Below, in pieces: positions 1-33,385 of a DNA stretch of 33,385 nucleotides (the first letter of the stretch is position 1; the number at the start of each line of letters is the position of its first letter). Both the position numbers and the translations under genes were made by a program. The DNA lies in NCBI GenBank assembly GCA_903879715.1, contig CAIRMR010000075.1:1-33385 (forward strand). The letters run 5' to 3'. This DNA is from an uncultured Bacteroidales bacterium (GTDB taxonomy: Bacteria; Bacteroidota; Bacteroidia; Bacteroidales; UBA4417). Under the pieces are notes generated by a model that had not been told where the DNA came from, searched no databases, and saw nothing but the letters and a program-made list of their open reading frames with translations.

Positions 1-1691
1 ATGGCATAATTAAATATAACCTTTGGAACGAATTGGGTGGAGCAAATGGAATTACGCAAAGTATTGATAATGGTGCATTAAAATTCGATTGTTACAGTAA
101 TGGAAGCATGTGGTTTTCCGAAAAAATCACATTTAGTAAGGCTCCACAACCATTAACCATGGATTTGAAAGAATATCCTTATGTTAGTTTCAAAGCAAAG
201 GCAGCACCAGGTGCAACCTACGACGGCGTTGTGGTCGATTCTGTTAATATTACCTTTAATGACAACTATGAACAAAATCAGGTATTCAAAATTCCAGCCG
301 ATGGAGCCTGGCACGATGTGCTATTTAATTTACCAAATACCAAATTGCCAACGTATACGGGATATGATCAATTTTGGTTAAATCCCGGGATGGAACAAGG
401 GCATTTCACCAGTGAATTCATTGGAACCGTATGGATTGATGACTTCAAGGCAGGTAAAGCTGTTGATGTGCCGGATGCTAAGTCTGATCTTGCGACGCTG
501 ATTGATTCGTGTAACGCTATTATTGCCGCTGCACCTATTGGCACTGATGCCGGCCTCTATACTCAGGCAACAGTAAATGGCATTAACACTTTTATCGCTC
601 AGGCTGATATAATTTCTGCTGGTAGTGATGATGCTTTAAAAACTGAAGCGGTTAAAGATTTAAGATATTATATGTCACTTTTCAAACCAAATCCTGCAAT
701 TCAGATTTTGGATTCATTTGAAGAAGATTTCTCCGGAATCGTAAAACAGGAAATCTGGAATACACTTGGTGGTGCTAATGGGATAGTTCCAACATTCGAA
801 AATGGAGCGCTGAAATATACCTGCACTTCAAACGGAAGTTACTGGTACCAGTCACAACTAAGGTTTTGGGCTCAACCACTTCCTATTGTAATGGAATTAA
901 AAGCTAATCCTTACGTTCAATTCAAAGCAATGGCAGAACCTGGAGCAACATATGACGGGTATGCGCTTGATTCGGTAAGTGTATCATTTACTGATAATTA
1001 TGGAGAATACCAAAGTCTGAAAATTCCTGCTGACAGTACCTGGCACGAATTGACCTTCTTCCTTGCCGGAACTACAAGCGCTACCTATTCTGGTTTCGAT
1101 CAATGGTGGATCAATCCCGGTTTAACTGTAACTGATGGACATTTTTCTCATGAATTCATAGGTGCGGTTTGGATCGACGATTTAAGAGCAGGGAAAGGCA
1201 TAGTTTTACCAGATGCTACTAACCTCACAGCCTTAATCGATTCATCAAATACAGCAGTGAGCGCTGTAGTAATTGGCGACCTGCCCGGACAATATGCGCA
1301 ACAAACTGTTGATGCTGCTAATGCAGCCATTGCAACAGCCCAGGCAGCAACAACCAAAATAGTTCAGGATCAGGTTGACCAGGCTGAAACTGATTTAAGA
1401 GCAGCAATGAGCTTATTCCAGGCAAACGTTGATCATACTGCAGTTAACAATTACTCAAGTTCAGAACTAAAAATGTATCCTAACCCTGTTTCGGATGTTT
1501 TAACCATTTCGAAAGTGAACCGTAACAGTACGATAAGCATTTATTCGCTTACAGGTCAAAAAGTAATGAAAGTAATGCCAGGGCAACAAGAAGACGCTAA
1601 AATCAGCCTTCGTAAATTACAACCCGGAACTTACATCATTCAAATGACTTCGGATAAAGGTACATCTATCGGAAAGTTTATTAAAAAATAG
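1..1691 (+). CDS. Secreted two-module carbohydrate-binding-like protein with T9SS sorting domain (5' partial)
   Basis: The gene is cut by the window start. The open frame runs from base 3, and the codons before the TTG at 33 already encode GIIKYNLWNELGGANG, which aligns with SGIVKQEIWNTLGGANG in the second module, so 33 is not a real start. Two homologous modules are visible (about bases 3-714 and 715-1430). Each has a beta-rich part with shared WNxLGGANG, YxGxDQxWxNPG and VWIDD motifs, then a helical segment (LIDSxN...) resembling the FIVAR-type spacers common in Bacteroidota surface proteins. The last 80 or so residues (MYPNPVSDVLTI ... LQPGTYIIQM ... GKFIKK) form a type A T9SS sorting domain, so export to the cell surface is expected. 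A carbohydrate-binding role is inferred from fold-like features and the neighbouring glycosidase genes; no catalytic residues were recognised. Confidence 0.8.
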   Translation, partial: GIIKYNLWNELGGANGITQSIDNGALKFDCYSNGSMWFSEKITFSKAPQPLTMDLKEYPYVSFKAKAAPGATYDGVVVDSVNITFNDNYEQNQVFKIPADGAWHDVLFNLPNTKLPTYTGYDQFWLNPGMEQGHFTSEFIGTVWIDDFKAGKAVDVPDAKSDLATLIDSCNAIIAAAPIGTDAGLYTQATVNGINTFIAQADIISAGSDDALKTEAVKDLRYYMSLFKPNPAIQILDSFEEDFSGIVKQEIWNTLGGANGIVPTFENGALKYTCTSNGSYWYQSQLRFWAQPLPIVMELKANPYVQFKAMAEPGATYDGYALDSVSVSFTDNYGEYQSLKIPADSTWHELTFFLAGTTSATYSGFDQWWINPGLTVTDGHFSHEFIGAVWIDDLRAGKGIVLPDATNLTALIDSSNTAVSAVVIGDLPGQYAQQTVDAANAAIATAQAATTKIVQDQVDQAETDLRAAMSLFQANVDHTAVNNYSSSELKMYPNPVSDVLTISKVNRNSTISIYSLTGQKVMKVMPGQQEDAKISLRKLQPGTYIIQMTSDKGTSIGKFIKK

Positions 1692-1707
1692 ACCAAAGCT
1701 TTATTGA

Positions 1708-1746
1708 CCGGGAGTCAGCAATTTTAAATTGCTGACTCCCGGTTTT
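1708..1746 (+). terminator. Rho-independent terminator
   Basis: A perfect 17-bp inverted repeat (1708-1724 with 1726-1742, arms starting CCGGGAGTCAGC) separated by one base is followed by TTTT. It lies 17 bp after the stop codon of the T9SS protein and separates that gene from the next run. Confidence 0.9.
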
Positions 1747-1825
1747 AATAAATTAAATTCTAATCTTTGTCAATCAACTTTTTGCAGTAAGAATTTATTG
1801 AACAGGCTCATTAAACCGAAAAATA

Positions 1826-3709
1826 ATGAAAAAAATTCAAGTTTTTATATTACTGGTTCTTGTTTTCACTTCAGGATTCGCGTCAAATATCTCGGGTATA
1901 AACATTGTTTCGTTCGAAATGCAAAGAACTGTTTTACGGTTAGGTGATAATATTCCTGTTGTCGCACGTATTTATAATAGTGACTTTACTGACCTACAGG
2001 TAAAAGTTGATCTAAAGATGACGAATAATTTGATGCTGGTTTCCGGATCGGCAAGCAGCACAGCGACACTTGGAAACCTGAATTATACTGAAATTAAATG
2101 GATTTTAAATAGTACTTTGCTAGGTGAAGTCAAAATTGAGTTGAACCTGATTGCTGCACCTGGTGATACGCTAAAAGCTTTACTCACAGGATCGGTAACC
2201 GATAAATATTATCAACAAAAAGAATTTTTAATCAGCGCCTGGTCACCTCCCTCCATCATGCAAGCCGCCTTTGACTATTATAAAGGAGCAAACTTTGCCC
2301 AGCATCTGACGATAGGTTCACCATTCTCAACCGGAGTCAGCATGGTAAAGAAAAACAGCATGAAATGTTTTGTAAATATTGCTGAAATGATTCCCAATTA
2401 TGGAACCAAATTGTACGGATCTGATGGAACCCCACCTGCCGTGACGGATACAGATCTTGCGACTATGGTTTCAACGCTTGATTTATATAAAAATGAAACG
2501 GCTGTAGATGGCTACATGATTATTGATGAACCGGGAGCATCACGATTTGCAAATTTAGCGAAAGTTGTTTCTCATATCAGGGCGAAAGACCCTCTGAAAC
2601 TGTCCTTAATCAACATGTTCCCAATTTATGCAACTAACGATCAAACAAATACTTCTTCGTATACAGAATATATTTCGCGGTTCTTAAATGAAGTAAAGCC
2701 CGAAATGCTGAGCTACGACCATTACCATTTCTTGACTGGATCTGATGGCCCGGATTACTTTAAAAACCTGGGCATCATTCGCAATTTCGGTGTACAATAC
2801 AATATACCCTACACGAATATCATACAATTAATTGGTACTGAAAAAGAGTACGTACCTCTGGCTCCGCAATTAAATTGGAGAACTCCTACTCCCAAAGAAC
2901 ACCGCTTCCTGGTATACTCTTCACTGGCGTACGGTTATACAGGTATTATCTGGTTTCACTGGCAAAATACGTGGGGGATGACCGGTTACCCGGTTGCAAA
3001 AGAGGCTGAGTTGCATGCCACTGTTTCTCAGTTGAACAAGGAAATGAAGAACATTGGTGTTGAACTGATGAAACTGAAATCAGTTGGTGCCTATCATGTG
3101 AAGAACCTGCCTGACGGTGCCGTTAATTTGCCTTCCGGAGAAATTGTTTCAGGCGTTAATGGAAACCAGAGTTATGTGGTTGGCCTTTTCAAAGATGCAG
3201 TGCAAGCTGATTATTTCATGATTATGAATAAAGATTATACCACGGATTCCCAAACTACTATAAAGCTGAATAAAGAACTGACAAAACTGGAATACTTTGA
3301 CGCAAATACCGGCCAGTGGTTAAATTTGAGCAATTTCACGATTACAAATCCGGGAAGTGAGTTCAGTATGGTAATAGCCGCCGGTAATGGAATTTTGTTC
3401 CGCCCGGTTTGGACCGGTTCCATAACAAGTGTTATAAATAAGCCGGCAAATACAAATAGTTTACGTAATTACCCAAATCCTTTCACCTCAACAACTACTT
3501 TTGAATATACTGTTCCTGAGAATCAGGAAGTAGAGCTTAGTATTTATAATACTCTTGGAAAAAAGGTTTTTAGTTATGGAAAAACCTTCAGAACTAAAGG
3601 CAAATACACCGAAAGTTTCGATGCCACAAGTCTTCCTTCCGGTATATATTTCTACACTTTGAAATTGAAAAATTCAAGCATTACCGGGCGAATGATCAAT
3701 TCCCGATAG
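1826..3709 (+). CDS. Exported TIM-barrel glycosidase-like protein with T9SS sorting domain (paralogue 1)
   Basis: A protein of 627 residues with a signal peptide (MKKIQVFILLVLVFTSGFAS). Residues about 25-125 look like an Ig-like beta domain, about 130-430 like a TIM barrel, about 430-535 like a beta-rich domain, and 545-627 are a T9SS type A sorting domain (NYPNPF ... LPSGIYFYTLKL). The barrel has a D234-E235-P236 motif, as often found around the acid residue of clan GH-A-like enzymes, followed by a conserved SYDHYHF and an aromatic YGYTGIIWFHWQ strand. It is closely related to the next gene (3778-5658) along its whole length and more distantly to 5674-7113. I cannot assign a CAZy family. It probably acts at the cell surface on the glycan handled by the neighbouring esterase and rhamnosidase, which is inference from context. 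Confidence 0.8.
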   Translation: MKKIQVFILLVLVFTSGFASNISGINIVSFEMQRTVLRLGDNIPVVARIYNSDFTDLQVKVDLKMTNNLMLVSGSASSTATLGNLNYTEIKWILNSTLLGEVKIELNLIAAPGDTLKALLTGSVTDKYYQQKEFLISAWSPPSIMQAAFDYYKGANFAQHLTIGSPFSTGVSMVKKNSMKCFVNIAEMIPNYGTKLYGSDGTPPAVTDTDLATMVSTLDLYKNETAVDGYMIIDEPGASRFANLAKVVSHIRAKDPLKLSLINMFPIYATNDQTNTSSYTEYISRFLNEVKPEMLSYDHYHFLTGSDGPDYFKNLGIIRNFGVQYNIPYTNIIQLIGTEKEYVPLAPQLNWRTPTPKEHRFLVYSSLAYGYTGIIWFHWQNTWGMTGYPVAKEAELHATVSQLNKEMKNIGVELMKLKSVGAYHVKNLPDGAVNLPSGEIVSGVNGNQSYVVGLFKDAVQADYFMIMNKDYTTDSQTTIKLNKELTKLEYFDANTGQWLNLSNFTITNPGSEFSMVIAAGNGILFRPVWTGSITSVINKPANTNSLRNYPNPFTSTTTFEYTVPENQEVELSIYNTLGKKVFSYGKTFRTKGKYTESFDATSLPSGIYFYTLKLKNSSITGRMINSR

Positions 3710-3777
3710 TTGTTCGGAGAAATGACCTCCTATCACAGAATTTTAAAAATAACCGTTAGAAATAAGTAGATCAAACC

Positions 3778-5658
3778 ATGAAGTTAATCTCCTTAATCAG
3801 TTTGTTATTTATATGTTCTGTAAATACTTTTGGCGCATCAAACATTTTTGTAATATCATTCGTTTTTGAACGAACAGTAATCCGCCCGGATACTGAAATA
3901 CCTGTGGGTGTAAGAATCTGGAATGCTGGTCTTATAGATACTGAGGTAAATTTAGAAATTATATTATCCGATAATTTAACTTTAACTGCAGGTTCCTCAA
4001 AATCGAAAGCGATCATGAACCAACTTGCTTTTACCGAAGTAAACTGGACAGTCAAAGTACCTGTATCCGGCAAAATATCAGCGGATTTATATGTAATTGC
4101 AGGTCCTGGCGACACGATTAAAGCACAAACAGCAGGAAGCATAACTGATAAATATTGGGAACAAAAAGAGTTTTTTCTGTCTGCGTGGTCACCTCCTACT
4201 GATATGCAAATAGCTTATGACTACTACAAGGGTGCAAACTTTGACTTTAACCTTGCAATACACAATCCGCCGTTTGCTACCGGAGTAAACTTAGTGAAGA
4301 AGAATAACATGAAGTGTTTTGTTCAGGCAGTCGAAACAATGCCCAATTATTGGACGAAATTAACCGGCTCAAATTCAATTCCTCCTGAAATAACTGCAGA
4401 AGATCTTTCAACAATGGATCCTATAGTTAAGGCATTCAAAAGTGAAGAGTCAGTCGCAGGTTACCACATAATTGATGAACCCGGAGCAAACAGGTTTAAA
4501 AATCTGGAAAAAGTTGTTTCCTATTTAAAAGAGAAAGACCCGGGGAGACTTGCCTATATTAATGTATTTGGAATTACTGCGGAAGCATGGCAAATGGATG
4601 CTCTTGATTACTACGATTATATATGGCGGTATTTGAGTGAAGTTAAGCCCGAAATGTTAAGTTTTGATAATTACCATTTTTTAACAAATTCAGATGGTAA
4701 TCACTATTTCCAAAACCTGGAAATCATACGTGATCTTGCGCTGAAATTTGATCTTCCTTATACAAATATCATTCAATTGATAGGAACAGAAAAAGAGTAT
4801 ATACCACTGGTTCCTTTTTCGGGTTGGAGAACACCCAGCCCATCAGAACATCGGTTTTTAGTTTATTCTTCACTGGCATATGGCTTTACAGGAATTGTTT
4901 GGTTTCACTGGCAATTGTCCTGGGGATTTACAAATTATCCTCCGGAAAAGCGAGCGGAGATATACGCAACAATATCCCAATTAAACAAAGAAATAAAGAA
5001 CATTGGAAACGAAATGTTGAGGCTAAAATCAGTCGGAAGTTATCATGTGAACGACATTCCAATTGGCGCCCATAAATTACCTGCTGGTGAACTTGTAACG
5101 GGTATTGCCGGAAACAATAGTTATGTTGTGGGCTTCTATAAAGATTCAGTTCAAAATGATTATTTTATGATTATGAACAAGAACTACAACGCAGATGTGG
5201 AGACAACAATATCCTTGAAGAATAAATTATCCAGACTGGAATATTTTAATGCCGACCTTGATGATTGGGTTGAAATTACTGATTATAGCGTAAGCGAACC
5301 GGGAGGTAAATTCTCAATGCTTATATCTGCCGGCAATGGAATTTTGTTTCGCCCAAGCTGGATTTATACCGGTGTGAACGAAAATGAAAAAACAGCAAAC
5401 AAAAATATCCTGAGCAATTATCCTAATCCATTTAAGTTAGAAACAACAATCAAATATAGTATTTCCGAAGATAGTGAAATGGAACTTTCTGTAACTAACC
5501 CGTTGGGCGAAAAGATAATTGTACTCGAAAGAACCTTTAAAAAGAAAGGCATTTATACCATAAAATTCGACGCAACAAATTATTCTTCAGGCATTTACCT
5601 CTATTCCTTGAAATCGAAAAATAGTGTCATAACTAAACAAATGTTCCTTTCCAATTAA
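3778..5658 (+). CDS. Exported TIM-barrel glycosidase-like protein with T9SS sorting domain (paralogue 2)
   Basis: A protein of 626 residues with the same order as its upstream paralogue: signal peptide (about 1-20), Ig-like domain, barrel, beta domain, and T9SS type A sorting domain (NYPNPF ... YSSGIYLYSLK). Shared blocks include TDKYxxQKEF, SAWSPP, YYKGANF, D233-E234-P235-G, PEMLSxDxYHFL, NIIQLIGTEKEY and GNGILFRP, so this is a recent tandem duplication. The 68-bp gap from the previous gene and 15-bp gap to the next suggest one transcript. The DEP acid and the SFDNYHF block are kept, so the copy looks intact. The enzyme family is unknown to me; divergence is greatest in the N-terminal Ig-like domain and in loops after the DEP motif, which could mean a different substrate. 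Confidence 0.8.
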   Translation: MKLISLISLLFICSVNTFGASNIFVISFVFERTVIRPDTEIPVGVRIWNAGLIDTEVNLEIILSDNLTLTAGSSKSKAIMNQLAFTEVNWTVKVPVSGKISADLYVIAGPGDTIKAQTAGSITDKYWEQKEFFLSAWSPPTDMQIAYDYYKGANFDFNLAIHNPPFATGVNLVKKNNMKCFVQAVETMPNYWTKLTGSNSIPPEITAEDLSTMDPIVKAFKSEESVAGYHIIDEPGANRFKNLEKVVSYLKEKDPGRLAYINVFGITAEAWQMDALDYYDYIWRYLSEVKPEMLSFDNYHFLTNSDGNHYFQNLEIIRDLALKFDLPYTNIIQLIGTEKEYIPLVPFSGWRTPSPSEHRFLVYSSLAYGFTGIVWFHWQLSWGFTNYPPEKRAEIYATISQLNKEIKNIGNEMLRLKSVGSYHVNDIPIGAHKLPAGELVTGIAGNNSYVVGFYKDSVQNDYFMIMNKNYNADVETTISLKNKLSRLEYFNADLDDWVEITDYSVSEPGGKFSMLISAGNGILFRPSWIYTGVNENEKTANKNILSNYPNPFKLETTIKYSISEDSEMELSVTNPLGEKIIVLERTFKKKGIYTIKFDATNYSSGIYLYSLKSKNSVITKQMFLSN

Positions 5659-5673
5659 TTAAAGATTCTAAAC

Positions 5674-7113
5674 ATGAAACGAACCATCATCCAATTATTT
5701 ATCCTTCTTTTATTTTTCTCTCAAGTTATTGCTCAGAACAGTAAAAGCCATTCGTCGAAACCAGTGGTTCCTGTGAAAAAAGAAGTAGTAATAGCTGGCA
5801 AAAGTCCGGAAATTACCATAACTCCATTCCCGATCATGTCGTTCATCCCACCGGCACTTACTAAGACGCAACTCGGATGGTTCAAAGAAGCTGGTTTTAA
5901 TGTTATGACCATTCACCCTGATGAAGAAGCATATGGATTGATGAAAAAAGACTGGAGTGGCAATTGGATGCTCACGAAAGACTTTAACTCGAAAGGATAC
6001 GATTATAAATCTATGTGCGATTTTCATGCTGAAGATCCCAAACGCATCGGATTTATGCTTGGCGATGAACCAAAAACTTACCAGTTAGAAGATTATAAAG
6101 TTCAATATGAGTATTTACGAAGCAAATATCCCGAAGCTATGAGCCTGGTAAATATGTTCCCATCTTTTGTAAGCCAATCGCTGCTGGAAAGCAGCTATCG
6201 GGAATACATGGATACTTATTTCAAATTACTACGGCCGGCTTACGCCTCACTCGATAATTACCCGTGTTACCGCTTCAATTATGATGGTAAGACCTATTAC
6301 CACGATCTGGAAATGATGCGCGAGACAGCCCAAAAAAACAACTGCAAGATTTTCGGTTTCGTACAGGTGTATTCTTCTCATGCAACGCGCGATGTGAGCG
6401 CATCAGACCTGGCATGGCAGGTTAATTCCCTGCTCGCCTACGGAAGCAAAGGATTGTATTATTTCTATTTCAGAAATCCTGTACCTGGCATTAATGATAT
6501 GATGGGCAAGGAGATAATGAAGCAAAATAAGAAGGATTCGATCTATGACTTTAACAAAGGACGTATACTGGAAGTGGCTGGAAATAATGTTTACGAGTTT
6601 GGTTCGGGTGTCCTCAATGCTGAAGATCAAAAAGGTGAACGGTTTGATGACGTCGCAAAAGTGAATGCACAGACTCTGGTTTGGGGCGATTTACTCATTA
6701 AGTTAACCAGCCTCAAAGTCCGCCATATTCTGGGGGCTACCGATCCGTTTCCACCCGTCGGAACTGACGAATTCGCAGTTCAGGACTGGGCTGGAACAAC
6801 GGAGAAATATGTTTCGAAAATTGCAGCCAAAGACAAAACAATCAGTATGGGCTATATCCTGAGCTATTTCGAAGACAAGCAAAAACAACAATATATCCTG
6901 ATTGTAAACAAACGTCATGGCGAGAATATGACACGCGAAGCCGGGAGCCTTCCTACTTTAATCCAGTTTACTACTGAGGTCAAAAATGTCTATCTGGTTT
7001 CCAATATCACTTCGAAGGAAGAAGCTGTAGCGCTTAATAAGGCAAATGCTTTTGAATGTGAAATAGATGGAGGAGGGGCTATTTTATTGCGTTTGGAAAT
7101 AAATCAACAATAA
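5674..7113 (+). CDS. Exported TIM-barrel glycosidase-like protein without sorting domain (paralogue 3)
   Basis: A protein of 479 residues with a signal peptide (MKRTIIQLFILLLFFSQVIAQ). It lacks both the Ig-like N-terminal domain and the T9SS domain of the two preceding paralogues, so it is expected to stay in the periplasm. It keeps the barrel signature: a GWFKEAGFNVMTIHPDEE strand near residue 70, D131-E132-P133, SLVNMFPSF, ASLDNYPCYRF (matching SYDHYHF) and YGSKGLYYFYF (matching YGYTGIIWFHW). The C-terminal part has YILIVNKRH ... GGGAILLRLE, matching DYFMIMNK ... GNGILFRP in the paralogues. Ten bases separate it from the esterase gene. A division of labour, with two surface enzymes and one periplasmic enzyme acting on the same linkage class, is inferred. 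Confidence 0.75.
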   Translation: MKRTIIQLFILLLFFSQVIAQNSKSHSSKPVVPVKKEVVIAGKSPEITITPFPIMSFIPPALTKTQLGWFKEAGFNVMTIHPDEEAYGLMKKDWSGNWMLTKDFNSKGYDYKSMCDFHAEDPKRIGFMLGDEPKTYQLEDYKVQYEYLRSKYPEAMSLVNMFPSFVSQSLLESSYREYMDTYFKLLRPAYASLDNYPCYRFNYDGKTYYHDLEMMRETAQKNNCKIFGFVQVYSSHATRDVSASDLAWQVNSLLAYGSKGLYYFYFRNPVPGINDMMGKEIMKQNKKDSIYDFNKGRILEVAGNNVYEFGSGVLNAEDQKGERFDDVAKVNAQTLVWGDLLIKLTSLKVRHILGATDPFPPVGTDEFAVQDWAGTTEKYVSKIAAKDKTISMGYILSYFEDKQKQQYILIVNKRHGENMTREAGSLPTLIQFTTEVKNVYLVSNITSKEEAVALNKANAFECEIDGGGAILLRLEINQQ

Positions 7114-7123
7114 ATTTCTGTCC

Positions 7124-8524
7124 ATGAAAAGCTTCCTGTCTGCTTTATTTATATTCATTACTTTAAGCTTGAAGGCTCAGGACATGCCCATCCGGCTCCC
7201 TGCCATCCTTAGTGACCATGCAGTTCTTCAACAATCGACTGAGGTCAAACTTTGGGGATGGGGTCCATCAACCAGAAATATAGCTGTTGTAGCCAGCTGG
7301 GCTCCGAATGATACCGTAAAAGCTTTAGTTGCTACTGACTGCACCTGGCATACAATCATTCGCACACCCAAGGCAGGAGGACTTTACACGATTTCGTTTA
7401 TCAATGGCCAGGATAAAGTGACCATTTCGGATATATCGTTGGGCGAAGTTTGGCTTTGCTCCGGCCAGTCGAATATGGAACTTCGCTGTGATGCTGATTT
7501 ATTGGATAGTGGTGATGCCTTGAAAGCACCACGAAACAACGAAATAAGGTTTTTCCAGGTTGAAAATTCGTATGATATTTATCCCCGAAGTGACTGTAAA
7601 GGAAAATGGGTGGTATGCGATTCATCCAGTTTGAAAAATTTCAGCGCTGTCGGGTATTTCTTCGGAAATAATCTGCAAAAAGCGCTGAAAGTACCGGTTG
7701 GATTGATTAGCGCAAGTTTGGGCGCTACCAGCATTCAGCCATGGATGCCTAAAGAGGCTTTCGAAAACGAAGAGCAACTTCAGGCGCAAAGTCATTTTGG
7801 AACCGCCTGGGCTCCGCAGGGAACATCAATCCTGTATAATGCCATGATTCATCCCCTGACGCCTTACAGTTTATCCGGAGTGATCTGGTATCAGGGCGAA
7901 AGCAACGCTTTAGCAATGCCTGAAGCCAAAATGTACGGCAGTTTATTGAAGAATCTGATTCAATCGTGGCGAGTGAAGTTTGAAAACGATTTCCCTTTCT
8001 ATTATGTGCAAATTGCACCTTTCGATGGTTATTATCCAAAGGATGCGGCAGCGTATCTACGAGAACAACAGGAAATTGCCCTGGACTTACCCAATACCGG
8101 AATGGTTTCCATTGGAGATTTGGTTGATAATATCAAAGACATTCATCCCCGTTTGAAAGCCGCTGTTGGCAATCGATTAGCCAACCTCGTGTTGAAAGAG
8201 CAGTATCATTTCAGTGATCTGCAATCGTATTCGCCGCGTTTTTCAAAAATGGAGATTGACAAACAAGCCGCACATATCTCAGTGTCATCAATCGGAAAGC
8301 TGACATGCAAAGAGGCAGAGATTAAAAGTTTCCAGGTGGCCGGAAATGATCAGGTATTCTATCATGCAAAAGCAACTATCTCCAGGAATGGCGAAATAAT
8401 CATCCAATGTGAAAATGTTCTAAGCCCGGTGGCAGTACGTTATTGCTTTTCCAACGAAGAAATGCCAAATTTATTTGATACCAACGGCTTACCTTTAATG
8501 CCGTTCAGGACTGATACATGGTAA
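7124..8524 (+). CDS. Sialate O-acetylesterase-family (SGNH) esterase
   Basis: A protein of 466 residues with a signal peptide (MKSFLSALFIFITLSLKA). The family signature is clear: LPAILSDHAVLQQ near the N terminus, CSGQSNM with likely nucleophile S116, GVIWYQGESNA for the oxyanion block, and D339-I-H341 in KDIHPRLK for the rest of the triad. Members of this family (SASA domain) remove O-acetyl groups from sialic acids or from plant polysaccharides such as xylan and rhamnogalacturonan. With a rhamnosidase next door and no sialidase visible, de-acetylation of a rhamnose-containing glycan is the more likely role (inference). It is the last gene of the 1826-8524 run; the following 229 bp show no gene. 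Confidence 0.88.
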   Translation: MKSFLSALFIFITLSLKAQDMPIRLPAILSDHAVLQQSTEVKLWGWGPSTRNIAVVASWAPNDTVKALVATDCTWHTIIRTPKAGGLYTISFINGQDKVTISDISLGEVWLCSGQSNMELRCDADLLDSGDALKAPRNNEIRFFQVENSYDIYPRSDCKGKWVVCDSSSLKNFSAVGYFFGNNLQKALKVPVGLISASLGATSIQPWMPKEAFENEEQLQAQSHFGTAWAPQGTSILYNAMIHPLTPYSLSGVIWYQGESNALAMPEAKMYGSLLKNLIQSWRVKFENDFPFYYVQIAPFDGYYPKDAAAYLREQQEIALDLPNTGMVSIGDLVDNIKDIHPRLKAAVGNRLANLVLKEQYHFSDLQSYSPRFSKMEIDKQAAHISVSSIGKLTCKEAEIKSFQVAGNDQVFYHAKATISRNGEIIIQCENVLSPVAVRYCFSNEEMPNLFDTNGLPLMPFRTDTW

Positions 8525-8753
8525 AATTGATAAAGAAAATACAATGTGCAAAACCAATTTTACGAAGATTAACCGGGAAGGCAAAAAGACCATCAAAATA
8601 GGTTGCGCGAATTGAGAATAAGAAGCAAGAGGGACCAAGTCGCAACCAGATTTAAGTGATTAAATCCAGGTTATGTCCTGCTTTTTACATCGGTAGTGTT
8701 ATAATGAATCAAATGTTTGAATTTCTTAGTACAATCATTTCTAAAACTCCACA

Positions 8754-11264
8754 ATGAAATCTTTACGTATAGTCCTGTTAGCGATTAGTTTATTGGGCCA
8801 AATTTCAGTTAAAAGTCAGATAATTACAGCGAATGACTTATTAAATGCCAAATGGATTGGTGATTCAAAACCTTTGCCGGCTTACGATTCTTTATTTTAT
8901 AGTAACGATCCTGCACCAGTATTTCGTAAAACATTTAATGCCAAAGAGGAAATTAGGTCTGTAACGCTTTTTATCACTGCTGCCGGATACTATCAAGCTT
9001 CTATCAATGGCATAACCCTGGATCAAAACTATTGCGATCCGGCATGGACCGACTTTAGCAAAAGAGTTTATTACACGGAGTATGACATCACCAATAAGAT
9101 TAATTCAGGTGAAAATTGTATTGGCGTCACACTGGGCAATGGCTTTTATAATCCTTTACCTCTAAAATTTTGGGGATATTTAAACCTTCGCAATTACCTG
9201 CCTACCGGGAGACCTGTTTTTATTGCCAAAGTCAGAATTGAGTATGCTAATGGGAAAACTAAAGAGATTGTTACCGATCAAACCTGGAAGTATTCTTACG
9301 GACCTATCATGCGCAACAATGTTTATCTGGGTGAAGTTTATGATGCCCGTAATGAAATCGAGGATTGGAACAATTTGAAATATAATGACCGTAAATGGAA
9401 TATGGCTAATGAAGAAGATGGACCTGGAGGCCAATTAGAAAAAACATTTTTCCCACACATTCAAGTTATTGACCTCAAAAAACCAGTCAAAATTACTTCC
9501 GGAAAAGATGGAATATACTTAGTAGATTTTGGCGTAAACTTTACAGGAACTTTCAAAATAAAGTTTAGTGGGCAGCGAGGCGATACTATCCGGTTTCGTT
9601 TTGGCGAACGCATTTACCCCAATGGCGAACTGAACCCAATGACTGCCGTAGCCGGTCAGATTAAAGAAAAGGGAAAAGGAGGCGCTGGCGCTCCGGATAT
9701 AGCAGAGCAAGGAGGAATGTACATTTTTGCTGATAATAAGGAAGTCTCGTATATCCCGGCATTTTCGTTCAGTGTTTTTAGGTATATGGAAATATCAGGT
9801 CTGAAATACAAGCCTGACATCGCCGATATTGAAGGGATTACTCTTGGCACTAATGTGTTAGGCAAAAACAGTTTTTCGTGTTCATCAAAGTTGGTTAACT
9901 CCATTCAGGACGCAACTACCCGTGCATTTATCAGCAATTTGATGAGTGTTCAGTCCGATTGTCCCGGACGAGAACGCTTTGGTTATGGTGGCGATTTATA
10001 CAACATTGGCGAGTCGTTTATTTTGAATTACAATATGCAGTCATTTTACCGAAAAACATTGTACGACTGGGTTGACGCGGTAACGGACTCAGTTTTCATC
10101 GATTGTGCGCCAAACGTCGGGCTCAAATATTGTGGAATCAATTTCGAGGCCTCCATCCTTGAGCTTCAGGATAAATTACTGACGTATTATGGCGATACGG
10201 CCATCATTCGCGAATTGTATGATTTCGACCTGAACTGGATGGCAAAAGCTGCGCGGATGTTCCCTTCAGGAATTGTTGAAAATGGACTTGGTGATCATGA
10301 ATCGTTGGTAAATGTTCCGGTGCAACTGATAGGCACGGCATCTTACCTGAACTCGGCAAGAATCATGGTTCGGATTTCTGACCTGATGGGCGAACAGAAA
10401 AATAAACAACGTTTTATCGAACTCGAAAGCAAGATTAAAAAGAATCTGATCGAAATGTACTGGAATACTACCTCTTATGATTTAATCAATCACCAATCGC
10501 GCGAGGCATCGCTTTTATATATCAATACTTTACCTGAAAAAGCAAAAATTGAAGCCCTAGAAAAACTGAACAACTCGAAAGAACTGTTTAACAAACAAAC
10601 GCTATACGCTGTGTTTTTGTATTTCGATATTTTGCCTGAAACCGATAAGAAAGTTGCACTTGAACGACTGCTGAAAGCACTCGATGAAGCTCCCGCTGGA
10701 CATTTTACCAACGGAATTTTTGGGTTGAAATATATTCTGGAAGCTTTGTCGCAAAACGGGTATAGCAATCGTGTGTTTGAAATTGTTGATAGTCCGGAAT
10801 TTCCGGGATGGGGATTTATGGTAGATCAAGGCGCCACTACATTGTGGGAAACATGGCAAGAAAGTGACGATATTTATTCCAATTGTCATGGAATGTTTGG
10901 TTCGGTATCCGGATGGTTTTATCGCTGGATTGGGGGGATAAGACCTTTGGATGCTTATCCCGGTTTTAAGAAATTTACGATTGCTCCCACTGTTCCAAAT
11001 GACCTTTCTTATGCAAAATGCTCCTATGAATCGCCTTTAGGAATGATTGTCTCGAATTGGGAAAAGACTGGGAAACAATACACTTTTCACATCACAATTC
11101 CTGAAGGAGCAACTGCCAGCTTTGAATTGCCTTTCAGGAATCCAGGAAAAATTCTGGTCAGAAAAAGTATGGATAATACCCCCTTTTCACCATCGGTTCA
11201 AGCCAATGGAACCTGCAGTTTCGAGTTGAAATCAGGGACATATGAAGTAATTGCAAATCAATAA
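8754..11264 (+). CDS. GH78 family alpha-L-rhamnosidase
   Basis: An exported protein of 836 residues (signal peptide MKSLRIVLLAISLLGQISVKS). Residues about 55-200 form the rhamnosidase N-terminal beta domain (AAGYYQASINGITLD ... WTDFSKRVYYTEYDIT ... LGNGFY). The (alpha/alpha)6 catalytic domain carries SDCPGRERFGYGGD: D402, E407 and D414 are spaced like the three acidic rhamnose-contacting residues of the family motif. A second glutamate, E699, sits in ATTLWETW and is the likely base. The C-terminal domain starts near WFYRWIGGIRPLDAYPGFKKF. GH78 enzymes cleave terminal alpha-L-rhamnose with inversion. The absence of a sorting domain points to the periplasm. It is followed after 42 bp by the URO-D-fold gene, so the two are probably co-transcribed. 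Confidence 0.93.
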   Translation: MKSLRIVLLAISLLGQISVKSQIITANDLLNAKWIGDSKPLPAYDSLFYSNDPAPVFRKTFNAKEEIRSVTLFITAAGYYQASINGITLDQNYCDPAWTDFSKRVYYTEYDITNKINSGENCIGVTLGNGFYNPLPLKFWGYLNLRNYLPTGRPVFIAKVRIEYANGKTKEIVTDQTWKYSYGPIMRNNVYLGEVYDARNEIEDWNNLKYNDRKWNMANEEDGPGGQLEKTFFPHIQVIDLKKPVKITSGKDGIYLVDFGVNFTGTFKIKFSGQRGDTIRFRFGERIYPNGELNPMTAVAGQIKEKGKGGAGAPDIAEQGGMYIFADNKEVSYIPAFSFSVFRYMEISGLKYKPDIADIEGITLGTNVLGKNSFSCSSKLVNSIQDATTRAFISNLMSVQSDCPGRERFGYGGDLYNIGESFILNYNMQSFYRKTLYDWVDAVTDSVFIDCAPNVGLKYCGINFEASILELQDKLLTYYGDTAIIRELYDFDLNWMAKAARMFPSGIVENGLGDHESLVNVPVQLIGTASYLNSARIMVRISDLMGEQKNKQRFIELESKIKKNLIEMYWNTTSYDLINHQSREASLLYINTLPEKAKIEALEKLNNSKELFNKQTLYAVFLYFDILPETDKKVALERLLKALDEAPAGHFTNGIFGLKYILEALSQNGYSNRVFEIVDSPEFPGWGFMVDQGATTLWETWQESDDIYSNCHGMFGSVSGWFYRWIGGIRPLDAYPGFKKFTIAPTVPNDLSYAKCSYESPLGMIVSNWEKTGKQYTFHITIPEGATASFELPFRNPGKILVRKSMDNTPFSPSVQANGTCSFELKSGTYEVIANQ

Positions 11265-11306
11265 AGACCTCATATTATCAATACGGTATAAATAGCTATT
11301 AAACCA

Positions 11307-12446
11307 ATGACCTCAAAAGAACGTATTAATGCTGCGATGAATTTACAGCATCCCGACCGGGTCCCGTTAATGTGCCAGTTTAGCATCGGTAGTATGATGG
11401 TTCAACTACAGCCAAATCCGATTGAATTCTGGTATGATAAAAATGTTTTTGCTGAAGGTTTGGTAGCACTTTGCGAAAAATTTAAGTTCGATGGTATTTT
11501 GGTGAGTCTTCACGGGCACTCAGATAAATGGAGAAAAGACCTTCTCAGTACCGAATGTATTGGGGAAGGAGAATACAAACTGACCTATCCCGACCGCACC
11601 GAAGTCCATTCATGGACTGACCTTCCATTGGTTAAGTTTAATCAGCAGAAAACCATGCCGACCATCGAAGATATCGATGTTGAAAAGGACATTCCTTCGG
11701 TAATTAATTACATTCCGGTATCGCACAATCTTTACTTCGACATCGATCAGGAAAACATGTTTGATGTTTTTGATATCATCTACTTAAAAGTCGGGGAATC
11801 GGTTTCCATTCATGGAGAGATTACTTCGCCGTTTGACTATTTTCTAGATTTGGTAGGTTACCAGGATGGTTTGGTTGGGCTAATTATGGAGCCTGAAAAA
11901 TGCCATGCGATTATTGATAAATATGCCAACGGAGTCCGGGATCTGGCGGTTAAGATGTGTGACAAACACATTGATGCCATCAAAATTTCATCACCATTTG
12001 CCGGTATGGGATTTATTTCGATGGAAGATTACAATGAATTTGTATTGCCTTATGAGCGAAGGATTATTGAGGCAATTCGTGCCAAAGGAGTTCATGTTTA
12101 CATCCACACCTGCGGGTCAATTAGTGATCGGCTGGAGTTGATGCGGGAAAGCAAAACATCAGGGCTGGAATGTTTGGATCCGATCCCTGTTGGTAATGTC
12201 GACCTGGAGGATGCATTTAGACGGATTGGCAACGACCTATTTATTAAAGGGAATATTGATTCAATCAATTCGCTGCTTTTTGCTGATGACGAAAAGGCCG
12301 AAACCGATGTAAGGAAAATTATAGAAACCGGCAAGAACATGGGGAAAGGCTTTATTCTCAGTACTGCATGTTCCATCGCCCCGAAGGTAACCAAAGAACG
12401 CCTGCTGATGCTTTCGCAATTAATATATAAATACGGGCAGTATTAG
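11307..12446 (+). CDS. Uroporphyrinogen-decarboxylase-fold protein, likely a zinc methyltransferase-like enzyme
   Basis: A cytoplasmic protein of 379 residues opening with MTSKERINAAMNLQHPDRVPL, the usual start of the URO-D/MtaA superfamily (COG0407). It shows H267-T-C269 (YIHTCGS) and C355 (STACSIAP), the H-x-C...C arrangement that binds zinc in cobalamin- or coenzyme M-dependent methyltransferases such as MtaA, and that true heme-pathway decarboxylases lack. A methyl-transfer role is therefore more likely than heme synthesis. Its place between a rhamnosidase and a GH109 enzyme suggests handling of O-methylated sugars, but no corrinoid protein or reductive activase gene is visible here, so the substrate is unknown. 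Such genes are often found near glycan genes in Bacteroidota and Planctomycetota without a proven role. Confidence 0.8.
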   Translation: MTSKERINAAMNLQHPDRVPLMCQFSIGSMMVQLQPNPIEFWYDKNVFAEGLVALCEKFKFDGILVSLHGHSDKWRKDLLSTECIGEGEYKLTYPDRTEVHSWTDLPLVKFNQQKTMPTIEDIDVEKDIPSVINYIPVSHNLYFDIDQENMFDVFDIIYLKVGESVSIHGEITSPFDYFLDLVGYQDGLVGLIMEPEKCHAIIDKYANGVRDLAVKMCDKHIDAIKISSPFAGMGFISMEDYNEFVLPYERRIIEAIRAKGVHVYIHTCGSISDRLELMRESKTSGLECLDPIPVGNVDLEDAFRRIGNDLFIKGNIDSINSLLFADDEKAETDVRKIIETGKNMGKGFILSTACSIAPKVTKERLLMLSQLIYKYGQY

Positions 12447-12479
12447 TTTGAAAAACCAATGGGCATAAAATTTCAAACT
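12445..12479 (+). terminator. Possible terminator hairpin
   Basis: AGTTTGAAA (12445-12453, overlapping the stop codon) is perfectly repeated inverted as TTTCAAACT (12471-12479) around a 17-base loop. No long T run follows, so termination is only possible. Confidence 0.4.
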
Positions 12480-12581
12480 TTAAAGCAAAACGCTGCAACC
12501 TAATCTGCTTTATAATTATTTTTATTAATCAATGTTTTCCATTCTCCTTATTCTATACATTTACCAGATAATACCAAAATC

Positions 12582-14000
12582 ATGAAAAACAGCAACAGGA
12601 ATAACAGTCGCAGGAACTTCATTAAAATTGCTGCAGCTGGAAGTGCAGCGCTGGGATTGTCATCAGTAAGCAATGTTTTTGGCTCAACAGCCAATGATGA
12701 AGAGCAGAAATTATCAACCAAGCTCAAGGTTCCTGCTTCGAAAGGAAAATCTGTTATGGGACTTAGGTGCGAACCACTTAAAACAGTTCGCATAGGGTTC
12801 ATCGGGATAGGAATGCGTGGTATCGGTTCATTACAACGGCTATTGCAGATAGAAGGGGTTGAAATTATTGCAATTGCTGATGTTGTTCCCTCAGCAGTAA
12901 AATCTGGTAATAAGCAGCTTACGGATGCTGGATTTAAAGCAGCTATCGAATATACAGGCGAAGAAGACTGGAAAAAAATATGTGAACGCGATGACATTGA
13001 CCTGATTTATCAATGCACTCCCTGGTTAATGCATACTCCTGTTTCTGTTTATGCCATGAAACATGGCAAACATGCTGCCTGTGAGGTACCAAGCGCTGTT
13101 ACACTGGATGAATGCTGGGACTTGGTAAATACGGCTGAAGAGACTCAACGGCATTTTATGATGCTCGAAAACTGTTGTTACGATTTCTTTGAACTCAATA
13201 CCCTGAATATGGCCCGCAACGGCGTATTTGGAGATATTCTTCATGCTGAAGGTGCTTACCTGCACGATTTACGTGAGCTTAAGTTCAGGAAAGAAAATGG
13301 TTACCATAATATGTGGCGACTTGAATACAGCAAAATACATACAGGAAACCCTTATCCAACGCATGGTCTCGGTCCGGTTGCACAAATTATGGGGATAAAT
13401 CGGGGCGACAGGTTTGATTATCTTACATCAGTTTCAACCAAACAGGAAGGTCTGTCATTATACGCTGCAGAAACCTTCGGCGCAAATTCGCCGGAAGCTC
13501 TGCAGACTTATGCACTGGGAGATATGAACACAACGCTTATCCAGACTGTTAATGGGAAAACCATAATGATACAACATAATACAACCAGCCCAAGACCCTA
13601 CAGCCGGATTCAAATGATCAGCGGAACAAAGGGAATGGCAATTAAGTACCCTGAGGAACAGATAGCTTTGGAACCTGCTGCACATGAATTTTTAAAGAAA
13701 GAGGATTTTGATGCCCTGATGAAGAAATATGAGCATCCTCTGATAACCCGAATTGGCGAAAAAGCCAAAAAAGTTGGCGGGCATGGCGGAATGGACTTTA
13801 TGATGGATTATCGCCTTATATATTGTTTGCGCAACGGATTGCCTCTTGACCAGGATGTGTATGATGCAGCAGCCTGGTGCAGCGTTGTGGCATTAAGTGA
13901 GAAAAGCGTTCTAAACAAGGGAACTTCCGTTGAGATTCCTGATTTTACACGTGGTGCCTGGAAAAATGCAACTCCCTGGCCTGTTGTGTCTATTGATTAG
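12582..14000 (+). CDS. GH109 family glycosidase (Gfo/Idh/MocA fold, alpha-N-acetylgalactosaminidase type)
   Basis: A protein of 472 residues. A twin-arginine signal (SRRNFIKIAAAGSAALGL, about residues 9-26) predicts folded export, fitting a bound NAD(H) cofactor. The Rossmann motif GFIGIGMRGIG lies near residue 73. The blocks MMLENCCYDFFELNTLN, AEGAYLHDLREL and NPYPTHGLGPVAQIMGINRGD match GH109 enzymes, with Y258 and H261 in the YPTHG block known to hold the catalytic histidine of the family. GH109 cleaves glycosides through transient oxidation by tightly bound NAD, and the founding enzyme acts on alpha-GalNAc. Whether this one prefers GalNAc or another sugar cannot be read from the sequence. 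It sits 135 bp after the URO-D-fold gene and ends the plus-strand glycan region. Confidence 0.87.
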   Translation: MKNSNRNNSRRNFIKIAAAGSAALGLSSVSNVFGSTANDEEQKLSTKLKVPASKGKSVMGLRCEPLKTVRIGFIGIGMRGIGSLQRLLQIEGVEIIAIADVVPSAVKSGNKQLTDAGFKAAIEYTGEEDWKKICERDDIDLIYQCTPWLMHTPVSVYAMKHGKHAACEVPSAVTLDECWDLVNTAEETQRHFMMLENCCYDFFELNTLNMARNGVFGDILHAEGAYLHDLRELKFRKENGYHNMWRLEYSKIHTGNPYPTHGLGPVAQIMGINRGDRFDYLTSVSTKQEGLSLYAAETFGANSPEALQTYALGDMNTTLIQTVNGKTIMIQHNTTSPRPYSRIQMISGTKGMAIKYPEEQIALEPAAHEFLKKEDFDALMKKYEHPLITRIGEKAKKVGGHGGMDFMMDYRLIYCLRNGLPLDQDVYDAAAWCSVVALSEKSVLNKGTSVEIPDFTRGAWKNATPWPVVSID

Positions 14001-14013
14001 TTTTTCAACTCAT

Positions 14014-14036
14014 AAAATATCCTTTGCGGATATTTT
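14014..14036. terminator. Bidirectional terminator between convergent genes
   Basis: AAAATATCC (14014-14022) and GGATATTTT (14028-14036) form a 9-bp stem with a 5-base loop, giving a U run in both directions. It lies between the end of the GH109 gene and the end of the convergent beta-barrel gene, whose stop codon it touches. Confidence 0.65.
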
Positions 14037-14767
14037 TACCAATACTTTATACGAAGCCTCTTAACATTATACATTATTCCCACTTTTGCTCCGATATAAA
14101 AATTACGCGATTTCCCATATTGATCATGGGTGTTTGCAATCTGCCAGGTAGATTTATTGATATCAGTGAATCCAATTGCGGAATTCAAGGAAATGAGAAT
14201 CATCGTCTTCCTTGAGTAATTGAGTGCATACATCCTGTTCAGTGAAAAGTTCATTGAAATATCAGTTTTGTTAAATCTTTCCTTTGTTTCTTTCACAATC
14301 ATTCCCTCAGGGTTTGGCAAAGGGGAGCCACCATCACGGGTATAATCCTGCTTTGCATTTAAAAGCAACATTATATCCGGCCCGAATGAAACCCAGGTTG
14401 GATACTGTGTTCCACGTATACTCCTCATAACCATGAGTGGTAATTCAAAGTACATTAGTTTTATTTTTCGTTGGGCAACGCCTCCTGCCTGATATCCCTT
14501 GTAATTCTGCCCTAGCTGGCTAGCCAGAAATGATCCTGTGAAACCCCAATCCCGGTTATGGAAATAACTCACCCCTACTCCACCGGTAAGACCAAAAGCT
14601 GCACTATATTCAATTTCCTGATTTCCATACGCATTCTGATTTACAATCCATGTGCTGTTTACCCCGCTGATAACATTAAACCACAATGAGCCTCTTTGTT
14701 GCGCATGCACTTCTACTTTGAGGAAAACAAGAAAAATTATCGCCAAACTCAGAATATACTTTTTCAT
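14036..14767 (-). CDS. Outer-membrane beta-barrel protein (PorT/OMP_b-brl_2 type), copy 1
   Basis: A protein of 243 residues with signal peptide MKKYILSLAIIFLVFLKVEVHA. It has alternating hydrophobic strands (GLTGGVGVSYFHNRDWGFTGSFLAS, YPTWVSFGPDIMLLLNAKQDY, RNFYIGAKVGIMYNV) and ends in tryptophan, as usual for Bacteroidota barrels. It closely resembles the gene at 15510-16241, sharing NxTWI(V/L)NQNAYGN, the N-R-D-G-G region and TDINxxxWQIxNTHD. The role is unknown; small barrels of this group can be structural, adhesive, or T9SS-related. Its start codon directly abuts the repeat element at 14762-14863, which must therefore supply the leader of this mRNA. Confidence 0.78.
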   Translation of the reverse strand: MKKYILSLAIIFLVFLKVEVHAQQRGSLWFNVISGVNSTWIVNQNAYGNQEIEYSAAFGLTGGVGVSYFHNRDWGFTGSFLASQLGQNYKGYQAGGVAQRKIKLMYFELPLMVMRSIRGTQYPTWVSFGPDIMLLLNAKQDYTRDGGSPLPNPEGMIVKETKERFNKTDISMNFSLNRMYALNYSRKTMILISLNSAIGFTDINKSTWQIANTHDQYGKSRNFYIGAKVGIMYNVKRLRIKYW

Positions 14768-14863
14768 CTGTTTATTTTTTAATTTTTACGGGTCAGATGG
14801 AACTCGCCAGCAATAATCATCCCTCTGTGTGACAATTTATTGGCATGGCTCGTTTCATGTGTT
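14762..14863. repeat. About 100-bp hairpin-forming repeat element, copy A
   Basis: This stretch is related to the insertion at 24734-24841. The cores 14783-14805 and 24755-24777 match at 22 of 23 bases (ACGGGTCA, then G or C, then ATGGAACTC, preceded by TTTTT). Weaker matches follow (AATAAT...CAT, CTGTG, CATG). The right border CGTTTCATGTGTT (14851-14863) is identical to the left border of copy B (24733-24745). Copy A lies between TTTCATCTG (the start codon side of the beta-barrel gene) and TTTCATGTG. Its inner part can form an imperfect hairpin (GCCAGCAATAA with TTATTGGC). Confidence 0.6.
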
Positions 14864-15509
14864 CAGTATTTATTTGAAGGGTTTTATCGTACCAAAATGT
14901 AACGAAAGAAAATATTTTAAACATGTTTTGATTAAATCTGATATTCTGGATTACTAATGAATGGACCTTTACAAAAAACTTCATCTCTATTTTAATTATC
15001 CTTACCCTGTGATTAGATAAATCTACGTTCAAACAAATAGTATATGTTCCGTTATTTCCCGTTTGGCCAAAACACTTTTCAAAACTGTTCAGAATAACAA
15101 AAAATTGAATTAATGCTGTTTCTACTCCACTTTAATAAGAACTGTCCGAACCAAGTCAGCAACGCCTAATTGGAATTTGTTATTCAAACTGCCGAAAATA
15201 TATTCGCCAGAGCAGGATTTCAGATAACAACTTTGCGCATACCATAATGTAACAATCTATTCATTGATAATTAATATACTTAAGCATATAAAGTAATAGG
15301 GTATTATAAATAAAAAGAGCTGCACCGTATAAATATAGGGGTGCAATAAATATAACTCAACAAATTAATATTATTTTTAAATGTTTTTTGTATCAATAAA
15401 GTTTTCTGTCTATAAATCCTCTTTGTAAAATATAATAGCACCAAAACAAGATAAAATCACAGTATTTACACTATTTTGAAAATATTTTTTACTTACATGT
15501 ATATTTTGT
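14864..15509. other. AT-rich intergenic stretch with no recognisable gene
   Basis: Between the two beta-barrel genes there is a long, strongly AT-rich region. A 71-codon minus-strand frame (14817-15032) lacks any family feature and runs into the repeat element, so I do not call it a gene. A small hairpin (TGCACC near 15323 with GGTGCA near 15340) is visible without a T run. The stretch may hold the promoter of the 14767 gene or a decayed duplicate, but I see no direct support for either. Confidence 0.5.
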
Positions 15510-16241
15510 TTACCAATTCGATCCGCCTAACCTGGCAACTTTAAACATCAATCCAACTTTAAAACCAATATAAAAATTATGCGATCCCGTATAAATATCA
15601 TGTGTATTGGGAATTTGCCAATTCTTTGAATTAATATCAGTAAGCCCAAGTGCCGCGTTTGCAGAGAAAAGGAACATGATTTTCCTGAAATAATCCAGAT
15701 TGTACATCCTGTTAACGGAGAAATTAAGCGCAACATCAGCAAGTTTATATCTATCTTTTACATTCCCATCTATCATCCCATCCGGAAATGATAACGGGTT
15801 TCCGCCGTCACGGTTATATTGTTGTTTTGCATTCAGCAGAATCAGAACATCAGGACCAAACGATATCCACGTGGGATAAAGCTGACCCGGAACATTCTTC
15901 ATCATTTGTAATGGAATTTCCAGATATGTTAAGCGGACTTTACGATCGGCATCACCACCGGCCTGCACTCCGCTATAACTTTGGCCCAATTTACTCAACA
16001 GCACCGAGCCGTTAAATCCCCAATGCCTTCTATAAAAATAAGTTGCTCCAACCCCACCGGTTAATCCAAATGAAGAGGAATATTCGAATTCAGGATTGCC
16101 ATATGCATTTTGATTGAGAATCCAGGTGCTGTTAAGACCAGGTAACGCATTAACCCACAGCGAATGCAATTGCTGAGCTTTAGCTTCAACAGAAAGCAGA
16201 ATTATAAAAACTATTATATATCCTATACCTGATTTTTTCAT
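15510..16241 (-). CDS. Outer-membrane beta-barrel protein (PorT/OMP_b-brl_2 type), copy 2
   Basis: A protein of 243 residues, the same length as the neighbouring paralogue, with signal peptide MKKSGIGYIIVFIILLSVEAKA and a terminal tryptophan. Strands typical of a small barrel are visible (GLTGGVGATYFYRRHWGFNGSVLLS, YPTWISFGPDVLILLNAKQQY, HNFYIGFKVGLMF). The two genes arose by duplication, as seen from near-identical blocks spread over the whole length. Its leader reads TTTTTTCATCTGTTTGC when written on the plus strand, the same as the border of its paralogue but without the repeat element, so it looks like an empty site. Function unknown; probably an outer-membrane protein. Confidence 0.78.
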   Translation of the reverse strand: MKKSGIGYIIVFIILLSVEAKAQQLHSLWVNALPGLNSTWILNQNAYGNPEFEYSSSFGLTGGVGATYFYRRHWGFNGSVLLSKLGQSYSGVQAGGDADRKVRLTYLEIPLQMMKNVPGQLYPTWISFGPDVLILLNAKQQYNRDGGNPLSFPDGMIDGNVKDRYKLADVALNFSVNRMYNLDYFRKIMFLFSANAALGLTDINSKNWQIPNTHDIYTGSHNFYIGFKVGLMFKVARLGGSNW

Positions 16242-16424
16242 CTGTTTGCTACTCTTTTACCAATTTTACACTAAATGTCAAAACGTAAAAATTCACAATA
16301 CATTTTAAATTACGTTAATTAAAAACTTACTTAATTAAGTGAATACTCCAGTATAAACGAGAACGAAATGAAAATGTTTAGTTTAAAAGCGAAAGCAAGC
16401 AATAATAGTTAATGAATTTATATT

Positions 16425-16991
16425 TTAACTATTCCAAACAAATTTACAATTATTAAATTTCAGATTATCAGAAAAATGCTTTATTCCCTCTAAACCTTCA
16501 TCAAAATATAAAATTTTATCTGCCATGCCAAGGAAATCTGACATATCTTTCGCTTCAGTCTTCACCTGCAATCTCATCATTATCAGGAATAAACCCGGAT
16601 TAACTATACGTCTAAGACTCCGGCTTTCACATACAATCAGTTGCCCCTTAGCATAACTGAACAGAAAATGTAATATTGCCTGCTCAGTAAAGTTTTGTTC
16701 AACACGAATATAATAAACATGAGTTGCTCCGGCTTGAAGCATTTTAGCAGTATCCTTGTGAGATTCGGAATTTTTTTCTTCAAAAATAGTAAAATTTCCA
16801 TTGAAGTTTTCATTGTGATTTCCATTGTGATTTCCATGAAGTTCTTCTTCTCCGGGCTTAACGCTGGTAACTTTTAAACCAATTACTTCATGATTGACAG
16901 ATAATTTTCTGATAATACTACACGCCATGGTAGTTTTTCCTGAATTGCGCGAATTACCGCCAATCATAACCATTTCAGGTACAGAAATCAT
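16425..16991 (-). CDS. MobB-like P-loop NTPase (molybdenum cofactor related)
   Basis: A protein of 188 residues with a Walker A motif GNSRNSGKT at 12-20, followed by a GLKVTSVKPG strand, a DTAKMLQAGAT segment and a CESRSLRRIVNPGLFLIM strand. This is the layout of MobB, a GTP-binding helper in attachment of a nucleotide to molybdopterin. It follows the ModE-like gene after 21 bp, so the pair is probably one operon, which supports a molybdenum connection. It is longer than a minimal core because of an Asn/His/Gly-rich stretch (about residues 53-68, HGNHNGNHNENFNGNF) encoded by a 12-bp tandem repeat. No other cofactor genes are in the window, so the exact role is uncertain. Confidence 0.65.
   Translation of the reverse strand: MISVPEMVMIGGNSRNSGKTTMACSIIRKLSVNHEVIGLKVTSVKPGEEELHGNHNGNHNENFNGNFTIFEEKNSESHKDTAKMLQAGATHVYYIRVEQNFTEQAILHFLFSYAKGQLIVCESRSLRRIVNPGLFLIMMRLQVKTEAKDMSDFLGMADKILYFDEGLEGIKHFSDNLKFNNCKFVWNS
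16788..16835 (-). repeat. 12-bp tandem repeat inside the MobB-like gene
   Basis: Four 12-bp units in frame: ATTGTGATTTCC twice exactly (16812-16823, 16824-16835), then ATTGAAGTTTTC (16800-16811) and AGTAAAATTTCC (16788-16799), written on the plus strand. They encode the NHNG-type stretch, and copy-number change would keep the frame. Confidence 0.8.
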
Positions 16992-17012
16992 ATAAAAGTA
17001 AAACGTGGTTTG

Positions 17013-17375
17013 TTATAAATTCAGATCGTCAAGTAACCTGACAAACTCTTTTTGCATTATTTTGTCGATGCGTTGATGGAAAACATCAAAGCTTTTCACC
17101 AGTCGACGGCCTTCGGGAGATAAGCGTGTACTTCCCCCTTCCTGTCCGCCACGTATGGTTTCGAGCAGGTGAAATCCAAGCATTTTCTCAATTTTCTGCA
17201 GATCGTTCCAGGTGCGGCGGTAAGTAATTCCCATATGCTCACATGCTTTTACAAGAGAGCCACATTCATCAATTTGCTTTAATATCTTCCATTTCCCATC
17301 ACCTAAAATGCCATCGCCCTGTAGCGATGAGAACCAGATTTTATATTCCGGTTTCAGGTTTTCGAACTTATTCAT
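17013..17375 (-). CDS. ModE-like winged-helix transcriptional regulator
   Basis: A protein of 120 residues made only of the ModE/LysR-type winged helix: GDGKWKILKQIDECGSLVKACEHMGITYRRTWNDLQKIEKMLG is the helix-turn-helix region (about 26-68), then the wing (ETIRGGQEGGSTRLSPEGRRLV). The C-terminal molybdate-binding (TOBE) domain of classical ModE is absent, so it is a short stand-alone form, which is common in Bacteroidota. It is followed by the MobB-like gene. It probably regulates its own operon or molybdenum genes elsewhere; the ligand, if any, is unknown. Confidence 0.8.
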   Translation of the reverse strand: MNKFENLKPEYKIWFSSLQGDGILGDGKWKILKQIDECGSLVKACEHMGITYRRTWNDLQKIEKMLGFHLLETIRGGQEGGSTRLSPEGRRLVKSFDVFHQRIDKIMQKEFVRLLDDLNL

Positions 17376-17424
17376 AAAGAATTTATTTCTGTAAAAATAA
17401 TGATATCGTAATCCTTAAAAAAAT

Positions 17425-17455
17425 CAAAAGTACAGTTTATCGCTTGTATTATCAG
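17425..17455 (-). promoter_or_regulatory. Predicted promoter of the ModE-like/MobB-like pair
   Basis: On the minus strand TACTTTTG (17425-17432) matches the Bacteroidota -7 box TAnnTTTG exactly. CTG (17453-17455) lies 20 bp upstream, two of three bases of the TTG -33 box. It sits about 50 bp before the start codon. Confidence 0.55.
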
Positions 17456-17492
17456 GCCTATATAAAATTGATTAAAACATAACTGGCATTTA

Positions 17493-18485
17493 TCAGGAGT
17501 TTAATTGTTCCCAAAGCATATCTTTAAGAGTAGTAAGTCCGAGTTTAGTATGCGACGAAATAAAAACAGACGGAATGGTACGAGGCAATTCCTTTTTCAT
17601 GAGTTTAATCATTTCCTCGTCAAGCATGTCACATTTGGTAATCGCAAGCAAACGTCCTTTATTCAGCAATTCCGGATTGAATTGTTTCAACTCATTGAGA
17701 AGAATCTTGTATTCTTTTTTAATATCCTTGCTATCAGCGGGTATCATAAACAGGAGCACAGAATTTCGTTCGATATGCTTCAAAAACCTTACGCCCAGAC
17801 CTTTTCCTTCGTGAGCACCTTCAATAATTCCAGGTATGTCGGCCATTACAAAGGATTTGTCGCCATAGTAGGAAACTATACCCAAATTAGGCCTGAGCGT
17901 TGTGAAGGGGTAGTCCGCTATTTCGGGTTTGGCAGCCGAAAGCACCGATAAAAGTGTTGATTTTCCTGCATTTGGAAAGCCAACCAGCCCAACATCAGCA
18001 AGAATTTTGAGTTCAAAAATCTTCCAGCATTCGATGAAAGGTTCGCCAGGCTGGGCAAATCTTGGTGCCTGGTTCGTGGATGTTTTAAAATGATCGTTAC
18101 CCATTCCTCCCCTACCACCTGGCACAATGATATGTCGTTCGTCGTGTGCGGTTACTTCAAATTCTATTTCGCCTGTTTCAGGATCACGCACTACGGTACC
18201 TAAAGGGACTTTTATAATCCTGTCTTCGCCGTTGGCGCCGGTCGAAAGTGCTTTTGATCCGCCTTCGCCATCGCTGGCTAAAATATGCTTGGTGTAACGC
18301 AGGTGAAGCATCGTCCATAACTGCTTGTCGCCCTGAATGATAATATGACCTCCACGGCCCCCGTCACCTCCATCGGGACCACCTTTGGGATTGCCCTTGG
18401 TACGAAGATAATGGTGTGAACCTGCTCCTCCGGCACCCGATCGTAAATAGATCTTTACATAATCAACAAAACTGGAACTGGCCAT
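17493..18485 (-). CDS. obgE: Obg family GTPase ObgE/CgtA
   Basis: A protein of 330 residues. The glycine-rich Obg domain spans about 1-158 ([52 protein letters not shown]). The G domain follows with G1 GFPNAGKST (169-177), switch [11 protein letters not shown]3 DIPGIIEG (216-223) and G4 TKCD (283-286, the T variant of NKxD). No extra C-terminal OCT domain is present, usual for Bacteroidota. Obg is an essential GTPase that binds the large ribosomal subunit and takes part in its assembly and in stress control. It lies downstream of adk and hpt on the same strand, a common order in this phylum. Confidence 0.97.
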
Positions 18486-18630
18486 TATTTAATTTTACTT
18501 TTAAGTGTGGTTAAAGGAGTTAAGAGGTATCAGATTTTCAAATGACTGTTTGAAATGAAAATGTATTGATAAAAATTACTCCGGTATAAAGAAACAAATA
18601 TCAATCACTTATGTTTGTATGGACAGCTAT

Positions 18631-19800
18631 TTATCTCGATTTCTTCATTGCTGACTGTACTGTATCCACTAAGCGTTCGAAGATTTCCTCTTTAGTCCCC
18701 GTTGCATTAACCACCACATGCTTATTTTGTTTTTTGTACAATTCCATAACAGGAGCTGTTTTCGAATTGTATTCCTCAAGCCTGTGAATAATAAGTTCGG
18801 TGGAAACATCATAGATACGCGCTTTTTCCGAACGGCCACGTTTATCAAGCCGTTTGATGAGTTCGATCATTGGTGCATTGAGTTCAACCACGTAAGATAC
18901 ACCCATATTCATCCGGCGCAGTAAACCATCCAGAATATATGACTGAAGAATTGTGCGTGGGAAACCTTTAAAAACAAACCCATTCACATTGTTGTGAACG
19001 CTGATTTCACGCTCAATGAGCCGGATTACTATTTCATCTGAGACAAGATCGCCTCTTTCATAGGTTTCTTTAACCCTGAGACCTAATTCGGTGCCTGCCT
19101 TAATTTCTTTACGAAGTAATGAGCCGGTTGAGATGTAGTAAAAATTGAGTTTTTCGGCCAGCATTCGCCCCTGGGTACCTTTTCCAACTCCCGGAGGTCC
19201 TGATACAACAAGGTTGAACCATACTTTTTCAAGCATGGATTCAATGGCATTGCAAAGTGAATCAAAAATATCAGGTATTTGACCTACGCCTTGAATTGGC
19301 ACGTAAAGATGTCGTTCCTGGTAATAACCGATTACAGGTGAAGTTTTGTCTTTGTATTCGCTAAGCCTGAATTTTATGACTTCTTCAGTATCATCAGCGC
19401 GGCCGGACACTTTTCCGCGCTCGATCAGACGTCGTGTGAGCTCATCATCCGGAACTTCGAGGCTCAGCATACAAGAGAGTGAAGTATTGAGTTTAAGAAG
19501 CAGCCCATCGAGAATATACGATTGAACAAGTGTACGCGGAAAACCATCGAACAGGATTCCATTTTTATCGGAACTGGTAATGATCTTTTTTTCAATAAGA
19601 TCTACCATCATTTCATCTGAAACCAGGCCGCCCCTGCCTATCAGGTCTTTAACCTGTAGACCAAGTTCCGTTTCTTCGGCTATTTCCTGGCGGAGCAAAT
19701 CACCGGTCGAAATATAGGCAAGATTGTATTTTTCAATCAACATTTGCGACTGAGTACCTTTACCGGCACCGGGAGGACCGAAGAGTGCTATATTGAGCAT
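18631..19800 (-). CDS. adk: Double adenylate kinase: active-looking N domain fused to a degenerate C domain
   Basis: A protein of 389 residues, about twice the usual length. Domain 1 (1-190) is a complete short-LID adenylate kinase: P-loop GPPGAGKGT (8-16), STGDLLR, DGFPRT (D85) and GRADD (133-137). Domain 2 (about 195-389) repeats the fold with P-loop GPPGVGKGT (201-209), but STGDLLR has become STGSLLR (S227), DGFPR has become KGFPR (K278), and GRADD has become ARIYD (327-331). The two lost aspartates match positions (D33 and D84 in E. coli numbering) that support AMP/Mg binding and catalysis, so domain 2 is probably weak or inactive. Domain 1 would make ADP from AMP and ATP. The gene sits between hpt and obgE, the normal place for adk, so this is likely the only adenylate kinase. 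Confidence 0.92.
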   Translation of the reverse strand: MLNIALFGPPGAGKGTQSQMLIEKYNLAYISTGDLLRQEIAEETELGLQVKDLIGRGGLVSDEMMVDLIEKKIITSSDKNGILFDGFPRTLVQSYILDGLLLKLNTSLSCMLSLEVPDDELTRRLIERGKVSGRADDTEEVIKFRLSEYKDKTSPVIGYYQERHLYVPIQGVGQIPDIFDSLCNAIESMLEKVWFNLVVSGPPGVGKGTQGRMLAEKLNFYYISTGSLLRKEIKAGTELGLRVKETYERGDLVSDEIVIRLIEREISVHNNVNGFVFKGFPRTILQSYILDGLLRRMNMGVSYVVELNAPMIELIKRLDKRGRSEKARIYDVSTELIIHRLEEYNSKTAPVMELYKKQNKHVVVNATGTKEEIFERLVDTVQSAMKKSR

Positions 19801-19900
19801 ATTGAAATTATTTTGGCACGGGTATAAGTATAATCAGATTCCCGTTATTTGTTTAAGTAAGTGTTTTATATTGGTGATTTTAGATTCAAACAGGAAGAAA

Positions 19901-20443
19901 CTATCCTTCAACAATTTTGTAGATATCACTGGAATTTCGGCCTAATCCATCGTAATCGAGACCGTATCCAACCACAAATTCATTTGGAATACTGAAACAA
20001 TGATAGTCAATAGGGAATTTATCCCCAAAAGCAACGGGTTTAAGCAGGCAAGTAGCGATCATAACTTTGTCAGGTTCCATTTCATTTAACGTTTCCCTGA
20101 AACCCACCAAGGTCAGTCCTGTATCAACGATATCTTCTATAATAACTATTGTCCGGCCTTTTATATCCAGATCGAGACCAATGATTTGCTGAACAACGCC
20201 TGAACTTTGAGTTCCCTTGTATGAAGACAGTTTAACAAAAGCGATTTCGCAATCGATAGTTACCTTTTTCAGCAGGTCAGAAGCAAAAATAAAAGCTCCG
20301 TTCAGAACAACTATAAAAATAGGCTGTTTACCTTTGAGGTCAGTATTTATCCGAACAGCAAGTTCACTTATTTTCGCTTGAATATCGTCGTTAACGATAA
20401 ATTTATTGAAGCTTTTATCCTTCAATTTCCAGATATCTGGCAT
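19901..20443 (-). CDS. hpt: Hypoxanthine phosphoribosyltransferase
   Basis: A protein of 180 residues. The phosphoribosyl pyrophosphate loop IIEDIVDTGLT (101-111) is exact, the VVLNGAFIFASDLLKKV block precedes it, and FVVGYGLDYDGLGRN is the C-terminal purine-binding block. It salvages hypoxanthine (and guanine) to IMP (GMP) in the cytoplasm. It is the first gene of the hpt-adk-obgE series and has a very good promoter just upstream. It is divergent from purE, which places a salvage and a de novo purine gene back to back. Confidence 0.95.
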   Translation of the reverse strand: MPDIWKLKDKSFNKFIVNDDIQAKISELAVRINTDLKGKQPIFIVVLNGAFIFASDLLKKVTIDCEIAFVKLSSYKGTQSSGVVQQIIGLDLDIKGRTIVIIEDIVDTGLTLVGFRETLNEMEPDKVMIATCLLKPVAFGDKFPIDYHCFSIPNEFVVGYGLDYDGLGRNSSDIYKIVEG

Positions 20444-20471
20444 AACAGGAATTTTTATGATTGATTGTCGG

Positions 20472-20501
20472 CAAAAATACGGTTAAAGAGCGATATATCA
20501 A
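20472..20501 (-). promoter_or_regulatory. Promoter of hpt (-33 TTG, -7 TATTTTTG)
   Basis: On the minus strand TTG (20499-20501), a 19-bp spacer and TATTTTTG (20472-20479) match the Bacteroidota housekeeping promoter exactly. Transcription would start about 20 bp before the hpt start codon. Confidence 0.85.
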
Positions 20502-20618
20502 TTAAAAAGATGCTAACGATGCATTTTTTATTAAACTTTTTAATCCGTAAGAAACACAGACGAATTGGCTTACGGAATTTGAGATTTTTACTTAATTTAG
20601 CAAAAAAATAACAAGTAC

Positions 20619-21122
20619 ATGACTCCTTTGGTAAGTATCATAATGGGAAGCACAAGCGATCTGCCTGTAATGGAAGAAGCAGCAAAAGTGCTGAATGAAT
20701 TACACATCCCTTTTGAAATGAATGCATTGTCGGCACACCGAACACCTGAAAAAGTAGAGGAATTTGCACAGAATGCCCATGGACGAGGTATAAAAGTGAT
20801 CATTGCCGGGGCCGGCATGGCTGCTCATCTGCCAGGAGTTATTGCTGCTTTTACGGCATTGCCGGTAATTGGTGTTCCTGTAAAATCATCATTCGACGGA
20901 ATGGATTCATTGCTGGCTATTGTACAAATGCCTCCCGGGATTCCGGTAGCAACTGTTGCGGTAAATGGTGCCAGAAATGCGGGTATTCTCGCTGCGCAAA
21001 TGATTTCACTTGGCGATACGGAACTTTTTGCCCGCCTGGTGGCATTTAAGGAAGATCTCAAAAAGAAGATTATCCAGGCTAATGAAGAGCTGACCAAAGT
21101 GAAATATGAGTTTAAGGTCTGA
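20619..21122 (+). CDS. purE: N5-carboxyaminoimidazole ribonucleotide mutase PurE
   Basis: A protein of 167 residues, normal for class I PurE. SIIMGSTSDLPVM (about 5-17) is the phosphate-binding loop, NALSAHRTPEKV holds the conserved SAHRTP, and AGAGMAAHLPGVIAAFTALPVIGVPV with SLLAIVQMPPGIPVATVAV completes the active site. It converts N5-CAIR to CAIR in de novo purine synthesis. No purK is next to it. A poor -7-like box (TAATTTAG, 20593-20600) precedes it without a matching -33 element. Confidence 0.96.
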   Translation: MTPLVSIIMGSTSDLPVMEEAAKVLNELHIPFEMNALSAHRTPEKVEEFAQNAHGRGIKVIIAGAGMAAHLPGVIAAFTALPVIGVPVKSSFDGMDSLLAIVQMPPGIPVATVAVNGARNAGILAAQMISLGDTELFARLVAFKEDLKKKIIQANEELTKVKYEFKV

Positions 21123-21134
21123 AAGAAAAGTGCC

Positions 21135-21281
21135 CTTCGACTCCGCTCAGGGTGACAAATAGTGAATAGCGCTTCGACTCCGCTCAGCGTGACAGAATAG
21201 TGAATATAGCATAGTGAATAGTGTTCCTTCGCTTTGCTTCGTTGCACTCGCAATAACAGCTCGGAATGACAGTGAATAGAG
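21135..21281 (+). repeat. Composite intergenic repeat (CTTCGACTCCGCTCAG type)
   Basis: Two close copies (21135-21171 and 21172-21210) share CTTCGACTCCGCTCAG, then G or C, then GTGACA and ATAGTGAATA. A third, diverged copy to 21281 replaces the head with a CTTCGTTGCACTCGCAATAACAG-like part (21236-21258 region) but keeps ATGACAGTGAATAG. A related head, GCTTCGTTCCTCGCAGTGAC, recurs near 29103-29122. This is a dispersed non-coding repeat family. Confidence 0.75.
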
Positions 21282-21304
21282 AAAAATTTTATAAATAAAA
21301 TAAT

Positions 21305-21335
21305 TTGGAGCAAAAAAATCGTTAATTTAATTTCG
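21305..21335 (+). promoter_or_regulatory. Predicted promoter of the 21373 gene
   Basis: TTG (21305-21307), a 20-bp spacer and TAATTTCG (21328-21335, seven of eight bases of TAnnTTTG) fit the Bacteroidota promoter pattern about 38 bp before the start codon. Confidence 0.5.
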
Positions 21336-21372
21336 AATCATAATCCATAAATCTAACCAAAATATCATCTTT

Positions 21373-21780
21373 ATGAGAAAATATTTACTCTTGTTTACAC
21401 TGATTATCAGCATGTTTACAATTAATGCATTCGCACAGAAAACAGGTACTATCAAAGTAAATACAAGTTATATCGGCGTTCTGGATGGGTACGATCATAT
21501 TAATAAAACAATGGTGTATGTGGATGGGATGCTCGCAGGTGAAACCTCGGAGCAATTGCAATCGGAACCAAATTCAATAGTTGTTACGGCAAGTAAAGGA
21601 AATCATTCCATACGTATTATAAATATGGCTAATTATGATGGAAACTGGGAAGAACACACCATCGCTAACGAATACTCTATAGATGCTCTTTATGAAGGTG
21701 AGATTAAGTTAAAAAAGGAAGTAACTATTAATCTTGTATTTGATATAACTGAAGAAAAGACAATTGCCAAAGTGGACTAA
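21373..21780 (+). CDS. Small exported protein of unknown function
   Basis: A protein of 135 residues with a clear signal peptide (MRKYLLLFTLIISMFTINAFAQ). The mature part is beta-rich (GTIKVNTSYIGVLDGYDHIN, MVYVDGMLAGETSEQL, SIVVTASKGNHSIRIINMA, VTINLVFDIT), somewhat like PEGA-type surface domains, but without a motif I can name. It is flanked by its own promoter and a terminator, so it is probably a single-gene unit. Confidence 0.7.
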   Translation: MRKYLLLFTLIISMFTINAFAQKTGTIKVNTSYIGVLDGYDHINKTMVYVDGMLAGETSEQLQSEPNSIVVTASKGNHSIRIINMANYDGNWEEHTIANEYSIDALYEGEIKLKKEVTINLVFDITEEKTIAKVD

Positions 21781-21791
21781 TAAGAAATCAG

Positions 21792-21841
21792 AAAACTGAA
21801 TTTCGCCAAAATCCTCTACAGCAATCTATTCAGTTTTTTTT
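21792..21841. terminator. Terminator between convergent genes
   Basis: AAAACTGAAT (21792-21801) pairs with ATTCAGTTTT (21828-21837) over a 26-base loop and is followed by further T residues. It ends the 21373 gene and overlaps the stop of the convergent O-methyltransferase gene. Confidence 0.55.
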
Positions 21842-22488
21842 CGTACTATCATTATCCCATCTCTTAAAGGAAGCAGTATATTTTCAACATCTTCAAGCTG
21901 TTGTACATATTTATTAAAACGGACAATGCCGGCGGTTTCACGGTCTGATTCAGCATTTGACTCAATTACACGGCCGTACCAAAGTGTGTTATCTGCCATA
22001 ATATATCCGCCAGGTGAAACTTTCGGAAAGACCATTTTAAAATATTTCTCATAATTATCCTTGTCTGCGTCGATAAAAACCAGGTCGAAAGGACCTTGCA
22101 GATTCGTAATAATCTCTGTAGCATCGCCGATAATCATCTCGATTTTATCTTTCAGTCCAGCCTCTTCGAAATATGGTTTTGTAAAATCCTCCATTTCCGG
22201 ATTGCAATCTATAGTTGTAAGTTTGCCTCCATCCTGCAACCCCTGGGCAAGGCAAATAGCTGAGTATCCTGTAAATGTTCCTATTTCGAGAATCGCAACC
22301 GGTTTTATCATATGGCTGATCATTTGCAGGAAAGCTCCCTGCAGGTGACCCGAAAGCATTTGCGGCTGGTGTGTGCGCAGATGTGTGACACGGGAAAGCT
22401 TTGCCAAAACCGACAACTCAGCAGACGTGTGATCGGTCGCATATTTTTCAATGCCTGAGTTCATTATTCCCTGGTCAAATTCATTCAT
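21826..22488 (-). CDS. SAM-dependent O-methyltransferase (COMT-like)
   Basis: A protein of 220 residues of the O-methyltransferase family 3. The SAM-binding motif AILEIGTFTGYSAICLA lies at about 65-81, LTTIDCNPEM at 90-99 places the acidic residue of motif II, and DLVFIDADKDNY at 135-146 holds the metal-binding aspartates of the family. It probably methylates a catechol-like or related small molecule in the cytoplasm. Its ATG overlaps the stop of the upstream M16 peptidase gene (ATGA, 22485-22488), so the two are translationally coupled, an arrangement often seen in Bacteroidota. Confidence 0.9.
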   Translation of the reverse strand: MNEFDQGIMNSGIEKYATDHTSAELSVLAKLSRVTHLRTHQPQMLSGHLQGAFLQMISHMIKPVAILEIGTFTGYSAICLAQGLQDGGKLTTIDCNPEMEDFTKPYFEEAGLKDKIEMIIGDATEIITNLQGPFDLVFIDADKDNYEKYFKMVFPKVSPGGYIMADNTLWYGRVIESNAESDRETAGIVRFNKYVQQLEDVENILLPLRDGIMIVRKKTE

Positions 22489-23726
22489 TGGTTACTTGAT
22501 TTCTGGTTGTTAAAAATGAGGGTACTGAGGCGATCAGGATTGAATACATTGTTGGCCATTTCCATAAGGCTTGCAGCAGAAATGGCATCAATCTTCCTGT
22601 AAATTTCCTCTATCGGATCAATTTTACCGTACACCAGGATGTTTTTCCCCATTGACAACATCTCGTTCTGATGCGATTCGAGTGAAATGGCTAACTGCCC
22701 TTTAAGCTGACGCTGAGCGGTATGCAGTCCGATAGTTGTAAGGCTGACTGTCCTGAATTTATACAATTCTTTGTGAATCAGTTCGATGGCCCTGGGCATA
22801 AGCACTTCATCGGTACCACAGTAGATACTGAACAAGCCGGTATCGGAAAATGGCTGATAATTTGATTCGAGATTATAAGCAATACCATTTCGTTCGCGCA
22901 AAGCAATATTCAACCTCGAATTCATGGCCGGACCACCCAGGATATTGTTCAGCAATGCCATGGAATATCTATGCTCATCGTGTGCATCACAGGCTGTATT
23001 CCCAATAACAACATGTGCCTGGTGCCGTGAATATTTCCGGGTTATTGTTGATGGAGTATAGCCTGAAAAAGGCTGCCGTTGCATAGGAGAATGATCAGTT
23101 GCAACATCAGAAAAATATTTTTCCGCAACTGTGATAGCCCTGCTGAGAGGGAAATTTGCGACTGAAGTAATAACTACCCGTGAAGAAATATAATTTGTAT
23201 CCCGAAAGTGTAAAATATCACCGCGGGTGTAACGTTTCAGTTTTTCCTTTGTCCCAAGGATATTTCTACCGAGTGAATGATCTTTAAAAACCACTTCATC
23301 AAATTCATCATGAATCCATTCAGCCGGATTATCCTTGTATGAATTTATTTCATCCATCACAACAGCTTTTTCCTTTTCAATTTCCTTTTCAGGAAAAATG
23401 GAATGAAACACAATATCTGCAAGCAACTCAGCTGCCCTCTGGTAATACCTGCTTTGTATAGAAGCGTAAATACTTGTATCTTCTTTTGTTGTAAAAGCAT
23501 TGAGATCAGCCCCGACATTTTCCAAACGACTCAGAACCTGGTAATTACTTCTCTTTTTCGTTCCTTTAAAAATCAGATGCTCTATAAAATGAGCCAGGCC
23601 TTGCTGATTCGGATTTTCATCACGCGAACCTGCGTTTACTATCACTCCAAGGTGTGCAACATCGCCACGCTGCTGATGGTGAACCAGGCGGATTCCATTC
23701 TTTAATACGTGGTATTGGTAGGTCAT
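22485..23726 (-). CDS. M16 family zinc metallopeptidase (insulinase/processing-peptidase type)
   Basis: A protein of 413 residues. The inverted zinc motif H46-F-I-E49-H50 and the third ligand E126 (KAVVMDEINSY) are at the usual spacing. The second half has the inactive-fold blocks (GPAMNSRLNIALRERNGIAYNLES, and CGTDEV). No signal peptide is present, so it may be cytoplasmic. The start ATG (23724-23726) is directly abutted by a C-rich heptanucleotide array in the mRNA leader, with no Shine-Dalgarno site. The downstream O-methyltransferase overlaps it by 4 bp. Confidence 0.93.
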   Translation of the reverse strand: MTYQYHVLKNGIRLVHHQQRGDVAHLGVIVNAGSRDENPNQQGLAHFIEHLIFKGTKKRSNYQVLSRLENVGADLNAFTTKEDTSIYASIQSRYYQRAAELLADIVFHSIFPEKEIEKEKAVVMDEINSYKDNPAEWIHDEFDEVVFKDHSLGRNILGTKEKLKRYTRGDILHFRDTNYISSRVVITSVANFPLSRAITVAEKYFSDVATDHSPMQRQPFSGYTPSTITRKYSRHQAHVVIGNTACDAHDEHRYSMALLNNILGGPAMNSRLNIALRERNGIAYNLESNYQPFSDTGLFSIYCGTDEVLMPRAIELIHKELYKFRTVSLTTIGLHTAQRQLKGQLAISLESHQNEMLSMGKNILVYGKIDPIEEIYRKIDAISAASLMEMANNVFNPDRLSTLIFNNQKSSNQ

Positions 23727-23761
23727 TTAGGGGTTAGGAGTTGGGGGTTAGGGGTTGGGGA
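23727..23761 (-). repeat. Heptanucleotide array abutting the M16 start codon
   Basis: On the plus strand five perfect 7-bp units follow each other: TTAGGGG, TTAGGAG, TTGGGGG, TTAGGGG, TTGGGGA. The mRNA leader thus reads CCCCTAA-type units directly joined to the ATG. The four G runs (23730-23733, 23743-23747, 23751-23754, 23757-23760) could form a G-quadruplex on the plus strand. Confidence 0.9.
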
Positions 23762-23765
23762 AGAT

Positions 23766-23890
23766 TGGGCGAGAGAGCGAGTGGGCGAGTGGGCGACTTG
23801 GCGAGGGGTGACAAAGCGAGGGGCGATAAGGCGAGGAGCGATAAGGCGAGGAGCGATAAGGCGAGAGGTGACAGAGCGAGGGGGCGAGAA
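23766..23890 (-). repeat. GCGAG-type 15-bp (7+8) tandem array in the M16 leader
   Basis: Units of 15 bp on the plus strand start at 23801, 23816, 23831, 23846, 23861 and 23876. Two are exactly GCGAGGAGCGATAAG, and the others vary (GCGAGGGGTGACAAA, GCGAGAGGTGACAGA). Before 23801 shorter 8-bp relatives occur (TGGGCGAG). A predicted promoter at 23901-23929 would place the array inside the 5' untranslated region. Confidence 0.85.
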
Positions 23891-23900
23891 CCTTAATTCA

Positions 23901-23929
23901 CAAATATAAAATCACGATTCAAAAATCAA
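23901..23929 (-). promoter_or_regulatory. Predicted promoter of the M16 peptidase/O-methyltransferase pair
   Basis: On the minus strand TATATTTG (23901-23908) matches TAnnTTTG, with TTG (23927-23929) 18 bp upstream, slightly shorter than the usual 19-21. If used, it gives a leader of about 170 nt made mostly of repeats. Confidence 0.55.
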
Positions 23930-23936
23930 AAATCTT

Positions 23937-24500
23937 CTACTTCTGTTCCAATTCTGCCGGGTATTTATCATCAAAAAACACCCAGAAGAGTGGTTTGTAA
24001 CCACGTAATTCACCGGAATCGGTCCGACGCTCAACCAAAGGACAAATGCCGGCAACTTTTTTGGTAAAAGCAAGTGATTTCTCATTCATACTCCATTCTT
24101 CGAGGAATCTAAGTTTTGTGATATCGCTAAGCCTGATTTCAGTTACTAAAACGGTATCTACCAGGTCGTACGGCGGTGTAGATCGTTCAACACTGATGGT
24201 ATCAACTCGTTTCATCATATTTTTAATTTCATCAGCAGTAAAGGGTTTACATGTTAGAAAATCATACGCTTTTACGTCACCATTGGTAAGCTGTGCCAGG
24301 ATGTCTTTAATCAATTTCTCACGACTTGCACCCTCAATATTCTGAACCCACCAGTCCATTTCCGGATCGGCATTCCGAATCGACACATCATACTGAATAC
24401 GTTTTGTAACAAGGTTTTTCCCTGTATCTGAACCATTCCGGCATGAAGGCAGAAATACCGAAAATGTCAGAGCTAAAACTATTATTAAGATTTTATTCAT
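23937..24500 (-). CDS. GldN/PorN-like lipoprotein
   Basis: A protein of 187 residues with a lipoprotein signal: MNKILIIVLALTFSVFLPSC, with C20 as the lipidated residue. The C-terminal part, ITKLRFLEEWSMNEKSLAFTKKVAGICPLVE ... GYKPLFWVFFDD, resembles the end of GldN/PorN proteins (I.K..EEW.. ... RI.GI.P ... PLFW.YF), components of the T9SS ring complex. GldN itself is not usually described as a lipoprotein, so this is probably a distant relative of unknown role. The similarity is from memory of the motif pattern and should be treated as moderate. It is divergent from the broken PLP gene and has a TACTTTTG box just upstream. Confidence 0.6.
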   Translation of the reverse strand: MNKILIIVLALTFSVFLPSCRNGSDTGKNLVTKRIQYDVSIRNADPEMDWWVQNIEGASREKLIKDILAQLTNGDVKAYDFLTCKPFTADEIKNMMKRVDTISVERSTPPYDLVDTVLVTEIRLSDITKLRFLEEWSMNEKSLAFTKKVAGICPLVERRTDSGELRGYKPLFWVFFDDKYPAELEQK

Positions 24501-24518
24501 GATTTAGGAATGTTTGTG

Positions 24519-24550
24519 CAAAAGTATCAAATTTGCAGGGATAAAGTCAT
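24519..24550 (-). promoter_or_regulatory. Predicted promoter of the GldN-like lipoprotein gene
   Basis: On the minus strand TACTTTTG (24519-24526) matches the -7 box exactly; an ATG at 24548-24550 is a two-of-three match to the -33 TTG at 21 bp. The box is about 20 bp before the start codon. Confidence 0.55.
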
Positions 24551-24556
24551 TTCGCT

Positions 24557-25752
24557 ATGCTTAATATCAAAAAGCCTACCCTGCTCCTTAACGAAGATAT
24601 CTGCCGAAGCAATATACAAGCAATGGCAATAAAAGCCAGGGAGCATAAAGTGATTTTCAGGCCTCATTTTAAAACTCATCAGTCGGCGACAATTGGCGAA
24701 TGGTTCCGGGAGGAAGGCGTAACGGCTATTACCGTTTCATGTGTTATTATTTATTTTTTACGGGTCACATGGAACTCCATGACAAAATAATATCATACGC
24801 CTGTGAGTCAAAATTCGCTGATTTTGTCATGTTCGTTTCATCTGTAAGTATGGCCCAGTATTTTGCTAACCATGGATGGAATGATATAACAATTGCTTTC
24901 CCTGTTAACATTCTGGAAATTGATGAAATAAATCAGCTTGCATCAAATATAAATCTGCATTTGCTTATAGAATCAGAAGAAACAGCACGTTTCCTTAAAG
25001 AAAGACTTACTTCAAAATGTGGATTCTTTATAAAAATCGATACGGGTTATCACCGCGCCGGAATTGCGGCTTCAAATGTTTCATTGATTAATAAGGTATT
25101 ACAGGCAGTGCAACCGGGAAATTTTTATTTTGAAGGATTCCTGACACATAGCGGAAACTCCTATCATGCAAAGGACAGTGAAGAACTCACACGAATTCAA
25201 CAAACTACCACTGAAAATCTACTGAGATTGAAGAAGCATTTTCAACTTCAATATCCCGAAATCATTGTGTCGGTAGGAGATACACCTACATGCAGCCAAC
25301 TTCCGGTTTCACCAGGAATTGATGAAATTCGTCCTGGTAATTTTGTGTTTTATGATGTGATGCAATTCGCTCTTGGATCATGCAATCTGGAAGACATTGC
25401 TGTTGGATTGGCTTGCCCGGTAGTAGCAGTACATCCAAACAGGCAGGAGGCCATAATTTATGGAGGAGCTATTCATTTTTCCAAAGAACACACCATGCTC
25501 CTGCCCGACCCTGAACCTATTTATGGGCTTGCTGTCGGGTGGAATGGAGAAAAATGGGATACAGTTAATTTGACAGGAAAGATCAGGTCATTATCGCAGG
25601 AGCATGGTATACTATCATTAACTCAATCAGGTTGTAACCTGAAGCCTGGAGACCTGGTGGCAGTATTGCCGGTGCATTCTTGCCTGACGGCAAACCTGAT
25701 GAGGAAGTATTTGACTTTGGATGGAGATGAAATTGAAACAATGAATTTATAA
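24557..25752 (+). pseudogene. D-threonine aldolase/D-serine dehydratase-like PLP enzyme, broken by a 101-bp insertion
   Basis: The first frame (24557 to the stop at 24788-24790) encodes the N-terminal part with the PLP lysine K39 in FRPHFKTHQSA and reads up to GVTAITVS. The rest (from 24835, in another frame, to 25752) resumes with SSVSMAQYFANHGWNDITIAFPVN and continues through DTGYHRAGI, GDTPTCS and an end (PVHSCLTANL) with the metal-binding HxC of this fold III family. Removing the 101 bp between the two GTTTCAT copies (24734-24740 and 24835-24841) joins the frames without loss, giving a normal enzyme of about 365 residues. The inserted part has a stop and changes the frame, so the gene should be inactive unless the insert is skipped. 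The in-frame ATG at 24700 lies out of the true upstream frame and is not a natural start. The rest shows no decay, so the event looks recent. Confidence 0.85.
24734..24841. mobile_element. 101-bp hairpin-forming insertion with 7-bp direct repeats, copy B
   Basis: GTTTCAT occurs at both ends (24734-24740 and 24835-24841), as expected for a target duplication. The inside holds an 11-bp perfect inverted repeat, CATGACAAAAT (24778-24788) with ATTTTGTCATG (24821-24831), and a second small stem CATGGA/TCCATG (24768-24781). The core matches copy A at 14783-14805 at 22 of 23 bases. There is no coding capacity, so any movement would need an enzyme encoded elsewhere. Confidence 0.7.
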
Positions 25753-25777
25753 ATATTCTGAATAATACATATTACTT

Positions 25778-25942
25778 CCCCGGCCTGAAGGCCGGGGCAA
25801 TGGATATTATAAAATTTGATTTGTACTTAAACAAAATAAACCCCGGCCTGAAGGCCGGGGCAATAGATATATCTGAAGGGCGAGGCAATGGATATATAGA
25901 ATTTAATCTTTGTAACAAAATATTCCCGACCTAAGGCCGGGG
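25778..25942 (+). repeat. Array of palindromic CCCCGGCC repeats between convergent genes
   Basis: Two perfect hairpins CCCCGGCCTGAAGGCCGGGG (25778-25797, 25841-25860) are followed by two worn copies (about 25874-25885 and 25925-25942). Each is followed by CAATGGATAT or a near match, then an AT-rich spacer of similar composition. Start distances are about 63, 25 and 57 bp. The hairpins could also act as terminators for the flanking convergent genes. Confidence 0.8.
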
Positions 25943-25984
25943 CAATGGATGTGCAGAAATTCAACTTTTCCTTAAAAATCCAAA

Positions 25985-28900
25985 TTACCTTTTTGGAGTT
26001 TTCTTTTCCTTTTGCTTACTCTTAGATTCCGGCCGCATCAGCACACCAGAATTGGTGCGCCCGTTAATGACCATGGTTAAAGGATCATCAAAGTGTACGT
26101 GGCGGATCAGGTCATCCTCGTATTCGGCTGGCAGGCTATCCAGGTAACCAACATCAAAAAAGCCATCCTTAATATATGGATGAATGGTAAAATAACCCAC
26201 TCGGAACGATGTCAGGTTCTGGAAGAAATGGGTTCCCTGGCTTGGATCAATGCGGTAGTTTTCGAGTCCCGATTCTACAATAAGCCTTGCACCTGCTATC
26301 TGTGGCCATTTAACCGGAATACCGAGCCATGGATCGCTCGAACCCCAACGACCTGGGCCAACAAGAACGTATTGTTTGTGAGCTTCAAGAAACTTATCGT
26401 TAAGCGCGGCAATTTGCTGAACAATTTCATGGTTACGGGAAGGATCAAAAGTGGCAGTTTTCACGTAAACTATATCATGTAAATCATTTACAGTTCCATT
26501 CCCCAGTGCGGCATGGGAATAAAGGATAGTTTCTTCGTATTTTATCTTTTCGATTTTAACATCCACTCTTTCCTTATTTTCCACAATAGGTCTTATCTGT
26601 AGAAGGTTGAAAATAGCAGGTTGTCCTTTTACCCTATTCAGTTCAACTGCAAATTCAATTTCTATTGGTTTGCCAATCTCTCTTTCGCCCATTTCGAGGC
26701 AAATGGAAAGTATCTCAGAAAGCGGGAACTTATTATGATTTAAAATATTGCCAAAGGTTACAATCCTCTTACCATCGGACAATATACCTTCCCGAATCAC
26801 ATGGTTCTCAAAATCGAAGGTCGAAACCATATCCCTGAAGGAAGAATCTTCGGCAGCAATATCGATTTTAACCTTTTTCATATTCACGCTGTCATCAACG
26901 GAAGGTCTGAAATTGTAAGGATCCATGTCCAGGGCATAGAAGAATTTCTGTGTTTCGCGCAAAGCCATTTCCGGCGACGAAAGTTGCATGATCTTTTTAG
27001 GATATTTAGGCGAAAAGCGAATAGAAACACCTCCATCCACAATATATTTTCCAAGACCCATCGCAATGCTCGCAATTCCATCTTTTGGTTTTTCAGGCGC
27101 AATCGGATAGAAATTAATGGAACGGGCAACCCCGGCAAACGAAGGATAAAACCGGTCTTCGTATTGCGTTCCGGCTACATGCTGTAGCACTACCGCCATT
27201 TTCTCCTGGTCGATAACATTACTTGTAGCAGCCATATAAGTTTTACTTCCGTGATAGAATACAGAAGCGTAAACACTTTTAATAGCATTGCTGACCAATT
27301 CGAGAGTGAATCGATCATCACTCACCATCACTGGTACCATGTATGTTGAGTAAACGCCTGCAAATGGCTGATAATGCGAATCCTCAAGCAAGCTTGAAGA
27401 CCGCACGGCGATAGGTTTTTTTCCCAGGTGAATAAACTTTAATAGATCATCGTGAAGGCGCAGTGGAAGACGGGCATTAACAAAATTGATAAGGATTTCA
27501 GAATCGCTTAGATCAGAAAGTCCGACTTTATACAGGTCGTTATCTTCCATGAACTCATCAAAAATATCTGTGCACAAAACAACTGTCTGGGGAATATTGA
27601 TATTTACATCTGCAAACCTGTCGAACAAACGGTTCCGTTTTACGATGGCATCAAGGAAAGCCAGTCCACGCGCTTTCCCGCCAATAGAGCCCTCCCCTAT
27701 TCGGGTAAAACTTATATACTCGTCAAAAGTTTCACGATCAAATTGTGCAATAATACCCCTGGCTTTGTTAAGCCTGTAACCTGCAATAGATTCGAAAAGA
27801 AACCTGCGGATATCATCCAGGTCAGTAAAATCGCCCGGCCTCACGTCTCTGAAAAATTCAGCCAGCGGGAAAAGTGCCCTGGCAAACAGCCAGCGGGATA
27901 AATGATTCCTGAAAATATGGTATTCGAGAGAAGCGTCAGGAACCTGGAAAATCCTTTTCTGCAGTGCCTTAAGGTCGGGAGCACGCATCAGTTCCTTATG
28001 TGTATCGGGATCATAAAACACAAAATCACCAAAAGCGAAATACTCCATCATATAGTCACGAAGCTCAATGGCCATAGTTTTGGAGTTTTTGTCAATAAAG
28101 CCAACTCCAAGGTTATGAGCCACATTTTGGTATTTCAGGTCCGACGATTGTAAAACGAAAGGCAGGAAATCTGTTTTTGAACGCACGTGATTCAGCAGCC
28201 TGAAACCTGCTTCGGGATCTTCATGCCCGGCACGCTTGTATTTTATATCCGAAATAATGCCTAACAGGTTTTTTTCATATTTATCGAATAAGCGCACGGC
28301 TTCATCGTATGTAGTAGCCATTATTAGTTTTGGCCTGCCACGCTTACGCATCATCCGCTGGTGTTCATTAAGGCCTTCGGTCATAAATGAATTTGTCTGC
28401 TGAAAAATAATCTTATAAATATTGGGCAGATAACTCGAATAGAACCGTATTGAATCCTCAACCAGTAGAATAACCTGCACTCCAACTTCGAGCGCGTCGT
28501 ACTCCACATTCATTTTATCTTCAAGTAACTTGATAATCGCTACAAGCAGATCAGGATTCCCGAGCCAGCTGAACACATAGTCGATAATACTCAGATCTTC
28601 GTTTGAAAGCCTGAGAGTGACTTCTCGTGAGAAAGGCGTCAGAACTACCATCGGAATGGTTGGGTAATTGTGTTTTACATGCTTGGCCAGGTCGAAAGAA
28701 TCAATATCTTCGAGTGTAAGCATGCAAATCACTAGGTCTATTTTATCTGATTCAAGCACATCCAATGCCAGTTCCTCCGAGGGCACCTGTATAAACTCAG
28801 GAGGATTGCTCAGGTTGAGTGAAGTATATTCATTGAATATATGCTCATCAATGCGGCCATCACTTTCAAGAATAAATGCATCGTAATTGCTCGCAATAAG

Positions 28901-28996
28901 CAGCACTTTATGTATCCGCTTACGCATCAGCTTGATAAAAGGCGTATCGTCGAAGTAATACTTACGCGAAACCTGCGATATCAGGGAATCAGTCAT
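25985..28996 (-). CDS. Receiver-like and PEP/pyruvate-binding domain protein (PEP-synthase-related)
   Basis: A protein of 1003 residues. Residues about 30-150 and 170-330 look like two response-regulator-type domains (VLLIASNYDAFILES ... DLVICMLTLEDIDSFDL; VILLVEDSIRFYSS ... LLGIISDIKYKRAG ... FLPFVLQSSD). From about 430 a PEP-synthase/PPDK ATP-grasp domain follows (GEGSIGGKARGLAFL, then IAVRSSSLLEDSHYQPFAGVYSTY near 527-550), and the end holds VLVGPGRWGSSDPWLGIPVKW near 875. The phosphohistidine swivel domain and the PEP-binding barrel of true PEP synthase are not seen, so it should not make PEP alone. It may be a sensor or a phosphotransfer regulator. Such proteins are widespread in Bacteroidota with no settled function. 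It is transcribed alone from a strong promoter. Confidence 0.85.
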   Translation of the reverse strand: MTDSLISQVSRKYYFDDTPFIKLMRKRIHKVLLIASNYDAFILESDGRIDEHIFNEYTSLNLSNPPEFIQVPSEELALDVLESDKIDLVICMLTLEDIDSFDLAKHVKHNYPTIPMVVLTPFSREVTLRLSNEDLSIIDYVFSWLGNPDLLVAIIKLLEDKMNVEYDALEVGVQVILLVEDSIRFYSSYLPNIYKIIFQQTNSFMTEGLNEHQRMMRKRGRPKLIMATTYDEAVRLFDKYEKNLLGIISDIKYKRAGHEDPEAGFRLLNHVRSKTDFLPFVLQSSDLKYQNVAHNLGVGFIDKNSKTMAIELRDYMMEYFAFGDFVFYDPDTHKELMRAPDLKALQKRIFQVPDASLEYHIFRNHLSRWLFARALFPLAEFFRDVRPGDFTDLDDIRRFLFESIAGYRLNKARGIIAQFDRETFDEYISFTRIGEGSIGGKARGLAFLDAIVKRNRLFDRFADVNINIPQTVVLCTDIFDEFMEDNDLYKVGLSDLSDSEILINFVNARLPLRLHDDLLKFIHLGKKPIAVRSSSLLEDSHYQPFAGVYSTYMVPVMVSDDRFTLELVSNAIKSVYASVFYHGSKTYMAATSNVIDQEKMAVVLQHVAGTQYEDRFYPSFAGVARSINFYPIAPEKPKDGIASIAMGLGKYIVDGGVSIRFSPKYPKKIMQLSSPEMALRETQKFFYALDMDPYNFRPSVDDSVNMKKVKIDIAAEDSSFRDMVSTFDFENHVIREGILSDGKRIVTFGNILNHNKFPLSEILSICLEMGEREIGKPIEIEFAVELNRVKGQPAIFNLLQIRPIVENKERVDVKIEKIKYEETILYSHAALGNGTVNDLHDIVYVKTATFDPSRNHEIVQQIAALNDKFLEAHKQYVLVGPGRWGSSDPWLGIPVKWPQIAGARLIVESGLENYRIDPSQGTHFFQNLTSFRVGYFTIHPYIKDGFFDVGYLDSLPAEYEDDLIRHVHFDDPLTMVINGRTNSGVLMRPESKSKQKEKKTPKR

Positions 28997-29015
28997 GGAT
29001 CAGTCTTAGTGAGAA

Positions 29016-29046
29016 CAAAAATAGGCATTAATCGTTTGTCAGGCAA
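29016..29046 (-). promoter_or_regulatory. Promoter of the PEP-binding protein gene
   Basis: On the minus strand TTG (29044-29046), a 20-bp spacer and TATTTTTG (29016-29023) match the consensus exactly. Transcription would start some 10-15 bp before the ATG at 28996. Confidence 0.83.
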
Positions 29047-29061
29047 ATGTTAAGGAAGGAG

Positions 29062-29196
29062 TTGGGGATTGGGCATTGGGGCTCATGAGTTCAAAGGTTC
29101 CTGCTTCGTTCCTCGCAGTGACAGGTTCAAGGATTCAAGGGTTCATGGGTTCATGGGTTCAAGAGTTCATGGGTTGAAGAGTTCAAGAGTTCACAG
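29062..29196 (+). repeat. Heptamer and octamer tandem repeats
   Basis: 29062-29096 has 7-bp units (TTGGGGA, TTGGGCA, TTGGGGC, TCATGAG, TTCAAAG). 29125-29196 has nine 8-bp units of the GTTCATGG/GTTCAAGA type. Between them lies a copy of the dispersed GCTTCGTTCCTCGCAGTGAC sequence. The stretch 29209-29245 continues with TTTGG-rich heptads and a small GC palindrome (CCCGCTGCAGGCGGG). Confidence 0.8.
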
Positions 29197-29269
29197 GTTT
29201 TAGAACCTGAGATTTGGATTTTGGGACTTGCCTGCCCGCTGCAGGCGGGGATTCTGAAAGATGAAACTC

Positions 29270-29301
29270 TTCCTTCCTCTTCTGAAAAAATAATACCTTT
29301 G
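29270..29301 (+). promoter_or_regulatory. Predicted promoter of the MalY/PatB-type gene
   Basis: TACCTTTG (29294-29301) matches the -7 box exactly; TTC (29270-29272) at 21 bp upstream is two of three bases of the -33 box. The start codon is 26 bp downstream. Confidence 0.6.
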
Positions 29302-29327
29302 CCACTCTTAAACTGATTACCATCAAT

Positions 29328-30497
29328 ATGAACTTTGATTTTGACCAACTGATTGAACGAAAAGGCAGCTCGTGTATAAAATGGGACGGGATGCAGAAAT
29401 TCCTGGGTGCCGGTGAAGCTCTCCCCATGTGGGTTGCGGATATGGATTTTTTAACTCCGGGATATATTACTGATGCCATTATTAAAAAGGCCAAACATGG
29501 TATTTTTGGTTATCCGCTGCGCGAAGAAAGTTATTTTACCTCGCTTATGGACTGGCTACAGCGCCGCCACCAATGGAAAGTTGAACGCGACTGGATTTCC
29601 TTCTGTCCCGGAGTAGTGCCAGCTGTAAATATAGCTGTACTTGCTTATACTGAGCCGGGTGACAAAATTATTGTGCAACCGCCGGTATATTTCCCATTTT
29701 TCACTGCAGTTACCGATCACAAACGCACGCTGGTATACAACCATCTGGTAATGCAAAATGGCCGCCTTTGTATGGATTTTGAAAATCTTGAAACCCTTGC
29801 AAAAGAAGGTGCCAGGATGTTGATTCTTTCTAATCCGCACAACCCGGGTGGTAGCGTATGGACAAAAGATGAACTTACGCAGATGGCCGAAATATGCCTG
29901 AAATACAATGTACTGATCATTTCGGATGAAATTCATTGCGACCTGATTTACAAACCGTTTAAGCATACTCCTGTTGCCGGAATCTCAAAAGAGATCAGTT
30001 TGCAAACCATTACCACTGTAGCTCCAAGCAAAACATTTAACCTTTCAGGATTTTCGACTGCGTCGGTTATTATCGAAAACGACAGTCTTCGCAGGAAATT
30101 CATTGCCACACTTGATCATCTGCATATTGGCGGCGGAAATATTTTCGGGAATATAGCCTCGGAAGAAGCCTATACCCATGGTGACATTTATGTGGATGAA
30201 CTTATGGATTACCTTGCAAGAAATGTGGAAACACTTGAAAAATTTGTAAGTGAAAATCTTCCACAAATTAAAGTCATCCGTCCTGAATCCACTTTCCTTG
30301 TATGGCTCGACTGTACCGAAATGGGGTTGAATGACAAGGACCTGAATGAATTCTTCCTTCATAAAGCAAATGTAGGATTTAACCCGGGCATTATGTTCGG
30401 TCCTGGTGGAGAAGGATTTATGAGAATGAATATCGGATGCCCGGTTTCAACTCTGATACAGGGACTTATGCGGATAAGAGAGGCTTTTACTAATTAA
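29328..30497 (+). CDS. MalY/PatB family PLP-dependent C-S lyase (cystathionine beta-lyase type)
   Basis: A protein of 389 residues, fold type I aminotransferase family. LPMWVADMDFLTP near residue 33 is the MalY/PatB signature, SNPHNPGG near 165 and SDEIHCDLIY near 203 are PLP-contact blocks, and K235 in APSKTFNLSGF is the PLP lysine. MRMNIGCP near the end holds the substrate carboxylate-binding arginine. It probably cleaves C-S bonds of cystathionine or cysteine conjugates in the cytoplasm. It has its own promoter and is followed by a repeat-rich gap before the Dabb gene. Confidence 0.92.
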   Translation: MNFDFDQLIERKGSSCIKWDGMQKFLGAGEALPMWVADMDFLTPGYITDAIIKKAKHGIFGYPLREESYFTSLMDWLQRRHQWKVERDWISFCPGVVPAVNIAVLAYTEPGDKIIVQPPVYFPFFTAVTDHKRTLVYNHLVMQNGRLCMDFENLETLAKEGARMLILSNPHNPGGSVWTKDELTQMAEICLKYNVLIISDEIHCDLIYKPFKHTPVAGISKEISLQTITTVAPSKTFNLSGFSTASVIIENDSLRRKFIATLDHLHIGGGNIFGNIASEEAYTHGDIYVDELMDYLARNVETLEKFVSENLPQIKVIRPESTFLVWLDCTEMGLNDKDLNEFFLHKANVGFNPGIMFGPGGEGFMRMNIGCPVSTLIQGLMRIREAFTN

Positions 30498-30505
30498 TGA
30501 CAAGC

Positions 30506-30548
30506 AGAAAGGCGAAGGGCGAAAAGGTGAAGGGCGAGTTGATAAAGC
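30506..30548 (+). repeat. Degenerate GGCGAA heptad repeat
   Basis: After the MalY-type gene, units such as AAGGCGA, AGGGCGA, AAAGGTGA and AGGGCGA follow each other. They resemble the GCGAG array at 23766-23890. Confidence 0.6.
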
Positions 30549-30636
30549 GAAATGATGACAACGTTTTAACAAATCTGATAGAAACAGAATTAACTATTTA
30601 TAGAAAAACTTTAAATAAGTAAAGTTTGGAACTTGC

Positions 30637-30671
30637 ACCAACTAAATCCTAACCCCCAAAACCTATCCCCT
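30637..30671 (+). repeat. Heptanucleotide run before the Dabb start codon
   Basis: Five 7-bp units (ACCAACT, AAATCCT, AACCCCC, AAAACCT, ATCCCCT) end one base before the ATG at 30673. They have the same A-A-n-n-C-C character as the array before the threonine aldolase gene and the mRNA form of the M16 leader. Confidence 0.6.
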
Positions 30672-30672
30672 C

Positions 30673-30975
30673 ATGATAAGGCATATTGTAATGTTCAAAC
30701 TTAAAGATTTCCCAGGTGAATCTGAGAAGATAACCGCAGCACAGGAAGTAATCAAGCGGCTGAATGAGTTACCTTCAAAAATCGATGTCATACGCAAATA
30801 CGAAGCAGGAATTGATATTCGCAAACTTTCATGGTCGTATGATATTGTTCTGATCATGGATTTCGATACTATGGCTGACCTGGAAATTTATACCGTTCAT
30901 CCTGCACACCAAAAATTTATAGCATTTAATAAGGATTATTCAGTTGAAAAAACTTGCATTGATTACGAAGTGTAA
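30673..30975 (+). CDS. Dabb family (stress-responsive alpha/beta barrel) protein
   Basis: A protein of 100 residues. MIRHIVMFKLKD at the start, the middle YDIVLIMDFDTMADLEIYTVHPAHQKF and VEKTCIDYEV at the end are the classic Dabb pattern (ferredoxin-like dimeric barrel). Biochemical roles vary in this family and none can be read here. Its leader is a short C-rich heptad run without a Shine-Dalgarno site, and its stop codon is the first base region of the long heptad array leading to the next gene. Confidence 0.88.
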   Translation: MIRHIVMFKLKDFPGESEKITAAQEVIKRLNELPSKIDVIRKYEAGIDIRKLSWSYDIVLIMDFDTMADLEIYTVHPAHQKFIAFNKDYSVEKTCIDYEV

Positions 30976-31121
30976 AATCCCAAATTCCAAGACCCAAATC
31001 CCAAGACTCAAATTCCAAGTCACAGGTACCAAATACGAATTCACAAATCAGAATTCACAAATCAGAATTCACAAATCAGAATTCGCAAATCCTAAGACCT
31101 AAATACTAACACCCAATACCT
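30975..31121 (+). repeat. Array of 21 heptanucleotide repeats before the threonine aldolase gene
   Basis: Starting in the stop codon of the Dabb gene, 21 consecutive 7-bp units run to 31121. They mostly begin with AA and carry C at position 6 (AAATCCC, AAATTCC, AAGACCC, AATTCAC and others). In the middle AAATCAG and AATTCAC alternate three times, giving a 14-bp period. Only five bases (TAAAT) separate the array from the ATG at 31127. Confidence 0.9.
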
Positions 31122-31126
31122 TAAAT

Positions 31127-32155
31127 ATGATAGACTTCAGAAGTGATACCGTTACGCGTCCGACTCCGGAAATGTTGAAAGCCATGTTTGCCGCAGAAGT
31201 TGGCGATGATGTTTTAGGTGACGATCCTACCGTAATTGCACTCGAAACCAAAGCCGCCGCTATGTTCGGTATGGAAGCAGCCTTATTCTGTGCTTCAGGA
31301 ACCATGGCAAACCAAATAGCTATCAAAGCGCATACTCAACCGGGTGACGAAGTAATATGTCACAAACTTTCGCATGTGTATTATTACGAAGGAGGCGGAA
31401 TTGCTATGAATTCGGGGGCATCGGTTTGCCTGCTCGAAGGTGACCAGGGAAGGATTACCGCAGCGGATGTTGCAGCCCACATTAACCCTCCTGCCGACCC
31501 TCACCGGCCGCTCACGAAGTTGGTTTCAGTCGAAAATACAATGAATAAAGGTGGCGGTTCTATTTATGATTTTAATGAGTTGAAAGCTATTGGCAAAGTA
31601 TGCCGCGAAAACGGGCTGAAATACCACCTCGATGGTGCCAGGCTTTTCAATGCACTGGTCGAAACAAATGAAACACCAACTGAATACGGTAAGATATTTG
31701 ACAGTATTTCGATTTGTATTTCTAAAGGATTAGGCGCGCCGGTTGGTTCTGTTCTCATCGGAAGTAAAGAATTTATCAACCGCTCCCGGCGAATACGCAA
31801 AGTGTTTGGCGGCGGAATGCGGCAGGCCGGTTACCTGGCTGCTGCCTGTATTTATGCGCTTGACAATAATGTTGAACGTCTTCGCGATGATCATCGTAAA
31901 GCCAAACAACTCGAAAGCCTTCTGCAATCGCTTCCGTATGTTGAAAGTGTGATTCCGGTACAGACTAACCTTGTTTTTTTCAAACTCAAACCTGAAATGC
32001 CAACAGTTCAATTCCTTCGGACATTGCGCGAAAACGATATTCATGCCATGGCATTAGCACCGCAGGAAGTCCGGTTTGTAACCCATCTTGATATTACAGA
32101 TGAGATGATGGTAAAGGTTGAAAAAATCTTAAAGGGTATAGTAACTAACCGCTAG
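31127..32155 (+). CDS. ltaE: Low-specificity L-threonine aldolase
   Basis: A protein of 342 residues, usual for the family. [16 protein letters not shown] opens it, [12 protein letters not shown] and [13 protein letters not shown] follow, LDGARLFNA near 172 is the PLP aspartate block, and K200 in [12 protein letters not shown] is the PLP lysine. It splits L-threonine or L-allo-threonine to glycine and acetaldehyde in the cytoplasm. It probably shares a transcript with the Dabb gene, since no promoter other than the heptad array lies in between. Confidence 0.94.
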
Positions 32156-32198
32156 TTGTTTATCATTTACTTCAACTAACACATTTCCTGTAATCCAA

Positions 32199-32230
32199 AA
32201 ATAGCACCTTGCCAAAGGCAACGCGCTATT
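32199..32230. terminator. Hairpin between convergent genes (likely terminator)
   Basis: Nested stems AATAGC/GCTATT (32200-32205 with 32225-32230) and TTGCC/GGCAA lie between the end of ltaE and the convergent small membrane protein gene. T richness on either side is modest. Confidence 0.5.
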
Positions 32231-32253
32231 CTTCATTCATTAAAAGCTATCAG

Positions 32254-32592
32254 TTATTCAGCTTTTGGTTCAGTATGGCAGCGGTTTCTCCACTCTGCTC
32301 TCATTTTTTCCCTTTCTTCAGGATTTAAGTGCATATGGTGGCCTTTCCAGTCGTGGCCTGAATGACCACGTCCGTGCCCAAACCCTCCGAAGAGAATTTT
32401 TGATAACACCAATATTCCGAGGGCTTGCCAGAAAGTTATAGTGGCGATTCCAAATATAGATGGTAAAATACTGTTCCGCAGTAACATAACCACGCTCCCA
32501 AAAACAAACACACCGGCTGCTATGGCAATTGGAATGAATATGGCTCTTTTAATCCAGAATTTTTTACCTCTGTTTTCACTGCAACACATCAT
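32254..32592 (-). CDS. Small membrane protein with a His-rich tail
   Basis: A protein of 112 residues. Two hydrophobic segments are visible (about 16-39, IFIPIAIAAGVFVFGSVVML, and 44-68, ILPSIFGIATITFWQALGIL). A Gly/His-rich linker follows (GGFGHGRGHSGHDWKGHHMH, about 70-89), then a charged helix (NPEEREKMRAEWRNRC). The N terminus has two adjacent cysteines (MMCCSEN). It starts 20 bp after the ECF sigma gene, so it is probably co-expressed with it and could be a membrane partner or stress protein. A metal-binding role for the His-rich part is only a guess. Confidence 0.72.
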   Translation of the reverse strand: MMCCSENRGKKFWIKRAIFIPIAIAAGVFVFGSVVMLLRNSILPSIFGIATITFWQALGILVLSKILFGGFGHGRGHSGHDWKGHHMHLNPEEREKMRAEWRNRCHTEPKAE

Positions 32593-32612
32593 GATTTCTA
32601 CGTTTTAAATTG

Positions 32613-33176
32613 TTAGTATTCGTTATATAAATTTTCGAACCACTCGCGCAGATTTGCAACTGCATAGCGTTTCCGAGATATGATCGTTTTAATACTTTCA
32701 CCTGTTTTGTCAGCAATCTCCTGCAATGTCATATCCTCCAACTCATTCCACACAAAAACATCGCGCTGTTTCTGTGGCAAGTCATTTAGTGCTTCGAAAA
32801 ACTCTTCCCTAAAGTATGCCCGCTCAAGTTCCATTTCAGGATTCGAGTCACCAGCAAGTAGTGCATCCGGATACACCATTTCCCCGTCTTCATTCTCATA
32901 GACCAGGTCATCGAGCGATTGTGGCTTTAGTTTACGTTGTTTATCCACAATACGGTTACGGCTAACCCTGTATAGCCACGAACTAAGCTGCTCTATAGGT
33001 TCAATGTCGACAAGTGAACTAAGCTGAAACCTTACATCCTGCAGAATATCTTCGGCATCTTCGTCACTTTTAACGCGGCTGCGTATAAAACTGAACAAGC
33101 GCTTCCCATAATTCTGGACTGCATCCAGGATTCGTTGCTGCTTTGCCATCGGCGATAGTGTAATTAAATCTACCAT
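32613..33176 (-). CDS. ECF-type RNA polymerase sigma factor
   Basis: A protein of 187 residues. Region 2 spans about 20-80 (RLFSFIRSRVKSDEDAEDILQDV ... WLYRVSRNRIVDKQRK), and region 4 about 127-182 (LNDLPQKQRDVFVWNELEDMTLQEIADKTGESIKTIISRKRYAVANLR). An acidic linker (about 88-118) is rather long. An alternative start is M10 (MAKQQRIL). It directs transcription of a stress or surface regulon not identifiable here. Its upstream region is interrupted by a group II intron end only about 70 bp away, so its normal promoter may have been displaced. Confidence 0.92.
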   Translation of the reverse strand: MVDLITLSPMAKQQRILDAVQNYGKRLFSFIRSRVKSDEDAEDILQDVRFQLSSLVDIEPIEQLSSWLYRVSRNRIVDKQRKLKPQSLDDLVYENEDGEMVYPDALLAGDSNPEMELERAYFREEFFEALNDLPQKQRDVFVWNELEDMTLQEIADKTGESIKTIISRKRYAVANLREWFENLYNEY

Positions 33177-33247
33177 ATATTGAGGTAGACGGATAAGTAT
33201 TGAAATTACTTTAAAAGTATACTAATTTTTATTTGCTGCCCGTATCA

Positions 33248-33385
33248 ATCGAGTAGGAGGAAAATAAAATAGTTTTCCTCCTATTTTATTTTCCGACCTC
33301 TCACACCACCGTACGTGCCGTTCGGCATACGGCGGTTTGTTAAAATAATGATGGCTGTTTTTCTGTTAAATCTATGTAAGTTCGA
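33248..33385 (-). mobile_element. Group II intron, 3' end (domains V and VI), runs off the window
   Basis: On the minus strand, 33338 to 33305 forms a 34-nt domain V: lower stem CCGCCGTA/TACGGTGG, a CG bulge on the 3' side, upper stem TGCCG/CGGCA. It is followed by GTGTGAGAGG, a linker typical for bacterial group II introns, then a domain VI-like hairpin with a perfect 14-bp stem (33259-33272 with 33281-33294). The intron probably ends at CTACTCGAT near 33248. The catalytic triad looks like CGC rather than AGC. The 5' part and most of its reverse transcriptase lie outside the window. Confidence 0.8.
33340..33384 (-). CDS. Possible C-terminal end of the intron-encoded reverse transcriptase
   Basis: On the minus strand an open frame from the window edge encodes RTYIDLTEKQPSLF and stops two bases before domain V. 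The place is right for the end of a group II intron protein, but 14 residues are too few to prove it. Confidence 0.35.
   Translation of the reverse strand, partial: RTYIDLTEKQPSLF

Follow-up and report, generated by a model that had tools for sequence, protein, structure and literature searches.

A family of short, non-autonomous mobile elements of Bacteroidetes with a proposed single internal guide, seen as a precise insertion in a PLP enzyme gene and at start codons

The window, by which we mean the whole 33,385 nt stretch of DNA from an uncultured Bacteroidales bacterium analysed here, carries at positions 24741-24841 of the + strand a precise 101 nt insertion in a gene for a fold-III PLP enzyme, which, to judge from the empty orthologous sites, was acquired after the split from the relatives examined. 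The inserted stretch is a copy of a dispersed, non-coding and non-autonomous family of mobile elements of Bacteroidetes, and we have very little doubt that this family is mobile. An earlier note on this DNA had proposed the recent insertion of a short mobile element, and further copies with conserved ends, together with the empty orthologous sites, support that proposal; the pairing of an internal guide with the target and the positions at start codons are features that go beyond it. We infer that the element transposes in single-stranded form, as IS200/IS605 and REP elements do, with one guide and an unidentified enzyme in trans, a joint statement to which we assign a probability of roughly 0.55. 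No description of the family was found in the literature searched, the scope of which left out most subscription journals.

Results

A precise insertion in a PLP enzyme gene

Two copies of GTTTCAT, at 24734-24740 and 24835-24841, lie 101 nt apart from start to start, and the upstream and downstream reading frames join at these repeats, so that positions and frames bear out the earlier description of 101 bp between two such copies with the frames meeting there. The perfect 11 bp inverted repeat and the second stem that had been described with them are also present, the former as CATGACAAAAT/ATTTTGTCATG (24778-24788/24821-24831), which are the arms of a long hairpin at 24778-24831, and the latter as TTTCATGTG/CACATGGAA (24735-24743/24766-24774). 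The element proper is best taken as 24741-24841, and not from 24734, because the right GTTTCAT tracks the element subfamily whereas the left flank keeps only (T/A)TTCAT. These limits rest on the empty sites in relatives and on the junctions of the family. So delimited, the element ends in its own GTTTCAT, and the target TTTCAT (24735-24740; ATGAAA on the other strand), the sole conserved part of the left flank, stands to its left.

The length of the insert is no multiple of three, and the upstream frame (from 24557) meets a stop at 24788-24790, inside the insert. The 5′ fragment of the gene (24557-24740, + strand; 61 codons to ...TVS), recognised by eye alignment with intact orthologues, has no Pfam match when its 61 residues are taken alone, and contains the segment FRPHFKTH, which we take to be the cofactor-lysine region of fold-III PLP enzymes. 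The 3′ fragment (24841-25752, + strand), with 303 open codons and a stop, carries the domains of such an enzyme (PF01168, alanine-racemase-like N-terminal, 1.5e-12; PF14031, D-serine dehydratase, 1.1e-16) and has at most 83% identity to orthologues in other genomes. Both fragments are still open, in keeping with the earlier remark that the remainder of the gene is undecayed. Because the FRPHFKTH region and the rest lie in different frames, we infer that the gene as it stands is very probably non-functional. A frame of 350 amino acids (24700-25752) crosses the element in another frame into the 3′ part of the gene, and therefore a fusion without the enzyme N-terminus could be translated. By eye, three similar palindromic repeats of the type CCCCGGCCTGAAGGCCGGGGCAATGGATAT are seen directly 3′ of the interrupted gene (25780-25950), and a degenerate G-rich tandem repeat (ggcgaggggtgacaaagcga...) lies between two genes at 23740-23890.

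A search with the downstream fragment covered 16 genomes of the genus, the window's own included, and matches in 10 of these gave 11 loci, one of them the window's own. The PLP gene is uninterrupted at this site in all 10 orthologous loci, from nine other genomes, which agrees with the statement in the earlier note that the protein family reads through without an insert. In the nearest relative, G003, the empty site is GTTTCATCAGTAAG (codons ACT GTT TCA TCA GTA AGT ATG GCT); at the same place the window reads GTTTCAT, then 94 bases more, a second GTTTCAT and CTGTAAGTATGGCC. A second empty site follows the same pattern of insertion: a gene preceded by two units in G000 has in G007 just one ATGAAA, immediately after AGGAGG. 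Copies can also persist, since in some cases two species share an occupied site (L039 and L013, L055 and L123, and L120 and L142, among others).

Copies and distribution of the family

A search for copies elsewhere with conserved ends had been proposed as a check on the insertion, and many exist. BLAST with the 108 nt stretch gave 69 matches at E ≤ 10 in its own genome, many of them partial, and a second copy, in a different place at a contig end (C222), is 100% identical over 107 nt. The 15-mer ACGGGTCASATGGAA has 61 exact matches in this genome against 0 for the reversed control, which is more than chance. A covariance model built from 25 units gave at least 88 matches in the same genome and located the family in 14 of the 16 genomes of the genus, with at least 57, 52, 31, 16, 12, 11, 10, 8, 6, 4, 3, 2 and 1 matches in the thirteen others and none in two; all of these counts are lower bounds, 150 candidates per genome having been scored. 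Alignment A1, used below, omits units longer than 112 nt (11 of 36).

An exact 18-mer also occurs in Chitinophaga isolates and in one Chryseobacterium, 11 of 68 loci having been removed before counting as coding chance hits (L089, L092, L093, L097, L104, L119, L125, L129, L131, L133 and L144). Among 395 sampled genomes of the phylum it is present in the window's own genome only, so the family is either patchy or more diverged than an 18-mer allows. With regard to carriage by phages, the exact 18-mer was not found in viral_contigs. The Chitinophaga form is present in 8 of 60 genomes of that genus, and G491 alone, a single contig of 6,183,078 bases, has 49 matches.

Units of the family are mostly about 45-170 nt long, and many copies are arranged head to tail and share one TTTCAT; at many loci of G491, tandem arrays of about 45 nt units stand directly before a start codon. 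A 48 nt stretch (AATTCATTGCTTATTTTCAGCGG...) nested in the left loop, or CCTGCCCGCTACAGGCGGG-like palindromes between guide and hairpin, were seen in element copies L025, L029, L032-L035, L037, L043 and L041, L043, L054. Rfam contains no family that matches the element (a single hit, E = 0.68, is far below gathering), and a search with nine loci returned only a tRNA and a sub-threshold Thr leader. At L198 of Chitinophaga cymbidii the element lies between an apparent leader (a sub-threshold Thr-leader match) and a gene whose sequence resembles hisG.

Ends of the element and the target

The left flanks of 39 units from the window's own genome have only (T/A)TTCAT in common, with T in 33 and A in 6 before TTCA(T/A), a word that the scan itself demanded. 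The first bases of the element are GTG/CTGTT.., and it closes with ..GTTTCAT or, in another subfamily (5 units), with ATTTCAT, irrespective of what the left flank shows. Five of the 39 units (L021, L028, L036, L037 and the first of L034) were miscut at an inner GGTTGAT, and their true right ends are GTTTCAT in four and GTTTGAT in L036. As the right word follows the subfamily and not the left flank, the simplest view is that it belongs to the element as its terminus and that the left word is the target. The element's own end being TTTCAT, copies therefore stack head to tail.

A simple target duplication was rejected on the same ground, that the right word goes by subfamily irrespective of the left flank. 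The left and right words are both TTCAT and the bases before them do not vary together; strictly, this leaves room for a 5 bp duplication of a word that does not vary. An apparent preference for CTG in the right flank was dropped, some right flanks being further, diverged units.

One guide can pair at both junctions

An internal guide, ATGGAA (24769-24774, + strand; with CAC at 24766-24768), stands just 5′ of the long hairpin. On the TTTCAT strand TTTCATGTG pairs with CACATGGAA, with 96.9% of cells paired in 25 units, and alternatively ATGGAAC can pair with the right-end GTTTCAT (98.9% in 25 units). The triplet after the guide is perfectly complementary to the triplet before ATGAA in 121 of 142 units, a pool drawn from the Lentimicrobium group, the window's own genome included, from the order's other families, and from Chitinophaga and further isolates; the combinations are CTG/CAG (55), GTG/CAC (49), GCG/CGC (11), ACG/CGT (4), CTA/TAG (1) and ATG/CAT (1). 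No shuffle in 2000 reached 121 or rose above 65, a figure that is no strict probability, the 142 units being related by descent. In Chitinophaga and others a change in the guide likewise goes with a change in the right end, as in GGTTCCAT/ATGAAACC, TATTCCAT/ATGAAATA, GGCTCCAT/ATGAAGCC and more, and other subfamilies have different sequences in the hairpin arms. Single units fold with only modest energies (z -0.9 to -2.0). Since the target is nearly invariant, covariation there does not test its pairing with the guide, and the covarying triplet is part of the element.

Two further arguments were abandoned. Splicing of the insert as RNA was considered because the guide pairs at both junctions, and was rejected given the absence of an Rfam intron match, the unit length of 101 nt and the presence of copies in both senses relative to genes. 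A conserved T.G/A.C position had been used to argue for one strand; with wobble on one strand in 3 cases, on the other in 4 and on neither in 17, this argument was dropped.

Transposition mechanism and the search for an enzyme

Single-strand transposition appears most likely because a target word lies on the left, the same word lies on the right and one guide at the hairpin foot can pair with both. IS200/IS605 elements are described as having a guide just 5′ of the hairpin foot, a target in the flank and an element-terminal copy of it (PMC6006769). We propose that base pairing by ATGGAA would determine where both cuts are made, on the left in the flank and on the right at the end of the element, and that the unidentified enzyme would act on these sites in trans. 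Under such a mechanism a single-stranded or circular form may exist in which ..GTTTCAT is joined to GTGTTATT...

No autonomous copy was seen among 119 units, 96 of which have the right-end word within 200 nt. In the remaining 23 the right end was either not found or lies 218-890 nt away, and several of these are at contig ends or have a mutated end. In the DNA covered here no transposase was recognised in the 119 units, nor among the unidentified open reading frames in the spans of these 23. When six Y1 proteins were compared with the open reading frames of 57 loci, one frame was hit, 3.8 kb from an element, and among the best 40 rows of shared neighbour genes around copies none points to an enzyme.

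These results bear on whether the element is instead a REP-type repeat spread from a distance by the cell's RAYT (TnpA-REP), for instance one of the Bacteroidetes-specific subclass 2.6 with 'atypical' structures, a possibility that we judge unlikely. Candidate enzymes are at hand: Y1 or RAYT genes occur in all 16 genomes of the genus, the window's own genome has 8 full-length matches to the Y1 transposase family and nine weaker ones, and copies lie 2-3 kb from a Y1 gene in three places (C8 and C65 of G000 and C59 of G003). The hairpin, guide and tandem arrays resemble REP clusters, and PMC6006769 mentions a Bacteroidetes subclass with atypical flanking structures that have copies elsewhere in the genome. 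Against this, the element is beside Y1/RAYT at none of the 48 loci with such hits, as far as the flanks examined go and with a scan that would miss long-loop units, and the hairpin foot lacks GT[AG]G. Among the flanks listed, RAYT genes have other repeats beside them; most of the Y1 genes listed at G000 loci L056-L072 are flanked by short palindromes of their own, e.g. tccctgacggga, cctcgtagaggc and gcgcgcttgcagcgcg. Two genomes of the genus possess Y1 genes and are without the element according to the covariance model. Conversely, two Chitinophaga genomes with copies have no match to PF01797, and in one of them the RAYT profile detected just one RAYT-like protein, L213 (Chitinophaga cymbidii C1:1903985-1904395), whose HUH motif is degenerate (EDEVHLLW) and which is possibly domesticated. 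The want of a partner enzyme also counts against our own reading, as do the single hairpin, the modest folding energies and the weak start-codon bias in G003 and G012.

Copies at start codons

On the opposite strand the target TTTCAT reads ATGAAA. The window contains a second copy of the family, recognised by sequence and model match and of the CTG/CAG guide type (14768-14858, + strand; target 14762-14767), and the start codon ATGAAA of a 243-amino-acid outer-membrane beta-barrel gene (PF13568; 14036-14767, - strand) is its left junction. Of 45 classifiable clusters, 27 are at a gene start, 1 is coding and 17 are intergenic, against 79, 406 and 130 for control TTTCAT sites (start versus intergenic, Fisher p = 0.0067). 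That test comprised the window and 57 loci of other genomes with an ORF limit of 90 codons, so that L124 and L143 were typed intergenic; it also typed the window's PLP-gene insertion as intergenic, and its coding count is a lower bound. In another start test, starts made up 10 of 27 clusters in the window's own genome and 14 of 96 control sites; for other genomes the figures were 22 of 35 clusters and 87 of 601 control sites. Here 9 own-genome and 17 other-genome clusters were unclassifiable, and four apparent gene starts (window 14762, L049, L128 and L142) were typed 'internal'.

The share at starts differs among genomes when an ORF of at least 50 codons from that ATG is required: 5 of 19 outermost units in G003, 8 of 20 in G012 and 9 of 12 in other families of the order, where a unit was recognised in only part of 20 loci (12 outermost units, L229 being doubtful). 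In Chitinophaga G491 an ORF of at least 50 codons begins at 30 of 33 loci, as opposed to 27 of 103 control ATGAA sites, and in 25 of these 30 the ATG is 33-36 nt after the start of the guide. Other Chitinophaga genomes have 21 of 23 loci at starts, 9 of 32 loci having been omitted for want of a hit at one mismatch. The Chitinophaga test leans towards the finding of a start, the best of several ATGs being set against one ATG in the control. By guide type, copies at starts and elsewhere number 36 and 13 for CTG/CAG, 21 and 21 for GTG/CAC, and 2 and 7 for GCG/CGC.

At such positions the element separates the gene from its native leader, and what was the start codon now heads a tiny decoy frame, which often stops early (MK*, MKP*, MKRT*) and in other subfamilies runs for about 13 codons; the gene behind gains the element's A-rich stretch before its ATG. 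Copies inside genes, as in the PLP gene, would mostly be lost by selection, which by inference explains part of the start bias. Those at start codons may be tolerated or kept owing to the A-rich stretch, which would provide a workable translation start. Because the bias is near-total in Chitinophaga, it suggests, again as an inference, retention or preference as well.

A second role at start codons is possible; regulatory function is untested, and there are no expression data. Tentatively, and with considerable doubt, we suggest that single-guide elements in several Bacteroidetes lineages home on ATGAAA starts and become a translational switch, in which the guide for the insertion site would now pair with the upstream decoy start or with the gene's own start codon, giving regulons of unrelated genes tuned by tandem units. 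A rival reading, which we find decidedly unlikely, makes the element primarily a regulatory RNA whose UUCCAU pairs with an upstream decoy AUGAAA or the real start codon, multiplied across genes, with mobility incidental. The 30 of 33 G491 loci at start codons speak for it, as do the covariation of both alternative stems in Chitinophaga and the two states within 1 kcal/mol in 12 of 18 short G491 leaders. It is hard to reconcile with the copy in the PLP gene, which sits within the gene in the opposite sense, or with the 46 of 142 pooled units classed as 'other' against 75 as 'start' and the low share in G003. Pairing is preserved in 63 of 75 units at starts and in 41 of 46 elsewhere, so that starts hold no advantage, and an A.C mismatch is nearly constant on the mRNA strand. 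When 44 leaders were folded as RNA, the decoy-side pairing of the guide was the more stable in 34, and the mean computed probability of being unpaired was only 0.22 for the gene's ATG, compared with 0.36 for the decoy's.

Discussion

Single-strand transposition by one guide, the reading we prefer, invites comparison with several known systems. Like IS200/IS605 elements and PATEs, the element inserts 3′ of a fixed short target that its own end repeats, has no demonstrated target duplication and has a guide 5′ of the hairpin foot that is able to pair with the flank target and the right end, following the rule given in PMC6006769. It differs in that one guide and one hairpin, between the guide and the right end, serve both ends, whereas IS200/IS605 elements have one hairpin per end; the expectation of a subterminal hairpin at each end is not met, and the left stem includes the target itself. 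Further differences are the six-base target with three more paired positions inside the element, the absence of any TnpA found inside or directly beside copies, and the start-codon positions.

With REP/BIME repeats and their RAYTs the family shares short palindromic, non-coding units that are dispersed and form tandem clusters. Alignment A1, however, contains no GT[AG]G at the hairpin foot, the feature that defines REPs in PMC6006769; insertion is sequence-specific, after TTTCAT; no RAYT gene was found flanked by the element; and the core sequence is kept across genera of the phylum. Because the search for a partner enzyme failed, we do not file the element as a member of either IS200/IS605 or REP. 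Cis-regulatory leaders with small upstream frames, such as attenuators and riboswitches, are similar in their place between native leader and start codon, in two mutually exclusive stems and in a tiny upstream frame; the element differs in being mobile, in standing before unrelated genes, in having no Rfam family and in its untested function.

The earlier note had called the insert 'MITE-like or otherwise mobile', and of these the second stands, while the first applies only loosely. A conventional MITE, mobilised by a DDE transposase and leaving a 5-7 bp target duplication (TTCAT/GTTTCAT), would account for one short word at both ends and for short, non-coding, dispersed copies, of which one lies in a gene. 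This is quite improbable given the lack of terminal inverted repeats, a right end set by subfamily whatever the left flank, a target word that is almost invariant and not random, and the absence of a demonstrated target duplication or of any parent transposon found. That the insert is an assembly error or normal coding sequence is scarcely credible, even in a draft genome of 223 contigs with some copies at contig ends, in view of the 10 orthologous loci without it and the same family with the same ends in independent genomes.

Our reading raises the questions of which enzyme moves the element and whether the two pairings regulate translation. If it is right, the family would represent guide-directed mobile DNA of very small size, with units as short as about 45 nt, that often lands where the protein stays intact but the translation start is replaced, and would illustrate a way for mobile DNA to change the leaders of numerous unrelated genes.
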